Of a DNA stretch of 64,000 nucleotides, positions 1 through 64,000 are shown piece by piece. A program made the position numbers and the translations under genes. Under the pieces are notes generated by a model that worked only from the letters and a program-made list of their open reading frames with translations, did no database searches and was not told the origin of the DNA. Where the stretch lies: positions 124,001-188,000 of the forward strand of contig NZ_JANCMW010000002.1 of assembly GCF_029207565.1 (NCBI RefSeq), written 5' to 3'. Each line of letters begins with the position of its first letter. Positions within the stretch are counted from its first letter, which is position 1. Source of the stretch: Marinobacter iranensis (GTDB lineage Bacteria > Pseudomonadota > Gammaproteobacteria > Pseudomonadales > Oleiphilaceae).

Positions 1-458
1 CGCAGTGGCACGCCAACCTTGCCGGCAACACTGGCGGTCACGGCAAGGTGGCCGGACTGGCGTTCCAGCATATGGGGGAGGACCGCCTTGGTCAGTGCGA
101 TCTGTCCCATCACATCCACATCCAGCAACTTCTGGTAGACGGAAAGATCGGTGTCCTTGCACAGTGAACGCTGAGAGAGACCGGCATTGTTGATCAAAAG
201 GTCGATCTGGCCAAACTGCGTGATGACGTTATCGGCAGCCAGCGGAAGTGAGGGCAGGTCGGTGACATCCAGGGGCAATACCAGCATGTTCTCCGGGGCT
301 GCACCGGCGTCAATACAGCGCTGGCTGACCCGCTCCAGTTCTGCCTGGCGGCGGGCCGAAAGCACAACTTTTGCATTTTTGCGGGCAAACCTTACGGCCA
401 GTGCCTCGCCGATGCCCGATGAGGCACCGGTTATCCAGACCACTCTGTTGGTAAACAT
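1..458 (-). CDS. SDR-family NAD(P)-dependent oxidoreductase (partial)
   Basis: The reverse strand from an ATG at 458 reads as a classical short-chain dehydrogenase with its C-terminus beyond the left edge. The N-terminus carries the cofactor motif TGASSGIG at about residues 9-16, then an ARR segment typical of NADP binding, LDVTD at the adenine-binding position and NNAG at about residue 95. The catalytic serine region (VTASVAGKVG) is reached just before the edge; the YxxxK motif lies outside. The family oxidises or reduces alcohols and ketones in the cytoplasm; the substrate cannot be told. It follows a lipase-like hydrolase by 63 bp on the same strand, so the two may be co-transcribed. No clear Shine-Dalgarno precedes the start. 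Confidence 0.85.
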   Translation of the reverse strand, partial: MFTNRVVWITGASSGIGEALAVRFARKNAKVVLSARRQAELERVSQRCIDAGAAPENMLVLPLDVTDLPSLPLAADNVITQFGQIDLLINNAGLSQRSLCKDTDLSVYQKLLDVDVMGQIALTKAVLPHMLERQSGHLAVTASVAGKVGVPL

Positions 459-521
459 GGGCTCACTCCGGTTGTTGTTGAATGGCAGTGATCTTAGCGC
501 CCCGGGCTGGTCAGCGTCATG

Positions 522-1442
522 TTATTCAGTGACAGAATGCGTCTCCGGTCGCAGGCAGTTAAGGATATGGTGCCAGACTTCGTCAGCGTTGGTTTCGTTC
601 ACCAGCTCGTGGCGGGCTCCCTCAAATAGCCGTTCGGAGGCGACCTTTACACCGGCAGCCCGCAGGTTGGTCACGTGCCGGCTGAAACCCCGCCCCATCT
701 CTCCGACCGGGTCACAGCTCCCCGCCAACAGGTGCACCGGAAGGTCCTTTCGCCATACTCTCGGGTTGATGTCCAGCATGCCGCCGATAAAATCGGACCA
801 GAGGCCGGCCGTGCAGGAAAAGCCGCACAGCGGGTCCTTCAGGTAGCGGTCCACCTGTTGTGGGTCACGGCTCAGCCAGTCGTGGCTGGTGCGGTTGGGG
901 ACAAAGGCCTTGTTGAAGGTGCCGAAGGTCATGTTATCGATCAGCCGGCTACGATGCCGTTTTCCGCGCAGTGCCTTTATGGACCTTACCAGTACCAGAG
1001 AAGCCCGTAGTTTCGGTTTGTCGACGCGATTGGTGGCGCAGAGGATCAGGTTGTCGATCTGGTCGCCGTATTTCTGGGTGAACGCCTGGGCAATAAACGA
1101 GCCCATGCTGTGCCCGAACAGCGTAAGTGGAAGGTCGGGATACTGTTTCCTGGCATGGACAACCACCTGTTGCAGGTCGTCGACCACCTTCTGCCAGCCC
1201 CGTTTATCGGCATAGTGGCCAAGATCGGCATCAGGGCAGTGCGGCCCATGGCCACGGTGCTGGACGGCAATCACAGCCACCTGATGCTGGTTCAGCCACT
1301 GGGCGAGTGGCTGATAGCGGGCGGCATGTTCGGCCATACCGTGGGCAATCACGAGGACGGCCGTCGGGGTTTGCGGAGCCCAGGACAGTAATGGAATCCG
1401 GTGGTGATCGGGGCTGTTGATGAAGCTTTCCTGCAGGTCCAT
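522..1442 (-). CDS. Alpha/beta hydrolase, monoacylglycerol lipase / lysophospholipase type
   Basis: This 306-residue protein has the serine-aminopeptidase S33 (Hydrolase_4) fold seen in monoacylglycerol lipases and lysophospholipases. An HGMAEH oxyanion segment lies at about residues 34-39, the nucleophile elbow GHSMG at 110-114 (Ser112), an acid in LLAGSCDPVG, and the catalytic histidine in EGARHEL near the C-terminus. There is no signal peptide, so it is probably cytoplasmic or membrane-associated. It sits 52 bp after a desaturase/hydroxylase gene and 63 bp before an SDR gene, all on the same strand, which suggests a small lipid- or alcohol-modifying operon. The exact substrate is inferred only from the family. 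Confidence 0.85.
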   Translation of the reverse strand: MDLQESFINSPDHHRIPLLSWAPQTPTAVLVIAHGMAEHAARYQPLAQWLNQHQVAVIAVQHRGHGPHCPDADLGHYADKRGWQKVVDDLQQVVVHARKQYPDLPLTLFGHSMGSFIAQAFTQKYGDQIDNLILCATNRVDKPKLRASLVLVRSIKALRGKRHRSRLIDNMTFGTFNKAFVPNRTSHDWLSRDPQQVDRYLKDPLCGFSCTAGLWSDFIGGMLDINPRVWRKDLPVHLLAGSCDPVGEMGRGFSRHVTNLRAAGVKVASERLFEGARHELVNETNADEVWHHILNCLRPETHSVTE

Positions 1443-1494
1443 GTTGGTTGGGTCCGGGCGTGGTTGTTGTGGTTTACCGGAGTCTAGCGGGAAA

Positions 1495-2418
1495 TTACTC
1501 TTCGTTCCTGTCCCATTCCGGTGGTTTCCACAGGTGCTTCAAACGGGACAGCGGCGAGCCAGGTCTGGCCATGGCCCGGAACAGGTCCACGTATTCGTGG
1601 GTCCACAGTACCAGCAGGTTGTTGGAGCGCACCGGTCGGGTAATGCCGTATTCCGGCGGGGCCTGTTCATCCTCCGCCACGAAGGTGCCGAACAGCCGGT
1701 CCCAGATGATCAGTGTACCGCCATAGTTGCGGTCGATATAGCCGGGGTTGCGGCCATGGTGGACCCGGTGGTGGCTGGGGGTATTGAACACCCCTTCCAA
1801 CCAGGGAGGCAGTTTGCCGATAACGGTGGTGTGGATAAAGAACTGGTAGACCAACGACAGCGCGTAGGCAATGCCGATCCACACCGGGTTGAACCCGATC
1901 AACGCCAGGGGCACGTAGAACAGCCACATGCCGTTGAAAATGTTGGTGGCGTTCTGGCGCATGGCGGTGGAGAAATTCATGCGTTCCGAGGAATGGTGCA
2001 CCACATGGGCGGCCCAGAACCAGCGTACACGATGGCTGGAGCGGTGCATCCAGTAGAAGCAGAAGTCCACTCCCAGGAACGTCAGGAAACCTGTTGCCCA
2101 ATTCAGTTCCAGGTCCAGGATCCGGTGGTGGTAGAGGAACGCATAAACGGGAAAGGCAATCAGGCCGGCGAACAGCAGTTCGGTGAACTGGTATCCGGCC
2201 CCCAGGGCAAAGTTGCGTATGGCTTCCGGCACATTCATCCGCGTGGGGTCATGGTGAATGCGGAGGTATTCCCAGAGGGTCACTGCAATAAACACCGGTG
2301 TGGCCACCACGAAGATCAGTTGGCGTTCATCCAGGGCCAGCCGGGGAGCCAGGGCGTTCCAGAGTGGCAACAGCCCGCTGCCTTCAAGAACTGCCATCAT
2401 CATGTCCATCAAAGCCAT
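1495..2418 (-). CDS. Sterol desaturase / fatty acid hydroxylase superfamily protein
   Basis: A 307-residue integral membrane di-iron oxygenase. The histidine clusters of the superfamily are all present: HRSSH at about 125-129, HVVHH at 138-142, a lone His near 196, and SHHRVHH at 215-221. Hydrophobic segments lie at about residues 35-50, 77-97, 108-123 and 160-195. The family inserts oxygen or a double bond into lipid or alkyl substrates at the membrane. It is the first gene of a possible three-gene unit (desaturase, lipase, SDR) and is divergent from an AraC-type regulator. The start at 2418 has no strong ribosome-binding site; internal Met codons at residues 4 and 6 are alternatives. Confidence 0.88.
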   Translation of the reverse strand: MALMDMMMAVLEGSGLLPLWNALAPRLALDERQLIFVVATPVFIAVTLWEYLRIHHDPTRMNVPEAIRNFALGAGYQFTELLFAGLIAFPVYAFLYHHRILDLELNWATGFLTFLGVDFCFYWMHRSSHRVRWFWAAHVVHHSSERMNFSTAMRQNATNIFNGMWLFYVPLALIGFNPVWIGIAYALSLVYQFFIHTTVIGKLPPWLEGVFNTPSHHRVHHGRNPGYIDRNYGGTLIIWDRLFGTFVAEDEQAPPEYGITRPVRSNNLLVLWTHEYVDLFRAMARPGSPLSRLKHLWKPPEWDRNEE

Positions 2419-2479
2419 GGTCTAACCGTATTGTGGTTGTTGGTGTGCGTATATTTTGCTCCGATGGGCAGTGAAAAAA

Positions 2480-2508
2480 TTGACAATTAACGCCACAGTA
2501 TTGATTAT
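2480..2508 (+). promoter_or_regulatory. Candidate sigma70 promoter of the AraC-type regulator
   Basis: TTGACA at 2480-2485 and GATTAT at 2503-2508 are separated by 17 bp, the optimal spacing. The predicted transcription start is about 40 bp before the GTG start of the regulator. The 136-bp region is shared with the divergent desaturase gene, so operators for that gene may also lie here. Confidence 0.5.
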
Positions 2509-2554
2509 CGACGCCAATGACAGTGGAGGCTTAGTAAGTGATAAAGAGTGAACA

Positions 2555-3568
2555 GTGGCCAGGGTAATGCGGGTAACCGGTGCCTGGACCGGGTTGTTGT
2601 CCGACTGGCTGGACCGGGAGGGGCTGGATGCGGGCCCGTTACGGATGGCGCTGGCGCGTTGGTCTGCCCAGGACAGCGTGCCGGTACCGGTGTGGCGGGA
2701 TCTGCTGGCGCAAGGGATGGCACTGGTTCCAGGCCGTGTGGCCCCGGAGCTGGAGGTTGGCGCCTGTGTCCTCCCGGCCCATGTGGGTGTGTTGGGTTAT
2801 CTGGTGCTGGCGTCCGATACCCTCGGTGAAGCCATGCTGGCCTATCAGCGATACGAAACCCTGTTCTACGGCGCCAGCCTTGCGGAGATCGAGGTTGTCG
2901 GCGACCAGGCCGAGATGCGCTGGCCACCCTCGGACAACGAACTGGGCCAACAGGCGGATGGAACAGCGATAGCAGCATTGGTGACCTTCATGCGGCGCCA
3001 GATCGACCAGCCACCTCCACCTTCGGCGGTGAGTTTCCTGGAGCACGCTGATGCGAAATCCGCGAGGGCGTATGAAGCCTTCTTCGGCTGCCCGGTCACC
3101 TGGAACGACAGCCACGTACGGGTGCGTTTTCCGCTGCATTGCCTCAGCCTGCCCATGCCCAGGAGAGACCCGACGTTGCGGGAGCTGCTGGACCGGCAGG
3201 CCCGGGCATTGTTGCGGGCATTGCCTGAAAGTTCAGGAGAGGGCTCCGGTACCGACCGCCAGTTGCAACAGGTGTTACTGAAGCTGCTTTCTGACGGCGA
3301 ACCCACGCTCAAGCGTGCGGCCAGCGCCATGCACATGTCACCGCGCACACTGCAGCGGCGGCTGACCCGGCACCGGCTAAGCTGGCAACAGTGGCTGGAC
3401 CGCAGCCGCGAGCAACTGGCCCGGCAGTACCTCGAGGATCCATCACTGACACTGACCGACATTGCACTTTTGCTGGGCTTCTCCGAGCAGAGTGCCTTTA
3501 CCCGGGCCTATCGCCGCTGGACCGGCAATTCTCCCGGCAGGGAGCGGCGCCAATGGCTCAGCGATTAG
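2555..3568 (+). CDS. AraC-family transcriptional regulator
   Basis: This 337-residue protein has the arrangement of OruR/ArgR-like AraC regulators: a long N-terminal effector domain (the 'arabinose-binding domain' family) up to about residue 220, and a C-terminal double helix-turn-helix at about 240-330. Recognisable pieces are MSPRTLQRRL in the first HTH and DIALLLGFSEQSAFTRAYRRW in the second. It starts with GTG at 2555 because an in-frame stop lies two codons upstream; ATG at 2567 is the only other option. It is divergent from the desaturase gene, and regulators of this kind often control the divergent neighbour, but that target is inference. Its 3' end overlaps the convergent GST gene by 11 bp. 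Confidence 0.9.
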   Translation: MARVMRVTGAWTGLLSDWLDREGLDAGPLRMALARWSAQDSVPVPVWRDLLAQGMALVPGRVAPELEVGACVLPAHVGVLGYLVLASDTLGEAMLAYQRYETLFYGASLAEIEVVGDQAEMRWPPSDNELGQQADGTAIAALVTFMRRQIDQPPPPSAVSFLEHADAKSARAYEAFFGCPVTWNDSHVRVRFPLHCLSLPMPRRDPTLRELLDRQARALLRALPESSGEGSGTDRQLQQVLLKLLSDGEPTLKRAASAMHMSPRTLQRRLTRHRLSWQQWLDRSREQLARQYLEDPSLTLTDIALLLGFSEQSAFTRAYRRWTGNSPGRERRQWLSD

Positions 3569-4295
3569 TGGCGTAGATCTTCGCCAGCGGCTGGATCTGC
3601 GGCTGCCACTGCTCCAGCCAGACCTGGATATCCTTGGGAATTTTCGCCGGCTTGGGCCAGGGTACCGGGTACTGTTCCGGCTGGAACATGGGGGCGAACA
3701 GCGCAGCGGCGGCGAGGTCGGCACGGGAAAAGCTGTCACCGGCAAGAAAGGGCTTTTGCTGGTAGGCGTCGGCCAGTTCGGTGAGATAGGCTTCCATGGT
3801 TTCCCGCGATCGCTCCGCCGTCTTCTCATTGATCTTCATCCACTTGCGCATAATCTCGTCCACGCGGCTGAAGGCCAGTTTCAGCAGAATCCGATTGTAG
3901 AAGGGGGTGCCCGCTGCCAGCATGGGGACAACCACCTTGGGGCGCTTCAGGAAGTGGTGGTAAGAGTAACAACGCACCGCCGGGCCGGCCTCGTCGTCCA
4001 GTCGTTGCTCCCAGGCCAAGGCTGTTTCACGGGCTTGCGGGTCGGCCGGTGTCAGCGGGTTCTCGGGAAACGTATCGTCCAGGTAGTCGATGATCGCTTT
4101 CGATCCCTGGGTCCGGTGGCCGTCGTGGTCCAGCACCGGCACCGACGAGTCCTTACCGGTCAGTTTGCGGATGGTGTTGACGTGCTGGCCGGGCAGAAGG
4201 CTGATGGCCTCGTAGCTCAGCCCTTTGTAATCCAGCGCCCAGCGAACCTTTTCGCAGTAATGTGAAATTGCAAACTGGTAGAGTTTTATCGCCAT
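3558..4295 (-). CDS. Glutathione S-transferase family protein
   Basis: A 245-residue protein with an N-terminal thioredoxin-fold domain and an all-helical C-terminal domain. The segment ISHYCEKVRWAL at about residues 9-20 is the active-site loop and helix, VPVLDHDG near residue 53 holds the cis-proline of the glutathione site, and GSKAIIDYLDD follows. The C-terminal half has the usual FLAGDSFSRADLAAAALFAP motif. It is cytosolic, conjugating or reducing electrophilic substrates with glutathione; substrate unknown. It is convergent with the AraC regulator and overlaps it by 11 bp, with no room for a terminator between them. Confidence 0.88.
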   Translation of the reverse strand: MAIKLYQFAISHYCEKVRWALDYKGLSYEAISLLPGQHVNTIRKLTGKDSSVPVLDHDGHRTQGSKAIIDYLDDTFPENPLTPADPQARETALAWEQRLDDEAGPAVRCYSYHHFLKRPKVVVPMLAAGTPFYNRILLKLAFSRVDEIMRKWMKINEKTAERSRETMEAYLTELADAYQQKPFLAGDSFSRADLAAAALFAPMFQPEQYPVPWPKPAKIPKDIQVWLEQWQPQIQPLAKIYATNR

Positions 4296-4432
4296 GACGT
4301 AGGGTGCTCCCGGGAGTTTTTATGGCCTAAGCGTAATGCTTTAACGTGGGAAATGGTAACGGCTCTGCTTTAAAATCGGCGGGCGACACAACAATTTTTG
4401 AAAACGGAATCACATGGAATGAGGAACAGACA

Positions 4433-5218
4433 ATGAAAGGAATCGCTGCATTACTTCCGCTGACGCTGGCAGTCATTGGGCTGCTGGCTGGCTGCGCGTC
4501 CACCGCCGACGACAGCAATAACGAAAATCAGGCTGCTGGTACCGCCGCCTGCGATCTGAAGCTGCCCCTGTGTTTTGCTCCAGGTGATGTTAAAAAGCCG
4601 TTTGTCGCCAGGGGGAACGAGCCGTTCTGGCGGGTGATCCTGGAGCCGGGACAACTGGTGCTGGAGCGGATGGACGAGGAGACGGTTGCCCTGCGCTATG
4701 AGGTGACAGAGCGAAGCGCCACGGCACGCACGTTTGAGGCCGAAGGCGATGGCATCCGGGTATCACTCAAGGCCGCGGCCCAGCTTTGCCGCGATTCCAT
4801 GAGTGGCATGCCCTATCCACGCCAGGTGCGCCTGTCCATAAACGGCGAGGAATTTCGGGGCTGCGGGGGTGATCCCGAGCAGTTACTTCGGGGGACGGAA
4901 TGGGTCGTTGAAGACATCGGTGGCCGCGGCATTATCGACAGTTCCCGGGTTACTCTGAACTTCCAGGAAGATAATCGCGTGGCGGGGCGTGCTTCCTGCA
5001 ATCAATTCAGCGGTGGTTGGAACCTGACCGGTGAAGGCATCGGGTTTACCCGGATGGCGTCCACAAAGAAAGCCTGTGCACCGGCGCTGATGAACCAGGA
5101 AAATCGGTTCCTGTCACTACTGGGAGAGGTTCAGCGCTTCGATATTGGCAGGCGCGGTGAACTGGTGTTGAGTACAGGTGACGGGCGCCTGATCAGGGCG
5201 TTTCAGGCCACGGACTGA
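4433..5218 (+). CDS. META/HslJ-domain outer-membrane lipoprotein
   Basis: A 261-residue predicted lipoprotein. A short signal peptide ends in a lipobox GLLAGC, with Cys at about residue 20. An N-terminal COG3650-like module (FVARGNEPFWRV, then Cys-containing SLKAAAQLCRDSMSGMPYP) precedes a META/HslJ domain (LLRGTEWVVEDI, then GRASCNQFSGGW and FTRMASTKKAC). META domains are found in HslJ, linked in E. coli to novobiocin resistance. The frame is open further upstream, but ATG 4433 is preceded by GAGGAA and begins a proper signal peptide, so it is preferred. The C-terminus overlaps the convergent binding-protein gene by 26 bp. Confidence 0.85.
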   Translation: MKGIAALLPLTLAVIGLLAGCASTADDSNNENQAAGTAACDLKLPLCFAPGDVKKPFVARGNEPFWRVILEPGQLVLERMDEETVALRYEVTERSATARTFEAEGDGIRVSLKAAAQLCRDSMSGMPYPRQVRLSINGEEFRGCGGDPEQLLRGTEWVVEDIGGRGIIDSSRVTLNFQEDNRVAGRASCNQFSGGWNLTGEGIGFTRMASTKKACAPALMNQENRFLSLLGEVQRFDIGRRGELVLSTGDGRLIRAFQATD

Positions 5219-6062
5219 GCCCGTAATTGTCCAGAATCTCCTGGACCCGGCCACTGGCTAAAAGTTGTCGGGTCCCTTTCGAAAGCAGTTCTGCCAGTTC
5301 TGCTGCATCTTCCCGTTCCGGGGAAAATGCCACAAACGCTTCACTTTCGCTGATCAGCCCCGCCTGACGGGGCGGGTTTATGGCGCCATTGCTATTGCTG
5401 GCCCACCAGGCCATTACGTAGACATCTTCGACAAAAATGTCGGTACGGTCCTGGTCCAGCAGATAGATCGCACGATCCAGTGGGGAAGGGCCGGAGATCA
5501 CCCAGATCCTGTCCTGATTGGCCTGGTGTTCTTCAATGTAACGATCCAGTTCACTGGTGTAGGAGTAACCGTTGATCACCAGCAGCTTCTGGTTGGCCAG
5601 GGAGTCCAGTCCGTTGTAGGTCCAGCGATTATCCGGGTGGGTGAACAGAGCAATGATGGAACGCCCCTGGGGTGTATCCGGGAACACGAAATCCGGAGCA
5701 TCGGTGATGAATGCACCGACAACGGCGTCCAGTTGGCCTTCCCTTGTCATCTGAAGTGCCCTGGCCCAGCTTATGTTGACGTACTCCACGGTGTAGCCGG
5801 CCTCACCCAGGACCTCGCGGGCTATATCCACCATGTACCCCTCGTGATCGCTTCCCGCTTCACAGTTGTGGGGGCACCAGGGGTCGGCGGCAATAATAAT
5901 CGTTCGTGGCTGTGTGGTATCGCTGGAAACAGCGTCAGAAAGGTCCTGATCGGCGGAAACCTCCGGAGCACTGGCTGACGGTGCACTGTCGTTATCAGGA
6001 GGGGAGCAGCCGTACAGCAGAAGTACGGCAACGAACGCTAATGCCAATCTGGGCATGATCAT
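5193..6062 (-). CDS. Family 3 periplasmic solute-binding protein, lipoprotein
   Basis: About 289 residues with a signal peptide ending in LLLYGC, so probably lipid-anchored, then a low-complexity Ser/Asp/Ala linker. The mature part is an SBP_bac_3 domain beginning RTIIIAADPWCPHNCEAG and running to IQEILDNYGLSPW-type sequence at the C-terminus. These proteins bind amino acids or other small polar solutes in the periplasm. No permease or ATPase of the matching ABC class is adjacent; the neighbouring proVWX system has its own binding protein. Possible starts are GTG 6074, ATG 6062 and ATG 6056, none with a clear ribosome-binding site; 6062 is a compromise. Confidence 0.8.
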   Translation of the reverse strand: MIMPRLALAFVAVLLLYGCSPPDNDSAPSASAPEVSADQDLSDAVSSDTTQPRTIIIAADPWCPHNCEAGSDHEGYMVDIAREVLGEAGYTVEYVNISWARALQMTREGQLDAVVGAFITDAPDFVFPDTPQGRSIIALFTHPDNRWTYNGLDSLANQKLLVINGYSYTSELDRYIEEHQANQDRIWVISGPSPLDRAIYLLDQDRTDIFVEDVYVMAWWASNSNGAINPPRQAGLISESEAFVAFSPEREDAAELAELLSKGTRQLLASGRVQEILDNYGLSPWPETP

Positions 6063-6160
6063 TGTCTTGGGCACCGCGAAGCTACGGCGACCCTTTAATC
6101 ATAGTCGCTAATCAACAGCGCTGTCATCCAACTGTCACCCGTCGTTCCGGCAGACATTAT

Positions 6161-7219
6161 TCAGTAGCGACTACGGGTCTCACCTTCCGCGGACTCGATC
6201 GGTACTAGTGCTTTGACGAGCTCCTTCATGTCGAGGACGCCCACCTGCTTGCCTTTCCTGACTACCCGGTAGGTGAGGTTGGTGTCACCCTCCGACCGTG
6301 CGATGACCGATTCGAGGTTGTCTCGGTCCGAAATGTCTCCGGCGCAGTCGGTGGGAGGCTCGGTGGTTTTCTTCATCACGGAATGAGCCCTGAGAACACG
6401 GGCGCGGTTGATGTCGCTGATGAAGTCGGTGATGTATGGATCATTGGGATGCATCAGAATTTCCTGGGGCTCACCCTGTTGGACGATATGCCCCTCCTTG
6501 AGGATAACCAGGTGATCCGCCAGCTTCAGTGCCTCGTCCAGGTCATGGGTGATGAACACGACGGTTTTCTTGAGTTCGTCCTGCAGTTCCAACAGCAGAT
6601 CCTGCATGTCGGAGCGAATTAGCGGGTCCAGTGCCGAGAAGGCCTCATCCATCAGCATAACGGGGGAGTTTGATGCCAGCGCCCGGGCGATACCCACGCG
6701 CTGTTGCATGCCACCTGAAAGCTGATGTGGATATTGGTTTTCATTGCCTTCCAGACCCACCCGGGCAAGCCATTTCTTTGCTTCTCCCTCAAAGTCCTGC
6801 ACTGTGTAGCCCCGAACCAGCAGAGCCATGCCGGCGTTTTCCAGCACGGTCTTGTGGGGGAGCAGGGCAAACTTCTGGAAGACCATCGACATATGTTCCC
6901 GGCGTAAGTTTCTCAATCTGTTTTCGTCGTAATCGAGAACGTTTTTGCCGTCTACCTTGATTTCGCCGGCCGTGGGTTCAATCAACCGGTTGAGGTGACG
7001 AATGAGGGTGGACTTGCCGGAACCGGACAGTCCCATTATGACGGTGATTTCGCCTTCATGAATGTCCACGTTGATATCCTGGAGGCCAAGCACATGGTTG
7101 TGCTTTTCCAGCAGCTCCGCTTTCCCCATGCCCCTGCGCACATACGCGAGGGCAACGTCGGGGATGGGGCCGAAAATCTTGTAGAGGTTCCGGATGGAAA
7201 TCTTGATATCCCGGTCCAC
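6161..7219 (-). CDS. proV: Glycine betaine/proline betaine ABC transporter ATPase
   Basis: A 352-residue ATPase of the ProV/OpuAA type that powers osmoprotectant uptake from the cytoplasmic side. The N-terminus has the family-specific extension before the ATP-binding cassette (NLYKIFG). Walker A GLSGSGKST is at 63-71, signature LSGGMQQR at 167-174, Walker B VMLMDE at 187-192, and the switch His in ITHDLDEA. After about residue 270 comes a short CBS-type region ending VGVLDMKELVKALV, so there is at most one full CBS pair, less than in E. coli ProV. It is the last gene of proX-proW-proV, 11 bp after proW. Confidence 0.93.
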   Translation of the reverse strand: MDRDIKISIRNLYKIFGPIPDVALAYVRRGMGKAELLEKHNHVLGLQDINVDIHEGEITVIMGLSGSGKSTLIRHLNRLIEPTAGEIKVDGKNVLDYDENRLRNLRREHMSMVFQKFALLPHKTVLENAGMALLVRGYTVQDFEGEAKKWLARVGLEGNENQYPHQLSGGMQQRVGIARALASNSPVMLMDEAFSALDPLIRSDMQDLLLELQDELKKTVVFITHDLDEALKLADHLVILKEGHIVQQGEPQEILMHPNDPYITDFISDINRARVLRAHSVMKKTTEPPTDCAGDISDRDNLESVIARSEGDTNLTYRVVRKGKQVGVLDMKELVKALVPIESAEGETRSRY

Positions 7220-7230
7220 AATTTGCTCCC

Positions 7231-8265
7231 TTACTGTTTCTGTGAGGCGTTGATACGCGCCAGTGAGGCCTTGGTTACCCGGTCAAGGATCACCGCCAGA
7301 ATTACGATGCCAAGGCCGGCAACCAGCCCGACACCCAGCTCCAGGTTGCGGATGCCCTGGAGTACCAGAACCCCGAGCCCCGGTGCTGATACCAGGGAGG
7401 CGATGACAACCATGGCCAGGCTCATCATGATGGTCTGGTTCACCCCGGCCATGATGTTGGGTAGTGCCAGGGGGATCTGGACCTTGAAGAGCTTTTGTTG
7501 GCTGGTCATGCCAAAGGCGTCAGCGGCCTCGATCACGTCCTTGTCCACCAGACGGATGCCCAGATTGGTAAGGCGGATTACCGGAACGATGGCGTAGAGG
7601 ATGATGGCAATACCGTACAGTTTGGACTCGGTTACGCTGAACAGGAAAATCAGCGGGATCAAATACACAAAGGGTGGCAGTGTCTGCAGCATGTCGAGCA
7701 CGGGAATGGTCAGGCGTTGCATCATGTCGCTGCGGGACATGGCTATACCGATGGGCACGCCAAACAGCACGCAGATGAAGGCGCAGACAAAGATGATTGA
7801 CAGCGTCTCCATTGCGTATCGGTAGTAGTCGATGAAGGCCAGCAGAAACAGGCTTCCCGCGACAAAACCGACCAGTTTCCAGGACTTTGTGACAAAGAAA
7901 ACCACGGCGAGCAACAGTGGTATGACAATCCACCAGGGAGCATTCAGCATGCCGTAGAGAGTGCCGTCCAAAGCCCAGCTAAGAGGCTGGGTCAAAGGAT
8001 CCAGAACAACGCTCAAACTGTCTTTTATGGACAGGAAGCCCTCTTCAAGACCCTTTGTCAGATCCCGGGATTGCGGAAAAGCCGCGCAGGATTCGTTGAG
8101 TGCGTCCATGGAGGGAAAAGGGGTATCCCAGAGAGATTCGGGTTCGCCGCCCGTTCCCTTGGTTCTCTGCAATAGCGACTCCATCGACATGGGCGCGTCA
8201 CTTTGGCCTTCTGCGCACCAATCTGTCAGCCCCAGTGATGAAAATATGAAATCGTAGGTGGCCAT
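7231..8265 (-). CDS. proW: Glycine betaine/proline betaine ABC transporter permease
   Basis: The membrane-channel subunit of the ProXWV osmoprotectant importer, about 344 residues. An N-terminal soluble stretch of about 100 residues, longer than in OpuAB, precedes five to six hydrophobic helices. The EAA loop that docks to ProV is visible as DVIEAADAFGMTSQQKLFKVQIPLALP-type sequence near residue 255. The frame is open to a TTG at 8292, but ATG 8263-8265 is preceded by GGGGAA at good spacing and is preferred. It lies between proX and proV on the same strand. Confidence 0.92.
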   Translation of the reverse strand: MATYDFIFSSLGLTDWCAEGQSDAPMSMESLLQRTKGTGGEPESLWDTPFPSMDALNESCAAFPQSRDLTKGLEEGFLSIKDSLSVVLDPLTQPLSWALDGTLYGMLNAPWWIVIPLLLAVVFFVTKSWKLVGFVAGSLFLLAFIDYYRYAMETLSIIFVCAFICVLFGVPIGIAMSRSDMMQRLTIPVLDMLQTLPPFVYLIPLIFLFSVTESKLYGIAIILYAIVPVIRLTNLGIRLVDKDVIEAADAFGMTSQQKLFKVQIPLALPNIMAGVNQTIMMSLAMVVIASLVSAPGLGVLVLQGIRNLELGVGLVAGLGIVILAVILDRVTKASLARINASQKQ

Positions 8266-8372
8266 GGGTGGTCGGTTCCCCGTCGCATTCAAGTGGTTGA
8301 AGCTCGTTCGAGTTCTCCGGTATCGGAGCTGACAGGGCCGGGATGCCCGACCTTGTCAGGGTAGGTAGGAGG

Positions 8373-9341
8373 TTAATCTCCCAATACTGTAGCCAGGCGT
8401 TCTTTGGCTGAGTCGTTCAGCCAGGTTGACCACTCGTCGCTGTTATTATTCAAGAAATACACCGCCGCTTCTTCTGCAGAGGCGTTATTGGAATCCATCC
8501 AGGCCAACAGTTGGCTCATGGTGGACGTCTTGAATGTCATGTGGCTGAGCATCTCTGCCACTTCCGGCTCACGCTCTTTGAAGTCGGTGGTCACGGATGT
8601 GAGGATCGTGGCCGCCGGGAACTCCGAAACGCCCGGATTTTCCACATTCTGTGTCTGGTTGCGGGTGTGGACCTCAGGCTTGTACTCACCCAGGTCAACG
8701 CGGGTCATGTCGTACTTGCCAAGCGGCACTGTCGGTCCCCAGTAGTAGCCGAACCAGGGCTCTTTCGACTGAACCGCCGAAGCCATGGACGAGGCCAGGG
8801 TCTCACCGGAACCATGGTTGAACACTTCAATGCCGGAGCTTTCCAGATCGAGAGCGTCGATCAGGTTGTCACTGACTACGCGGCATCCCCATCCACTCGG
8901 ACAATTGTTAAAGCGGCTTCCCACCAGCTCGGGATTTTCCATGACCCCTTCGATGGTGGTCAACTCCGGGTGCTTCTCGGCCAGGTAAGTCGGAATCCAC
9001 CAGCCTTCAACACCGCCCGGATCCAGTACTTCGGCCACGCGCTCGATCTTGCCCTGTTCTTCCAGTTCCAGGTAAGCCTCGCCGGCAGAGTTGAGCCACA
9101 GTTCGGTCACGATATCCGGTTCACCGTTTTCGGCAACGGACGTCACGGCCGGAACTGTATCGGAAGGAACGACCGTTACATCGCATCCATAACCCTGTTC
9201 CATGAGGAACTTGGCGACGCCGGTCACGACGGCGTTGGAAGCCCAGCCCATCTCGGTGATTGAGACTTCACCGCAGTCGGCCTGGGCAAGTGCAGGAACG
9301 GACATCGCGCAAAGCAGCGCGACTGGCGTTAGCTTTCGCAT
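8373..9341 (-). CDS. proX: Glycine betaine-binding periplasmic protein
   Basis: A 322-residue OpuAC-domain binding protein, first gene of the osmoprotectant operon. A signal peptide of about 21 residues ends ALAQA. The mature protein contains the aromatic-rich ligand pocket of the family: EMGWAS near the N-terminus, ELWLNS, GWWIPTYL and KEPWFGYYWGP. Two cysteines (NCPSGWGCR) could form a disulfide, as in related ProX proteins. It captures betaines in the periplasm and delivers them to ProW. It is about 107 bp upstream of proW; the 300-bp region ahead of it must hold the operon promoter, but I could not pick out an unambiguous one. Confidence 0.93.
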   Translation of the reverse strand: MRKLTPVALLCAMSVPALAQADCGEVSITEMGWASNAVVTGVAKFLMEQGYGCDVTVVPSDTVPAVTSVAENGEPDIVTELWLNSAGEAYLELEEQGKIERVAEVLDPGGVEGWWIPTYLAEKHPELTTIEGVMENPELVGSRFNNCPSGWGCRVVSDNLIDALDLESSGIEVFNHGSGETLASSMASAVQSKEPWFGYYWGPTVPLGKYDMTRVDLGEYKPEVHTRNQTQNVENPGVSEFPAATILTSVTTDFKEREPEVAEMLSHMTFKTSTMSQLLAWMDSNNASAEEAAVYFLNNNSDEWSTWLNDSAKERLATVLGD

Positions 9342-9640
9342 GATTGGTTCTCCTTATGGGTTTTGGAAATACGCGGAAAAAGATCCGCTGGAGTGGTCCG
9401 GAAGACCTCTCGAGAAGTGAAAACGCCTTGTTGATACTGCGCATTCAAAGGGCAAGACAAATGCGTTGACCTCGGCTACTACGTATATTCAAGAGTAACG
9501 CCCTGAGCGTGAGTTACAAGCCATTCATGTAAAAATGTCGCCAAGAAATGTATATGCTTTTCTGCATTTCCGCTCCCACTGTCAACGAACTGAAGCAATT
9601 CAGCGGTAGTTTGAAGGGTTGTCTGAGACCGGAGAACTCC
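9342..9640. other. Intergenic region between proX and the M14 peptidase gene
   Basis: This 299-bp divergent region must carry promoters for the proXWV operon (leftward) and for the peptidase gene (rightward). No promoter, operator palindrome, terminator or small gene stands out by eye. The region is richer in A+T than its flanks. Confidence 0.5.
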
Positions 9641-10741
9641 ATGACTGAATTGCGCGAACTGACCCCCCATTCTGCCGTGCCGGCCGAACAGTCCCGGCGG
9701 GACAGCCGTCAACGGCACCTGCTTCGAACCTTTCTGCCGGAGATGGTTCGCCTGGAACGTCTGCTGGCGGAAGCCCCGGGGCAGGTTTCCGTGGATACGC
9801 TTGCGCGGGTTGCGCTGAAAGAAATAGACCTGCCGATCTACCGGGTCGATCTGGGTAGCGACTCGCCTGACGCACCAGTGGTTTTACTGGTGGGTGGCGT
9901 ACATGGGCTCGAACGCATCGGGAGTGAGGTGGTGATGGCCTGGCTACGCAACCTGCTGGCCCGTATTTCGTGGGACGGGCACCTTCAGGCTTTGCTGAAG
10001 AAGGTTCGGGTTACCCTGTTGCCGATACTCAACCCGGGCGGCATGTACCTGAATCAGCGCAGCAATCCCAACGGGGTCGATCTGATGCGCAACGCACCCA
10101 TCACAGCCCAGGACCGCAGTGCCTTCCTGCTGGGCGGGCAGCGATTCTCTCCACGCCTGCCTTGGTTCATTGGCGATCCGGAACAGGGCATGGAAGCGGA
10201 GAACCAGGCACTGGAGTCGGTGATCTCGGAACTGTTGCCTGGCCGGCCCTTCAGTGTTGCGCTGGACTGTCATTCAGGCTTTGGCTGGCAGGACCAGATC
10301 TGGTTTCCCTATGCTTATCGCCGCCGCCCCATGCGGCGGATTGCGTCGGTGATGGCTCTGAAACTGATTTGGGAACAGGCATGGCCGGAGCACAATTATC
10401 GCTTCGAGCCCCAGTCCCGCCACTATCTGACCCACGGTGATCTGTGGGATTATTTTTACAAAAGAATAAACCGCAGTGGTGAGGGAGCGTTCATTCCCCT
10501 TACACTGGAGCTGGGCTCCTGGCGCTGGATCAAGAAACGCCCGCGACAGCTGCTGCGTCTGGATGGCTTTTTCAATCCGCTGGTTCCACACCGACATCGC
10601 AGGGTGCTGCGAAGCCACCTGACCTTTATCGATTTCCTGGTCAGCGCCGCCGCAAATCACGAAAACTGGTTGCCGCGAGCGGATGAGGAGTCCATGCTCA
10701 GAGAAGCCGCCATCGCCCATTGGTACAGGGACCATCACTGA
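9641..10741 (+). CDS. M14-family metallopeptidase / succinylglutamate desuccinylase-like
   Basis: A 367-residue zinc hydrolase. Zinc ligands are recognisable as H88 and E91 in GGVHGLERIG and H211 in LDCHSGFGW; the general base is probably E290 in PLTLELGSW. NPGGMYLNQRSNPNGVDLMR matches the substrate-arginine/asparagine region of M14 carboxypeptidases. No signal peptide is present, so it is probably cytoplasmic. The frame is open back to 9548, but ATG 9641 has GGAG eight bases upstream and is preferred. An alpha/beta hydrolase gene follows after 2 bp, so the two are almost certainly co-translated. Substrate is unknown; peptide, amide or acyl-amino acid are all possible. Confidence 0.85.
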   Translation: MTELRELTPHSAVPAEQSRRDSRQRHLLRTFLPEMVRLERLLAEAPGQVSVDTLARVALKEIDLPIYRVDLGSDSPDAPVVLLVGGVHGLERIGSEVVMAWLRNLLARISWDGHLQALLKKVRVTLLPILNPGGMYLNQRSNPNGVDLMRNAPITAQDRSAFLLGGQRFSPRLPWFIGDPEQGMEAENQALESVISELLPGRPFSVALDCHSGFGWQDQIWFPYAYRRRPMRRIASVMALKLIWEQAWPEHNYRFEPQSRHYLTHGDLWDYFYKRINRSGEGAFIPLTLELGSWRWIKKRPRQLLRLDGFFNPLVPHRHRRVLRSHLTFIDFLVSAAANHENWLPRADEESMLREAAIAHWYRDHH

Positions 10742-10743
10742 CG

Positions 10744-11478
10744 ATGCATTGGATTCTGTTACGAGGACTGACCCGGGAACAGTCTCACTGGGGAGCATTT
10801 CCCCGCATGCTGGAAGAGGCCTTTCCGGGCCATCGGTTTCACCTGGTTGACCTCCCTGGAACGGGAGTGCATTACAAGGACCCCAGCCCTGACAATATTG
10901 CGGCCATCCGCGACAAGGTCCGCCACAGCGTAAGCCATATTCCGGCACCTTACAGCCTGTTGGGGTTGTCCATGGGGGGCATGGTGGCCCTGGACTGGTC
11001 CCAGCATGCGCCTGAGGGTGAAATCCAGAACCTGGTGCTGATCAACACCAGTTCCGGGTTCAGCCCACCCTGGCGCAGGATGAGGCCGGGTGCCTGGCCC
11101 CGCATTGCGCGCCTGCTGGCCCGTCGTGAACTGTTTGATCGCGAGGCGGATATCCTGCGGCTGACCTGTAACCGGCCGGTCAGCCTCGACACCACGAAAC
11201 ACTGGTACAGCATTCAGCGCCAGCGGCCGGTCGGCATTGGCAATGCCTACGCCCAATTGAAATCGGCCGCATCCTTCAAGCCCCTGCCTCAGCGGCCACT
11301 GCCGGATGCGCTCCTGTTGGCGAGCCGGGGCGACCGGATTGTACACTGGACCTGCAGCGAAGTGCTTGAGCAACGCTGGCAATGGACGCTGAAAGTCCAT
11401 CCCTCAGCCGGCCATGACCTGCCTCTGGACGACCCGGAGTGGATTATCCACCAGATAAAAAACTGGTTACCCGAGTGA
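10744..11478 (+). CDS. Alpha/beta fold hydrolase
   Basis: A 244-residue serine hydrolase with the nucleophile elbow GLSMG at about 74-78 (Ser76), a probable catalytic Asp in LLASRGDRIV and His in SAGHDLPLDD near the C-terminus. The start ATG lies 2 bp after the stop codon of the M14 peptidase gene; an upstream in-frame start at 10720 would overlap that gene and is less likely. It is soluble and cytoplasmic by sequence. Sequence resembles BioH/pimeloyl-type esterases only in general fold. The coupling suggests it works with the peptidase, for example on an ester or thioester product, but this is a guess. Confidence 0.82.
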   Translation: MHWILLRGLTREQSHWGAFPRMLEEAFPGHRFHLVDLPGTGVHYKDPSPDNIAAIRDKVRHSVSHIPAPYSLLGLSMGGMVALDWSQHAPEGEIQNLVLINTSSGFSPPWRRMRPGAWPRIARLLARRELFDREADILRLTCNRPVSLDTTKHWYSIQRQRPVGIGNAYAQLKSAASFKPLPQRPLPDALLLASRGDRIVHWTCSEVLEQRWQWTLKVHPSAGHDLPLDDPEWIIHQIKNWLPE

Positions 11479-11568
11479 TTGCGGTTGCTTGACGCAACCG
11501 TTGTTCCGCGTCAGTCTTCTATACGATTTACGACCGTCCACCCATGATGATGTATGGAGCCAATAACA

Positions 11569-12186
11569 ATGAGAATTCTCGAAACCAAAACCGCCCCGAA
11601 TCCCCGCCGGGTTCGCATGTTCATGTCCGAAAAGGGCTTGCTGGACAAAGCCGAGTTTGTCGAGATTGACCTCCAGAAAGGCGAGAACCTGACTCCGGAA
11701 TACGCCGCCAAAAACCCCATGAAAAAAGTGCCGGTGATGGAGCTGGATGACGGCACCTGCATCTCCGAAACCATGGCCATTTGCCGCTATTTCGAGGAAA
11801 GCTATCCGGACGCGCCCACGCTGCTGGGAGATACACCACTCGAGAAGGCCCAGGTAGAGCAATGGCTGCGCTGGATCGAATTTTCCTTTTTCCTGCCCAC
11901 CGGCATGTGTTTCCAGCATACCAGCGGCTACTTCAAGGACCGCATGAATCCGATCAAGGAGTGGGGCGAGGAATGCCGTACCACCGTGGAAAAATTCATG
12001 CACTTCCTCAACAAGCATCTGGAGGGCAGGGAATACATCTGTTGCGATCGGTTTACCGCAGCCGATATCAACGCCTTTACTACGGTGGCCTTTGCGCGCG
12101 TGGTGGACATCCGCATCAAGCCGGAACAATCTATCCTCCAGGCCTGGTACGATCGCATCAAGCAACGCCCATCCGCCCAGGTATGA
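11569..12186 (+). CDS. Glutathione S-transferase
   Basis: A 205-residue GST. The N-terminal thioredoxin fold has APNPRRVRMFMSEKG at the active-site position, NPMKKVPVMELDDG with the cis-proline, and ISETMAICRYFE, the glutathione gamma-glutamyl contact (S-E-T). The C-terminal helical domain contains CCDRFTAADINAFTTVAFA, the N-capping box. An in-frame ATG at 11554 exists, but ATG 11569 has GGAG nine bases upstream and fits the family's usual start. The next gene begins 4 bp after the stop, so the pair is an operon. The two cysteines in EYICCDR are unusual but not part of the known active site. Confidence 0.9.
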   Translation: MRILETKTAPNPRRVRMFMSEKGLLDKAEFVEIDLQKGENLTPEYAAKNPMKKVPVMELDDGTCISETMAICRYFEESYPDAPTLLGDTPLEKAQVEQWLRWIEFSFFLPTGMCFQHTSGYFKDRMNPIKEWGEECRTTVEKFMHFLNKHLEGREYICCDRFTAADINAFTTVAFARVVDIRIKPEQSILQAWYDRIKQRPSAQV

Positions 12187-12190
12187 GCCA

Positions 12191-12799
12191 ATGACACAAC
12201 CGACCCAACTGGCCTGTGCCCTGGAAAAAATCGATGCCGCCAACCGGGCCGACCCCAATATCGAGGAGGTCAACGGGCAGCTCTTGCCCAAGGAGTATGC
12301 CTACAGCCAGCACATGACGCGCTGGCTGTTCGAGCTCGAGTCGCAACCCTCGGAGCGCATGCAGATTGCCTGCCGGGCCCAGCACATAGAGCGCTGGACC
12401 ATACCCCGCAGCGATTTTCCGGAAGGCCGTAAGGCCTATTATGAATGGCGCCAGGCCTGTGGCCGGATGCATGGTCGCCGGGCGGCGGAGATCATGGCGG
12501 AGTGCGGTTACCCGCAAGAAGAGTGTGAGCGGGTCGAAACCGTCCTCACCAAGCGGGAGTTGCGTAAGGACGAGGATACCCAGTTATTGGAAGATGTGGC
12601 CTGTATGGTGTTCCTGGAGCGCTATTTTGCGGAGTTCTATGAACAGAAGGCCGACTACGACCGGGAAAAATGGCTGCGCATTGTTCGCCGTACCTGGGGC
12701 AAGATGTCTCCGCGGGGGCATGAGGCTGCCCTGAAGTTGGCTGAAGGCATGCCGGCGCACTTGCTGGCGTTGTTGCAGGAGGCTCTAGCCTCGGATTGA
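12191..12799 (+). CDS. DUF4202 domain-containing protein
   Basis: A 202-residue, all-helical soluble protein that I recognise as DUF4202. Conserved features include CRAQHIERWTIPRSDFPEGR, YYEWR, MHGRRAAEIMAECGYP and LEDVACMVFLERYFAEFY. The His/Asp pattern resembles HD-type phosphohydrolases, but no complete HD motif set can be claimed. Function is not established. The real start is the ATG at 12191, directly after the GST stop (TGA at 12184-12186); an upstream open frame inside the GST gene is a shadow. Palindrome copy A follows the stop codon by 8 bp. Confidence 0.85.
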   Translation: MTQPTQLACALEKIDAANRADPNIEEVNGQLLPKEYAYSQHMTRWLFELESQPSERMQIACRAQHIERWTIPRSDFPEGRKAYYEWRQACGRMHGRRAAEIMAECGYPQEECERVETVLTKRELRKDEDTQLLEDVACMVFLERYFAEFYEQKADYDREKWLRIVRRTWGKMSPRGHEAALKLAEGMPAHLLALLQEALASD

Positions 12800-12807
12800 T
12801 GGGTGCT

Positions 12808-12916
12808 CAAGTGAGCGGACACGTCGGGCCAAAATACGCTGTGAATACTTCCCTGTACGCTCGGCTCCGCCATCCATGGCTCCGCACGATTTTGGCCCGA
12901 CGTGTCCGCTCACTTG
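12808..12916 (+). repeat. Loop-conserved palindrome, copy A
   Basis: Arms of 28 bp at 12808-12835 and 12889-12916 are perfectly complementary. The 53-bp centre carries the shared core (GTGAATACTTCCCTGTA, then CTCGG and GCCATCCATGGC). It sits between the convergent DUF4202 and trpC genes and would act as a very stable transcript hairpin in both directions. The arm sequence is not shared with the other five copies in the window. Confidence 0.9.
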
Positions 12917-12939
12917 GTCCGGCTTTGAGAGTTAGCTAT

Positions 12940-13752
12940 CTAAAAAAACATCTCCCGCAGTTTCATTCCAGGATCTTCGGATCTCATAAAGGATTCGCCA
13001 ACGAGAAAGCCATAGATGCCGCAGTCGGTCATGGTCTCCACATCGGCCCGGGTCATGATGCCGCTTTCGGTAATGGTTAGCCGCTCTGAGGAAATTCGCT
13101 CGTGCAGGTCGAAGGTGGTGTCCAGCGAGACATCAAAGGTGTGCAGGTTGCGGTTGTTGATACCCACTAGCGGCGTAGACAGGGTGAGGGCGTCGTCGAG
13201 TTCCTCGCCATCGTGCACTTCCACCAGAACGTCCAACCCGATTTCATGGGCTATGCCTTCCAGTTCCTGCATCTGGTCCCTGGTCAGGCAGGCGGCGATC
13301 AGCAGGATGCAGTCGGCGCCAATGGCCCGGCTTTCGTAGACCTGATACGGCGCTACCATGAAGTCCTTGCGGATCACCGGCAGGCTACAGGCGTTGCGGG
13401 CGGCTCTCAGGAAGTCCTCATGGCCCTGGAAGAAGTCCTTGTCAGTGAGCACTGACAGGCAGGCGGCACCGCCTTTCTCGTAGCTTTCGGCGATAGCTTC
13501 AGGAACAAACGGATCGCGGAGAATGCCTTTGCTGGGGGAAGCTTTTTTTATCTCGGCAATGACCGCTGGCGTCCGTTGTTCGACGCGATGGCGTAAGGCG
13601 TCCGCAAAACCCCGTGCTGGCGGCTGGTCGCCAGCCATGGCTTTCAGGTCGCCAATAGAAATCTTGCGCTTGCGTTCATCAATTTCCTCCCACTTCCGGT
13701 CAACGATTTTCCTCAGAATGGTAGGAGTCTTATCCAAATGTCTGTCAGTCAT
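12940..13752 (-). CDS. trpC: Indole-3-glycerol phosphate synthase
   Basis: A 270-residue monofunctional TrpC, a cytoplasmic TIM barrel that closes the indole ring in tryptophan synthesis. Family motifs are [13 protein letters not shown] (catalytic Lys) at about residue 58, [39 protein letters not shown], and [10 protein letters not shown]. The start ATG 13752 (MTDRHLDK) is preferred over an open extension to 13800 that would run into palindrome copy B and has no support. There is no TrpF fusion, unlike E. coli. It is the last gene of the local trpE-G-D-C order and is separated from trpD by copy B. Confidence 0.95.
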
Positions 13753-13779
13753 ATCAAGCCCGTAAAAAGTGTGCGAGAG

Positions 13780-13883
13780 CCGGTGGGGAGGCCCTTCCAA
13801 AACTGTCGTCAGCCATGGATGGCTGACGTCAAGCCCTACAGGGATGTATTCACGGGCGTGTTTTGGAAGGGCCTCCCCACCGG
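13780..13883 (-). repeat. Loop-conserved palindrome, copy B
   Basis: Perfect 23-bp arms at 13780-13802 and 13861-13883 enclose a 58-bp centre. Read on the reverse strand, the centre has GTGAATACATCCCTGTA followed by an inner 8-bp hairpin, GTCAGCCA / TGGCTGAC. It lies between trpD and trpC inside the operon, ending 27 bp before the trpC start. Orientation of the core is opposite to copy A. Confidence 0.9.
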
Positions 13884-13914
13884 ATCGTCCGGCTGCAACG
13901 CTGGCAGGCCGGTA

Positions 13915-14943
13915 TTAGAAGCACTGCGAAAAGTCAGCCAACTCAGACATCTTGCCGGCGGCAAGGCCGGAGCCCATGGCGTCCAGTGCCATCTCTACGC
14001 CCTCAGCCGGTGTCTTCGCCAGGCCCGCCACATAAATAGCCGCGCCGGCATTCAGGGCGATCAGGTCACGGGCCTTTTCGGCCATTTCGTCGTGACCACG
14101 GCCGAAGGCGGCGCGGATCAGTTTCAGTGAATCCTCGGCAGTATCCACGGTCAGTCCGACCAGAGCCTGGCTCTTGATGCCCAGATCTTCCGGGGTGATG
14201 TCGTACTCGGTGACCTCGCCGTTTTTCAGCTCAGCCACGTGCGTGGAGCTGGCCAGGCTGATCTCGTCCAGGCCGTCTTTGGAATGCACAACCATGATAT
14301 GTTCGGCGCCCAGGCGGTACAGAACCTCCGCCATAGGGCGGCACAGTTCCTTGGTGAACACACCGATCAACTGGCGCTTGACACTGGCCGGGTTGGTCAT
14401 GGGGCCGAGGATGTTGAAGATCGTACGGCAACCCAGTTCCTTGCGCGGGCCGATGGCGTGTTTCATGGCGCCATGATGGGCCGGTGCGAACATGAAGCCC
14501 ACACCGATCTGTTCCACGCAGCGGGCAACTTCCTCGGGAGCCATCTGCAGGTTGATGCCCAGCTTCTCGAGCAGATCGGCGCTGCCACTTTTGGAGGACA
14601 CAGCGCGGTTGCCATGTTTGGCGACAAAACCGCCCGCCGCTGCCACCACAAACGAGGCGGCGGTGGATACGTTAAACAGGTTGGCCCCGTCGCCACCAGT
14701 GCCGACGATGTCCACCAGTGGCTCGGCGTTGACCGTTACCCCGGTTGCCAACTCGCGCATGACTTCGGTGGCACCGGTGATCTCGTCGATGGTCTCACTC
14801 TTCAGGCGCAGGCCCATCAGAAAAGCTCCGATCTGCGCATCGGTGGCTTCGCCCTTCATGACGATGCGCATAACGTCCTTCATTTCCTCGGTGGACAGGT
14901 CCAGGTTCGAGGCAATGCGGTTGAGTGCTTCTTTCATGTCCAT
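13915..14943 (-). CDS. trpD: Anthranilate phosphoribosyltransferase
   Basis: A 342-residue enzyme that transfers phosphoribosyl from PRPP to anthranilate, the second step of tryptophan synthesis. Diagnostic motifs are [17 protein letters not shown] (the PRPP-binding GTGGD) at about residue 82, [18 protein letters not shown], and a later [21 protein letters not shown]. Length is normal for the family and there is no TrpG fusion. AAGGGG precedes the ATG at 14943 at good spacing. It lies about 480 bp downstream of trpG, an unusually long gap for this operon, because palindromes C and D sit in between. Confidence 0.95.
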
Positions 14944-15060
14944 TCGTGGGCCCCTTGGGTTGGTCTGCTTCTTGTCTTCTGTGTTTGTGTCTAGCTTAGC
15001 AAGTTCTTGTCGGGTGTAGGGTCTGTTGTTGGGTCGGCCCTCTAGCTAGGGTGTTTGGTC

Positions 15061-15168
15061 GATGGCTGGGGTGGCCACTTCCCAAAAGCGCCTCAAGACA
15101 TCCTTGTGCGGCTCGGGCTCCGCCATCCATGGCTCCGCACGTTTTGTGAAGTGGCCACCCCAGCCATC
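15061..15168 (+). repeat. Loop-conserved palindrome, copy C
   Basis: Arms of 27 bp at 15061-15087 and 15142-15168 match with one mismatch. The 54-bp centre contains CATCCTTGTGCGGCTCGGG and GCCATCCATGGC. It lies upstream of trpD in the 480-bp trpG-trpD gap. Its centre is nearly the reverse complement of copy D, 100 bp away, although the arms of the two are unrelated. Confidence 0.9.
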
Positions 15169-15272
15169 TCCTTTTAAGCCTCGGTGAGGGCTTATCCAGT
15201 GCTTGGCACCCCAGAGCTCATTTTCGCTTTTCCAGCTCCGCGTGGAGAACACGCTGGAACAGCCTGCCAAGA

Positions 15273-15386
15273 GGGCAGTGAGGGGGAGAGGGTTCCCAAA
15301 ACCGTGCGGAGCCATGGATGGCGGAGCCCGAGCCGTACAGGGACGTCTTGAGGCGTGTTTGGGGAACCCTCTCCCCCTCACTGCCC
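15273..15386 (-). repeat. Loop-conserved palindrome, copy D
   Basis: Arms of 29 bp at 15273-15301 and 15358-15386 match with one mismatch. Read on the reverse strand, the 56-bp centre has GACGTCCCTGTACGGCTCGG and GCCATCCATGGC. It starts 38 bp beyond the trpG stop codon. With copy C it forms an inverted pair of similar cores separated by about 130 bp of otherwise featureless sequence. Confidence 0.9.
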
Positions 15387-15423
15387 GGAATCAGAACCAG
15401 GCCCCAGAGGCCACCCAACAAAA

Positions 15424-16002
15424 CTAACTCCGCAGAAAGTTCCGCAACAACTCGTGCCCCTGCTCAGTCATAATAGACTCTGGATGGAACTGTACGCCTT
15501 CGATGGGCAACGTCTTGTGCCGAACGCCCATGATTTCCTCAACAGAGCCGTCATCATTCCGGGTCCAGGCAGTCACCTCCAGACAATCCGGCAGCGTTTC
15601 CTTGTCGATCACCAGGCTATGGTAGCGGGTCGCCTTCAGCGGATTGCTCAGACCACGGAACACGCCTTCGTCCTTGTGAAACACTGGTGACACCTTGCCA
15701 TGCATTACACGCCCGGCGCGGATGACATCGCCGCCGTACACCTGCCCGATGGCCTGGTGCCCCAGGCATACGCCCAGGATGGGCAGCTTGCCGGCAAAAT
15801 GGCGGATGGCGGCCATGGAAATGCCCGCTTCGTTGGGCGTACAAGGCCCAGGGGAGATTACCAGGCGCTCCGGCTTCAGGGCCTCGATTTCCTCTACCGT
15901 GATTTCGTCGTTGCGGTACACATGAACATCCGCACCCAGCTCCGCCAGGTATTGCACCACGTTGTAGGTGAAGGAATCGTAGTTATCGATCATCAGCAAC
16001 AT
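15424..16002 (-). CDS. trpG: Anthranilate synthase component II (glutamine amidotransferase)
   Basis: A 192-residue class I amidotransferase that supplies ammonia to TrpE. The triad is visible: Cys79 in [10 protein letters not shown], and His and Glu in VQFHPESI near the C-terminus. [14 protein letters not shown] is the standard N-terminus. A strong GGAGG lies ahead of the ATG at 16002, 16 bp after the trpE stop codon. In many pseudomonads the same subunit (PabA/TrpG) serves folate synthesis, and no separate pabA is seen here, so dual use is possible. Palindrome D follows closely downstream. Confidence 0.95.
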
Positions 16003-16018
16003 AATCTTATCCTCCGCC

Positions 16019-17506
16019 TCAGTGGTCGAAATCGTTGTAGGTCATGGCGACAGCGCGGAAGATCGCGCGGCCCTTGTTCATGGTTTCCTTCCACTCGAGG
16101 CGGGGCACCGAGTCCGCCACCACGCCGGCACCGGCCTGGATGTGCAGGGTGTTGTCCTTGATCACGGCCGTGCGGATGGCAATGGCGGTGTCCATGTTGC
16201 CGTTGAACGACAGGTAGCCCACGGCGCCGCCGTAGACACCCCGTTTCACCGGCTCCAGCTCGTCGATGATTTCCATGGCGCGGATCTTGGGGGCGCCGCT
16301 CAGGGTGCCGGCGGGCAGGGTGGCCCGCAAGACATCCAGGCAACTCGTGTTCTCCTTCAGGCGACCGGTCACGTTGGAGACAATGTGCATGACGTGGGAG
16401 TAGCGCTCCACGATCATCTTGTCGGTCAGTTTCACGGTACCGGTTTCCGATACCCGGCCGGCGTCGTTGCGGCCCAGGTCGATCAGCATCAGGTGCTCGG
16501 CAATCTCCTTGGGGTCCGCCAGCAGTTCGGCTTCCAGGGCCCTGTCCTCGGCATCGGTGGCGCCGCGTTTGCGGGTGCCGGCGATGGGCCGCACGGTGAC
16601 TTCCTCGTCTTCCACCCGTGCCAGGATTTCCGGTGACGAGCCGACAATATGGAAGTCGTCCAGGTCCAGGAAATACATGTAGGGGGAAGGGTTCAGCACC
16701 CGCAGTGAACGGTACAGGTTCAGGGGTGGTGCCTCGAACGGGATGGACATGCGCTGGGAGATGACGGTCTGCATCACGTCACCATCCAGCACGTATTCCT
16801 TGATCCTGCCCACGGCTGCTTCGAATTTTTCCTGGTTGAAGCCGGAGATGAAGTCGCTCTCGTCCACCGTCTTGCCGCGCAGGTGCTCCGGGGTGCGGGG
16901 CGCGTTGGCGGTTTGCCGGTGCAGGCGCGATTCCAGGTCATCGATGCGTTGCAGTGCTTCCTCGTAGGCGCCCTCCCGGTTGGGATCGGCGTGAACGATC
17001 AGGTGCAGTTTGCCGCGCAGGTTGTCGAACACCACCACTTCATCAGACACCATCAGCAGAATGTCGGGCGTGCCGATCTTGTCCGGGGGACAGCTCCTGC
17101 GCAGACGCTTTTCAATGTAGCGCACGGTGTCGTAGCCGAAATAGCCCACCAGGCCACCGTTGAAGCGGGGCAGGTCGTCCAGGTCCGGCGCGTTGAAGCG
17201 GGCCTGGTATTCTTCGACAAACGTAAGCGGATCGTCCGCCGTGGTTTCCTCTACCACCTTACCGTCGCGGGTGATGGTGATGTTGTGGTCGTAAACCTTG
17301 AGAATTTCACGGCTGGGCAGGCCGATGATGGAGTAGCGGCCCCATTTTTCGCCGCCCTGGACGGACTCGAACAGGTAGGAATAGGGGCCACTGGCCAGCT
17401 TGAAATAGGTGCTCAGGGGCGTGTCCAGGTCGGCGAGGACTTCGCGATAGACGGGGATACGATTAAAGCCGGCCTTGGCGAGCTCGGCGAATTGCTCGGG
17501 TGTCAT
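16019..17506 (-). CDS. trpE: Anthranilate synthase component I
   Basis: A 495-residue chorismate-utilising enzyme that makes anthranilate, the first committed step to tryptophan. The N-terminal domain has the feedback-binding segment [20 protein letters not shown] at about residue 45, corresponding to the LLES site for tryptophan. The C-terminal domain holds the catalytic core: [33 protein letters not shown] and [18 protein letters not shown]. It follows gph by 177 bp and precedes trpG by 16 bp. I looked for a Trp-rich leader peptide in those 177 bp and found none, so feedback inhibition may be the main control here. Confidence 0.95.
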
Positions 17507-17683
17507 GGTAACGATTCCTGAAATCTGATCTGTATGGTGGACTTTCGGGCGGCATTCAGCCGATGCGCCATCGCCACCATCGTGTTGCGCGGGTTGTCAG
17601 TATGCCCTGCGCTGTAATCAGACTCAGTCCCTGCACGGCAGGAATCTCCCGAATTGAAGGTTTCAAATCAATATCCTGTGAGA

Positions 17684-18373
17684 TTACAAAAGCTGGGCCA
17701 GGGAATCAACAACTGCGTCCGCTCCCAGCGAATCCACCGGTGCGCCGTAATTGTAGCCGTAGCGTACCGCCACCGACGGTATGCCTGCAGCCAGGGCGGC
17801 GCTGATGTCGGTGACCGAGTCCCCCACCATCACCGTGGTGCCCCGGGTGCCGCCGAGTTCTGTCATGGCGTGGATCAACGGTTGCGGGTCCGGCTTGCGT
17901 ACCGGAAGGGTGTCACCGCCGATGCTGATATCGAACCAGTGCTCGATGCCCATCTGCTCCAACAGCGGCGCCACGAACTGTTCCGGCTTGTTGGTGACAA
18001 TGCCCATGCGGCAGCCATAATCCGCCAGCCTGGCCAGGCACTCTTCGACACCGTCAAAGAGTACCGAGTGTTGGCCGTTTAGGTTTTCATAGGCGTGGTA
18101 GAACATGGCCATGGCATCGTTGAACAGGGCGTCGTCCTTTGGGCTGGCTGGCTCCCAGTCCGCCTGGCCTGCCAGGGAGCGGCGAACCAGCACACTGGCG
18201 CCATTGCCCACCCACTGGCGCACATTGTCGATGCCGGCTTTACGGCGCCCCAATTGTTCCAGCATGGCGTCGATGGCCGCCGCCAGGTCGGGGGCGCTGT
18301 CTACCAGGGTGCCGTCCAGGTCGAACAGGGCAACCCCCGGCCAGCGCTGGCTGAACAGGCCCGCCAGACTCAT
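17684..18373 (-). CDS. gph: Phosphoglycolate phosphatase
   Basis: A 229-residue HAD phosphatase that removes phosphate from 2-phosphoglycolate, a product of DNA repair and oxygen damage. Motif I is [15 protein letters not shown] with Asp18 and Asp20; motif II is GIVTNKP; motif III/IV is GRKPDPQPL-like (VRKPDPQPL) and [15 protein letters not shown]. Its ATG overlaps the rpe stop codon by 3 bp, so translation is coupled. The rpe-gph-trpE order is the same as in Pseudomonas, where a housekeeping pair feeds into the trp genes. Confidence 0.93.
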
Positions 18374-19056
18374 TGGTTCAGGCCTTTTCGGGCCATTTCC
18401 AGTTCTGCTCGCATCCTGTCGATGGTGGCCTTGTAGTCGTCGGTGTTGAAGATGGCGGAGCCGGCTACAAAGGTGTCGGCACCGGCTTCGGCGATCTCGC
18501 GGATGTTGTCGGTTTTCACGCCACCGTCGATTTCCAGGCGAATATTGCGGCCACTGGCATCAATGCGTTTGCGGGCTTCACGCAGCTTGTCGAGGGTGCC
18601 GGGAATGAATTTCTGGCCGCCAAAACCGGGGTTCACGGACATCAGCAGGATCATGTCCAGCTTGTCCATTACATGGTCGATGTAGTGCAGCGGAGTGGCC
18701 GGGTTGAACACCAGGCCGGCCTTGCAGCCGCCTTCGCGAATCAGTTGCAGGGAGCGGTCAATGTGGTTCGACGCTTCCGGGTGGAAGGTGATGTAGCTGG
18801 CGCCGGCATCGATAAACATGCGGATCAGGTCGTCCACCGGGGATACCATCAAGTGCACGTCGATGGGTGCGGTAACGCCGTGCTTGCGTAAGGCTTCGCA
18901 GACCATGGGGCCGATGGTGAGGTTGGGTACGTAGTGGTTGTCCATCACGTCGAAATGGACAATGTCGGCGCCTGCGGCCAGTACATTATCGACTTCCTCG
19001 CCCAGTCGGGCAAAATCGGCAGACAGGATGGACGGGGCAATCTGGTAAGGGTTCAT
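18370..19056 (-). CDS. rpe: Ribulose-phosphate 3-epimerase
   Basis: A 228-residue TIM-barrel enzyme interconverting ribulose 5-phosphate and xylulose 5-phosphate. [22 protein letters not shown] is the standard start; [12 protein letters not shown] holds metal ligands and a catalytic Asp; [11 protein letters not shown] binds phosphate; [10 protein letters not shown] completes the site. The frame continues to 19572, but that extension overlaps the divergent DUF3530 gene and is not real; ATG 19056 with AGAGAG upstream is right. It leads the rpe-gph-trpEGDC cluster and overlaps gph. Confidence 0.95.
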
Positions 19057-19195
19057 GACGGCTCTCTTGAACGTATTGATAATGGTCTCGATGATGGCGC
19101 GTACAGCGGTTCCCTCTACAAAAGGCTGCTGGGCCGCAAAAACTGCTAGTCTACCAGCTTGATGGTGATTTTTCGCACGGAAAGAGTGACAGCCT

Positions 19196-20221
19196 GTGAG
19201 CAAATGGTTTGAAAAACCGGTGATGCGTTTCCTGGTAATCCTGGCCAGCATGGCGGTTTTCGGGCTCTCGTCCGCATTGGCGCAGGCGCCGGAAGACGCG
19301 CGGGACAAAAACGCGGAAACGGCTGGCCAGGAAAGTGAAAAGCCTGCCGCGGCGGCCGTTGAAAGGGCGATGATATCAACCGGCCTTGATTCGGGGTCGA
19401 TTGCCAGAAACTGGCCAGAGGCGGCCGTGTGGCTGGAGCCACCGGAAGAGGACCGGGTACTGGCCCTGTTTGAGCCGGAAGCCAGTACGCCGGCGAAAGG
19501 AGCTCTGCTGGTCCTTGCCAATGAGGGGCAGTCTCCGGCGTCGGGGCTGGCCCGCGCTCTGCGCCAGCCCATGGCGCGGGATGGCTGGGCAGTAATGACA
19601 CTGGGGCTGGAGGCGCCGCCCTATGCGATCCAGCAAGCGCGAAGGCTACAGGCACGTGCCATTCCGGAAGAGGCGGAGTTGCCTGGGTCGCAAGCCGAAG
19701 AAACCGGCAACGAGCCTGCGGACGAGAGCGAGTCAGTGATGATTGATGTGATGGACAGCGTGGATGTGGAGGAGCTGGCGAACCAGTATCGAACCCGGGT
19801 CCAGAAATCCCTGGCAGTGGCGGTCAGCAATCTGGTCGATCGTGGCTATGGCCGGATAGCGGTCGCCGGCATCGGCCGGGCGGCGGGCCACGTGACGCGG
19901 ATGGCCGCTGCAACGGGTAGCGGCGATGTGTCGGCGTTGATCTGGATTGCGCCGGAATTCGACCAGGGTGATTCAAGGGCTCTGGCTGAATGGCTTGCCG
20001 GGGCTGGAACACTGAAGGTGCTGGAGTTGCACAGTTCTCGCCGGCCGCCGGAATCTGGCGGCACCGGTACCCGGTCACCACGACAGCGCGAGGCTGCATT
20101 GAAGCGCGCCGAGGTTGCGGGTTATTCCCGGCAGCCGGTAGCAATGTCCTCGCAGCCGGAGCCCCGAGAGGCGCCAGCCCTGGCTAATCGCATCTCGGCC
20201 TGGCTTGAGCCCGACCGTTAG
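19196..20221 (+). CDS. DUF3530 family exported protein
   Basis: A 341-residue protein with an N-terminal signal sequence (about residues 9-30, ending ALAQA), then an Ala/Glu-rich linker. The body matches DUF3530: [31 protein letters not shown], and [13 protein letters not shown] where an alpha/beta hydrolase would have its nucleophile elbow. A Ser is missing from that elbow (GIGRAAG), so catalysis by a serine triad is doubtful. It starts with GTG at 19196. Location is probably periplasmic. Function unknown; its neighbours are rpe (divergent) and the convergent PAAR gene. Confidence 0.8.
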
Positions 20222-20227
20222 GAGGGC

Positions 20228-20515
20228 TTAGCCACCCACGGCACTGGATGACCCGATAACCACACCGCCACAACTGATGGCATCGCCAGTCAGTGCTGCC
20301 GGTTTGCCTTCGATCATCACCGTCGGGCTGCCTGCGACAATGGCACGGGGATGCGGGGGATGCTTGGGTTTGGAATGCATGGCGAGCTGGTCGCCGAGCC
20401 GGGCGACGGGTTTGCCGTCCAGCAGTACGGTGGCGCTGCCGGTAATCACCGGGGTAGGAGGAAAACCGTTGTGGTCGGTTCCGATGTCTCCGAGGAGGAC
20501 GAGTTTCTTGCCCAT
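20228..20515 (-). CDS. PAAR-domain protein (type VI secretion spike tip)
   Basis: A 95-residue PAAR protein, made almost wholly of the cone-shaped repeat domain: TDHNGFPPTPVITGSATVLLDGKPVARLGD, then PRAIVAGSPTVMIEGKPAALTGD and a final CGGVVIG. His and Cys residues fit the zinc site at the cone tip. PAAR proteins cap the VgrG spike of the type VI secretion apparatus. There is no effector extension and no T6SS gene anywhere in the window, so this is an orphan tip or serves another contractile device. AGGAG lies just ahead of the ATG at 20515. Confidence 0.88.
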   Translation of the reverse strand: MGKKLVLLGDIGTDHNGFPPTPVITGSATVLLDGKPVARLGDQLAMHSKPKHPPHPRAIVAGSPTVMIEGKPAALTGDAISCGGVVIGSSSAVGG

Positions 20516-20623
20516 GGGAATGCTCCTTTTCAGTGGGTCTTGCAGGCCGCTGGTCCTTGAGCCTGCTTTTGAATCGTGTCTGCGGAGTCTAGCAAGCTTG
20601 ACTCCGAATTCAAAACGTTGGAT

Positions 20624-21379
20624 TCAAACCGAAAGGCGCTGGCTGATCAGTTCCCACGCTTGCTGGTATCTCAGCAGCCGGTCCTTGGCCCGGGCCAGTT
20701 CAGCGGGGCTTAGCTTCTGCTGCGCCAGTTTGTCGGGATGGCACTCCGATACTTTCTTGCGATAGGCCCGCTTGATAACCTCCCGGCTGTCGCGTCGGGT
20801 AACACCGAGGAGCTGACAGGCCTGCTCGAAGGTGGAGGGTCGGGGCTGGCTTTCCGGTTCGGTGATCCAGACCTTGCAGGCGTAGCTTTCAAGAATGTCA
20901 TCGCTGACACGGATCGGCAGGCCCATCTGGTCGATGGCGTCTTCGCAGCGATAGCGTCTGGGTTTTTCGGGGCGACCCTGCAACTGCGCCGCATGGCAAA
21001 GGCAGATAGCAACACGCAGCGCGGGGGAAGGCCAGAGCCTGTGGGTCAGCTTCAATCCCAGGGCTTTCAGGGCGGGGATGCGCTCGGCGGACTTGCCCTT
21101 ACGGAAGCTGCCAATGGCCTTGCGGCGCTGGCGACCGGACAGTTTCAGCGCCTTCATCAGGGTTTCAGCAAAACCGATGTCTTTTTCCGTCACCCGGCCT
21201 TCCGACTTGGCAATGTAGCCCAGGAAAAAGAACAGGCTCCGGCGGCACCAGCGCGGCAGCCGGGTTCTTACCAATAGCTCATTTGCCTGGTGGCCGCAGG
21301 CCGACAGTTCCCCGAGCAGTTCGCTGAATTCGGCCTCCATGCGTGCGGGAAGGCTGTTGTCCCTGGAATCAGAAGTCAT
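20624..21379 (-). CDS. TerB-J-domain co-chaperone, soluble DjlA-like
   Basis: A 251-residue protein with a TerB/DjlA-N helical domain (about residues 45-120, LGYIAKSEGRVTEKDIGFAETLM) and a C-terminal J domain (about 185-250) with the essential HPD in SECHPDKL. Unlike E. coli DjlA it has no N-terminal transmembrane segment, so it is cytosolic. J domains stimulate DnaK ATPase. The gene overlaps murU by 11 bp and is the last of amgK-murU-djlA-like, the same order as PA0596-PA0598 of Pseudomonas aeruginosa as I recall it. Confidence 0.87.
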   Translation of the reverse strand: MTSDSRDNSLPARMEAEFSELLGELSACGHQANELLVRTRLPRWCRRSLFFFLGYIAKSEGRVTEKDIGFAETLMKALKLSGRQRRKAIGSFRKGKSAERIPALKALGLKLTHRLWPSPALRVAICLCHAAQLQGRPEKPRRYRCEDAIDQMGLPIRVSDDILESYACKVWITEPESQPRPSTFEQACQLLGVTRRDSREVIKRAYRKKVSECHPDKLAQQKLSPAELARAKDRLLRYQQAWELISQRLSV

Positions 21380-22061
21380 GGCTCAACCCCTCGTCCCTGA
21401 GCTTCCGATCCAGCTCCCGAAGCCGTTCCGGAGTACCGATGTCCATCCAGGCGCCGGTGTGGTGCAGGCCTCTCACGCGTTTCCGGGACATAGCCTTACG
21501 CAGGATGGGGGCCAGTTTCCGGGCGCCCGGTACCAACCCTTCAAACAGGTTGCGATTAAGCAGGCTGATACCGGTAAAGGTCAACATATCCGGCCCACCT
21601 TCGGTCACCGTGCCGTCCGGGTGCAGGCAGAAATCGCCAGCCGGATGGTGTTCCGGGTTCCCGGTCATTACCAGCAGGGCGTCGGCATTGTCGGGCGGGG
21701 TCAGTTGTGCCGGATTGAAGTCGCACCAGATATCGCCGTTGATCACCACGAACCAGTCATCGCCGGCGCGAGTCAGCAGGGGAAGGGCGTGCACTATGCC
21801 GCCCGCGGTTTCCAGCGGTTCGTTTTCCCGTGAGTACTCGATGGACAGTCCGAAGGCGTCGCCATTGCCCAGTTCCTCCTCAATCTGCTTGCCCAGCCAG
21901 GCGTGGTTGATCACCAGTTGCCGGAAACCGGCTGCCTTCAGCCGTTCCAGGTGGTGCACGATCAGCGGCTTGCCGCCGGCGGGAAGGAGCGGCTTCGGGG
22001 TTGTCAGTGTCAGCGGCCGCATGCGCTCGCCCTTGCCGGCCGCGAGGATCATGGCTTTCAC
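21369..22061 (-). CDS. murU: N-acetylmuramate alpha-1-phosphate uridylyltransferase
   Basis: A 230-residue sugar nucleotidyltransferase that makes UDP-MurNAc from MurNAc-1-phosphate in the fosfomycin-bypassing cell-wall recycling route. The nucleotide motif is MILAAGKGERMRPLT with KPLLPAGGKPL following; VVINGDIWCDF holds the metal-binding Asp. The start is GTG at 22061, overlapping the amgK stop as GTGA; an upstream extension to 22127 is inside amgK and is not real. It is translationally coupled to amgK, which makes its substrate. Confidence 0.93.
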   Translation of the reverse strand: MKAMILAAGKGERMRPLTLTTPKPLLPAGGKPLIVHHLERLKAAGFRQLVINHAWLGKQIEEELGNGDAFGLSIEYSRENEPLETAGGIVHALPLLTRAGDDWFVVINGDIWCDFNPAQLTPPDNADALLVMTGNPEHHPAGDFCLHPDGTVTEGGPDMLTFTGISLLNRNLFEGLVPGARKLAPILRKAMSRKRVRGLHHTGAWMDIGTPERLRELDRKLRDEGLSHDF

Positions 22062-23095
22062 TGGCCGGATGTCTCCACTGGGCCTATCTGTTCTTCTATG
22101 GCGGGCACTACGGTGTCGGTCAGCCACTCATGGAAGTGGCGCAGGGCGGCCTGTCTGCTGCTGGCCTCCACCAGGTAGCCGACCGTGCGGGGAACGTCCT
22201 TCAGGAACCCGGTCTTTCCGTCCCGGATCGCCAGCCTGGCAAAGATGCCCGCTGCTTTCAGGTGGCGTTGCATGCCCATGAGTTCCAGCCATTGGCGGAA
22301 GGTATCCCGGTCCGACTTGTGCAGGCCGGCTTCGGCACTGAGTACCCGGAAGTGCTCGGCCCACTGGCTGATGCGTGCCTCGGGCCAGCGGATGTAGCAG
22401 TCTTTAAGCAGTGACACCAGGTCATAGGTGATCGGGCCGCGCACGGCATCCTGGAAGTCGATCACACCGGGCCTGTCGGTGCCGGGGCGCACCAGCAGGT
22501 TGCGGGAGTGGTAGTCGCGGTGTACCGCCACGTCCGGCTGTGCGAGGGCGCTTTCCCGCAGGAAAGCAAATGTGGTGTCCAGCAGTGCGCGTTCGCCGTT
22601 GGAAAGGGCCAGCCCCAGTTTCCGGGTCAGCAGCCAGTCGGGAAACAGGGCCATTTCGCGATCCAGGAGGGCGGTGTCGTAGGCTGGCAGCGGATAATCC
22701 GAAGTGTCCCCCGCCTGCTGTATGCGCACCAGCTCGTCCATGGCCGCGCCGTACAGTTGGTCAGCATTGCTTTGATTGAGCGCGCCGAGCATCAGGGTGT
22801 CACCGAAGTCTTCCAGCAACAGGAACCCCCGGGTCAGATCCTCATGGACAACATCCGGCACGGCGATATCCAGGCTGCGCCAGTGATGGGCAATGGCCAC
22901 AAAAGGCTGACAGTCTTCGTGCTCCGGAGGTGCGTCCATCACAATGTAGGGCTGTGAACCGGTACCATGCGGATCACCGCTGACGCGGAAATAACGGCGA
23001 AAGCTTGCGTCCCCGGATACCGGCTCGGGTGTTGCCTGGTCAAAACCGGGAAGGTCTCTGACCCACTGGGTGAGCATTGTCAGGCGGGTATCCAT
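22058..23095 (-). CDS. amgK: N-acetylmuramate/N-acetylglucosamine anomeric kinase
   Basis: A 345-residue aminoglycoside-phosphotransferase-fold kinase. It phosphorylates the anomeric hydroxyl of MurNAc and GlcNAc recovered from peptidoglycan. Motifs: SGDASFRRYFRV near the N-terminus, LLLEDFGDTLML, the catalytic loop VAVHRDYHSRNLLV, and GVIDFQDAVRGPITYDLVSLL with the metal-binding Asp. It is divergent from lptD and overlaps murU by 4 bp. The pair bypasses de novo UDP-MurNAc synthesis and is linked to intrinsic fosfomycin resistance in Pseudomonas. Confidence 0.93.
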   Translation of the reverse strand: MDTRLTMLTQWVRDLPGFDQATPEPVSGDASFRRYFRVSGDPHGTGSQPYIVMDAPPEHEDCQPFVAIAHHWRSLDIAVPDVVHEDLTRGFLLLEDFGDTLMLGALNQSNADQLYGAAMDELVRIQQAGDTSDYPLPAYDTALLDREMALFPDWLLTRKLGLALSNGERALLDTTFAFLRESALAQPDVAVHRDYHSRNLLVRPGTDRPGVIDFQDAVRGPITYDLVSLLKDCYIRWPEARISQWAEHFRVLSAEAGLHKSDRDTFRQWLELMGMQRHLKAAGIFARLAIRDGKTGFLKDVPRTVGYLVEASSRQAALRHFHEWLTDTVVPAIEEQIGPVETSGQ

Positions 23096-23315
23096 GGGAT
23101 TGGCTGGTTTCCTGGCTCAGAATTTATAGGTGTCTTGGCTGAAATGAACCTGCGGGCTCATGGCCGAAAGTTAGCAGATCAGTATAGAGACGGTAAATCG
23201 GTTTTGCAGCAATGACCGGTTTCCGTTAACAAGGCAAAGAGCGCCGTGTAAACTAGGCCGCTGTTGAATAGTCTCCGAAAGCCGCGAATCCATTCTGGAC
23301 AGGAACCCGCTCATC

Positions 23316-25703
23316 GTGCCAGCCCCATCAAGGAAGCTGCGAAAGCCAACACCCCGGTTGCGGCACCGTATAACGCGGCTGCTTGCGTCCGTTGCGGGTT
23401 GCTCCATGGTGGTGGCGACGCCAGAGATTTTCGCCCAGGCAGCGCCGTCGGCTGCCGAGATTGACTGGCGGCCGAAATCGGAACTGCCTGACGATGTTCG
23501 TCGCTCCCTGCCGGATTTCTGTGAAGGGGGTTACCTGCCTTCCGCTGTGCCGGAGGGCACTAATGACCCGGCGGCGGATGCTGGCCAGGCGCCCCTGCAG
23601 GCCAGCGGGCTCAATGCCCGGTATGAAGTGGACAATGAACTGTTCCTGCGAGGGGACGTTCGCCTGCAGCAGTCGGGCTTCAGGGTTACGGGCTCTGAAG
23701 CCCGCTACAACCAGGCCACCGGGGCAGTGGCCATCAAGGGCCCGATGACCAGCCGTGGTGACGGCTTCCTGTTGACCGGCGAGCGCGCTGACTATGACGT
23801 TAACAGCGGCCGGGTGGACATCAATACCGCGACCTTCCTTCTGCACGGCCCGGAAATGCGTGGCTCTGCCGGGCAACTTTCCCGCACGGCGGAAGACCAG
23901 GTGCGGATCCGGCAGGGCTCATTGACCACCTGCGCCCCGAACAACAACGACTGGTCCATTGTGGCCTCGGACATCCACCTGGATCAGGGTGAAGGTGTGG
24001 GCACGGCCAAGCACGTGCGCCTCGAGATCAGTGATATCCCGGTGTTTTACTGGCCCTACGCCAGCTTCCCCATTGATGACCGTCGCAAGACCGGCTTCCT
24101 TTACCCATCTTTCGGGACTTCCAATGCCGGTAGCGGAGCCTTCCTGTCGGTGCCCTACTACCTCAACCTGGCACCACATTACGACGCCACTGTCACGCCG
24201 CAATATATCCATGGGCGCGGGCTGTTCACCGAGGCTGAGGGGCGCTATCTCAGCAGTTTGGGCGAGTCGGTATTGCAGATAGGCTACGCCGGCAACGATT
24301 CGGAGTATGAGCGGGAGTTCCCGGGTGAAGATGGAGAACGCTGGGGCCTGGACTTCAGTACCCGCGCGGCCTTCGGCTATGGCTGGACCGGTTATGGCGA
24401 TTATTCCGTGGTCAGCGATGACGACTACCTCAGCGATCTCAACCGGAATCTCGAGATCAATCGCGAGACTCACCTGCGCCGCCGCGGTGGTGTTCGATAC
24501 CGGGATTCATCCCAGTATTTCGAGACCTACCTCAGTGGTTACCAGACCCTCAGCGATTTCATTGCCGACGAAAATGTTCCCTATTCCCAGTTGCCGGAAG
24601 TGGTGTACGGCGCCACCACTGACGCAGGCCTGGCGGAAATGTCGCTGGAAAGCCAGTACACCTATTTCTACCGTGACAACGCCGACCTGACCGGGTTCGA
24701 CCGGGCCAACGGCCAGCGCCTGCGGGCCATTCCCGAACTCGCGCTGCCGATGCGGGCGCTCTGGGGTTACGCCAGGCCTTCCGTGAGCGTTGATTACACC
24801 CGTTATGAACTGGAAGACTACACCGCGCGTGACCCAGGTTTCGATCGCACCGTGCCGGTTGCGGAGTGGGATTCCGGGCTGTATTTCGACCGCCAGTCCA
24901 GTGTGTTTGACATCCCCTATAACCAGACCCTGGAGCCCAGGCTTTACTATGCCTGGGCTGACGCGGACGCTGACCAGTCCTACATTCCGGACTTTGATAC
25001 TGCCATCCGTTCGTTCAGTTTCGACCAGCTTTTCCAGCGCAATCGGTTCAGCGGCGGTGACCGGGTGGGCGACAGCAATCAACTGACCGTGGCCTTGACC
25101 AGCCGCTTTAACGACCTGCTGACCGGCGCTGAGCGCGCCCGCTTCAGCATCGGCCAGGTTCACTACTATGATGACCGCGAGGTAACTCTGGATGGTGAGG
25201 GCGCCTCGGATGCCAGTGACTCCCCGCTCGCCGGCGAAATGGTTCTGCGCCCGGTGAACGGTCTGGAAATCCGTACCTCCGGTCTGTGGGAACCGGATAC
25301 CAGCAAGACCCAGGAAGGTCGCAGCCAACTGGTTTTCCACTCCGACGATTACCGTTACCTGGCCAGCGTGGGCCACACCTACCGGCGAAATGAATTTGAA
25401 CAGTCGGATATCGGGGGCGTTTTTCCTGTCACAGACCGTGTTAGTCTGATCGGCCGCTGGGTATACGATTCACAGCTCGACCGCACCGTCGGTTCCCTGG
25501 CCGGGCTGGAATACAATAATTGTTGCTGGAGCGTGCAGTTGGTGCACCAGAATTACCTGACGGACGACGAAGAACTCGAGAGTCGCATGCTGTTCCAGAT
25601 CCAGCTCAAGGGGCTGGGAGGCAGTGGCGGATCGTCCGACCAGATATCCGAGGCCATCTATGGCTTTGACGAAAGGGAACGTCGCCGTTTCGGTGGCCGC
25701 TGA
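23316..25703 (+). CDS. lptD: LPS-assembly outer-membrane protein LptD
   Basis: A 795-residue beta-barrel that inserts lipopolysaccharide into the outer leaflet. After a signal sequence (to about residue 40), an OstA/LptA-like jellyroll (residues about 100-230, with FLRGDVRLQQSGFRVTGSEARYN) leads into the LptD C-terminal barrel rich in alternating Tyr/aromatic strands. Cysteines needed for the two inter-domain disulfides are there: one in PDFCEGGYL, one in LTTCAPNNND, and the adjacent pair in NNCCWSVQL. It starts with GTG at 23316. It is divergent from amgK and leads lptD-surA-pdxA-rsmA-apaH; SurA is its chaperone. Confidence 0.96.
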   Translation: MPAPSRKLRKPTPRLRHRITRLLASVAGCSMVVATPEIFAQAAPSAAEIDWRPKSELPDDVRRSLPDFCEGGYLPSAVPEGTNDPAADAGQAPLQASGLNARYEVDNELFLRGDVRLQQSGFRVTGSEARYNQATGAVAIKGPMTSRGDGFLLTGERADYDVNSGRVDINTATFLLHGPEMRGSAGQLSRTAEDQVRIRQGSLTTCAPNNNDWSIVASDIHLDQGEGVGTAKHVRLEISDIPVFYWPYASFPIDDRRKTGFLYPSFGTSNAGSGAFLSVPYYLNLAPHYDATVTPQYIHGRGLFTEAEGRYLSSLGESVLQIGYAGNDSEYEREFPGEDGERWGLDFSTRAAFGYGWTGYGDYSVVSDDDYLSDLNRNLEINRETHLRRRGGVRYRDSSQYFETYLSGYQTLSDFIADENVPYSQLPEVVYGATTDAGLAEMSLESQYTYFYRDNADLTGFDRANGQRLRAIPELALPMRALWGYARPSVSVDYTRYELEDYTARDPGFDRTVPVAEWDSGLYFDRQSSVFDIPYNQTLEPRLYYAWADADADQSYIPDFDTAIRSFSFDQLFQRNRFSGGDRVGDSNQLTVALTSRFNDLLTGAERARFSIGQVHYYDDREVTLDGEGASDASDSPLAGEMVLRPVNGLEIRTSGLWEPDTSKTQEGRSQLVFHSDDYRYLASVGHTYRRNEFEQSDIGGVFPVTDRVSLIGRWVYDSQLDRTVGSLAGLEYNNCCWSVQLVHQNYLTDDEELESRMLFQIQLKGLGGSGGSSDQISEAIYGFDERERRRFGGR

Positions 25704-25723
25704 TGCCTGATGGTTCAGGCATC
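25702..25723 (+). terminator. Hairpin between lptD and surA
   Basis: GATGCCTGA and TCAGGCATC pair perfectly around a TGGT loop, beginning at the lptD stop codon. There is no run of T after it. It could lower read-through into surA or protect the lptD mRNA end rather than stop transcription outright. Confidence 0.5.
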
Positions 25724-25767
25724 GGGTGCCGGGGTGACAGGCAGTATTTTTCCATACAGAGGTGACT

Positions 25768-27090
25768 ATGAAGGCGAACCTTCGCCATTGCGCACAAACA
25801 CTATTGGCACTGATGGTTGTGATGGTTTCCGCAACTGCGCAGGCCGACCGCAAACTCCTCGACCAGGTGGTGGCGGTCGTCAATGACGACGTTATTCTGC
25901 AGTCCGAGCTGGAAGCACGAATCAGCACCATTACCGGTCGCCTGCAGGCACAGGGAACCGGCTTGCCACCCCGGGATATTCTGGAGGACCGGGTGCTGGA
26001 GCAACTGATCAGCGAGTCGATCCAGCTACAAATGGCAGACAGGGCCGGTATGCGCATCAGCGACAACGAGCTGAACGAAACCATGGCCTCCATTGCCCAG
26101 CGCAACAACATGACCCTGGCCCAGTTTGAGGAACAATTGGCCCAGGAAGGCGTTACCTATCGCGAGGCGCGGGAGCAGATCCGCAACGAAATGATCACCA
26201 GCCGGGTACAGCAACGGCAGGTTGGCAACCGGGTGCGGGTAACGGATCGGGAAGTAGAGAATTATCTTGAGGCCACGGCGGGTCAGGGTCGCAGCAACGC
26301 GGAATACGAACTTGCCCATATCCTCATCGAAGTGGACGACTTTAACGACGAGGAAGAGGTCAGCGCTGCCCGCGAGAAAGTAGAGACATTGCGCGAAGAA
26401 ATCGCGGAGGGCCGGGATTTCAGATCGGTTGCTGTCGCCGAGTCCGATGCCAGCAATGCCCTCGATGGGGGCAACATGGGTTGGCGTGCTGAAAACCAGT
26501 TGCCATCACTGGTTGCCGATGTGGTGCCGGATCTGGAGCCCGGAACGGTATCACCCGTGCTGCGGAACAACAGCGGTTTCCATCTGGTGATGGTGATGGA
26601 CCGTCGCGGCGGTGACAAAGCGCAGGTTATCGAACAGTCGAAAGTCCGTCACATACTGGTTCGCACATCAGAAACCGTGTCGGAAGCCCAGGCCGAAGAA
26701 ACCATTCGCGAGCTCTACCGGCAAATCAAGAACGGTGCCGATTTCGCGGCCATAGCCAGGGAGCACTCGGACGACCCTGTTTCCGGCTCTGATGGCGGGA
26801 ACCTTGGCTGGGTCAGCCCCGGGCAGATGGTGCCGGAATTCGAGCAGGCCATGATGGAAGCCGAGGTGGGCGAGATCAAAGGCCCGTTCCGCTCCCAGTT
26901 CGGCTGGCACATACTGGAAGTTCAGGACCGTCGTCAGCAGGACATCAGTGGCGAAGTCAGGGAGTCCGAGGCACGGCAGGCCATCTACCGTCGCAAGTTT
27001 GATACCGAGCTGCAGAACTGGCTGAGGGAAATCCGCGACGAGGCGTTTGTGGAATTCAAGAGCGGCTACGGAGCAAGCAACGAGTCATGA
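25768..27090 (+). CDS. surA: Periplasmic chaperone and peptidyl-prolyl isomerase SurA
   Basis: A 440-residue outer-membrane-protein chaperone. A signal peptide of about 25 residues ends TAQA. The SurA N-terminal chaperone domain (LLDQVVAVVNDDVILQSELEARI) is followed by two parvulin domains, the first around AHILIEVDD and the second around RHILVRTSE, each with the typical HxxW/GGNLGW-type sequence (GGNMGW, GGNLGW). AGAGG precedes ATG 25768; a GTG two codons upstream is inside that ribosome-binding site and is unlikely. The stop overlaps the pdxA start as ATGA. Confidence 0.95.
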   Translation: MKANLRHCAQTLLALMVVMVSATAQADRKLLDQVVAVVNDDVILQSELEARISTITGRLQAQGTGLPPRDILEDRVLEQLISESIQLQMADRAGMRISDNELNETMASIAQRNNMTLAQFEEQLAQEGVTYREAREQIRNEMITSRVQQRQVGNRVRVTDREVENYLEATAGQGRSNAEYELAHILIEVDDFNDEEEVSAAREKVETLREEIAEGRDFRSVAVAESDASNALDGGNMGWRAENQLPSLVADVVPDLEPGTVSPVLRNNSGFHLVMVMDRRGGDKAQVIEQSKVRHILVRTSETVSEAQAEETIRELYRQIKNGADFAAIAREHSDDPVSGSDGGNLGWVSPGQMVPEFEQAMMEAEVGEIKGPFRSQFGWHILEVQDRRQQDISGEVRESEARQAIYRRKFDTELQNWLREIRDEAFVEFKSGYGASNES

Positions 27091-28088
27091 CACGGCCGGT
27101 CACCCTTGCATTAACAGCGGGCGAACCTGCGGGCATTGGCCCCGAGCTCTGCCTGCAACTGGCCCTGGAGAAGCGCCAGCCCGGTATTGTGGTGGTGGCC
27201 TGTAAGCGGCTGTTACAGGTGCAGGCAAAACAGCTGGGGCTGGAGGTGACACTGGAAGACTGGGCGCCGGGAGCGCAGGCCGCGACTGAAGCGGGCCGGC
27301 TTTCCGTTATGACCATTGATGGCCTGGCGTCTACCGATGCGGGCCGGCTCGACCCGGCAAACAGTGCCTACGTACTGGAAACCCTGCGCACCGCTGCCCA
27401 GGGCTGCCTGGACGGCATTTTTGACGGCATGGTCACCGCGCCGGTCCACAAGGGCGTCATCAACAACGCAGGCATTGCCTTCAGCGGCCACACCGAGTTC
27501 CTGCAGGAACTCTGCGGCGTTGAGCGGGTGGTCATGATGCTGGCCACCGACGAACTCCGGGTCGCATTGGTTACCACTCACTTGCCCCTGAAGGACGTCT
27601 CCGCCGCTATCACTCCGGAACGCCTGGCTCAGGTTACCCGTATCCTCGACACTGATTTGCGCAAATTCTTCGGCATCGACCACCCCAGAATCCTCGTCGC
27701 CGGCCTCAATCCCCACGCCGGCGAAGGCGGGCATCTGGGCCGGGAAGAAATCGAAGTGATAGAACCCACCCTGGACAAACTCCGTCAGGAAGGCATCAAC
27801 CTGACCGGCCCCTTACCGGCAGACACCCTGTTCACTCCGCACTGGCTGGACAACGCCGACGCCGTTTTGGCCATGTACCACGATCAGGGCCTGCCGGTAC
27901 TCAAGTTTCAGGGTTTTGGCCGGGCTGTAAACATAACCCTCGGCCTTCCCATCGTCCGCACCTCCGTTGACCATGGTACCGCCCTGGACCTGGCCGGCAC
28001 CGGCAAGGCGGATGCAGGCAGCCTGCAAACAGCAATCAGGGTGGGCGAGCAAATGGCAAGATCAGCAAAAAGAGACAGCAACGAGTGA
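27087..28088 (+). CDS. pdxA: 4-hydroxythreonine-4-phosphate dehydrogenase
   Basis: A 333-residue enzyme of the DXP-dependent vitamin B6 pathway, oxidising 4-phosphohydroxy-L-threonine with NAD. Motifs: LTAGEPAGIGPEL at the N-terminus, VTAPVHKGVIN, AFSGHTEFLQ (metal-binding His), GLNPHAGEGGHLG, and TLFTPHWLDNADAVLAMYHDQG with the C-terminal metal ligands. It is translationally coupled to surA and rsmA by 4-bp overlaps on both sides, as in other gammaproteobacteria. Confidence 0.95.
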   Translation: MTRPVTLALTAGEPAGIGPELCLQLALEKRQPGIVVVACKRLLQVQAKQLGLEVTLEDWAPGAQAATEAGRLSVMTIDGLASTDAGRLDPANSAYVLETLRTAAQGCLDGIFDGMVTAPVHKGVINNAGIAFSGHTEFLQELCGVERVVMMLATDELRVALVTTHLPLKDVSAAITPERLAQVTRILDTDLRKFFGIDHPRILVAGLNPHAGEGGHLGREEIEVIEPTLDKLRQEGINLTGPLPADTLFTPHWLDNADAVLAMYHDQGLPVLKFQGFGRAVNITLGLPIVRTSVDHGTALDLAGTGKADAGSLQTAIRVGEQMARSAKRDSNE

Positions 28089-28915
28089 GCAATAAGCACG
28101 GCCACCAGGCCAGAAAACGTTTTGGCCAGAACTTCCTCCACGACCCTGGGGTGATCGAGCGCATCATCCGCGCCATCCATCCCAAGCCGGATGATGCCCT
28201 TGTGGAGATCGGCCCGGGCCTTGGTGCCCTCACCGAAGAAATGCTTGCCGTAAACCCCAACCTCCAGGTGGTTGAGCTGGATCGGGATCTGATCCCTGTG
28301 CTCAGGACCAAGTTCTTCAATTACCCCAACTTCCGCATCCACGAAGCCGATGCCCTGAAGTTTGATTTTGGTCAGTTGGTGGACGAGAAGCCCCTGAGAA
28401 TCATCGGCAACCTGCCGTACAATATTTCCACCCCGCTGATTTTCCACCTGCTGGGTCACTCCGGCGTGGTGCAGGACATGCACTTCATGCTGCAGAAAGA
28501 AGTGGTGCAGCGGCTGGCGGCGGTGCCCGGCGACAACAACTACGGCCGACTGGGTATCATGGCCCAGTACTTCTGCCGCGTGCAGCCGCTGTTTGAGGTG
28601 GGGTCGGGAGCCTTCCGCCCGGCACCAAAAGTGGATTCCGCCATCGTTCGACTGGTGCCCCACAAGGCGTTGCCGCACCCGGCGAAAGACTACAAACTGT
28701 TGCAGGCGGTGGTACGGACCGCCTTCAGCGCCCGCCGCAAGACGCTGAGAAAGGCCCTGGCCAGCATGGTCTCGGTGGAGCAACTCAACAGCATCGGCAT
28801 CAACGACGGACTGCGCCCGGAGAACCTCGGCCTGGTGGACTATGTTGCCATCGCTGACCTGCTGGCGGGCAGCAAACCCGAAAGTCACAGTGCCGACGAG
28901 GTAAGTAAGCAATGA
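28085..28915 (+). CDS. rsmA: 16S rRNA (adenine1518-N6/adenine1519-N6)-dimethyltransferase
   Basis: A 276-residue KsgA/RsmA methyltransferase that dimethylates two adjacent adenines in helix 45 of 16S rRNA during 30S maturation. Motifs: KRFGQNFLHDPGVIERI, the SAM-binding VEIGPGLGALTEEM, and the catalytic NLPYNIS at about residue 115. It starts with GTG at 28085 overlapping the pdxA stop. It overlaps apaH directly at its 3' end; the apaG gene that usually stands between rsmA and apaH is not present. Confidence 0.96.
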   Translation: MSNKHGHQARKRFGQNFLHDPGVIERIIRAIHPKPDDALVEIGPGLGALTEEMLAVNPNLQVVELDRDLIPVLRTKFFNYPNFRIHEADALKFDFGQLVDEKPLRIIGNLPYNISTPLIFHLLGHSGVVQDMHFMLQKEVVQRLAAVPGDNNYGRLGIMAQYFCRVQPLFEVGSGAFRPAPKVDSAIVRLVPHKALPHPAKDYKLLQAVVRTAFSARRKTLRKALASMVSVEQLNSIGINDGLRPENLGLVDYVAIADLLAGSKPESHSADEVSKQ

Positions 28916-29712
28916 CTGATTACGCCATCGGCGACATTCAGGGCTGCTATGAACGCCTTCTGGACGTACTCGCGAAGGTGGATTTCTCTCCGTCACGGGA
29001 CCGGCTCTGGGTGGCCGGTGACCTGATCAACCGTGGCCCGTCCTCCCTGGAAACCCTGCGCTACGTTGAGAGCCTGGGTAGCTCCGCGGTGGTGGTGCTT
29101 GGCAATCACGATTTACACCTGCTGGCCGTGGCCCTTGGAGGCCATGCCCTCAAGAACAAGGATACCCTTTCCGACATTCTCGAAGCGCCGGATCATGGGC
29201 ACCTGTTCGACTGGCTGAGGCAACAGAACCTGTGTATCCACGACGCTGATCGCAACCTGGTTATGGTCCATGCCGGCCTGCCTCATATCTGGACGGTGGA
29301 GCAGGCGGTCAGTTATAGCCGGGAAGTGGAAGAGGTTATTCGCGGGCCGGGTGCGCCGGACTACTTCGCCCACATGTACGGCAACCAGCCTGAGCGCTGG
29401 GATCCGCAACTTGCCGGTATGGACCGCTGGCGGGTCATCACCAATTATTTCACCCGCATGCGCTTTATTGCCGAGGACGGTACCCTGGAGCTTGCCGCCA
29501 AGGAGGCGGCTGCATCGGCTCCGGACGGGTTTGCTCCCTGGTTTCGCTTTCCGCGCAACGATGATGTACGCGTTGTATTCGGCCATTGGGCGGCCCTCGA
29601 AGGCCAGACCGAAAGCACGCGGTACTTCGGGCTGGATACTGGTTGCGTCTGGGGCGGTAAGCTCACCCTGATGAATCTCGACACCGGAGAAAAGATCCAT
29701 TGTGACTGCTAG
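28912..29712 (+). CDS. apaH: Symmetrical bis(5'-nucleosyl)-tetraphosphatase
   Basis: A 266-residue metallophosphatase that splits Ap4A to two ADP and in E. coli also removes Np4 caps from RNA. The binuclear metal motifs are clear: GDIQGCYERL at residues 7-16, GDLINRGPSSLE, GNHDLH near residue 65, and the later VHAGLPHIW and FGHWAALEG. The ATG overlaps the rsmA stop as ATGA. The direct rsmA-apaH junction, without apaG, is the unusual point. Confidence 0.95.
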   Translation: MTDYAIGDIQGCYERLLDVLAKVDFSPSRDRLWVAGDLINRGPSSLETLRYVESLGSSAVVVLGNHDLHLLAVALGGHALKNKDTLSDILEAPDHGHLFDWLRQQNLCIHDADRNLVMVHAGLPHIWTVEQAVSYSREVEEVIRGPGAPDYFAHMYGNQPERWDPQLAGMDRWRVITNYFTRMRFIAEDGTLELAAKEAAASAPDGFAPWFRFPRNDDVRVVFGHWAALEGQTESTRYFGLDTGCVWGGKLTLMNLDTGEKIHCDC

Positions 29713-30094
29713 ACACGTAGAACTCCTGCGCGCGCCCCTGGTGGGCGGTGCCCTGTTTGCACTCCTGGCGGTGATGGCCGGAGCCTTCGGGGCCCATGGC
29801 TTGCGCGGTGTGATTGACGGGCGGGGCCTTGAAGTTTTCCAGACCGCCGTCACATATCAGATATACCACTCACTGGCGTTAATCCTGGTTGCGATCCTAC
29901 CGGTTGCAGGCGTGTCACGGCGCCTGCTCGGTATCGCAACCGGTTTTTTTGTCGCCGGCATCCTGTTGTTCAGTGGCAGCCTGTATTTGCTGGTACTGAC
30001 GGACATTCGCTGGGTGGGGCCGGTAACTCCGGTTGGCGGCATTGGTTTCATGGTGGGTTGGGTACTGGTCGCAATCGCGGGATTCAGACGTTAG
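29702..30094 (+). CDS. DUF423 family inner-membrane protein
   Basis: A 130-residue protein with four hydrophobic helices, of the YgdD/DUF423 family: GALFALLAVMAGAFGAHGLRG at the N-terminus and FQTAVTYQIYHSLALI, then a final helix around GGIGFMVGWVLVAIAG. Function is unknown across the family. The GTG start at 29702 lies within the last codons of apaH (11-bp overlap), so it is part of the lptD-to-thiG transcription unit. thiS follows after 27 bp. Confidence 0.85.
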   Translation: MTARHVELLRAPLVGGALFALLAVMAGAFGAHGLRGVIDGRGLEVFQTAVTYQIYHSLALILVAILPVAGVSRRLLGIATGFFVAGILLFSGSLYLLVLTDIRWVGPVTPVGGIGFMVGWVLVAIAGFRR

Positions 30095-30121
30095 AGACAG
30101 TTCTTCAAGGCAGGTAAGGTT

Positions 30122-30322
30122 ATGCAGGTTCAGGTCAATGGTGACGCCATGGAGCTTCCAGAAGAAGCCACCGTTGCGGTACTGATAGAACGCATGGCGC
30201 TGGTTGGCAAGCGCTTTGCCGTGGAAGTGAACGAAGACATCGTTCCCCGCAGCCAGCACCCTGATTTCAGCCTGAGCGAGGGCGACAGGGTAGAGGTGGT
30301 TCACGCCATTGGTGGTGGTTGA
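30122..30322 (+). CDS. thiS: Thiazole-synthesis sulfur carrier protein ThiS
   Basis: A 66-residue ubiquitin-like protein ending in Gly-Gly (HAIGGG), the C-terminus that is adenylated and thiocarboxylated to carry sulfur for the thiazole ring of thiamine. The N-terminal VQVNGDAMELPEEATVAVLI is typical. It has a good AAGG ribosome-binding site. It is followed by thiG after 62 bp, as in most proteobacteria. No TPP riboswitch can be seen upstream, where only 27 bp separate it from the DUF423 gene. Confidence 0.93.
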   Translation: MQVQVNGDAMELPEEATVAVLIERMALVGKRFAVEVNEDIVPRSQHPDFSLSEGDRVEVVHAIGGG

Positions 30323-30384
30323 TGCCGTTTTTTCCGGTAGCGACCGTTTATTCACGATTTCATTGACGAGTTCAGGTATTCAGC

Positions 30385-31194
30385 ATGAGTGACAGTTCCG
30401 AAAGATCACTTCCCGAAGATAAGCCGCTTGAGATTGCCGGCCGGGTTTATCAGTCCCGCCTGTTGGTAGGTACCGGCAAGTATCGGGACATGGCCGAAAC
30501 CGGCCACGCGATCGAGGCCAGTGGTGCGGAGATCGTCACCTTTGCCGTACGGCGCACCAACCTTGGCCAGAACCCGGATGAGCCCAGCCTGCTGGATGCG
30601 GTATCTCCGGAGCGCTATACCATGTTGCCGAACACCGCTGGCTGTTACACCGCGAAGGACGCCGTGCGTACCTGCAAGCTGGCCCGTGAACTGCTGGATG
30701 GCCACAACCTGGTCAAACTGGAAGTGTTAGGCGAGGAAAAGACGCTGTATCCGAACATGACCGAAACCCTGGTGGCAGCGGAAGAGCTGATCCGGGATGG
30801 TTTCCAGGTAATGGTGTATTGTTCCGACGACCCCTTGCTGGCCAAGCGTCTTGAAGAAATGGGCTGTATCGCCATCATGCCCCTGGGTGCACCCATTGGC
30901 TCCGGCCTGGGTATCCAGAACCGTTACAACATCCGCCTGATTGTCGAAAACGCCAACGTACCGGTACTGGTGGATGCGGGTGTTGGCACTGCGTCTGATG
31001 CGACATTGGCGATGGAGCTCGGTTGTGACGGTGTGCTTATGAACACCGCCATCGCCCAGGCCCAGGACCCTATTCGCATGGCCAAAGCCATGCGCCTTGC
31101 TATTGAGTCCGGCCGCGATGCCTACCTGGCGGGCCGTATGCCCAAGAAGCTCTATGCCAGTGCGTCTTCCCCCATTGATGGTACTTTCTTCTGA
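30385..31194 (+). CDS. thiG: Thiazole synthase
   Basis: A 269-residue TIM-barrel enzyme that joins DXP, ThiS thiocarboxylate and dehydroglycine into the thiamine thiazole. Motifs: [12 protein letters not shown] at the N-terminus, [17 protein letters not shown] with the Schiff-base lysine region, and the phosphate site [32 protein letters not shown]. It is the last gene of the lptD-to-thiG run, and palindrome copy E begins 30 bp after its stop codon, where it would serve as the end of the unit. Confidence 0.95.
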
Positions 31195-31224
31195 TCTGGT
31201 CCAGAATTTCAGCTGATGGTGCCA

Positions 31225-31329
31225 GTACAGGCGGGCGCGTCCATTCGGGACACGCCGTGAATGCGTTCCTGTAGGCTCGTAAAAAACGTCCCTGTTTTTA
31301 CGGTCCCGAATGGACGCGCCCGCCTGTAC
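31225..31329 (+). repeat. Loop-conserved palindrome, copy E
   Basis: Perfect 27-bp arms at 31225-31251 and 31303-31329 enclose a 51-bp centre with GTGAATGCGTTCCTGTAGG and CTCG. Here the inner hairpin is different in sequence (CGTAAAAA / TTTTTACG) from the GCCATCCATGGC type of copies A-D, but it is in the same place and is also self-complementary. It lies between thiG and slmA. Confidence 0.9.
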
Positions 31330-31367
31330 CCAAATTCCGCAAATAAACAGAGCGCTGCAGTCCTGTC

Positions 31368-31964
31368 ATGACAGAACAAAAAATCAGTCGCCGTGAAGCG
31401 ATTCTTCATGCCCTCGTAGAGCTTCTGGAGAAAGATCCGGGAGCACGTATCACCACCGCCGGCCTGGCTAAATCCGTCGGGGTTACAGAGGCGGCCTTAT
31501 ACCGGCATTTCCCCAGTAAGCGAAAGATGTTCGAGGCGCTGATCGAGTTTGCCGAAGAAGCGGTGTTTTCTCGTTGCCAGGTTATCCTGCAGGAACAGGA
31601 AGACGTTCGCGTTCGCCTGCAACAACTGGTGCATCTGGTGCTGGTGTTTGCCGAACGCAATCCGGGGCTGTGCACGGTTCTGACCGGAGATGCGCTGATG
31701 GGCGAAAATGACGCCCTGCGCAAGCGCGCCTCGCAGTTTTTCGAACGCCTGGAAACCCAGGTGCGGCAGGCACTGAAAGAGGGTGAGATTCGTCAGGGCT
31801 TGCGGCCACGGACCAGTTCGGCCCGGGGCGCGGATTTTGTGCTGGTGTTTGTCGAGGGCAGGGTGCAGCGGTTTATCCGGTCTTCGTTTGCCCGGTTGCC
31901 GTCCAGTGATTTCGATGAGGCCTGGGGGCTCGTGGCCGAAGCAGTCTGGGGCAGCCGCCCGTAA
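31368..31964 (+). CDS. slmA: Nucleoid occlusion factor SlmA
   Basis: A 198-residue TetR-fold protein that binds specific chromosomal sites and blocks FtsZ assembly over the nucleoid. The N-terminal HTH reads RITTAGLAKSVGVTEAALYRHFPSKRKMFEALI, and the C-terminal domain is typical of SlmA rather than of drug-efflux repressors (LCTVLTGDALMGENDALRKRASQFF). Length matches the family. Start ATG 31368. Its stop codon lies within a REP-like palindrome that follows directly. It stands alone here, without the dut-coaBC neighbours seen in E. coli. Confidence 0.9.
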   Translation: MTEQKISRREAILHALVELLEKDPGARITTAGLAKSVGVTEAALYRHFPSKRKMFEALIEFAEEAVFSRCQVILQEQEDVRVRLQQLVHLVLVFAERNPGLCTVLTGDALMGENDALRKRASQFFERLETQVRQALKEGEIRQGLRPRTSSARGADFVLVFVEGRVQRFIRSSFARLPSSDFDEAWGLVAEAVWGSRP

Positions 31965-32026
31965 TCCGACAATTATGTGCCATCGTTCGAACTGGTTTGT
32001 CGGATTACGGCTTTGCCTAATCCGAC
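31960..32026. repeat. REP-like 'GTCGGATTA' palindrome
   Basis: CGTAATCCGACAA at 31960-31972 and TTGTCGGATTACG at 31997-32009 are perfect complements, and the second can pair instead with TAATCCGAC at 32018-32026 around GGCTTTGC. Units of this kind (GTCGGATTA ... TAATCCGAC) are scattered intergenic repeats in many gammaproteobacteria. It overlaps the slmA stop codon and separates slmA from the convergent phosphatase gene, so it probably acts as a bidirectional terminator or mRNA-end hairpin. Confidence 0.75.
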
Positions 32027-32045
32027 CTACGGTTCTACGTTTTAA

Positions 32046-32885
32046 TCATTTATAGCCGGAGGCCTTCCGTAGAATTTCCCGCACCGGTTCCCATACCGCC
32101 GGCGCCGAAATCAGGATATCCCGCCCCCACAGATCGGCCGGATAGCCATCCGGCACCTCACTGAAATGCCCGGCTGTTGCGCCGGCTTCCAGCGCAATCA
32201 GCCGTGCGGCCGCGAAATCCCAGGGGCTGACGTTCTCGTAGTAGATATCCAGTCGGCCACAGGCCACCCAGCAAATGTCCAGTGCCGCGGAGCCGATGCG
32301 GCGCAGGTCCCGGCAGTTGTGAATCATGGCCCCAAGTCGGTTTAGCAGCGGTTCCAGGCTGTCCTTGGTATAGGGGAAACCGGTGGCAAACAGGGAATTC
32401 CTGGGCACCGTGGCGGCGCTGTGTTTGATGGGGTTGCCATTCAGTGTGGCGCCAGCACCCCGTGTGGCACGGAAGGTTTCGCCGGAAAACGGCGCATGCA
32501 CCACGCCTACCTGGACCCGTCCTTTCTCTGCGTAAGCAATGGACACCGCCACCTGCGGGTGGCCATAGGCGTAATTCACGGTACCGTCGATGGGGTCGAT
32601 GATCCACAGCGGGGTGTCCAGTTCTTCAGCCTGGCTCAGATCCGGCATGGTTTCTTCGGAAAGGATGCGATGACCGGGGAAGCGCTCGCGAATCGCCCCG
32701 GTGATCATTTCATCCGCCATTACGTCGGCATGGGTGACCAGTTCTGTCTGTTGCTTGTAGTTCGTGCGGAGGGTGTTCTGGTCACGTTCGCGTTTGACCA
32801 GTTCGCCGGCCTTCAGGGCCAGGTCTTCGGTGAAATCCGCAATGGTGGCAATGGCTTCAGGGTCAGACAAGGTGGTGCCCTCCAA
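32046..32885 (-). CDS. Inositol monophosphatase family protein
   Basis: A 279-residue member of the Li-sensitive phosphatase superfamily. Metal motifs are present: EETMPD (in ILSEETMPD) at about residue 77, WIIDPIDGTVNY (DPIDGT) at about 93-104, and SPWDFAAARLI (WDxAA) near 222. These bind Mg2+ and hydrolyse phosphate esters such as myo-inositol 1-phosphate, or in CysQ relatives 3'-phosphoadenosine 5'-phosphate. The family cannot be split further here; it is not the canonical suhB, which lies by other genes in related species. Cytoplasmic. Confidence 0.87.
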   Translation of the reverse strand: MEGTTLSDPEAIATIADFTEDLALKAGELVKRERDQNTLRTNYKQQTELVTHADVMADEMITGAIRERFPGHRILSEETMPDLSQAEELDTPLWIIDPIDGTVNYAYGHPQVAVSIAYAEKGRVQVGVVHAPFSGETFRATRGAGATLNGNPIKHSAATVPRNSLFATGFPYTKDSLEPLLNRLGAMIHNCRDLRRIGSAALDICWVACGRLDIYYENVSPWDFAAARLIALEAGATAGHFSEVPDGYPADLWGRDILISAPAVWEPVREILRKASGYK

Positions 32886-32920
32886 TCATCAAATGAGGGC
32901 ACCAGTCTAACATGCTCTGG

Positions 32921-34216
32921 TTACAGGCCGGTGAACCACTGTTCCATCTTGTCCATGGCCTTTACCAGCCGTGGGCAGGCCTGTTTGACGAAGTCGTCGT
33001 CCAGGTCCTGTCCGGAATAGTCGTTTCCTGCCAGCTTCAGGGCTTCGGCACCGTCGAAGTCGACGAAGGCCAGGCGCGCAGCCAGGTGGTCCGGCACGAA
33101 GCCGAAATCACTGGCTGGCAGGATGGCCACACCGGTGTTTTCCAGCAGCGACTGACAAAGGGCCTGGCTGGTCTTGATGTCGCGACGGGCGAGAGCCTCG
33201 CGGAAGTTGGAGAAATCCGGGAACAGGTAGAAGGCGCCCTCCGGCTTTTGCACCACGGCGCCCATTTCCGTGAGCCGGCGGTGCAGGTATTCACCCACCA
33301 CTTTCAATACCCGGCGCGACTGCTTCAGATACTCCTCCAGGTCGTCGCCACCGGTAAACGCGGCAATGGCGGCGTGCTGGATCGGTGCGCTGGTGGCGGT
33401 GTAGGTTTCGCTGGCGATAATGGCCATGGCGTCCTGCAGTGGCCGCAGTTCCGACGGGAAAATAAACGTGCCCAGGCGCCAGCCACCGGCGCCGGCCCAT
33501 TTGCTGAGGCCGGTACTGATGATGGTGCCTTCGGGGTAATAGCGGGCAATGGACTTGTGCCGGCCCTCAAAGTGGACTTCGCCATAGATCTCGTCCGACA
33601 GCAGGATCAGCTTGTACTTGCGGGCGACGTTGGCGATGGCAAGCAACTGATCATCCGTGTAGGTGCAGCCGGTGGGGTTGGACGGGTAGTTCATGATCAG
33701 TATGCGCGGGCGTGACGGGTCGTCGCGGCAGATGATGTCGAGCTCTTCCGCTGTCAGTTGCCAGTTGTTTTCCGCATGGGTGGGCAGCCAGTGCACCGAG
33801 CGGCCAATGATTCGGGCCTGGGGCGCATAGGAAACCCAACTCGGGCGGGGAATCAGCAGGTCGCCGTAATAGGCCAGTTGCAGCATGAACAGCAGTTCCT
33901 TGGAGCCCGGGCCGATCAGCACGTCCTCCCAGGTAAATCGCATGCGCTCACTGCGGTTGATATAGCCGGCAATGGCCTCCCGTAGTGACTTCAGACCCTT
34001 TACCGGGAGATAGTCCTTTTCATGGGCGTGCTCCCGCAGCGCCTCGACCACCCGCTCGGGTACCGGGAACGGCGATTGGCCCAGCCCCAGTTTGATAATA
34101 TCGCGCCCTTCGGAGCGGAGCTGATTGCTGAGTTCGTTGATGCGCAGCGTAGCGGAGGGCTGGATGCCCCGTACGTTAAGGTTAATGGCGTAGCGATGAT
34201 CAGTCTGGATGTCCAT
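32921..34216 (-). CDS. PLP-dependent class I/II aminotransferase
   Basis: A 431-residue fold-type I aminotransferase. The N-terminal substrate segment is LGLGQSPFPVPERV; NYPSNPTGCTYTDDQ holds the Asn that contacts the PLP ring; LLSDEIYGEVHF has the Asp that pairs with the PLP nitrogen; the PLP-binding Lys is in STGLSKWAGAGGWRLG at about residue 270; and an Arg binding the alpha-carboxylate lies in AARLAFVDFDG. Substrate is unknown. It lies 35 bp before the phosphatase gene on the same strand; the two could be co-transcribed, but no shared pathway is evident. Confidence 0.9.
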   Translation of the reverse strand: MDIQTDHRYAINLNVRGIQPSATLRINELSNQLRSEGRDIIKLGLGQSPFPVPERVVEALREHAHEKDYLPVKGLKSLREAIAGYINRSERMRFTWEDVLIGPGSKELLFMLQLAYYGDLLIPRPSWVSYAPQARIIGRSVHWLPTHAENNWQLTAEELDIICRDDPSRPRILIMNYPSNPTGCTYTDDQLLAIANVARKYKLILLSDEIYGEVHFEGRHKSIARYYPEGTIISTGLSKWAGAGGWRLGTFIFPSELRPLQDAMAIIASETYTATSAPIQHAAIAAFTGGDDLEEYLKQSRRVLKVVGEYLHRRLTEMGAVVQKPEGAFYLFPDFSNFREALARRDIKTSQALCQSLLENTGVAILPASDFGFVPDHLAARLAFVDFDGAEALKLAGNDYSGQDLDDDFVKQACPRLVKAMDKMEQWFTGL

Positions 34217-34310
34217 GGTTCCGGTCTGTTGGTTGAGGGGTTCAAACCGCAGTATAGGAAACCTTTGGGTGCCTGTGGGTTTTCGTCGGTAGGTGATTGC
34301 CGCAGGCAGC

Positions 34311-35060
34311 TCACGGACGCTGGCTGGAAGCGCCGGATTTCAGCTCGCTCAGCACCCGGTTGAATTCGTCGCGGAGTTCTTCGCCTTCCGGGTGCCGCCG
34401 GGAAAACGCTGCCCTGAACCCTCTCACTGAACCAACGGTTTCCGGCATCGCCACTACATTTTCAAGTTCAGGATGGGTTGCGATGTGCTTGTCAATCAGG
34501 TGGCGGCACACGGTTTCTTCGCAGATAAACAGGTCGATCCTGCCATAGGCCGTCATTCTGAGCCCCGTGAGTTCGGGGGACTCCTGACTGATCGGTACAA
34601 CCCGGGCATTGCCGGCAGCCAGCCAGTCCATGAATGTCGGGTCGTAACTGTAGGAGGCGGACAGTCCGATCCGCAGGCCCGCCAGGTCGTCCAGTTCCTG
34701 CCATTGAAGGTCGCGGCCGGAAAGCTTGAAAAATACGTCGCGTGCCTCGCTGATGGGATCGGTAAAGTAGTAGTGACGAGCCCGGTCCTGCGAATGGGTC
34801 AGGGAGTAGATCATGTCGGACGATCCGGCACGGGTGCTGGCTTCGGCCCGGGCCCAGGGCACAATCCGTATGTCGGGGTGATACCCCATTTTCGACAATA
34901 CGTTGCGTAAGATCTCTGTGTGGGTACCTTTGACTTTACCGTCTTCCAGATACTGGTAAGGCGGGTAGTCTGAGGTGACAACCTTCAGGACGGGAAGCTC
35001 GGCATGGGCCAGGACCGGTATCAACACTGAGAGTAAAGGTGCCAAAAAACGTCTAGACAT
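34311..35060 (-). CDS. Family 3 periplasmic solute-binding protein (orphan)
   Basis: About 249 residues with a cleavable signal peptide (RRFLAPLLSVLIPVLAHAE) followed by an SBP_bac_3 domain: VVTSDYPPYQYLEDGKVKGTHTEIL, VPWARAEASTRAG and a second lobe with GLRIGLSASYSYDPTF. No ABC transporter genes are nearby. Proteins of this kind without partners sometimes act as sensors. ATG 35060 and ATG 35069 are both possible starts, the first giving the more compact signal peptide. Confidence 0.82.
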   Translation of the reverse strand: MSRRFLAPLLSVLIPVLAHAELPVLKVVTSDYPPYQYLEDGKVKGTHTEILRNVLSKMGYHPDIRIVPWARAEASTRAGSSDMIYSLTHSQDRARHYYFTDPISEARDVFFKLSGRDLQWQELDDLAGLRIGLSASYSYDPTFMDWLAAGNARVVPISQESPELTGLRMTAYGRIDLFICEETVCRHLIDKHIATHPELENVVAMPETVGSVRGFRAAFSRRHPEGEELRDEFNRVLSELKSGASSQRP

Positions 35061-35399
35061 CAGTGTCATGATCCAAACTCGGGAAAGGTTTCATTAACCA
35101 AGTATAGCGATTCGCCAGCGTTGCTGCACGGCCCCTCTGATAGCCTGCTTCAAAAGTGTTAAACAGCAAACGGTCGGTTTCTGTTTTCATCTCCCTGTTT
35201 GCCGAGCTTGAGAAGATCGGGCTACCGGTGCCAGGCCTGTGCGCCTTTACCTCGACCCCTGGGTGGTACGACTGCTCGCGACAGGTTTCAGCAACCAGTT
35301 GCATGGCCTGCCAGGCACACAGTGGGGCTGGCTACCGTGATGAGACGGGTCTTGCGATGATTTTCCTGCTCAGCCTGCAGCTTCGAGGCATTGCGCATC

Positions 35400-35587
35400 T
35401 GGCGATCCAGGAAATGCGCCCGTTGCCGGAATCCGCCGGCCCGAAGGCTGCCGTCGATATTGGTTCCCGCAAGGGACTTGGCGAATGGTTCTTTGCTAAG
35501 ACTTTCCGGTGTTTGATAGGTTGCCGGTGCCTCCTCAATCTTTTCAGGGGGCATGGCTTTTGCGTTCAGTCTGTCTTTGTTGTTCAT
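35400..35587 (-). pseudogene. Lipase chaperone (LifO/LipB) remnant
   Basis: On the reverse strand, a short open stretch starting near 35587 contains PFAKSLAGTNIDGSLRA at about 35438-35479. This matches the start of the lipase-specific foldase domain (consensus SLxGTxVDG). The reading frame then breaks: the continuation, with SGNxRISW-type sequence expected, appears in a different frame, and the remaining 200 or more residues of a functional foldase are missing. Together with the lipase fragment just upstream on the same strand, this looks like the leftover of a lipA-lifO operon. The call rests on one motif plus gene order. Confidence 0.5.
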
Positions 35588-35615
35588 GATCCGTATCCTG
35601 CCCAGGCAAAGGCCA

Positions 35616-36026
35616 TCATTGCCCGGCACCGGTCCCACAAGAACCGGGCGATGAATCCAGCCTGGGAAACGAGGGTAACAACAGCCCGCGATTCTTCAGG
35701 CGGTTGGCTTGGCTGCGATAGAGCGAGACCGGATTAGTTCGCCAGGAACGAGCGCCAAACAGGTGGTTGATGGCGTCCACATGGTTCATGTCGTAGTGGG
35801 TGCCGATCACGTTACCCATCTTGGTGGAACATTCGCCGACCAGGCCATCATTTGGTTCATTGCCGAAGGCCAGTGAGGTGACACCCGGAAACGGATCGGT
35901 GATATCCGTCCAGTTGGTCCACACGTCCTCGTTGGTGCCAGCGCCTCCCTCCACATAGCTGCCGGGAGGAATGATTCCCCGCGCTGCGTCCGCCACCTTC
36001 TGGGTAGCTTTTTGTCGCCAATGCGT
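35616..36026 (-). pseudogene. Triacylglycerol lipase, C-terminal fragment
   Basis: The reverse strand is open for about 130 codons, with stop codons on both sides, and reads as the last third of a family I.1/I.2 secreted lipase. NEPNDGLVGECSTKMG contains the catalytic Asp and one Cys of the conserved disulfide; YDMNHVDAINHLFG contains the catalytic His and a calcium-binding Asp; NPVSLYRSQANRLKN is the typical tail. The signal peptide, oxyanion loop and Ser-containing GHSQGG elbow are all missing. It is a deletion remnant. A lifO-like remnant follows, as expected for a lipase operon. Confidence 0.75.
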
Positions 36027-36114
36027 TGGGGATTATTTGTGATTGGGGCAGGAGTAAGAATCGCCCATTTGGGGGAGGGAGTCTGTCGTGGAAATGGGGT
36101 TATGTATACGGAAG

Positions 36115-36438
36115 CTAGAAGTCCGGGCCGAAACGGTGGGGTTCGAGTTCCATATGGATGATACGTTGGCCCAGCATGATGATGCGGCCGACGTAGCGCT
36201 CGTCACCCGTTGACGTGAAGTCAAACAGGAAACGGCGCCACACCCGTATGCGGCCATTGTCATCGCGCTTGAACCACAAGCCGCGGAGGTAAACGGCGTC
36301 GTCCAGCAGCATGACATCCATTTTCTTGCAGTAGTTTCTGGCAGCCTCTAGCACAAAGTCCTTGATGGCCTTGGCCCGCCACCAATACCAGGTGGCGAAG
36401 CCGGCCACGAACAGCCAGAACAGCGTTCCCAGAGTCAC
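36115..36438 (-). CDS. DUF3301 family membrane protein
   Basis: A 107-residue protein with one N-terminal membrane helix (TLFWLFVAGFATWYWW) and a small cytosolic domain with the DUF3301 pattern: Cys in ARNYCKKMDVMLLDDAVYLRGLWFKR, then RVWRRFLFDFTSTGDERYVGRIIMLG. Function unknown. It starts with GTG at 36438, overlapping the stop codon of the RND permease as GTGA, so it is translated with the pump. That coupling suggests, but does not show, a role with the efflux complex. Confidence 0.82.
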   Translation of the reverse strand: MTLGTLFWLFVAGFATWYWWRAKAIKDFVLEAARNYCKKMDVMLLDDAVYLRGLWFKRDDNGRIRVWRRFLFDFTSTGDERYVGRIIMLGQRIIHMELEPHRFGPDF

Positions 36439-39400
36439 TGGGCGTGAGCCGTCGTTCCATTGTCACCATTGCCGTATGCCTCCGCAGCGGAGCCGTGGTG
36501 GTCACGACCCAGCAGAATATAGAAGGCGGGCAATACGAAAATGGTGAACAGGGTGCCGATACCGAGGCCCGCACTGATGGTCAGGCCAATGGCGAAACGG
36601 CTTTCCGCGCCGGGGCCGATGGCAATCAGCAGTGGCACCATGGCAAAGATCAGGGCCAGGGAGGTCATGATGATGGGCCGCAAACGGATGGCGGCGGCTT
36701 CAATCACTGCCTCGACCTTGTTCAGCCCGCGCTCCTTCTGCAACTGGTTGGCGAACTCAACAATCAGGATGCCGTTCTTGGAGACCACCCCGATCAGCGT
36801 GATCAGGCCCACCTGGGTGTAGATGTTCATGGTGGCGAAGCCGAGCACGATGAACGCCATGGCACCGGCCACCGACATGGGCACCGAGACCAGAATGATA
36901 AACGGATCCCGCCAGCTCTCGAACTGGGCCGCCAGCACCAGGTAGATAACCAGCAGCGACAGGAAGAAGGTCACCATCAGGGCGCTGCCCTGGGTGGCCA
37001 ACTGCCGGCTCTGGCCGGTGTAATCGTAACTGAAGCCCTGGGGGAACACCTCCTCCGCGGTCTTCTCCATGTAATCCATGGCGGTACCCGCGGCCACCCC
37101 TGGCATGACAACCCCTTGCAGTGTCAGGGAGTTCAACTGGTTGAACTGGGTCCGGTTGGATGGCTCGACGTCGTGAGTGAAGCTGACCACGCTGCCGAGC
37201 GGCACCAGTTCACCGTTATCGGCGCGGATCTGATATTCGTTCAGCTTCTGCTCATCCAGCCGGTATTGCTGATCGACCTGGGGAATCACCTGGTACGACC
37301 GGCCTTCCATATTGAAGCGGTTGATATAACCGCCACCGAGCATGCTCGACAGGGTCTGGCCGATGTCCTGCATGGACAGGCCCAGGTCCGCGACGCGATC
37401 CCGATCCACTTTGATGCGGGTAATGGGCCGGTCGAAGTTGATGGATTTCTGCAGGAACATGAAGTTGCCACTGCCCATGGCTTTGCCCAGCAACTGATCC
37501 GCCACCTGGTCCAGTTGTTCGTAACTGTTGCCGGTGGTGATCACGAACTGGAATGGCAGGCCGCCACCAGAACCAGGCAGGGACGGACGGGGGAACACTG
37601 CCGTTTGCAGGCCGGTCACCTTGCTCAGCTCGGCGGCCAGCAAGGGCTGTACTTCAAATTGGGACGTCTCACGCTCGCTCCAGGGTGCCATCTTGAAGCC
37701 ACCAAAGACGGCGTTCGGGCTGGTAATGCCGATGATCATGAAGTCTTCTTCGTAGCCCGGCACGGTAGACATGCGGTTCTGGACTTCGTCGCCATGTTCC
37801 TGGAGGTACTTCAGGGTCGATGTCTGCGGCCCGAGCCCCTGGTAGAACAGGATACCCTGGTCTTCCGTCGGGGCCAGCTCGCTCTGGCTCATCATCACCA
37901 TGAAATAGATCGAGCCCAACACCACCACCGCAAAGAACACCACCACGGACTTGGTCTGCATCAGCGAGGACAGAGCAGACTTGTAGGCGCCTGACAATCC
38001 GTTAAAGGTTCGCTCCACCAACTGCTCGAACCGGCCCGGGTTGCCATGGGGTTTGAGCACCATGCCCGACAGCATCGGTGACAGGGTCAGGGCGACGATG
38101 CCTGAGATCACCACAGCCCCTGCCAGGGTGAAGGCAAACTCGGTGAACAGGGAGCCGACCAGGCCGCCCATAAAGCCGATCGGGGCATACACCGCCACCA
38201 GGGTGGTGGTCATGGCGATAATGGGTACGGCCATTTCCCGGGCACCGTTAATGGCAGCCTGGAAACGGGATTCACCTTCCTCAATGTGGCGGTGGACGTT
38301 TTCCACCACAATGATGGCGTCATCCACCACGAGGCCGATGGCCAGCACCATGGATAGCAGGGTCAGCAGGTTCAGCGAGAAACCAAACGCCAGCATGATG
38401 AAAGCGCCACCGATCAGGGATAGGGGCACTGCCACCGAGGGCACGATGGCCGCCCGCATGGAGCCCAGACACAGGAACACCACCACCAGTACAATCACCA
38501 GGGCTTCCAACAGGGTCTTGATGACCTCGTTGATGGAGTCTTCGATAAAGTCCGAGGCGTCATAGGCCAGGCGTGCTTTCAGACCCGACGGCAGTTGGCT
38601 GCGGATGCCTGGCAGCTCGGCTTTCACCAGCCCGGCCACGGTCAGAGGGTTGGCGCCCGGTGCCAGTTCGATGGCTACGTACGTAGCCGGTTGGCCTTTG
38701 TACAGCGCCAACTGGTCATAGGTCTGGGAGCCCAGTTCAACCCGGGCGATGTCCTGCAGGCGGATCTGGGAGCCTTCGAACTGCTTGACCACCAGATTAC
38801 GAAACTTGTCCGGATCGGCAACGTCGGTGTCGCTGGTCATGCTGATTTCGGTGTAGGTGCCCTTGGTGTTGCCAACCGCGGCCTGGTAGTTGTTGGCGCG
38901 GAGCTTGGCGATCACCTCCTGGGGCGTCATGTCCACGGCTGCCAGTCGCTCCGGATCCAGCCATACCCGCAAGGCAAACGTCCGGCCCAGCAGGTCTGCC
39001 TTGCCGACACCGGACAGCGCCTGGAGTTTGGGCTGTACCACCCGGGTCAGATAGTCGGTGATCTGCGGAACCGCCAGTTCCTCACTGTAAAAGGCGATGT
39101 ACATCAGCGCCGTAGAGTCCCCGGTGGTGGACGTGATGACCGGATCCTGGGCCTCAGCGGGTAGAACGTTACGCTGGCTGGCCACCTTGGCTTGGATTTC
39201 CGCAAGCGCTGCGTTGGCGTCGTAGTTCAGCTCCATCTTGGCTTCAATGGTGGAGGTGCCCTGGGAGCTGGTGGAGGTCAGGTAGTCAATGCCACTGGCT
39301 TCGGCAATCGCCTGTTGCAGGGGCGTGGTGATGAAGCCCTTGATCAGGTCCGAACTGGCACCTGGGTACGCCGTGGTCACGGTTACCGTGGTGCTTTCCA

Positions 39401-39518
39401 GTTCCGGGTACTGCCGGATTTCCATTTCCATGGCAGCCCGGGCGCCCAGCAGGAGTATGAGCAGGCTGACCACCGTCGCAAGGACCGGGCGGTGGATAAA
39501 AATGTCGGTGAATCGCAT
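36435..39518 (-). CDS. RND multidrug efflux permease (HAE1 family)
   Basis: A 1027-residue proton-driven inner-membrane pump. The N-terminal MRFTDIFIHRPVLATVVSLL, twelve membrane helices in two halves and two large periplasmic loops give the AcrB/MexB architecture. The proton-relay aspartates are in LVVDDAIIVVENVHRHIEEGE at about residue 405. The C-terminal half has the matching QVGLITLIGVVSKNGILIVEFANQLQ. The gene overlaps the adaptor gene by 1 bp and the DUF3301 gene by 4 bp. No TolC-like outer-membrane gene is nearby, so it must share one encoded elsewhere. Substrates are unknown. Confidence 0.94.
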   Translation of the reverse strand: MRFTDIFIHRPVLATVVSLLILLLGARAAMEMEIRQYPELESTTVTVTTAYPGASSDLIKGFITTPLQQAIAEASGIDYLTSTSSQGTSTIEAKMELNYDANAALAEIQAKVASQRNVLPAEAQDPVITSTTGDSTALMYIAFYSEELAVPQITDYLTRVVQPKLQALSGVGKADLLGRTFALRVWLDPERLAAVDMTPQEVIAKLRANNYQAAVGNTKGTYTEISMTSDTDVADPDKFRNLVVKQFEGSQIRLQDIARVELGSQTYDQLALYKGQPATYVAIELAPGANPLTVAGLVKAELPGIRSQLPSGLKARLAYDASDFIEDSINEVIKTLLEALVIVLVVVFLCLGSMRAAIVPSVAVPLSLIGGAFIMLAFGFSLNLLTLLSMVLAIGLVVDDAIIVVENVHRHIEEGESRFQAAINGAREMAVPIIAMTTTLVAVYAPIGFMGGLVGSLFTEFAFTLAGAVVISGIVALTLSPMLSGMVLKPHGNPGRFEQLVERTFNGLSGAYKSALSSLMQTKSVVVFFAVVVLGSIYFMVMMSQSELAPTEDQGILFYQGLGPQTSTLKYLQEHGDEVQNRMSTVPGYEEDFMIIGITSPNAVFGGFKMAPWSERETSQFEVQPLLAAELSKVTGLQTAVFPRPSLPGSGGGLPFQFVITTGNSYEQLDQVADQLLGKAMGSGNFMFLQKSINFDRPITRIKVDRDRVADLGLSMQDIGQTLSSMLGGGYINRFNMEGRSYQVIPQVDQQYRLDEQKLNEYQIRADNGELVPLGSVVSFTHDVEPSNRTQFNQLNSLTLQGVVMPGVAAGTAMDYMEKTAEEVFPQGFSYDYTGQSRQLATQGSALMVTFFLSLLVIYLVLAAQFESWRDPFIILVSVPMSVAGAMAFIVLGFATMNIYTQVGLITLIGVVSKNGILIVEFANQLQKERGLNKVEAVIEAAAIRLRPIIMTSLALIFAMVPLLIAIGPGAESRFAIGLTISAGLGIGTLFTIFVLPAFYILLGRDHHGSAAEAYGNGDNGTTAHAQ

Positions 39519-40618
39519 TACTCAGACGCCTCCTGCGGTTGCTCGTCTTTCTGGATCTCGACCTTCTGGCCGGCGCTCAGACGAAGCAGCCCCTTGGAAA
39601 CCACTGTTTCACCTGCCTCCAGGCCGGAGAGCACAGCCGCACGGGTATCACGGGTTTCCCCGGTGGTGATGGTGCGGCGATTGACAGTCAAATCGCCGTT
39701 GTCGTTCTCTTCTACCACGAACACAAAGTCGCCATAGGTGTTGTAGGAAATCGCCGTGCGCGGCACTGTGACTACCTTGTTGTCGTTCGGTTGCAGGGTC
39801 TGGATCGTTGCGAACATACCGGGGCGCAATTGGTTTTCAGGGTTGTCGAGGGTGGCGCGAATCCGAACGGTGCGGGTTTCGGGGTTGACCGAGGTATTAA
39901 TGGCGCTGACCTTGCCTTCAAATGTCTGCTCAGGAACAGCCGCCACGGTGGCTACCACCGGGTAGCCTGTCGCCACTTTCGGCAGATCCTTTTCAGACAG
40001 GGTGTAGTCAACGTAAATCGGGTCCAGCATGTTGACCTCTACAATCGGAGTTCCAGTGGCAATATACTCGCCCTGGTCCACCATCCTGATACCGAGGGTG
40101 CCGTCGAACGGCGCCCGGATAACCTTTTTGCTCAGTTGCGCCTCGGCCTCGTTCACCCGTGCCCTGGCCGCATCAAAGTTAGCCTTGGCTTCGTCATACT
40201 GAGACTGGGAAACAGCCCGCTTTGGAAGCAAATCGGATACCCGCTGGAATTCCTGCTCCGCCAGTTGCGCTTCGGCCCGGCGGGTACGCAACGCCGCTTC
40301 GTCGATCTCCGCGTTCAGGCGAATCAGCACATCGCCTTGCTTTATCTCGTCGCCGGATTCAAAGTTGATATCTTCAATGACGCCAGGAACTTCATTCGCC
40401 ACCTCAATGCCGTTCACAGCTTCGACGCTGCCCACTGCCTTGATCGCGGGTCTCCAGCTTTCGGTGCGAGCTTTGGTTGCGGAGATTTGTGTGGGCGGCT
40501 GGGGCTGGGACATCTGTTCTTGCATCTGGCCAAATTGATAGAATTTGTAACCAAAGATGCCGCCAAGCACGACGCCGAGAAAGATGATTACAATCAGGAA
40601 GCGGGAGGCAGTGCGCAT
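39518..40618 (-). CDS. RND efflux periplasmic adaptor (membrane fusion protein)
   Basis: A 366-residue adaptor linking the RND pump to an outer-membrane channel. One N-terminal membrane anchor (FLIVIIFLGVVLGGIFGYKFYQF) is followed by half of a lipoyl domain (VEAVNGIEVANEVPGVIEDINFESGDEIKQGDVL), an alpha-helical hairpin around residues 105-160, the second lipoyl half (IRAPFDGTLGIRMVDQGEYI), and the beta-barrel and membrane-proximal domains. There is no lipobox, so it is anchored by the helix. First gene of the operon; the region upstream contains a perfect palindrome at 40784-40801. Confidence 0.93.
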   Translation of the reverse strand: MRTASRFLIVIIFLGVVLGGIFGYKFYQFGQMQEQMSQPQPPTQISATKARTESWRPAIKAVGSVEAVNGIEVANEVPGVIEDINFESGDEIKQGDVLIRLNAEIDEAALRTRRAEAQLAEQEFQRVSDLLPKRAVSQSQYDEAKANFDAARARVNEAEAQLSKKVIRAPFDGTLGIRMVDQGEYIATGTPIVEVNMLDPIYVDYTLSEKDLPKVATGYPVVATVAAVPEQTFEGKVSAINTSVNPETRTVRIRATLDNPENQLRPGMFATIQTLQPNDNKVVTVPRTAISYNTYGDFVFVVEENDNGDLTVNRRTITTGETRDTRAAVLSGLEAGETVVSKGLLRLSAGQKVEIQKDEQPQEASE

Positions 40619-40935
40619 AATTCAGGTCCTGGGTCGTATGTCCGTTACAGGTAGTCGTGTTAGCTTTGCAGGCTCCTGATCCCTGTTTAGGGACGGAGTT
40701 GTCCGGCGCGCCGGGGCTGTGTTGCCTAGGTCTCGTCAATAAACCATAAAGAATAGCATCCTATACAAGCCTAAGGGGCGCTGTCACTGATTTGTCAGTG
40801 AAAATGCGTATAATTACTGCGCTCTCGGGACCGGGTGCCGACCCTTTGAAACCCGCCTCCCGAGGCATCGCCTTGTGCAAATCTGCCACAGGTTCGTGAC
40901 AGGAATACGAACCCGGCATCAATAAGGATTGGCGA
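40619..40935. other. Divergent control region of the RND operon and a J-domain gene
   Basis: This 317-bp stretch contains no gene. It holds an operator-like palindrome (40784-40801, listed separately) and a TATAAT hexamer at 40810-40815, a candidate -10 element for the rightward J-domain gene. I could not find a -35 at standard spacing from it. The leftward RND promoter must also lie here. Confidence 0.5.
40784..40801. promoter_or_regulatory. Operator-like palindrome upstream of the RND efflux operon
   Basis: TCACTGA and TCAGTGA form a perfect 7-bp inverted repeat around TTTG, 8 bp from a TATAAT hexamer. Size and symmetry fit a dimeric repressor site. No regulator gene is adjacent, which is unusual for an RND pump, so the binding protein, if any, is encoded elsewhere. 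Confidence 0.4.
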
Positions 40936-41442
40936 ATGCACTGGATTCTCGGTATTGCCCTGACCGTTGCCGTATTCATTATCCTGAAACAGTGGGGTGT
41001 GTTAACCCCTGAAAAGAAAAAGGCCGCCACCTGGAAAATTCTTCTGGTGGCAGGTGCCGCGTTGCTCCTTTTTATGGTGCTGACCGGACGAGTGCATGTG
41101 CTGACTGCGGCCGTTGCCGCCCTGTTGCCTCTTTTGAGGAAGTTGCCAGCGCTACTCAAATTTGCTCCCGTGATCGGCCGGGTGTTCGGGCAGCCCGGGA
41201 ATCGCGATGGCGGCTATCAGGAAAACGCTGGTGACCAACGTCAGACAGCAACCAGTTCAGGCAATATGTCCCTAAAGGAAGCCTGCGAGATTCTGGGTGT
41301 TGCCCGGGATTGTGCTGAAGACGATATCATCCAGGCACACCGGCGGCTGATTCAGAAACTCCACCCGGATCGGGGTGGCAATGACTATCTGGCGGCCAAG
41401 ATCAACGAGGCCAAAAGCGTGCTACTCAAAAAACGGGCCTGA
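40936..41442 (+). CDS. Membrane-anchored J-domain protein
   Basis: A 168-residue protein with two N-terminal hydrophobic helices (about residues 3-20 and 35-65) and a C-terminal J-like domain (about 112-168) with HPDRGGNDYLAAKINEAKSVLL. The domain has the HPD motif needed to stimulate DnaK but is short, like mitochondrial Tim14/Pam18, lacking the fourth helix. The topology places the J domain in the cytosol. Its likely role is recruiting DnaK to the inner membrane. It ends 6 bp from the convergent secretin-domain gene. Confidence 0.82.
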   Translation: MHWILGIALTVAVFIILKQWGVLTPEKKKAATWKILLVAGAALLLFMVLTGRVHVLTAAVAALLPLLRKLPALLKFAPVIGRVFGQPGNRDGGYQENAGDQRQTATSSGNMSLKEACEILGVARDCAEDDIIQAHRRLIQKLHPDRGGNDYLAAKINEAKSVLLKKRA

Positions 41443-41448
41443 TCGGCA

Positions 41449-42234
41449 TCAGAGTACCTCTACCCTCACTTCAAACGTCTGGTTCTCGCGGCTGTTGCCA
41501 CCCGTCTGGTAGGTGATACCGGATTGCTCGCCTGCCCTACGCTGGCGGGTGCTGCCAAGCTCCACCCATTGACCGGGCTCCACCCGGCGAATCGTCATCA
41601 GTGCTTCGGTTTCGTAGCCAGGCAGGTTACCTTCCGGCTCTTCCTCGAAAGAGACAATGTTCAACTCGATGGCCTGATCGGAGATAACCTGTGGGCTGAC
41701 CAGAAAACCACTTCGGGTTTCGATCTGGTCCAGAAAAGCGGCCGGATTGCGGCCGCCGCGGATGACGACGGGGACGGTACGGACCTGACCGGATGTGATG
41801 TGTGCGGACTGCCCGTCCTGCACAATCAATGTGCGCTCCTGATTGCGGCGTGTGGTGGTGACCTTGCGTTCAGCCTGGACACTGACCTGATTGTTGTTGA
41901 TTGACACACCGCCCCCGCCACTTTTTGCATCGACATTGCTGCGGGAGCGGACGGTAATACGCATCTGCGCTGGCGCCACATCCATGGTTTCCACCAGCAT
42001 GCCGATCTCATCCAGCACATCCGGCTCACCACGCACAACCATCTGCTGGCCCCGGGCGGTAATGGATACCTGCCCCTCGGGATACAGTTCACGAATCTGT
42101 CGGGCAACACTGTCCGCGGAGCGCTGCCCCATCTGGTAGGTGCGAGCCTCTGGCACTGCCGCAACAAAACCGGAAAAGAGCAGCAACACCAGCGATAAAA
42201 AGACTATAAAAGGTCGGACGTCAGTGGTACGCAT
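41449..42234 (-). CDS. Secretin N-domain (NolW-like) exported protein
   Basis: A 261-residue protein with a signal peptide or anchor (about residues 8-26) and one secretin N1/NolW-type domain: TYQMGQRSADSVARQIRELYPEGQVSITARG, ending VLDEIGMLVETMDV. The rest is beta-rich (repeated RTVPVVIRGG and QAIELNIVSF) with an Ala/Gly/Asn linker near residue 115. It lacks the secretin pore domain, so it is not a complete secretin. Function is unknown; a periplasmic partner or assembly factor is plausible. No type II, III or IV pilus genes are near. Confidence 0.72.
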   Translation of the reverse strand: MRTTDVRPFIVFLSLVLLLFSGFVAAVPEARTYQMGQRSADSVARQIRELYPEGQVSITARGQQMVVRGEPDVLDEIGMLVETMDVAPAQMRITVRSRSNVDAKSGGGGVSINNNQVSVQAERKVTTTRRNQERTLIVQDGQSAHITSGQVRTVPVVIRGGRNPAAFLDQIETRSGFLVSPQVISDQAIELNIVSFEEEPEGNLPGYETEALMTIRRVEPGQWVELGSTRQRRAGEQSGITYQTGGNSRENQTFEVRVEVL

Positions 42235-42289
42235 GGATGACTCCGCGGCGCGTGTGACCGCAAATTCTGCAAAAATCCGGATTTACGGG

Positions 42290-42319
42290 TTGCAAAGCCG
42301 GAAACCGGGGATATATATT
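42290..42319 (+). promoter_or_regulatory. Candidate promoter of the DAHP synthase leader transcript
   Basis: TTGCAA at 42290-42295 and TATATT at 42314-42319 (18-bp spacer; TATATA at 42312 with 16 bp is an alternative) precede the leader peptide start by about 68 bp. The transcript would begin near 42326 and include the whole leader and attenuator. Confidence 0.5.
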
Positions 42320-42386
42320 GGAAAGCATGAAGACGACACACACGACCTGTCAATTGAATGTTCTGCAAGCTTTCGGTGAAAAACCG

Positions 42387-42461
42387 ATGGCGGCGGTCGC
42401 TGCTGTGTTTTTTTGGTGGTTTGGTTATGGCTATTTTAGCCAGAGCCCGGGCCGCCCATAA
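42387..42461 (+). CDS. Aromatic-rich leader peptide of the DAHP synthase attenuator
   Basis: A 24-codon reading frame from ATG 42387 to TAA 42461, too short for ordinary gene callers. Codons 8-17 read FFWWFGYGYF: four Phe, two Trp and two Tyr codons in ten positions, a density that is very unlikely by chance. The tail is SQSPGRP. GGTGA lies about 10 bp before the ATG. The frame ends 64 bp before a strong intrinsic terminator and 133 bp before DAHP synthase. By analogy with trp, phe and his leaders, ribosome stalling at these codons would report charged tRNA-Phe, tRNA-Trp and tRNA-Tyr. The peptide itself probably has no other job. Confidence 0.85.
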   Translation: MAAVAAVFFWWFGYGYFSQSPGRP

Positions 42462-42545
42462 GATCTTCATCGACCGAATAACGAGGAAGGCAGCCCGGCA
42501 GGAACCCAGGCTGCCACCGGACTCAAAAAGCCCCGACTGGTAGCC
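42447..42545 (+). promoter_or_regulatory. Antiterminator / alternative hairpins of the attenuator
   Basis: Hand pairing gives a chain of exclusive helices. Segment 1, at the end of the leader frame (42447-42456), pairs 9 of 10 with segment 2 (42489-42498). Segment 2 (GGCAGCC, 42489-42495) pairs instead with segment 3 (GGCTGCC, 42509-42515). Segment 3 (GGCTGCCA, 42509-42516) can instead pair with TGGTAGCC (42538-42545), which includes part of the terminator stem. Stalling upstream frees segment 1, so 1:2 forms, 3 opens the terminator and transcription continues. A ribosome at the stop codon covers segment 1, so 2:3 forms and the terminator folds. Confidence 0.65.
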
Positions 42546-42561
42546 CAGCCGGGGCTTTTTT
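42525..42561 (+). terminator. Intrinsic terminator of the DAHP synthase attenuator
   Basis: Arms 42525-42540 and 42545-42560 form a 16-bp stem with one A-C mismatch around a TAGC loop, rich in G-C (GCCCCG / CGGGGC), followed by six T residues. It lies between the leader peptide and the DAHP synthase ATG, where it can only serve to stop the leader transcript. The upstream gene is on the other strand and does not need it. Confidence 0.9.
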
Positions 42562-42593
42562 GATTCTGACACAGGGAAACGGGAACACTGACC

Positions 42594-43652
42594 ATGAACA
42601 TGTCGCTGAACATCGAGACACTGAACGAAACCAGCCAGCCACCAGGAGCCGGGCCGGTAATCCGGGAAGTGCCGCTGCCCACGCCGGAGGAGCTTCGGGC
42701 CAGCCTGCCAGTATCCGCCCATGTGCAGGCACGGATTCGCCAACACCGGGATGCCATTCGCCGGGTGCTGCACGGTGAGGACGCCAGAACGCTGGTGGTG
42801 ATTGGCCCCTGCTCCATACACGATGAAGTGGCTGCTCTGGAGTATGGTGAAAAGTTGAAAAAGCTGGCGGACGACGTCAGTGACCGTTTCCTGATTGTGA
42901 TGCGTGCCTACCTCGAAAAACCCCGTACCACCGTAGGATGGAAAGGCCTACTCTACGATCCCGAGCGCACCGGCACCGGTGACCTCAACGAAGGCTTGCT
43001 GCGTTCCCGGCGCCTGCTGTTGAATCTTTCAGACATGGGCCTGCCATTGGCCACCGAAGCCCTCAGCCCCTTCGCCATGGACTATCTCGGCGACCTGGTG
43101 AGCTGGACCGCCATTGGCGCGCGCACCACCGAGTCCCAGATTCACCGTGAAATGGTCAGTGGCCTGCCGATGCCAACGGGATTCAAGAACGGCACCGACG
43201 GCAGTATTGGCGTGGCTATCAACGCCATGAAATCAGCGGCTCATTCTCATCATCGCTTTGGTGTCAGCAGTACTGGCATGCCAGCGATGATTACAACGGA
43301 AGGCAATCCCGATACTCATCTTGTACTGCGCGGCGGACGGGGCATCACTAACTACGATGAGGAAAGTATCGGTGAAGCAATAGAAGACTTATCTGATGCG
43401 GGCGTTTCCGCCTCGGTCATGGTCGATTGCAGCCATGACAATGCGCAGAAGCAGTCGTCGCGACAGCTGGAGATTGCGAGGGAAGTGATGAGCCAGAAGC
43501 GTGCTGGTAATGCGAGTATTGTCGGCTTGATGCTGGAAAGCTTTCTGGAAGAGGGCCGCCAGAATGACAGCGACGATCTGATTTACGGGTGTTCCTTGAC
43601 GGATCCCTGTATTGGCTGGAAGCAAACGGAAGAATTGTTGCGAGGCCTGTGA
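42594..43652 (+). CDS. 3-deoxy-7-phosphoheptulonate (DAHP) synthase, class I
   Basis: A 352-residue enzyme that joins phosphoenolpyruvate and erythrose 4-phosphate, the first step of the shikimate pathway. Motifs of the AroF/AroG/AroH family: VVIGPCSIHDEVAALEYGEKL with the metal-binding Cys, MRAYLEKPRTTVGWKGL, GARTTESQIHREM, GFKNGTDGSIGVAINAM and MVDCSHDNAQKQ. Which feedback inhibitor it answers to cannot be read from sequence, so no isozyme symbol is given. It is preceded by an attenuator whose leader codes for Phe, Trp and Tyr, so synthesis should be controlled by all three end products. It is a single-gene unit ended by palindrome copy F. Confidence 0.95.
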   Translation: MNMSLNIETLNETSQPPGAGPVIREVPLPTPEELRASLPVSAHVQARIRQHRDAIRRVLHGEDARTLVVIGPCSIHDEVAALEYGEKLKKLADDVSDRFLIVMRAYLEKPRTTVGWKGLLYDPERTGTGDLNEGLLRSRRLLLNLSDMGLPLATEALSPFAMDYLGDLVSWTAIGARTTESQIHREMVSGLPMPTGFKNGTDGSIGVAINAMKSAAHSHHRFGVSSTGMPAMITTEGNPDTHLVLRGGRGITNYDEESIGEAIEDLSDAGVSASVMVDCSHDNAQKQSSRQLEIAREVMSQKRAGNASIVGLMLESFLEEGRQNDSDDLIYGCSLTDPCIGWKQTEELLRGL

Positions 43653-43672
43653 AACAGACTCTGGTGCATGCA

Positions 43673-43777
43673 CCGGTCCGTAGGCCTCTTCCAGAACACG
43701 CCCGTAAATACGTCCCTGTAGGGCTCGGTCGCGCCATCCCTGGCGCTCCAGGGTTCTGGAAGAGGCCTACAGACCGG
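43673..43777 (+). repeat. Loop-conserved palindrome, copy F
   Basis: Arms of 25 bp at 43673-43697 and 43753-43777 match with one mismatch. The 55-bp centre has GTAAATACGTCCCTGTAGG, CTCGG and an inner hairpin GCGCCA / TGGCGC. It lies between the convergent DAHP synthase and LysE genes, starting 21 bp after the first. Confidence 0.9.
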
Positions 43778-43815
43778 CGCCCAAAGCTTGGTCGGTTTTC
43801 CCGGAGTTCTACAGC

Positions 43816-44472
43816 TTATTCTTTTCCCTGAATGCTTCCTTCTCCGGAAACCGTTGAGAACAGCAACTGCCCGGCAAGCAACAGCAACACGCCTCCCATC
43901 AATCTGTCCAGCCAGTAACCAAATCGGTTAAAACCCTTGCGAATCTGAGGCAGTGTGAAAAACACCGCTACCGCCATAAACCATAGGCCCGTTGCTACCG
44001 CCATGTAGATTCCGTAGGCGGACTGGATGGCAATCGGGGTGCCCGGGCTGATAATCACAGAAAAGAGTGAAACGAAGAACAGTGTCGCCTTCGGGTTCAG
44101 GGTGTTGGTAAGAAAGCCCAGTCGAAAGGCTGCCAGCCCGGATTGCTGCTCTCCATTCGCGGTCTCCACATGAACGCCTCCGGCTTTCGAGCGCAGACAC
44201 TGTATTGCAATCCAGGTGAGGTACAGGGCGCCGACAACCTTGAGAATGCTAAACAGCACCAGGGACTGCTGGATGATCAGGCCGATGCCGAGCAGGGAAT
44301 AGCCCACATGAATGAGTATGCCCGTGCCGATGCCAAAGGCAGTTAACAGAGCATTGCGGCGGCTTTGACACATGGCCTGGCGGAGCATCACGGCGAAGTC
44401 GGGGCCGGGGCTGGCAACGGCCAGGAAGTGGACGAGGGCGACGGTTATGAATTCTGGCCAGTAGTTGTGCAT
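43816..44472 (-). CDS. LysE family amino-acid/metabolite exporter
   Basis: A 218-residue membrane protein with six hydrophobic helices in LysE/RhtB arrangement: FLAVASPGPDFAVMLRQAMCQSRRNALLTAFGIGTGILIHVGYSLLG at the N-terminus includes the conserved PGP and GxxxG motifs; FLTNTLNPKATLFFVSLFSVI contains the NPK motif of the third helix. Such proteins export amino acids, homoserine lactones or related compounds. The substrate is unknown. The gene ends 39 bp from palindrome F. Confidence 0.85.
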   Translation of the reverse strand: MHNYWPEFITVALVHFLAVASPGPDFAVMLRQAMCQSRRNALLTAFGIGTGILIHVGYSLLGIGLIIQQSLVLFSILKVVGALYLTWIAIQCLRSKAGGVHVETANGEQQSGLAAFRLGFLTNTLNPKATLFFVSLFSVIISPGTPIAIQSAYGIYMAVATGLWFMAVAVFFTLPQIRKGFNRFGYWLDRLMGGVLLLLAGQLLFSTVSGEGSIQGKE

Positions 44473-44646
44473 GCCTGTGGGTCTCCGGGGAAGCTGCGGG
44501 GCAGGACGTCAGTCTAGAAGGAGTGGTTTAAAAAGTCCTGTGCTGTATGCAACTATTTCTTTAATCTGGAACTGAACCGTTCCCTGAATTCACTCCTATA
44601 CTCAGGCAGAACCATGAAAATTACAGGCGGGCCAGGAGTTGTAGAC

Positions 44647-46089
44647 GTGGAAAAACGCAAGGTGGATGTTGCTGTCATCGGAGCTGGTACGGCTGGCATG
44701 GGCGCCTATCGCGCTGCCCGAAAGCATATAGAGAATGTGGTGATGATCGAGGGAGGTGCCTACGGGACGACCTGTGCCAGGGTCGGCTGTATGCCCAGCA
44801 AGCTTTTGATTGCGGCGGCAGACAGCGCTCATCACCTGCACAAGGCGCCGACTTTTGGTGTCCACCCCGGCGATATCCGCATTGACGGCAAGGCGGTCAT
44901 GGAGCGGGTTCGCAAGGAACGCGACCGGTTTGTGAGTTTCGTGCTGGAGGCGGTGGAAGGCTTCCCGGAGGCGCATCGCATCCGCGGCCAGGCCCGGTTC
45001 CTGTCGCCCCATCGCATCGTAGTGGGCGATAACGTGGAAGTCGCCGCCGCCCGGGTGGTCATTGCCACGGGTTCCCGGCCGAACATCCCTGGTTTTCTCA
45101 AGGACGCCAAGGACAGGCTGGTGGTGAATGATGACATCTTCGAGTGGGAGGACCTGCCAGGTTCCGTTGCGGTGTTTGGTCCCGGCATTATTGGCCTTGA
45201 GCTTGGGCAGGCGCTCAGCCGGCTGGGTGTACGTGTGCGCATGTTCGGTGTCAACGGCGGCGTTGGCCCGCTCCAGGAGGAGGCTATCCGTCACTACGCA
45301 CTGAAAACCTTTAATGAGGAGTTCCCCCTGGACGCGGACTCCAAAGTACGGTCTGTGGAAAGAACCGATGACGGCGTCAATATTCGCTTTAAGGACCCCG
45401 ACCGTGGTGATGTCACGGAAACCTTCGATTACGTGCTGGCAGCGACTGGTCGACGCCCGAATGTGGATAGCCTGGATATCCAGAATGCGGACATTACCCA
45501 GGACGACCATGGTTCGCCATTGTTCGACCGTTACACGCTCCAGTGCGGTGACAGCCATATCTTCATCGCCGGGGACGCCAACAACGAGATACCGCTGCTT
45601 CATGAAGCAGCCGACGAGGGGCGTATTGCCGGCGACAATGCCGCTCGATTCCCCGATGTGCGGGCCGGACTGCGCAGGGTGCCGCTGGGCATTGTGTTTA
45701 CCGATCCGCAGATCGCCACCGTAGGCATGACCCTCAAGGAGGTCAATGAGCGGTGCAAGGGAGGTTATGCCGTTGGCGAAGTCTCGTTTGAAGAGCAGGG
45801 CAGAAGCCGCGTCATTGGTGCCAATAAGGGCTTGCTCCATGTATACGGCGAGCGGGGGAGCGGCCTGTTCCTGGGAGCGGAAATGTTTGGCCCCGCAGCA
45901 GAGCATATTGGCCACCTGCTGGCCTGGGCACTGCAGAGGCACATGACGGTGAGCGAAATGCTGGATATGCCCTTCTACCACCCGGTGATTGAGGAAGGCG
46001 TGCGCACCGCCCTGCGTGATCTCAATCGCAAACTGGATATTGGCCCACAACCGATTGAGCAATGCCTCGATTGTGGTCCAGGCGGCTAG
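44647..46089 (+). CDS. Dihydrolipoyl dehydrogenase-like flavoprotein
   Basis: About 480 residues of a pyridine nucleotide-disulfide oxidoreductase. FAD motif [16 protein letters not shown], the redox disulfide [12 protein letters not shown] (Cys-x4-Cys), NAD motif [22 protein letters not shown] ring-contact [16 protein letters not shown], and the C-terminal His-Glu base [14 protein letters not shown] fit lipoamide dehydrogenase. GTG 44647 has AGGAG eight bases upstream and gives a normal N-terminus; ATG 44614, eleven codons earlier, has no ribosome-binding site. No E1/E2 or glycine-cleavage genes are near, so it is not the E3 of a local complex. It ends with CLDCGPGG, an uncommon CxxC tail. 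Confidence 0.87.
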
Positions 46090-46321
46090 CCCTTGCAATC
46101 TGCTGCCTGCGCGCCCATATCTTTTCATGGAAGAAATAGGCGACGGTGTTAATGGCCGGTTCGACCATGGCAATCAGGCTTCCTATCAGGATGTCGCCGG
46201 TCAGGAGATAAGCAACGGTAAATGCCACGATGAAGTGCGTGATGGCAAATGTGATCGTCTTTAGCAACGAGTTGTCACCCTTTGAACCATGGTCATGGAG
46301 AAACATCTTCAGGGTACTCAT
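46022..46321 (-). CDS. DUF2061 membrane protein
   Basis: A 99-residue protein with two hydrophobic helices ([43 protein letters not shown]), the hallmark of DUF2061. The family is small, widespread and uncharacterised. ATG 46321 begins the conserved N-terminus ([22 protein letters not shown]). Its last 22 codons overlap, on the opposite strand, the end of the flavoprotein gene by 68 bp, a longer convergent overlap than is usual here. The last 30 residues have no conservation that I recognise, so the overlap might be a recent C-terminal extension. Confidence 0.75.
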
Positions 46322-46405
46322 GCTCAGCTCCGTGTGTGTTATGACTAAGGCTTCATTCAACCGCAATTGATAATCGTTGTTAAATAAATTGTATGAAGAA
46401 TTTCG

Positions 46406-46478
46406 ATAGTAATCAGCTATTGATTGGTGGAAATTTTGATTGCTGATAGCTATCGTAAAGATTAAATAACTAATCTTT
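46406..46478. promoter_or_regulatory. Cluster of symmetric sites in the dps upstream region
   Basis: The A+T-rich 222-bp region between the DUF2061 gene and dps has three inverted repeats: ATAG-N7-CTAT at 46406-46420 (an OxyR-like half-site spacing), GATAGCTATC at 46445-46454, and AAAGATTA / TAATCTTT at 46457-46478 around a 6-bp loop. TTGATG and TAATTA 16 bp apart follow as a possible promoter near 46480-46510. In E. coli, dps is controlled by OxyR and IHF; the regulator here is not known. Confidence 0.4.
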
Positions 46479-46543
46479 ATCTATTGATGATCCCTGGTTA
46501 AACTGTAATTAGTACATTCAGATAACTGTCAAGGAGACATGTT

Positions 46544-47017
46544 ATGAGCAAGAACTTCATTGGTTTGGACACTGAAAAGACCCAGAAACTGGCGGGCGCG
46601 TTGAACGATCTTCTCTCCAATTACCAGATCTTCTACATGAACGTCCGTGGCTATCACTGGAACATCAAGGGCGATAATTTCTTCGAGCTGCATGCCAAGT
46701 TCGAGGAGCTCTATGACGACCTGCTACTGAAAATCGACGAGATCGCAGAGCGGGTACTGACACTGGGGCACCGCCCGGCGCACGCCTACAGCACTTATAT
46801 CGAGAAATCCGAAGTCCCTGAGCGCAAGGACGTCGCCGACGGCAAGGACGCGGTGGAAAACATCGTTGAAAGCTTCGCCAAGCTGATCGGTAAGCAACGT
46901 GAATTGTTGCACCTGGCTGGCGAGGCTGACGACGAAGGTACCGTGGCGCTGATGAGTGACTACATCTCACAGCAAGAAAAAACGGTGTGGATGTACCGGA
47001 GCTATCTGGGGCAGTAA
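46544..47017 (+). CDS. dps: Dps-family DNA-protecting ferritin
   Basis: A 157-residue four-helix protein. The ferroxidase site between subunits is visible: YHWNIKGDNFFELHAKFEELYDDLLLKIDEIAERV gives the His, Asp and Glu ligands. Dps dodecamers oxidise Fe2+ with peroxide, store iron and protect DNA in stress and stationary phase. The N-terminus is short and has only a few Lys residues, so direct DNA binding may be weak. It is a single-gene unit with a clear terminator. Confidence 0.92.
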   Translation: MSKNFIGLDTEKTQKLAGALNDLLSNYQIFYMNVRGYHWNIKGDNFFELHAKFEELYDDLLLKIDEIAERVLTLGHRPAHAYSTYIEKSEVPERKDVADGKDAVENIVESFAKLIGKQRELLHLAGEADDEGTVALMSDYISQQEKTVWMYRSYLGQ

Positions 47018-47037
47018 GGACGGCAGCCTCTGTGAAG

Positions 47038-47066
47038 AAATGGCGACCTTCAGGTCGCCATTTTTT
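47038..47066 (+). terminator. Intrinsic terminator of dps
   Basis: AAATGGCGACC and GGTCGCCATTT form an 11-bp stem around a TTCA loop, running into six T residues. It starts 20 bp after the dps stop codon. Confidence 0.9.
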
Positions 47067-47180
47067 GCCCGTGAAATACTCGTTAAACATGCCTGACTTC
47101 AAAGTGACGCATTTCTGTCACCTCTTCTCCATAAAGTGTCGTTGACAACCACACGTGTAACGACAGAAGAAGAGGCAAGC

Positions 47181-48884
47181 ATGGAATTTCGGAAATCACT
47201 CCTTACCGCAGCAATTCTAACGTCCGCTCTCGGCCTGACTGCCTGTGATGGTGACGACGGCGACGATGGCAGTGCGGGTACGCCCGGTACCAGCCAGACT
47301 TTGATCGAGCTGAATGTTCTCGGCACCTATGAAAGCGGTGCTTTCGATGAGAGCGCAGCTGAAATCGTAGCTCACGACCCGGCCAACCAGCGCCTGTTTG
47401 TCATCAATGCCAACGACTCCACAGTGGATGTTCTGGACATTCAGGGCCCGGAGATGCCGGTCAAATTGAGTACCATTGATGCCACTGCCGAAGGGGCTTC
47501 TGCAAACAGTGTGGCAATCTACGACGACCTCGTGGCGGTTGCGATTGAAGCGAACGTCAAACAGGACAACGGCAAGGTGGTGTTCTATAACAGTACCGAC
47601 CTGAATAAGGTAGGCGAGATTGAAGTCGGTGCCCTGCCGGATATGCTGACATTTACCCGGGATGGCCAGGCCCTGCTGGTAGCGAACGAGGGCGAGCCCA
47701 GCGCTGACTATAGCGTTGACCCGGAAGGCTCGGTCAGCATCATTGATCTTTCCAATGGTGTGGCATCGGCTACCGCGACCACAGCCGGATTTGCCGGGTT
47801 TAACAGCCAGCAGGCCGAACTGATGGAACAGGGGCTCAGGGTGTTCGGGCCGGGCGCTACGCTGGCCCAGGACATGGAGCCGGAATACATTGCGGTATCC
47901 ATCGACAATGAAAAAGCCTGGGTGGCGCTGCAGGAAGCCAATGCCGTTGCAGAGCTGGACATTGCCGCCGGGGAAATCACCGCGATCATTCCGCTGGGCT
48001 TCAAGGACCACAGCATCATTGGTAACGAGCTGGATGCCAGCAACGACGACAACCGCATCAACATCCGCAACTGGCCGGTGAAGGGTGTCTATCAACCTGA
48101 TGCCATCACAAGTTACGGCTTCAATGGCAAAACCTATTACATTACGGCCAACGAGGGGGATTCCCGGGATTACGATGGCTTCAGCGAAGAGTTCCGCATT
48201 GCTGATCTGGTGCTGGATGCCACGGCATTTCCCAATGCCGCCGAGTTGCAGGAAGACGCCAACCTGGGGCGTCTGAACGTTACCTCAACCCTCGGTTTTG
48301 GTGACTCCTGCGCTCCCAGTGATCCGACCAATGTCACCCTCGTTGATGGCGAATATGACAAGAGCTACGTAGAGGGTACCTGTGTCTACAGCGAACTCTA
48401 TGCATTCGGTGCCCGCTCCTTCTCGATCTGGTCCGAAACCGGTGAACGGGTTTTCGACAGCGGTAGCGAATTCGAACGCATCACTGCCAGCCTGATTCCG
48501 GACAACTTTAACGGCAACAACGACGAAAACTCGTTCGATAACCGCTCCGACGACAAGGGACCAGAGCCCGAGGCCGTTACCGTTGGCACCATCAATGGCC
48601 AGACCTTTGCGTTCATTGGTCTTGAGCGGGTAGGTGGCATCATGGTCTATAACGTAACCAATCCCCAGAATCCGGAGTTCGTCCAGTACATCAACAACCG
48701 TGATTTCTCTGCATCACAGGCGGATCTCGAAAACGGGATGGCCGGCGACCTCGGGCCAGAGGGCCTTGCCTTCATCACTGCGAGTGACAGCCCCAATAGC
48801 AAGCCCATGCTTGCGGTCGGAAATGAGGTGAGTGGTACGACAACATTGTTTGGTATTGACGTTATCGAACTCTCTTCGGATTGA
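47181..48884 (+). CDS. Choice-of-anchor-I family lipoprotein with beta-propeller
   Basis: A 567-residue exported protein. The signal peptide ends in a lipobox (GLTAC, Cys22) followed by an acidic Asp/Gly stretch typical of surface lipoproteins. The body has repeated beta-propeller blades (VAHDPANQRLFVINANDSTVDVLDI, GQALLVANEGEPSADY, KTYYITANEGDSRDYDGFSEEFR and PEPEAVTVGTINGQTFAFIGLERVGGIMVYNV), which match the 'choice-of-anchor I' domain, related to alkaline-phosphatase-linked esterase-like propellers. Ligand or enzymatic activity is unknown. ATG 47181 follows AGAGG and begins a proper signal peptide. Acidic bias fits a marine organism. Confidence 0.85.
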   Translation: MEFRKSLLTAAILTSALGLTACDGDDGDDGSAGTPGTSQTLIELNVLGTYESGAFDESAAEIVAHDPANQRLFVINANDSTVDVLDIQGPEMPVKLSTIDATAEGASANSVAIYDDLVAVAIEANVKQDNGKVVFYNSTDLNKVGEIEVGALPDMLTFTRDGQALLVANEGEPSADYSVDPEGSVSIIDLSNGVASATATTAGFAGFNSQQAELMEQGLRVFGPGATLAQDMEPEYIAVSIDNEKAWVALQEANAVAELDIAAGEITAIIPLGFKDHSIIGNELDASNDDNRINIRNWPVKGVYQPDAITSYGFNGKTYYITANEGDSRDYDGFSEEFRIADLVLDATAFPNAAELQEDANLGRLNVTSTLGFGDSCAPSDPTNVTLVDGEYDKSYVEGTCVYSELYAFGARSFSIWSETGERVFDSGSEFERITASLIPDNFNGNNDENSFDNRSDDKGPEPEAVTVGTINGQTFAFIGLERVGGIMVYNVTNPQNPEFVQYINNRDFSASQADLENGMAGDLGPEGLAFITASDSPNSKPMLAVGNEVSGTTTLFGIDVIELSSD

Positions 48885-48903
48885 TTCCGCTGGTGTAAGT
48901 GCG

Positions 48904-48938
48904 AGCCCGGGTAGGTAAGTGTCCACCCGGGCTTTCTT
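48904..48938 (+). terminator. Intrinsic terminator of the propeller lipoprotein gene
   Basis: AGCCCGGGT and ACCCGGGCT pair perfectly around a 12-base loop and are followed by TTCTT. It lies 20 bp after the stop codon, and 9 bp before the end of the convergent FAD-oxidoreductase gene, so it can serve both. Confidence 0.85.
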
Positions 48939-48946
48939 GTACCTGG

Positions 48947-50077
48947 TCAGCCGTGAGCAAAAGCTTCAAGCGGTGGCACCTGCTGATGCAGGAACCATTT
49001 CTCGGTGACCACCTTGCGGGTAAACCAGTGCGACCGCATCAGGGTGCTGGCCAGTGGCATCTTGACCCAATCCGGCACCTGCCAGCCGTTGTCCTGGGCC
49101 ACTGCGCGGTTGCCAAAACGTTTCGCGATGGCTTCGCCATAGGCTTGCAGTGACTGGGCGGAGTAGTCCTCCCGATCCCGGATAATGTCCGCGGCCATCA
49201 GCGCGGATTCGATGGCCGGGCGGATGCCTTCGCCACTCTGGGTGTAGGCCAGCCCGGCGGCATCACCTATCAGTAACAGGCCATCGTCGGCCAGGGGCCT
49301 TTCCGCATGGGCATAGAGGAGGTAGGCATGGCCTTTGAACCTGCCCGGCAAGTCCGACGGTATGCGCCCTTCGGACTTCATTTCGTCGACGAATGCGTGC
49401 AGGTGCTCTGTCAGTTTGTGATTGTCTTCCCGGCCAAGGCCGATATTGAGGAAATTACCCTTGCGGAACACCCAGGCATAGCCCTTGAGGTCGCGGCAGA
49501 ACCAGAGCTCGGGAGTATCACCGCGGGCCTCGCAGGTCTCGGCCTGCCGGGGTGTCATCTCGAACTCGACTTCCTTGGCCGCAACCACAGTCTCATGGCT
49601 TCCGGGGCCCTCTCCAAGCAACTTCGCCACCGGGCAGAAATGGCCACCTGCGCCCACAACCAGAGGCGCCTCCCAGGTGTCGTTGATCACCCAGTTGCCA
49701 TCCCGGCGCACGATGGACTTGACCGGCGTTTTCAGTTGTTTCGGCGCTGTGACCCGGTTCAGCAGGTAGGCATCGAACTCGCAACGCCGGATGCCATAGC
49801 TGACAACTTCGCCGTGGTCGTTTTCCACGGCCGGTTGCCCCATCATGCCGATCCGGAATTGCTGGATAGGCTGAAGGGTGTGTCTGGAGCCGTAATCATC
49901 GGTATCAATATGCAGGCTTTGCATCACCGCTGGCGTGACCCAGCCGGCACAGGTCTTGTCCCTTGGGAAGTCCTGTTTGTCGATAACCAGGATGCGTTTG
50001 CCGCTGTCCTGCAGCGCATGGGCAAGGGTTGATCCTGCAGGCCCGGCGCCAACGATGATCAGATCATAGTATTCCAT
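48947..50077 (-). CDS. Geranylgeranyl-reductase-type FAD oxidoreductase
   Basis: A 376-residue flavoprotein. The FAD dinucleotide motif is IIVGAGPAGSTLAHAL at residues 7-22, CAGWVTPAVM follows at the position conserved in geranylgeranyl reductases, and the second FAD motif is LLLIGDAAGLAYTQSGEGIRPAIESA near residue 280. The gene is joined to a cyclopropane-synthase-like gene with a 1-bp overlap (TGATG), so the two are translated together. In actinobacteria and some alphaproteobacteria, similar flavoprotein plus methyltransferase pairs make methyl-branched or furan fatty acids; a similar lipid modification here is an inference. Confidence 0.85.
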   Translation of the reverse strand: MEYYDLIIVGAGPAGSTLAHALQDSGKRILVIDKQDFPRDKTCAGWVTPAVMQSLHIDTDDYGSRHTLQPIQQFRIGMMGQPAVENDHGEVVSYGIRRCEFDAYLLNRVTAPKQLKTPVKSIVRRDGNWVINDTWEAPLVVGAGGHFCPVAKLLGEGPGSHETVVAAKEVEFEMTPRQAETCEARGDTPELWFCRDLKGYAWVFRKGNFLNIGLGREDNHKLTEHLHAFVDEMKSEGRIPSDLPGRFKGHAYLLYAHAERPLADDGLLLIGDAAGLAYTQSGEGIRPAIESALMAADIIRDREDYSAQSLQAYGEAIAKRFGNRAVAQDNGWQVPDWVKMPLASTLMRSHWFTRKVVTEKWFLHQQVPPLEAFAHG

Positions 50078-51399
50078 CAGTACGCCTCCGGGGCGGCGGG
50101 GGACCTGTAAATGTCTTTACGGCTTTGTGGTAGCTGATTGTTCTCGCCGTGGGTAAAGACCACCTGGAACAGCTGCAGTGATCCAGTCCGGAAGGCCGCT
50201 ATCGACCCGGCGAGGTACATCTCCCAGGCGCGGACAAAGTGCTCATCGTACATTCCGGTTACCTTGTCCATGTTGTTCCTGAACCGCTCCATCCAGTGGG
50301 TCAGGGTCTGGGCATAGTGCAATCTCAGGTTCTCGACATCCATCACGGAGAAGCCACCGTGCTCACAAATGCCCATAAACTCGGAGATGCTGGGCGGATA
50401 GGCGCCCGGGAAAATACGTTTCTCGATCCAGGCGTTCATCAGCATGGGGCGGTTGCGGCCGATACTGTGCAGCAGTGCGATACCGTTGGGTTTGAGGGAA
50501 CGCCGAATCAACTCTGACAGGGCCTGGTAGTTGTCCTTGCCGACGTGCTCAAGCATGCCGATGGACACAAACGCATCGTATTGCCCGCTGATATTGCGGT
50601 AATCGTCCTCGACGTAATCAATCAGGTGGTCCAACTGCTGGCGCCTGGCTTCTTCCCGGGCGTAAGTCAGTTGTTCTTTCGAGATGTTGTAGGAGTGAAC
50701 CTTTACGCCGTAGTTGCGGGCCATGTAGCGAGCCAGGCCACCCCAGCCACAGCCTGCTTCAACAACTGTCATTCCCGGCTTCAGTCTCAGTTTGCGGCAA
50801 ACGTGCTCCAGTTTGGCCAGTTGCGCCTGTTCCAGGGTCAGCTCGGGAGTTTCATAGTAGGCACAGGTGTACTGCATTTCAGCCTGGTCCAACCAGAGCT
50901 GGTAAAACTCGTTGCCCAGGTCATAGTGGTGGTGAATATTTTCCCTGGCCTCGGAGACACCGGTTGGGCGTGGATTATGGTTGCGCCACAGTGCCTCGAG
51001 CCACCTGGGCCATTGTTGCCGTGCGTTGTGCAGGGAGCGGTAAAGCGCCTCCATCAGATCCGACAGGTCGCCCTCCACCTGAAGGCGCCCGGCACTGTAT
51101 AGGTCACCAAATGCAAGGTTAGGGTTGGTGACCAGGGCATACAGGGCCTTGGGGTCCGTCAGTCTTAGTGTAAAGCGGGCCTGGCCTACCTCGGGCCCTA
51201 CGAATTCATCGTTCCATAGCTGGAACCTAACCGGCGGGGAACCCGCCATGCGCATCAGTTTGGCAAGCAGCCAGCGTTCATAGCTATGGGGTTCCCGGTC
51301 TGCCTGCTGGTCTTCCAAAGGCAGTGTCAGAACGTGAGGCCTGTCCTCCTGATGATCGTCGGTAGTCGCAGAGGTCTTCCGGGCGGTACTTTGATTCAT
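50077..51399 (-). CDS. Cyclopropane-fatty-acid-synthase-like SAM methyltransferase
   Basis: A 440-residue SAM-dependent methyltransferase of the Cfa family, which methylenates or methylates the double bond of unsaturated acyl chains in phospholipids. SAM motif VVEAGCGWGGLARYMARNYG at about 213-232, substrate-binding YDLGNEFYQLWLD, Cys in QYTCAYY, and GMLEHVGKDNYQAL follow the CFA-synthase plan. It is about 60 residues longer than E. coli Cfa, mostly an N-terminal extension rich in charged residues. It is the first gene of a coupled pair with an FAD reductase and is not linked to other lipid genes. Confidence 0.88.
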   Translation of the reverse strand: MNQSTARKTSATTDDHQEDRPHVLTLPLEDQQADREPHSYERWLLAKLMRMAGSPPVRFQLWNDEFVGPEVGQARFTLRLTDPKALYALVTNPNLAFGDLYSAGRLQVEGDLSDLMEALYRSLHNARQQWPRWLEALWRNHNPRPTGVSEARENIHHHYDLGNEFYQLWLDQAEMQYTCAYYETPELTLEQAQLAKLEHVCRKLRLKPGMTVVEAGCGWGGLARYMARNYGVKVHSYNISKEQLTYAREEARRQQLDHLIDYVEDDYRNISGQYDAFVSIGMLEHVGKDNYQALSELIRRSLKPNGIALLHSIGRNRPMLMNAWIEKRIFPGAYPPSISEFMGICEHGGFSVMDVENLRLHYAQTLTHWMERFRNNMDKVTGMYDEHFVRAWEMYLAGSIAAFRTGSLQLFQVVFTHGENNQLPQSRKDIYRSPAAPEAY

Positions 51400-51576
51400 G
51401 GGTCCATGTCTCCCTTTCGCCGCTGGTCAAAGTAATTCAGCATCAGGGCGCGTCCCGATCTCACAACTGAGAATCGCCTGTTTCCTTGTTAGTATAGAAA
51501 ACAAGCGTGGTTTGTCATATCCCGGGAAAATTAAAAGGGGGCTATGGTATCCATAGGAGGGGTTAAAAATATGACA

Positions 51577-51600
51577 TACCGGGGCCTCCTGGCCCCGGTA
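51577..51600 (-). terminator. Hairpin ending the TRAP transporter operon
   Basis: TACCGGGGCC and GGCCCCGGTA form a perfect 10-bp stem around TCCT. On the reverse strand it is followed after a few bases by ATTTTTAA. It lies 12 bp beyond the dctM stop codon. Confidence 0.75.
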
Positions 51601-51612
51601 TTCTGACTGATG

Positions 51613-52908
51613 TCAGTAGGTTGAACTCATTCCAAACCATTCGGGGAAGATGACAATCATCGCCAGAACCAGTATCTGCATCAGGATAAACGGCAACACC
51701 CCTTTGTAGATATCCGTGGTTCGTACCCCGGGGGGCGACACTCCTTTGAGATAGAACAGACTGAACCCGAATGGGGGGGTCAGGAAGCTGGTTTGCAGGT
51801 TCATGGCAATCAGAATGGCGAACCACAGCATGTTGATGCCCATGGCCTCCGCCACCGGAGCCAGAATCGGCACGATGATGAACGAGATTTCCACAAAGTC
51901 GATGAAGAAACCCAGCACCAGGATCACCAGCATGGCCAGGATAATGAAGCCCCACTTCTCGCCGGGAAGCTGCAGCAGCCACTCTTCCAGCAGGTAATCG
52001 CCGCCGGTATAGCTGAAGACCATGGAGAACGCGGTTGCACCCACCAGAATGGCGAACACCATGGCGGTGACTTTGACGGTATCCTTCGATGAATCCCACA
52101 CCATCTTGAATGAAAACTGGCGGTAGATGATCGCCAGCACGATGGCGCCGATACCGCCAAGTGCGGAAGATTCCGTCGGTGTGGCAATGCCGGCGAAGAT
52201 GGAGCCAAGGACAACCACAATCAGTGCCAGGGGAGGAATAATCGCCAGCAGGGCCGCGAAGATTTCCTTTTTACGGGACAGGCCACTGTCGTCCGGCATG
52301 GCGGGTGCCATTTGCGGCTGGAAGCGGGTCAGCACCAGAATATAGAAGATGTAAAGGCCGACCAGGACCACGCCCGGAATCACCGCGGCCTTGAACAGGT
52401 CCCCTACGGGAAGGCCCAGGACATCACCAAGAATAATCAGGATGATCGAAGGTGGAACAATCTGGCCCAGAGTGCCGGCGGCACAGATGGTCCCTGTAGC
52501 AAGCCGTTTGTCGTAATCGTGGGCGAGCATCACCGGCAGCGAGATCAGGCCCATGGCAACCACACTGGCGCCGACCACGCCTGTTGAAGCCGCGAGCAGG
52601 GCACCTACCAGAATGGTCGAAATGGCCAGCCCCCCGGGCAGCCCCCCGAACAGTCGGCCCATGGAGGTCAGTAGCTGCTCGGCCAGCCTTGTACGCTGTA
52701 GGACCACGCCCATGAAGATAAAGAGCGGAACCGCCATAAGCACCGTGTTTTGCATCACGCTCATGATGCGATAGGGCATGAAAGCGAAAAGATCCATGCC
52801 TTCGGCGAAGATGCCGAAAAACAGGGCGACGCCACCAAAGGTAAAGGCAACCGGAAAACCTACCATCAGCATGATGAGGGCGGCTAAAAACATAATCATA
52901 CCGATCAT
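51613..52908 (-). CDS. dctM: TRAP transporter large permease (DctM)
   Basis: A 431-residue inner-membrane protein with about twelve hydrophobic segments, the ion-coupled transport subunit of a tripartite ATP-independent periplasmic transporter. The family signatures GGLPGGLAISTILVGALLAASTGVVGASVVAMGLISLPVM and TLGQIVPPSIILIILGDVLGLPVGDLF are present. It overlaps dctQ by 4 bp. Substrate is set by the binding protein (see the TakP-like gene), which suggests 2-oxo acids or another organic acid. Confidence 0.92.
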   Translation of the reverse strand: MIGMIMFLAALIMLMVGFPVAFTFGGVALFFGIFAEGMDLFAFMPYRIMSVMQNTVLMAVPLFIFMGVVLQRTRLAEQLLTSMGRLFGGLPGGLAISTILVGALLAASTGVVGASVVAMGLISLPVMLAHDYDKRLATGTICAAGTLGQIVPPSIILIILGDVLGLPVGDLFKAAVIPGVVLVGLYIFYILVLTRFQPQMAPAMPDDSGLSRKKEIFAALLAIIPPLALIVVVLGSIFAGIATPTESSALGGIGAIVLAIIYRQFSFKMVWDSSKDTVKVTAMVFAILVGATAFSMVFSYTGGDYLLEEWLLQLPGEKWGFIILAMLVILVLGFFIDFVEISFIIVPILAPVAEAMGINMLWFAILIAMNLQTSFLTPPFGFSLFYLKGVSPPGVRTTDIYKGVLPFILMQILVLAMIVIFPEWFGMSSTY

Positions 52909-53450
52909 GCGAGGCCCTCCGCGCTGTGCTTGGGTTCGTAGGTCTTCTCACCGGACAGGACCCGCAGGGCGAAGGTCACCATGTTGACCCCGGCAATGCC
53001 GGTAAAGACCGCGGATACCGGAATCACACTCTTTATAATCCATCGATGGGGCAGGCCGCCCGGGTCACCACTGCCTTCGCCCATCCGGTAAGATTCAAGG
53101 GCAAAATCATAACCGTAGTTCCAGATGAGGTAGGAGAAGGGAATGACAAAAATGACAGCCCCGACCATGTTGACCCAGGCCTTGGTTTTGTCACTCCAGC
53201 GAGTGTAGAAAACGTCTACCCGAACATGGCCGTCCGTGCGCAGTGCGTAAGGGATCCCAAGCAGGAACACCACTGAGTACAGGTGCCACTCCATCTCCTG
53301 CATACCGATCGAAACTTCATTGAAAGCGTAGCGGGCCACCACATCGTAGAAGACGTTGCCTGCCATCAGTATCATTGCGGCACAGGCCACCCAGCCACAA
53401 AAAATGGACAGCCATGACAGGCCCTCGTCCAGCTTGATAATCCAACGCAT
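52905..53450 (-). CDS. dctQ: TRAP transporter small permease (DctQ)
   Basis: A 181-residue membrane protein with four helices, the structural partner of DctM. RWIIKLDEGLSWLSIFCGWVACAAMILMAGNVFYDVVARYAFNEVSIGMQEMEWHLYSVVFLLGIPYALRTDGHVRVDVFY is the family pattern with its conserved DxHVRVD. ATG 53450 has GGAGG eight bases upstream; an open extension to 53513 lacks one. It is longer than typical DctQ, with an extra loop around DFALESYRMGEGSGDPGGLPHRW, as in other TakQ-like proteins. Confidence 0.9.
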   Translation of the reverse strand: MRWIIKLDEGLSWLSIFCGWVACAAMILMAGNVFYDVVARYAFNEVSIGMQEMEWHLYSVVFLLGIPYALRTDGHVRVDVFYTRWSDKTKAWVNMVGAVIFVIPFSYLIWNYGYDFALESYRMGEGSGDPGGLPHRWIIKSVIPVSAVFTGIAGVNMVTFALRVLSGEKTYEPKHSAEGLA

Positions 53451-53549
53451 TGATTGTCCTCCGCCAGCGAACTGGCGATTTCCGATTGCTATAAACGACA
53501 AAACCGGGACCACCTTTAGAGCGATCCCGGCTCAGTTACTGCCGATATG

Positions 53550-54626
53550 TTACTCGACTTCTGCCATTGTGTTGAGATAGGCCCGCTCGGAAATGTCCGT
53601 GTAGGCCCGGCTCTTTTCAAGATATTCCTGTTGGGACTCTACAATCCTTGCGGCTTGCTCATCGTTTGCCGCCGCTTCTTTCAGTAGTTTCTCGTTGGCC
53701 TCGTGCATTGCCTGGAAGATTTCCTGCGGGAACTTCTTGATCTGTACGTTCGGGTACTCTTCCTTGATGTTGGCCCAGGCTTCCGCGTTTGCGTGCTGGG
53801 AGTGAACCAACATGTCGTAGGAAGCTGTGCGCATGGCTACGCGCATGATTTCCCGCAAGTCGGCAGGCAATTCTTCCCACACCTTCTTGTTCACCAGGAA
53901 CTGCAGTTCCGTGGCGGGCTCATGCCAACCGGTGTAGTAGTAGTCAGCGATTTGCTGGAAACCAAGGCGAAGGTCCAGCGCAGGGCCTACCCATTCGACG
54001 GCATCAATGGTATTGCGTTCCAACGCGGTGTAAAGCTCGCCCGGTGGAATGTTGGTTGGGTTAACGCCTACTTCCGCGAATACTTCACCGGCAAAGCCGG
54101 GGATACGCATCTTCAGGCCTTGCAGGTCTTCCAGCGAATTGATTTCCTTACGGAACCAACCGCCCATCTGGACGCCGGTGTTACCGCCCGGGAACGACAG
54201 CATATTGTGAGGTTCGTAGACCTCCTGCATCAGTTCCATGCCACCGCCGTGGTAGAACCAGGCGTATTGTTCCATGGCGTTCATGCCGAACGGCATGCTG
54301 GTGAAGAACAGGGTGTTGGGGACCTTGCCTTTCCAGTAGTAGGACGCGGAGTGGCCCATGTCGTACTGGCCGGCCTTGACCATATCAAACACGCCGAACG
54401 GCGCCTTGTGCTTGTTTGCGGAATCAATACGGACCTTCAGACGGCCATTGGACATCTTCTCGACGTTTTCCGCGAACCGTTTTGTGGTATCACCGAAAAT
54501 CGGGAAGTTGGGGCCCCAGGTTTCTGCCAGGCGCAGGGTGTAGGTGTCTTGGGCGAGGGTCTGTGTGGAAGCAAAGGTAGTTGCTATAGCCAGCACAGCC
54601 GCGGATAGAACAGAACGGATCTTCAT
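53550..54626 (-). CDS. TRAP transporter solute-binding protein, TakP-like
   Basis: A 358-residue periplasmic protein, first gene of the TRAP operon. A signal peptide of about 25 residues ends TLAQ. The mature part is a DctP-type domain; NTIDAVEWVGPALDLRLGFQQIADYYYTGWHEPATELQFLVN is close to the TakP/SmoM group that binds 2-oxo acids with a metal held by Glu, Trp and Gln in that region. The assignment to 2-oxo acids is inference from motif similarity. It is about 100 bp upstream of dctQ. Confidence 0.9.
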   Translation of the reverse strand: MKIRSVLSAAVLAIATTFASTQTLAQDTYTLRLAETWGPNFPIFGDTTKRFAENVEKMSNGRLKVRIDSANKHKAPFGVFDMVKAGQYDMGHSASYYWKGKVPNTLFFTSMPFGMNAMEQYAWFYHGGGMELMQEVYEPHNMLSFPGGNTGVQMGGWFRKEINSLEDLQGLKMRIPGFAGEVFAEVGVNPTNIPPGELYTALERNTIDAVEWVGPALDLRLGFQQIADYYYTGWHEPATELQFLVNKKVWEELPADLREIMRVAMRTASYDMLVHSQHANAEAWANIKEEYPNVQIKKFPQEIFQAMHEANEKLLKEAAANDEQAARIVESQQEYLEKSRAYTDISERAYLNTMAEVE

Positions 54627-54807
54627 TGCTCTTCTAGCCTCTTTTGTCGTTGTTGTGGTAAGAGCCTCTCCCGTTTTCGGGATGAGTAACTCTCTACTCT
54701 AGGCCAAGTTAGCAATAATCGACAGCCAACGGAACGAAAAACCACTTTCTCTAAGACATAGGTCTTAGCACTTTCCGGGGGTTGCACTCCCTTGGTGCGG
54801 CTTGCTT

Positions 54808-55872
54808 TCAGAAAAGAGGCATCTGCTCGCCATCGGGCCGCTGGAACAGATCGGTGCGCAGTGGTTCGGCTTCATGTCGACCCAGGCCCAGACTTCTGGC
54901 TTTCCTGTTGAAGCGTTGCCGCACCAGCTCTGCATAGGGGCCTGTACCGGTCATTCTTTCGCCCCACCGGGACTGGTAACTCTTGCCCCCTCTGAGATCC
55001 TGGATACGGGCCATCACGTGCCCGGCGCGCTGCGGGAAATGTCGCTGAAGCCAGTCCTGGAACAGTTCATCCAACTCCAGGGGTAAGCGCAGCATGATCC
55101 AGCTTGCCCGTTGGGCGCCGGCACCAGCGGCGGCCTCCAGTATCGCCTCAATTTCATGGTCATTAATGAAGGGAATCACCGGGCCAAGAATAATACCGTT
55201 TGGTACCCCGGCAGCAGTCAGTTCACGAATGATTTTCAGACGTGTGGCCGGCGCTGCGGTCCGGGGCTCCATCTGGCGTTTCAGGGTGTTGTCCAGTGTG
55301 GTCAGGCTGACCCGGACGGAACAAAGGCCCTGGTCTGCCAGTTCCGATAACAGGTCCAGATCACGCAGGATCAGCGCACCTTTGGTGATAATCGACACCG
55401 GATGGCGATACTCAGCCAGCACCTTCAGGATATCCCGGGTAATTTCCCGTTGTTTTTCAATCGGCTGATAGGCATCGGTGTTCATGCCCAGGGCAATGGG
55501 AGAGACCCGGTAACCGGGCTTGTCCAGCTCCCTGCGCAACTGGTCCGCGGCATTGGGCTTGGCGATCAGCCGGGTTTCGAAGTCCAGCCCAGGCGACATG
55601 TCCCAGTAAGCGTGGGTGGGCCTCGCGAAACAGTAGATACAGGCGTGTTCGCAGCCACGATACGGATTAATGGACTGGTCAAACGGGATATCCGGTGACT
55701 GGTTCCGGCTGATAATCGTGCGTACCTGCTCATCCACCACTTCCGTTGCCAGGGAATCCGGGCAGGTATCGTCGGCGGGGTCCCGGTACCAGCCGTCATC
55801 GTATTGGCGGTCGGTAGCAATGGGCTGGAAGCGGTTCTGTGGATTGAGCGGTGTCGCGCGCGTTTTCATCAT
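54808..55872 (-). CDS. PA0069-family radical SAM protein
   Basis: A 354-residue radical SAM enzyme. The cluster motif is CEHACIYC (Cys-x3-Cys-x2-Cys) at about 74-81, preceded by PFDQSINPYRG and followed by HAYWDMSPGLDFETRL, which identify the PA0069/Rv2578c family related to spore photoproduct lyase. Function is not known. A clear LexA-box matches CTG-N10-CAG at 55886-55901, 14 bp before the start codon, which puts the gene in the SOS regulon. Starts at 55872 or 55869 are equivalent. The reaction may be a repair step, as inference. Confidence 0.9.
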   Translation of the reverse strand: MMKTRATPLNPQNRFQPIATDRQYDDGWYRDPADDTCPDSLATEVVDEQVRTIISRNQSPDIPFDQSINPYRGCEHACIYCFARPTHAYWDMSPGLDFETRLIAKPNAADQLRRELDKPGYRVSPIALGMNTDAYQPIEKQREITRDILKVLAEYRHPVSIITKGALILRDLDLLSELADQGLCSVRVSLTTLDNTLKRQMEPRTAAPATRLKIIRELTAAGVPNGIILGPVIPFINDHEIEAILEAAAGAGAQRASWIMLRLPLELDELFQDWLQRHFPQRAGHVMARIQDLRGGKSYQSRWGERMTGTGPYAELVRQRFNRKARSLGLGRHEAEPLRTDLFQRPDGEQMPLF

Positions 55873-55885
55873 TGGGCCCAAAATA

Positions 55886-55901
55886 CTGTATGTACGTACA
55901 G
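55886..55901 (-). promoter_or_regulatory. LexA (SOS) box
   Basis: CTG at 55886-55888 and CAG at 55899-55901 with ten bases between, the core TATGTACGTA being nearly self-complementary, match the gammaproteobacterial LexA consensus. It overlaps the presumed promoter of the radical SAM gene. I recall the P. aeruginosa orthologue PA0069 as a LexA-controlled gene, which fits. Confidence 0.8.
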
Positions 55902-55902
55902 T

Positions 55903-56341
<439 letters not shown>

Positions 56342-56719
56342 ATGAATACGGTTGCGTATTTTGAGATCCAGGCGACTGATCCAGAGGCGCTAATTCCCTT
56401 CTACCAAGGCGTGTTCGGCTGGAAGTTTGTGAAGCAGGAAGGCCTGCCGATTCCTTACTGGCGGATCGAAACGGAAGGCATTCACGGAGGTTTGCTGGAG
56501 CGCCCTGGAGCTATGCCACCGAGTGAGTGTGGGACGAATGCGTATGTTTGTTCAATGGAAGTTCCGGCTTTTGATAAGGCTGCCGCCCAAGTTGAGCGAT
56601 TGGGCGGATTGATTGCGCTGCCAAAGTTTGCAGTTCCAGGGGCTTGTTGGCAGGGGTACTTCGTCGATCCTGAAGGGAACACATTTGGACTATTTCAGGT
56701 AGATGAAGCGGCACAGTAG
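56342..56719 (+). CDS. VOC family (glyoxalase/bleomycin-resistance) protein
   Basis: A 125-residue vicinal-oxygen-chelate domain protein with two beta-alpha-beta-beta-beta modules: VAYFEIQATDPEALIPFYQGVFGWKF and the mirrored YVCSMEVPAFDKAAAQVERLGG, ending GYFVDPEGNTFGLFQ, where a C-terminal Glu/Gln would bind metal in catalytic members. AGGAGG-like GGAGG precedes the ATG. Such small proteins are common in integron cassettes and among accessory genes; the possible attC site before it and lower G+C fit recent arrival. Substrate unknown. Confidence 0.82.
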   Translation: MNTVAYFEIQATDPEALIPFYQGVFGWKFVKQEGLPIPYWRIETEGIHGGLLERPGAMPPSECGTNAYVCSMEVPAFDKAAAQVERLGGLIALPKFAVPGACWQGYFVDPEGNTFGLFQVDEAAQ

Positions 56720-56763
56720 TGATTAACCGTTCCAAACCGGCGCGTGAGCCAGGCGGTTAATCA
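56720..56763. terminator. Convergent-gene hairpin after the VOC gene
   Basis: TGATTAACCG and CGGTTAATCA pair perfectly over 10 bp around a 24-base loop. It fills the gap between the VOC stop codon and the stop codon of the gene on the other strand. It could terminate both transcripts, or be a third attC-like end, but its core does not fit the attC consensus. Confidence 0.55.
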
Positions 56764-57228
56764 TCATACGTCGTCCATCATGCCAATCTGTCTCGCCAGC
56801 CTCATGGCTTCGTGCTCCTCCATGGCGCGAAGCGACTCTACCAGTTCTTTTGCCTCAGGTATTTCTGCCTTGCCGGCCAGGCTGTCGTAGAGGTCTATAA
56901 GCTGATCGTGAAAGTCGAAGATTTCACGGACGATGCCGTCAAAGTCCAGGTCGTCGTAGTGTCCGTCGCAGGTGCGGTGGGTCTTGATGGGATGGTGTTC
57001 GCTGTTCAGGTAATCATAGAGTCTTGTTTTTAGTGCCTTGGTCTCCGCCTGCTTCTCAAACTCCGCCGTAATTCGTTCAAGCTCAGACTCGTGATCCGCC
57101 AAGTACGCGAGCAACGCTCTTGCACGCTCCCCCTGGTTCTCCGTGGAGCTCTCGGACAGGCACCGGGACAGGTGGCCATGAAGTTGGCGGGCCCATTCAA
57201 TCAGGTCTTCAAAGGTTTTTATATCCAT
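56764..57228 (-). CDS. Conserved hypothetical helical protein
   Basis: A 154-residue soluble protein that I know as a recurrent marine-gammaproteobacterial hypothetical but cannot assign a function. It is predicted all-helical: FEDLIEWARQLHGHLSRCL, ARALLAYLADHESELERITAEFEKQAE, FDFHDQLIDLYDSLAGKAEIPEAKELVESLRAMEEHEAMRLARQIG. Repeated H/E pairs (HESELERI, DFHDQ, MEEHEAMRLA) recall the metal-binding helices of rubrerythrin- or hemerythrin-like bundles, which is a guess. ATG 57228 has AAGGAG upstream. It is divergent from the GH84 gene. Confidence 0.75.
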   Translation of the reverse strand: MDIKTFEDLIEWARQLHGHLSRCLSESSTENQGERARALLAYLADHESELERITAEFEKQAETKALKTRLYDYLNSEHHPIKTHRTCDGHYDDLDFDGIVREIFDFHDQLIDLYDSLAGKAEIPEAKELVESLRAMEEHEAMRLARQIGMMDDV

Positions 57229-57389
57229 TCGATAAGCTCCTTGGCCGACATGCCCCGGGGGCATCTGATTAGTTGGCAATAAAGAAAGTTTAGCGAACAT
57301 TCGTGCACTTGTCCGGTGACCCCTGCAGACTGATGCGATAACCTCAGCAAAACACAGTCTGCACCTGCACCGGTAAAATGGAAAAACCA

Positions 57390-58463
57390 ATGTCAGACCA
57401 ACCTCCTCTGGGAATCATTGAAGGCTTCTATGGCCCGCTCTGGAATTGGCAGGAGCGCCGGCAGGTGGTGCAATCGCTTGCGCCCCACGGCTACCGCAAC
57501 TACTGGTACGCGCCCAAGGCGGATGTTTTTCTCCGACGCCGCTGGAATGAGCCTCATCCTGATTCCGAGGCCAGGGAACTGGCTGACTTTGCCCGCTTCT
57601 GCCGCGACCAGGGCGTGCGGTTCGGTATCGGCCTGAGCCCGTTCGAGGTGTTCAACAACTTTGACGGTGCGGCGCAAACGGCGCTGGCGCAAAAGCTGGC
57701 GGCCTTTGATCGCCTGGGTATCACGGATCTGGCAATCCTGTTTGATGACATGAAAAGCGGCACGCCGGAGTTGGCGGGGCGCCAGGCGGACATCATTCAC
57801 TGGGTGGCCGAGCGCAGTGGTGCCGATCGGTTGACGGTCTGCCCCAGCTATTATTCCGATGATCCGGTTCTGGATCGGGTGTTTGGCCAGCGCCCCGACC
57901 ACTACCTGGAGGACCTGGGCAAGGCGCTGGATCCGTCTGTTCAGGTTTTCTGGACGGGGGAGGAAGTCTGTTCCCGGGAAATATCACCGGGGCACCTGCA
58001 ACGCGTTTCGGAGGCCCTGGGGCGCAAACCGGTGCTGTGGGACAACTACCCGGTGAACGACGGTGACCGCATGTCCCGCCACCTGCACCTGCGCGGGTTT
58101 ACCGGCCGGCCTGCGGCCAACAGTCAGTACCTGGCAGGGCACGCCATCAATCCTGCGTTACAGCCAATCCTGACAACGATCCCGGCTATTACGCTGGCAC
58201 GCAGCTACGAGCATGGGCCGGGCTACCAATACGGCCGCGCATTCCAGCGGGCCGCGGAAGAGGTTCTGGGAAAGGAACTGGCACGGCAGGTAGCGGCCGA
58301 CCTGCTTGTATTGCAGGACACGGGGCTGCACAGGATCAGTGATGAGCGTCGCCAGGCGCTGACCGAATGCTACCGTCACTTTGATCATCCGGCGGCGAGG
58401 GAAATCCTGCATTGGTTGGCCGGAGCGTATCAGGTCACCGATGAAATGGTGCAAACCCAGTAA
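57390..58463 (+). CDS. GH84-type beta-N-acetylglucosaminidase
   Basis: A 357-residue hydrolase with the NAGidase (glycoside hydrolase 84 / O-GlcNAcase) catalytic domain. GIIEGFYGPLWNWQERR at residues 8-24 and the adjacent catalytic pair Asp119-Asp120 in LAILFDDMKSG are diagnostic; CPSYYSDDP and VLWDNYPVNDG also fit. There is no signal peptide and no carbohydrate-binding module, so it is cytoplasmic, unlike secreted bacterial GH84 enzymes. A cytoplasmic role in recycling GlcNAc-containing muropeptides or sugar conjugates is possible. ATG 57390 is preferred; ATG 57378 in frame is an alternative. Confidence 0.87.
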   Translation: MSDQPPLGIIEGFYGPLWNWQERRQVVQSLAPHGYRNYWYAPKADVFLRRRWNEPHPDSEARELADFARFCRDQGVRFGIGLSPFEVFNNFDGAAQTALAQKLAAFDRLGITDLAILFDDMKSGTPELAGRQADIIHWVAERSGADRLTVCPSYYSDDPVLDRVFGQRPDHYLEDLGKALDPSVQVFWTGEEVCSREISPGHLQRVSEALGRKPVLWDNYPVNDGDRMSRHLHLRGFTGRPAANSQYLAGHAINPALQPILTTIPAITLARSYEHGPGYQYGRAFQRAAEEVLGKELARQVAADLLVLQDTGLHRISDERRQALTECYRHFDHPAAREILHWLAGAYQVTDEMVQTQ

Positions 58464-58476
58464 CCGGGGCGGTCAG

Positions 58477-59187
58477 CTAGTTGAGGTAGTATTCCACGGT
58501 GGTCACCACCCGGACGGTTTTAACCGGCTGCTGTCCTTCGCTGATACCCGGTGCCTGGTCCCTGGCCAGGATCTGGAACACGCCCTGGTTGGCCCGTCGC
58601 AGGTCCCCCAGTTCGGTTTTTGCGTCCCTGGCGAACTGTGCGGCAGCTTCGCGGGCAGAGGCGGTGGCCTCGGCAATCATCTCCGGCTTGATGTCATTGA
58701 GCCTGTTGAACAGGTAAGTGGGCCCGGCCGGGCCGTAGTCGGATGACAGGATTACACCGGAATCCACCAGTTCACCGACGGATTGGGCGGCCTGGCGGAT
58801 GCGATCAATGTTGTCACTGCGGACCATCAGGGTCTGGTTGATGATGAATTTCTGGCCGTTTCCGGTGTCCTGGTAAGGGTTGGCGCGGGTGTCGGTGACG
58901 TCCAGGCGTTGCAGTTCCACGGCTTCGGTATCGATGGCCTGGAGCTTGAGAAAGGCCATGATGGTTTCGCGGCTGCTGTGGGCTTTTTCACGGGCCTCGT
59001 CCAGACTGTCGCCTGTAGCCACAAAACGCAGGGGCCAGAGTGCCAGGTCCGCCTGCACCTCCCGTTCCGCAACGCCCTTGACGGTGACGAAACGGTCGCC
59101 GGTACGTAGCCCGGTTAGTCCGTCGGCGATGAGGGAGGCTGAGACAATGGCAGCAATTGCCAGGATCAGGGTAGACAGGAGTTTCAT
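58477..59187 (-). CDS. SIMPL domain-containing protein
   Basis: A 236-residue exported protein with an N-terminal signal or anchor helix (LLSTLILAIAAIVSASLIADGL) and a SIMPL (DUF541) domain: VTVKGVAEREVQADLALWPLRF, NQTLMVRSDNIDRIRQAAQSVGELVDSGVILSSDYGPAGPTYLFNRLNDIKPEMIAEATASAREAAAQFARD. The frame is open to 59325 but ATG 59187 begins the hydrophobic segment. Members form periplasmic oligomers of unclear role. It lies about 80 bp after fruA but is separated from it by a stable hairpin, so is probably its own unit. Confidence 0.85.
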   Translation of the reverse strand: MKLLSTLILAIAAIVSASLIADGLTGLRTGDRFVTVKGVAEREVQADLALWPLRFVATGDSLDEAREKAHSSRETIMAFLKLQAIDTEAVELQRLDVTDTRANPYQDTGNGQKFIINQTLMVRSDNIDRIRQAAQSVGELVDSGVILSSDYGPAGPTYLFNRLNDIKPEMIAEATASAREAAAQFARDAKTELGDLRRANQGVFQILARDQAPGISEGQQPVKTVRVVTTVEYYLN

Positions 59188-59234
59188 CACGGCGTCCTTG
59201 TGTGGGGATCTGGTGGATACAATCGCCGCAAATG

Positions 59235-59257
59235 CCGGGGGCGTCAAGCGCCCCCGG
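59235..59257 (-). terminator. Hairpin after fruA
   Basis: CCGGGGGCG and CGCCCCCGG form a perfect 9-bp stem around TCAAG, 12 bp past the fruA stop codon. There is no T-run on the reverse strand, so it may be a weak or Rho-linked terminator or an mRNA-stabilising end. Confidence 0.6.
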
Positions 59258-59269
59258 ATAGAGGTATGC

Positions 59270-61009
59270 TCAGGGCGTGGTCGCAGCCACCTCGGCCTTG
59301 CCAGTCTTGACCATCGCGTAACCAAATCCGATCACCAGCGAGCCAATGGCAATGGCCGCCACATAGGGCAGCACCGCGCTCACCGCATTGGGAATGGCAA
59401 GTACGAACAGGCCGCCGTGGGGCGCCATGAGTTTGACGGCGAACAGCATGGACAGCGCACCAGTGATAGCACCACCCACCATGCACACCGGAATCACCCG
59501 CAGCGGGTCCTTGGCCATGAAGGGGATAGCGCCTTCGGAGATAAAGCACAGCCCCAGCACAAACGACGCCCGCCCGGCCTGCCGTTCGGCTTCGGCAAAC
59601 TTGGCGCGTGCCACAAAGCTGGCCACACCCATGCCGATGGCCGGCACCATGCCAGCGGCCATGATCGCCGCCATGGGGGCCGAGCCACCGCTGCCTTCCG
59701 ACAGCAGGCCCACGCCAAAGGTGTAGGCGGCCTTGTTCACCGGCCCGCCCAGGTCAAAGCACATCATGGCGCCGAGAATGCCGCCCAGCAGGATGGCGTT
59801 GGTGGTGCCCATGCCCTCCAGGAAGCCGGTCAGTGCATCCATAAGCGCAGCGGCGGGCTCACCGATCACATAGATCATACCCAGGCCCGTCACCAGGCTG
59901 GCCAGTAGCGGGATGATCAGGATGGGTTTGAGGGATTCGATGCTCTCCGGCATCGGCAGCTTCTGGCTGATGAAGCGGGCGACGTAGCCGGCCAGGAAAC
60001 CGGCAATAATGCCACCAAGAAAACCGGCACCAAGGGTGCTCGCCAGGTAACCGCCAATCATACCCGGCGCCAGGCCAGGCCGGTCAGCGATGGACCAGGC
60101 GATATAACCGGCCAGCAGCGGGATCATCAGTTGGAAGGCGGTACCGCCGCCAATCTGCATCAGTGCTGCGGCCAGGGTGCCTTCCTCTTCAAAGGCATCA
60201 ATGCCGAACACAAACGACAGGGCGATCAGCAGGCCACCGGCCACCACCATGGGCAGCATGAAGGACACGCCGGTCAGCAGGTGCTTGTAGGGGCCGTGTT
60301 TCTCGCCACCTCCCGCTGAGGCCGCTTTCTTCCAGCCTTCCTCGACGGTGGCATTGGCCAATGCCTCATCAATGGTTGGCCCTGGCTTTTTCAGGGCATT
60401 ACCGGTGGAGGTGCGCCATAGGGGCTTGCCGGCAAAGCGGCTGGGGTCCACCTCGATATCGCAGGCCAGGATCACCACATCCGCCGCCTCGATTTCTTCC
60501 GCGGTCAGCGGGTCCTGGGCGCCCACGGAGCCCTGGGTTTCCACCCGTATCTGGTGGCCCGCTGCCGTGGCGGCACCGGTCAGAGCCTCTGCCGCCATGA
60601 AGGTGTGGGCAACACCGGTGGGGCAGGCGGTGACGGCGACAATGCGCTTGCCGGCGGAGTCAGGGGCAGCGACTTCCGGTTCGGATGTCTCAGATGGTTG
60701 GTAGGGCTCGGCCAGTTCTTCTGCCTGATCAAGCACTGCCGCCGGATCTGGCAGAGCGGCCGTTACCTGAATCTGGTAGAGGCGCTTGCCGGCATAGGCG
60801 TTCAGATCCGTCGGTGTTCCCGTCGCGGCAATCACCAGATCCGCCGAAGCGATGACGTCTTCGGACAGGGCAGGCGCCTCTTGCTGCGGATTGCGAATGT
60901 CGGTGCTGGTCTCCCAGCCTTTCTGCTGTGCCGCACGTTCCAAGGCCCGGGCCGCCAGGAAGCTGGTGGCAACGCCCTGGGGGCAGGCAGTAACGATGAT
61001 CAGTTTCAT
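59270..61009 (-). CDS. fruA: Fructose-specific PTS enzyme IIB'BC
   Basis: A 579-residue membrane permease that imports and phosphorylates fructose to fructose 1-phosphate. Two IIB domains come first: the N-terminal one has TACPQGVATSFLAA, the second VTACPTGVAHTFMAA with the phospho-accepting Cys at about 129. A linker then leads to a IIC domain from about residue 235 with ten or so membrane helices. ATG 61009 overlaps the fruK stop as ATGA and has GGAG upstream; an open extension lies in fruK. It is the last gene of fruBKA. Confidence 0.94.
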   Translation of the reverse strand: MKLIIVTACPQGVATSFLAARALERAAQQKGWETSTDIRNPQQEAPALSEDVIASADLVIAATGTPTDLNAYAGKRLYQIQVTAALPDPAAVLDQAEELAEPYQPSETSEPEVAAPDSAGKRIVAVTACPTGVAHTFMAAEALTGAATAAGHQIRVETQGSVGAQDPLTAEEIEAADVVILACDIEVDPSRFAGKPLWRTSTGNALKKPGPTIDEALANATVEEGWKKAASAGGGEKHGPYKHLLTGVSFMLPMVVAGGLLIALSFVFGIDAFEEEGTLAAALMQIGGGTAFQLMIPLLAGYIAWSIADRPGLAPGMIGGYLASTLGAGFLGGIIAGFLAGYVARFISQKLPMPESIESLKPILIIPLLASLVTGLGMIYVIGEPAAALMDALTGFLEGMGTTNAILLGGILGAMMCFDLGGPVNKAAYTFGVGLLSEGSGGSAPMAAIMAAGMVPAIGMGVASFVARAKFAEAERQAGRASFVLGLCFISEGAIPFMAKDPLRVIPVCMVGGAITGALSMLFAVKLMAPHGGLFVLAIPNAVSAVLPYVAAIAIGSLVIGFGYAMVKTGKAEVAATTP

Positions 61010-61980
61010 AATGGTATCTCCCCGTTGTTGTTTTGCCCGGGCCAGGGGGTGAAGAGAGTGACGCGGGTGTTCTGGATCAGTTGGGTGAAGTCGTCGGCCT
61101 GCGGGTCGCCAACGCCAACGTGGCGTACACATTCCGCGGATAGCGCCGTGGCCGTAGACAACACCTGTTCAGGATGGTGGTGTTCGAGAAGTCCGTGGAT
61201 CATGCCAGCCAGCAGCGTGTCGCCGGCGCAAACCGTGCTGGTGACGGTCACCCGGGGCGGTGAGGCCAGCCAGTTGCCCTGCGGTGACAGCCAGAGCACG
61301 CCTTCTTCTCCCATGGAGATCACCACATCGGCAATGCCAGTGGCCTGGAGCGAGCGGGCCGCTTCGGCGATGGCATCCAGGCTTCCCAGCGGGCGGCCAG
61401 CCCACTCGGCCAGTTCATCCACGTTGGGCTTGATACCGTCTGGCAATGCCTCAAGCCCGGCTTTCAGGGCCGGGCCGCTGGTGTCCAGCCATACGGGAAT
61501 ATGGGCTGCCCGCACCAGGCTGATCAGTTCAGCCAGGGCATCGGTCGGGAAGCCGCCGGGCAGGCTGCCGGCAATGACAACGGCGTTATAGTCAGTCAGC
61601 AGCTCGTCAAGACGGGCTTTAAGCCGGCCAAGTGCCTCCGGGGAGACATCGAATCCCGGGCCGTTCAGATCCGTTACCCGGCCGCCGTCTTCGGCGATCT
61701 TTACATTGATGCGGTTCTGGCCGGGAACGCGGATAAAACGGTCTTCGAGAGTTTCGGATGCGAACAGGCGCTCGAAGGGGGCTGCGTTGATCTCGCCCAG
61801 CAGGCCGGACACGGTTACGGTGTGACCAAGCCGGGCCAGCACCCGGCCAAGGTTGATGCCTTTGCCGGCTGCATCCAGGCGTGTGGTCCGTGAGCGGTTT
61901 ACGCTACCCGGGTTAAACGTGCCGGTTTCAACGTTCAGGTCCAGCGCCGGATTCAGGGTGATGGTGAGTATGCGTGCCAT
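61006..61980 (-). CDS. fruK: 1-phosphofructokinase
   Basis: A 324-residue PfkB-family kinase making fructose 1,6-bisphosphate from fructose 1-phosphate. N-terminal ILTITLNPALDLNVE and AGKGINLGRVLARLG are the substrate loop; the catalytic-Asp motif near residue 255 reads TVCAGDTLLAGM, where most relatives have GAGD, so a Cys replaces the first Gly while the Asp stays. It overlaps fruB by 1 bp and fruA by 4 bp. Confidence 0.94.
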   Translation of the reverse strand: MARILTITLNPALDLNVETGTFNPGSVNRSRTTRLDAAGKGINLGRVLARLGHTVTVSGLLGEINAAPFERLFASETLEDRFIRVPGQNRINVKIAEDGGRVTDLNGPGFDVSPEALGRLKARLDELLTDYNAVVIAGSLPGGFPTDALAELISLVRAAHIPVWLDTSGPALKAGLEALPDGIKPNVDELAEWAGRPLGSLDAIAEAARSLQATGIADVVISMGEEGVLWLSPQGNWLASPPRVTVTSTVCAGDTLLAGMIHGLLEHHHPEQVLSTATALSAECVRHVGVGDPQADDFTQLIQNTRVTLFTPWPGQNNNGEIPL

Positions 61981-64000
61981 TACAGCGTCTCCAGGGCGTC
62001 GCGCACCTCGGCTGCGGTGGCTTTGCCCAGGGCCAGTTTCGCCTGCTCACGGGCGTGTTCCCGGCTCAAACCGCGAATGCAGGCTTTCACCAAGGGCACC
62101 CGACGGCTGGTGACCGACAATTCATCCACATCCAGGCCCAGTAATACCGGAATGGCCTGGGGGTCGGAAGCCAGTTCGCCGCAGATACCCACCCAGCGCT
62201 GGTGGGCGTGGGCGGCTTCCACCGTCATGCGGATCAGTTGCAGTACCGACGGATGCAGGCCGTCGGATTCAGCCGAGAGCTGGCCATGGCCGCGATCAAT
62301 CGCCAGGGTGTACTGGGTGAGGTCATTGGTGCCTACCGAGAAGAAATCCACTTCCGGCGCCAGGGTGTGAGCCAGCAGGGCACAGGAAGGCACTTCAATC
62401 ATCACGCCCACCTGCAGGCCCTGGCAGGGAATTTCGGCGCGTACCCGCTCGACAATGGCCTTGGCCGCGCGGAACTCTTCCAGGTCCTTGACCATGGGAA
62501 ACATGATCCGCAGCGGGCGGTTGTCGGCCGCCGTCAGTAGCGCACGGATCTGGGTTTCCAGTATTTCCGGACGGGTCAGCGACAGGCGAATGCCACGCAG
62601 CCCGAGGAACGGGTTGTCCTCGTGGGGCAGAGGCCAGTAGTCCAGTGGCTTGTCACCGCCCACGTCCAGGGTGCGTGCCACCAGCGGCAGGCCGTCGAGG
62701 GCGTCGAAGGCGTGGCGGTATTCCTTCACCTGGGTGTCCAGGTCCGGCGCTTCCGGGTGCTCCATGAAGATGAACTCGGTGCGCAGCAGGCCAATGCCAT
62801 CGGCGCCCCGGTCCACGGCGTCCGGTGTGTGGGCGGTATTTCCGAGGTTAGCGCAGACGTCGATGGTGTGGCCATCGGTGGTGGTGGCCGGCTCATTGCG
62901 GCATTCATGGGCCTGTGCCTGCAGGCGGGTGAGCTGATCCAGCCGGCGGTTGATGCGGTCGCGGCGCTCGGCGCCTGGGTTGGGTACCAGGCAGCCGCGC
63001 TCACCGTCAACCACAAGGTCGGTGCCATCGCTGATGGTCAGGATACGGTTTCCGGCCCCGACCACGGCGGGCAGTCCCAGCGCACGGGCCAGAATGGCGC
63101 TGTGGGACGTGGCGCCGCCACGGGCTGTAATCAGGCCACGAACCCGCTGGGTATCCAGCCTTGCCACGTCGGATGGGCCAAGGTCGTCCGCCACCAGCAC
63201 ATAGGGTTCATCCGGCGGCGTGGGCATGGCCACCCCACAGAGGTTGGCCAGCACGCGTCGGCCAACATCCCGCAAGTCTGCTGCCCGTTCCGCAAGCAGC
63301 CGGTCGGCCAGGGCCTCCTGGGCCCGGGCTGCGGTATCAATCGCCCGCCACCAGCCGGCCTCGGCGGAAGCACCTTCGTTGATGGCTTCCAGGGCGGCCT
63401 GGTAAAGATCGTCGTCCTGCAGCATTTCCACATGTACCGACAGTATAGGCGCCGCCTCTCCGCCTTCGGCCTGGCGAATCAGCGTGCGCAGTTGGCCATC
63501 GGCTTCATCGATGGCGCGGCCAAGGCGTGCAGTCTGCTCATTGGCATCGCTGGCGGTGGCGGGGTAGTCCAGGGTTGGCTGGCGCATCACGAAGGCCGGT
63601 GCCAGTGCCAGGCCGGGTGAGGCGGCCACGGCTTTCAGGGGCTCGTCGTCGGCCAACGGCTCTGGTGCGGATTCCGGCTCCGCTGACTCCGGCTGGCTCT
63701 CGTGATGTCGCAGTGGGGATACTGTTTCCCCAAGCCCGTCGCTGATGGCCTGGCAAACCGCCTTTACCGCCTGTTCTGCGTCGTCGCCGGTTGCGGAGAT
63801 GATCAGGGTCTGCCCCCGCCGGGCGCCGAGGCCGATGATGCGCGTGAGACTGATGGCGGAGACGGAATTGCCGTCGCCCTCTGCCAGGCGGATGCGGATA
63901 TCGGCGTTGTGTTGCCGGGCTTCCTGAACCAGTTGTTTGGCGGGCCGGGCGTGAAGGCCGTGGGTATTCAGCAGCCTTACCCGCTCGCTGACCGCATTGG
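61980..64000 (-). CDS. fruB: Fructose PTS fusion: IIA (off-edge) - HPr - enzyme I (partial)
   Basis: The reverse strand is open from the right edge to a stop at 61980. The edge part reads as an HPr domain with NTHGLHARPAKQL (phospho-His) and ISLTRIIGLGARRGQTL; a Glu/Pro/Ser linker follows, then enzyme I beginning VAASPGLALAPAFV with GGATSHSAILARALGLPAVVG (phospho-His), and the PEP-binding barrel with LRTEFIFMEHPEAPD, FLGLRGIRLSL and FFSVGTNDLTQYTLAIDR. The N-terminal IIA-Fru domain expected for the 3-domain FruB is outside the window. It makes the fructose system independent of general PTS proteins. Confidence 0.95.
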   Translation of the reverse strand, partial: NAVSERVRLLNTHGLHARPAKQLVQEARQHNADIRIRLAEGDGNSVSAISLTRIIGLGARRGQTLIISATGDDAEQAVKAVCQAISDGLGETVSPLRHHESQPESAEPESAPEPLADDEPLKAVAASPGLALAPAFVMRQPTLDYPATASDANEQTARLGRAIDEADGQLRTLIRQAEGGEAAPILSVHVEMLQDDDLYQAALEAINEGASAEAGWWRAIDTAARAQEALADRLLAERAADLRDVGRRVLANLCGVAMPTPPDEPYVLVADDLGPSDVARLDTQRVRGLITARGGATSHSAILARALGLPAVVGAGNRILTISDGTDLVVDGERGCLVPNPGAERRDRINRRLDQLTRLQAQAHECRNEPATTTDGHTIDVCANLGNTAHTPDAVDRGADGIGLLRTEFIFMEHPEAPDLDTQVKEYRHAFDALDGLPLVARTLDVGGDKPLDYWPLPHEDNPFLGLRGIRLSLTRPEILETQIRALLTAADNRPLRIMFPMVKDLEEFRAAKAIVERVRAEIPCQGLQVGVMIEVPSCALLAHTLAPEVDFFSVGTNDLTQYTLAIDRGHGQLSAESDGLHPSVLQLIRMTVEAAHAHQRWVGICGELASDPQAIPVLLGLDVDELSVTSRRVPLVKACIRGLSREHAREQAKLALGKATAAEVRDALETL

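Follow-up and report, generated by a model that had tools for sequence, protein, structure and literature searches.

A predicted transcription attenuator with phenylalanine, tryptophan, and tyrosine codons ahead of a DAHP synthase gene in Marinobacter and other Pseudomonadales

Introduction

In the attenuator of the his operon, the hairpins A:B, C:D, and E:F are opposed by a relay of alternative helices, B:C and D:E; trpL follows a three-helix logic. Comparative studies of aromatic regulation are said to have been carried out by the Gelfand group, and the AroR leader of Corynebacterium glutamicum reportedly goes back to a study by Neshat et al. in 2014. For the trpL, pheL, and pheST leaders of Escherichia coli, the available part of one account describes how stalling at codons of the product amino acid chooses between terminator and antiterminator (PMC11802643). 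The accessible portion of a paper on the trpL leader (rnTrpL) of Sinorhizobium meliloti reports a leader ORF that begins with the first bases of the transcript (PMC7298713).

Attenuators have also been described or proposed ahead of genes encoding DAHP synthase. In C. glutamicum, AroR, with a Phe-Tyr-Phe sequence, precedes aroF and acts by attenuation; excerpts of two papers report a response to Phe but none to Tyr (PMC11802643, PMC4046766). As far as the available parts of the sources go, a Phe upstream ORF, uORFC-13-1, lies before aroF in Acholeplasma (PMC8632094), the aroF genes of Shewanella and E. coli are listed or cited as possible attenuators (PMC2659441, PMC8632094), and the Vibrio DAHP synthase-tyrA is among the attenuator predictions of Merino (PMC1173090). 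DAHP synthase is therefore a repeated target of attenuation. A sequence-only reading of the locus studied here had regarded a leader testing all three aromatic amino acids as possibly undescribed for a DAHP synthase in this group. AroR is a precedent for DAHP synthase leaders; a leader testing all three aromatic amino acids in front of this gene still stands as new, since no description of one was found in the accessible parts of the open-access papers.

Results

An Aromatic Codon Run Precedes the DAHP Synthase Gene

The window, a 64,000-nucleotide stretch of the Marinobacter iranensis genome, contains a leader region and its downstream gene with the following features.

42290..42295, plus strand: predicted −35 box TTGCAA of the leader promoter; together with the −10 box, 9 of 12 consensus letters
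42314..42319, plus strand: predicted −10 box TATATT, ending 7 nt before the ATG at 42327, with conserved spacing
42327..42461, plus strand: probable leader peptide ORF of 44 codons, MKTTHTTCQLNVLQAFGEKPMAAVAAVFFWWFGYGYFSQSPGRP and stop; equivalent start in 114/114 relatives
42408..42437, plus strand: putative control codons FFWWFGYGYF (Phe, Trp, Tyr), kept in 114/114 assessable genus members and unique in the window
42594..43652, plus strand: DAHP synthase gene (3-deoxy-7-phosphoheptulonate synthase, AroFGH type; TIGR00034, NF009395), the presumed regulated gene

The identity of the downstream gene, first read as a DAHP synthase from its letters, was confirmed by the NCBIfam aroFGH model TIGR00034 (439.5 bits against a cut-off of 173.2). 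Its product matches the Tyr-sensitive chain 6agm (E 3.9e-109). The second DAHP synthase of this genome is a paralogue, 53% identical.

The frame 42387–42461, in which a leader peptide had been proposed, is open and translates as MAAVAAVFFWWFGYGYFSQSPGRP followed by a stop codon (42459), which ends 132 nt before the DAHP synthase start. The reported codon run FFWWFGYGYF is present at codons 42408–42437, eight of its ten codons being aromatic. It is the only 10-codon stretch with eight aromatic codons in the six frames of the whole window, and a first-order Markov simulation with the dinucleotide make-up of the window (60 × 64 kb, 5.8 million stretches) gave a maximum of six aromatics per stretch. 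The aromatic codon run is real and beyond chance. Its fortuitous occurrence in an untranslated region, next to an ordinary terminator of the upstream unit, can practically be dismissed: no support for this explanation was found, and it is opposed by the uniqueness of the run in the window, its lack of a match in the simulations, the frame conserved in relatives, and the conservation of the run across families together with covarying pairings.

Conservation in the Genus and a Predicted Leaderless mRNA

All 120 genomes searched in the genus gave a match, and the DNA upstream of the orthologue was read for 115, the count leaving out four genomes in which only the paralogue was found and one gene cut by a contig end. 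One of the 115 regions ended 25 nt from the gene, so that 114 were assessable. M. mangrovi and M. halodurans, although named Marinobacter, are placed in a separate genus (g15) of the genome set used. The proposal of a sensing leader had been staked on relatives keeping the run, and none has lost it: eight aromatics in ten codons are found in 86 of the 114 and seven in the other 28. No such run precedes the paralogous second DAHP synthase (0/15, with at most 4/10 aromatics).

The leader had been given 24 codons, an extent that was not borne out, since the conserved start predicts 44 codons from the ATG at 42327. The ATG at 42387, originally chosen as the start, has an in-register Met in 30 of the 114 relatives. 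The ribosome-binding site reported with it was rejected on conservation, and at the conserved ATG (42327) an SD-like motif (AGGA, GGAG, or GAGG) occurs in 1/114. An in-frame ATG followed by Lys, Asn, or Asp lies 43–49 codons from the stop in 114/114 relatives (ATG 42327 in the window); as the start was located in relatives by this very rule, its presence is partly by construction, which does not hold for the spacing to the −10 box. This box ends exactly 7 nt 5′ of the leader ATG in 111/114 relatives, as TATATT in 79 and TATAGT in 32. A −35 box of the TTGC or TTGA type is found at 15–19 nt spacing in 112/114, in 106 of them at 18 nt.

Because the conserved ATG follows the conserved −10 box by only 7 nt, a leaderless mRNA is predicted. 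The leader probably comprises the 44 codons from ATG 42327, and from the predicted transcription start, leaders in the genus of the window would be translated without an untranslated stretch ahead of the ATG. A −10-like box, according to a pattern chosen after inspection of the sequences, lies 6–8 nt before an in-frame ATG at 17/24 loci of the other non-Pseudomonas lineages. In the Pseudomonas type, an SD-like motif was observed at 46/49 loci and a −10-like box 6–8 nt before the ATG at 0/49.

Five leader codons upstream of the run, CQLNV (TGTCAATTGAATGTT, 42348–42362), are near-invariant at the base level, with for instance CAA in 107/107 distinct leaders. This base-level invariance is unexplained by the attenuator model.

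Mutually Exclusive Pairings in the Leader RNA

The leader RNA folds well below its shuffles (z −4.4). The following pairings were identified by scanning, folding, and comparison in alignment A1, which comprises 36 diverse non-Pseudomonas leaders.

42415..42456, plus strand: hairpin A:B (A 42415–42424, B 42447–42456) with an inner hairpin (42428–42433/42437–42442), overlapping the control codons
42447..42498, plus strand: alternative helix B:C (42447–42456 with 42489–42498), from alignment A1
42489..42515, plus strand: hairpin C:D (GGCAGCC/GGCTGCC), from folding and alignment A1
42509..42545, plus strand: alternative helix D:E, predicted antiterminator (42509–42516/42538–42545 and 42518–42520/42533–42535), from alignment A1
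42527..42561, plus strand: intrinsic terminator E:F (hairpin 42527–42558, T run 42556–42561), from scan and folding

The loci of A1 were selected for a leader and the terminator pattern; B:C, C:D, and D:E are free of this selection. On A1, the four helices of the A:B hairpin are paired in 75–95% of cells, B:C in 83.7% (changes on both sides at 3/9 pairs), C:D in 93.0% (3/9 pairs), and D:E in 92.7% (5/11 pairs). Segment D covaries with E, as in GGCUGCC:GGUAGCC, GACUGCC:GGCAGUC, and AGCUGCU:AGCAGCU. Some pairs are less regular: one B:C pair is broken in 12/36 sequences and one A:B pair in 19/35.

Taken together, the antiterminator set B:C + D:E is paired in 88.5% of cells, versus 15–41% when slid by one to three columns, and the terminator set A:B + C:D + E:F in 90.6%, versus 30–57.5%, the conservation of E:F being partly by construction because the loci were chosen for the terminator pattern. 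In statistics that ignore the relatedness of the leaders, 21 cells changed on both sides in the antiterminator set (8/20 pairs involved), against 5.9 in shuffles, and the terminator set had 49 such cells, where shuffles gave 16.7. The number of additional pair types in B:C + D:E did not exceed that of the shuffles (344/500). The leader thus contains the mutually exclusive, conserved antiterminator demanded of the attenuator class. A terminator of the same pattern occurs at 235/246 loci with the leader, some genomes being counted twice (180 distinct sequences); in the window, the terminator hairpin ends 35 nt before DAHP synthase.

Distribution of the Leader among DAHP Synthases

The leader precedes the orthologue in other genera and families with varied wording: VYFWWFAYGFYFSQRSGHA, VYFQWFGFGYFYSHTPGHV, YFSGWHFWFYF, YWYFAEYFFGYYF, and, in Pseudomonas, SFYFGYWFSHWRA. 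Phe, Trp, and Tyr codons are all present within the last 19 codons of 179/179 distinct leaders of the order, which were selected by at least six aromatics in ten codons and the terminator pattern, not by the presence of all three residues.

We built a quick tree of 76 DAHP synthases in which 37 with the leader are split from 39 without by one branch (one change; SH-aLRT 100). In this tree, loci L241 and L247, which failed the terminator pattern, are counted with the leader; L253 (where a short attenuator was found later), L310, and L321 are entered as lacking it; and the lineages g5 and g8, for which only part of the gene is available, are omitted. Relabelling L253 gives two changes, and relabelling the doubtful ORFs of L310 and L321 as well gives four. 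Within the Pseudomonadales, the leader follows one DAHP synthase clade, but not exclusively: at least one shorter form occurs elsewhere.

Short attenuators, GWWFTYFKS and ..QWPRYRHYFFMY, each followed by a stop, lie before DAHP synthases of family f36 at L253 and L356 (the latter on the reverse strand). Both have the same GGCAGC/GCTGCC and CCCCG terminator logic. L253 falls outside the leader clade of the tree, and L356 (genome G272) is absent from it.

The model R1, built from the leaders, has a single strong hit over its full length in the own genome, located at the DAHP synthase (E 1.9e-37). Five weaker matches there (E 0.006 to 0.8) concern the terminator part only, one of them being the opposite strand of the same terminator. 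At E 0.001, R1 matched 41/145 genomes of the order; nine of these matches are strong (E below 1e-15) and without exception precede DAHP synthase. The other 32 are weak; among them, those in G190, G197, G211, G261, G269, and G296 are leaders already found before DAHP synthase, and those in G223 and G272 were the further ones examined. At the level of the class, the strong match was confined to the own genome, with eight weak ones elsewhere.

Outside the order, upstream DNA was read for 29 loci (29/106 class genomes with a match). Two of these loci have an ORF with at least six aromatics in ten codons, L310 (MVVRFWFDWFVWNGKT) and L321 (MRPTYFSYYRYYRYTYFM), and the terminator scan found no terminator near either. 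The Tyr-rich ORF at L321 lies about 136 nt before a DAHP synthase of another order and is possibly a separate Tyr leader.

The end of the leader peptide might suggest a different mode of action, that of a nascent-chain arrest peptide such as TnaC, which has a terminal Pro before its stop. A free aromatic amino acid would then be bound while SQxxGRP acted in the exit tunnel. The residues 3′ of the run (SQxxGRP and stop) are indeed conserved in Marinobacter, mostly as GRP, and the Pro before the stop recalls TnaC. However, the C-terminal ends vary by lineage (GRP, GRL, GHA, WRA, SKSVKHT), as do the distance from the run to the stop and the order and number of the aromatic codons, and the C-terminal conservation is explained by the same bases forming segment B. 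We regard arrest by the nascent chain as very improbable and retain attenuation through tRNA charging as the preferred reading.

Ribosome Position and the Choice of Structure

For folding, the RNA behind the ribosome was masked and the transcript truncated ahead of arm F. The final 9 nt of this transcript form the E arm, and we scored how far they paired with RNA lying upstream. Under equilibrium folding and an assumed 12-nt footprint, each of the five lineage groups showed more of this pairing when the A site stood in the run than when it had reached the stop: 0.75–0.82 versus 0.34 in the genus (45 leaders), 0.70–0.74 versus 0.17 in other members of the family (12 leaders), 0.65–0.83 versus 0.01 in families f6 and f35 and near relatives (5 leaders), 0.40–0.59 versus 0.18 in g5/g8 (6 leaders), and 0.71–0.75 versus 0.34 in the Pseudomonas type (46 leaders). 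In the Pseudomonas type, the pairing peaks over codons −12 to −6, which are the aromatic run; 76% of the leaders have an additional Trp codon at −3, a position of low pairing. With the footprint assumed and a 5′ border that is soft outside the Pseudomonas type (in Marinobacter, 0.61–0.77 just before the run), E-arm pairing correlates with aromatic frequency at 0.48–0.60. For the window leader, D:E reaches 0.71 with free RNA from 42429–42447 and falls to 0.12 from 42471 on, where C:D rises to 0.54. With RNA freed from 42327–42363, D:E is 0.45–0.70, so that clean termination of untranslated RNA is not predicted.

The attenuator could work while responding mainly to one amino acid, such as Phe or Trp, with the remaining aromatic codons as passengers. 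Trp-Trp and the Phe-Tyr-Phe end are both near invariant in Marinobacter, and either could dominate; AroR, which has Phe-Tyr-Phe, reportedly answers Phe and not Tyr in the excerpts cited above, so an aromatic codon in the run need not be sensed. Against a single sensor, all three residues recur in every one of the 179 distinct leaders despite changing order and number (FFWWFGYGFYF, FYFGYWFSHW, YFSGWHFWFYF), and the run, bar the Trp at −3 in Pseudomonas, sits where stalling is predicted to favour the antiterminator. We therefore consider a sensor of one amino acid rather unlikely, and joint reading of the three the better account.

The Pseudomonas sRNA P15 and the Leader

In Pseudomonas, the part of the leader that begins with the control codons and ends with the terminator is matched by Rfam family RF00627 (Pseudomonas sRNA P15), with scores above the gathering score of 70 at, for example, L081 (129.5 bits, 1553–1672) and L236 (103 bits, 1080–1200). 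Matches were found in 11/145 genomes of the order, seven of them over the cut-off. All 11 lie on the same strand as the same DAHP synthase gene and end 71–323 nt before its first matched codon. No Rfam family matched the window at gathering score, and P15 gave no match at L001 up to E 0.5; the element of the window lies upstream of a DAHP synthase from the same clade as the P15-associated genes. By match and position, P15 is the Pseudomonas form of the predicted DAHP synthase leader attenuator.

The consulted part of a 2008 study lists P15 among the sRNAs detected by Livny et al. Livny et al. (2008) themselves, in the portion available, pointed to synteny shared by P15 and a TPP riboswitch, and suspected that it might be a riboswitch or cis element. 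A 2026 study, as far as accessible, built an overexpression strain of P15 and treated it as an sRNA. In the available parts of the open-access literature, no link of P15 to an aromatic leader peptide was found.

P15 could be a free trans-acting small RNA gene, as catalogued in RF00627 and in the list of Livny detections, with an incidental reading frame; action in trans by a terminated attenuator RNA has a precedent in S. meliloti rnTrpL, in the part of that report at hand (PMC7298713). We judge this highly doubtful, given that the same DAHP synthase follows P15 in 11/11 genome matches, that the frame and the three aromatic residues are kept, and that a cis element had already been suspected. 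The cis attenuator preferred here may have a role in trans in addition.

A Second Proximal ORF and a Frame before trpE

Among 59 loci whose terminator and gene are separated by 90 nt or more, 56 contain an additional ORF that carries a W-R/C-F/Q motif (WRF in most cases), the motif having been chosen after inspection of the sequences.

L225–L229, L231, L236, L238, L239, L242–L244, and most of L071–L111: second proximal aromatic ORF, between the terminator of the first leader and DAHP synthase

Its wording is ..YYRYY..WRF.. or ..GWRFIGGWRY followed by a stop, with MNYATYYRYDSFTAWRF.. in Pseudomonas and ..TGWRFIGGWRY in g15. At the ten loci scanned, no terminator was found after this ORF. The second leader is absent from the window, where only about 30 nt separate terminator and gene.

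Elsewhere in the window, a Trp-rich frame ending in TRWWRWRIG and a stop (17556–17582, minus strand) stops 49 nt before trpE (16019–17506, minus strand). It is likely a Trp-only leader; no terminator was seen by eye between the two. A Trp-only frame before trpE is what one would predict if the codons of a leader mirror the products of its enzyme.

Discussion

The ORF, its aromatic run, the pairings with their covariation, and the tie to DAHP synthase are established by the sequence and its comparison among relatives. The suggestion that this is an attenuation leader is supported by the retention of the run, by the presence of all three residues in 179/179 leaders, and by the covarying antiterminator together with the terminator. 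The architecture is very probably that of a his-operon type attenuator. We consider the leader highly likely to be a transcription attenuator for DAHP synthase that works through the translating ribosome and reads charged Phe-, Trp-, and Tyr-tRNA jointly; we infer the promoter start, ribosome stalling, and the response to each amino acid.

In the proposed mechanism, when Phe, Trp, and Tyr are plentiful, the ribosome would pass the aromatic codons to the stop at 42459 and cover segment B. With B covered, C would pair with D, terminator E:F would form, and transcription would stop before DAHP synthase. Shortage of any one of them would make the ribosome stall in the run, and B would stay free. 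B would then take C, D would take E, the terminator would be blocked, and DAHP synthase would be made. Such a leader would be an OR gate, in which starvation for any of the three opens the shared first step.

A wider reading, which we find evenly poised, is that of an old three-tRNA OR gate tied to one DAHP synthase clade, existing in SD-led and leaderless forms, with P15 as its terminated product and the second ORF (56/59 loci) as a second checkpoint. If so, the entry to aromatic amino acid synthesis across a large order, Pseudomonas included, would be under one three-tRNA leader, and a function would be assigned to an Rfam family that the 2026 study, in its accessible part, overexpressed as an sRNA. 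A single ribosome would be reading an OR gate that occurs in nature and can be tested, and leaderless and SD-led versions of one attenuator would be available as a pair.

Among known systems, P15 shares with the element of the window the gene neighbourhood (11/11 matches) and hairpins in a similar order; unlike it, P15 is catalogued as an sRNA, and its model has no match to the window sequence. The his attenuator of E. coli and Salmonella has the same relay, its control codons likewise lying in A and its stop codon beside B, but tests His only. Likewise, trpL, pheL, and pheST of E. coli differ from the window leader in testing one amino acid each. The trpL leader of S. meliloti is a Trp leader with a reported start, whereas the leaderless start of the window leader is predicted. 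For the other DAHP synthase attenuators, the signal, if named, is Phe or Tyr, and the available parts of the sources describe no three-aromatic run. AroR resembles the window leader as an aromatic-codon leader peptide before DAHP synthase acting by transcription attenuation. It differs in that no Trp is named and that it belongs to an actinobacterium; an independent origin of the AroR and window leader RNAs would seem likely. DAHP synthase attenuation itself is known, and what is new is the three-amino-acid form, its spread, and the link to P15.
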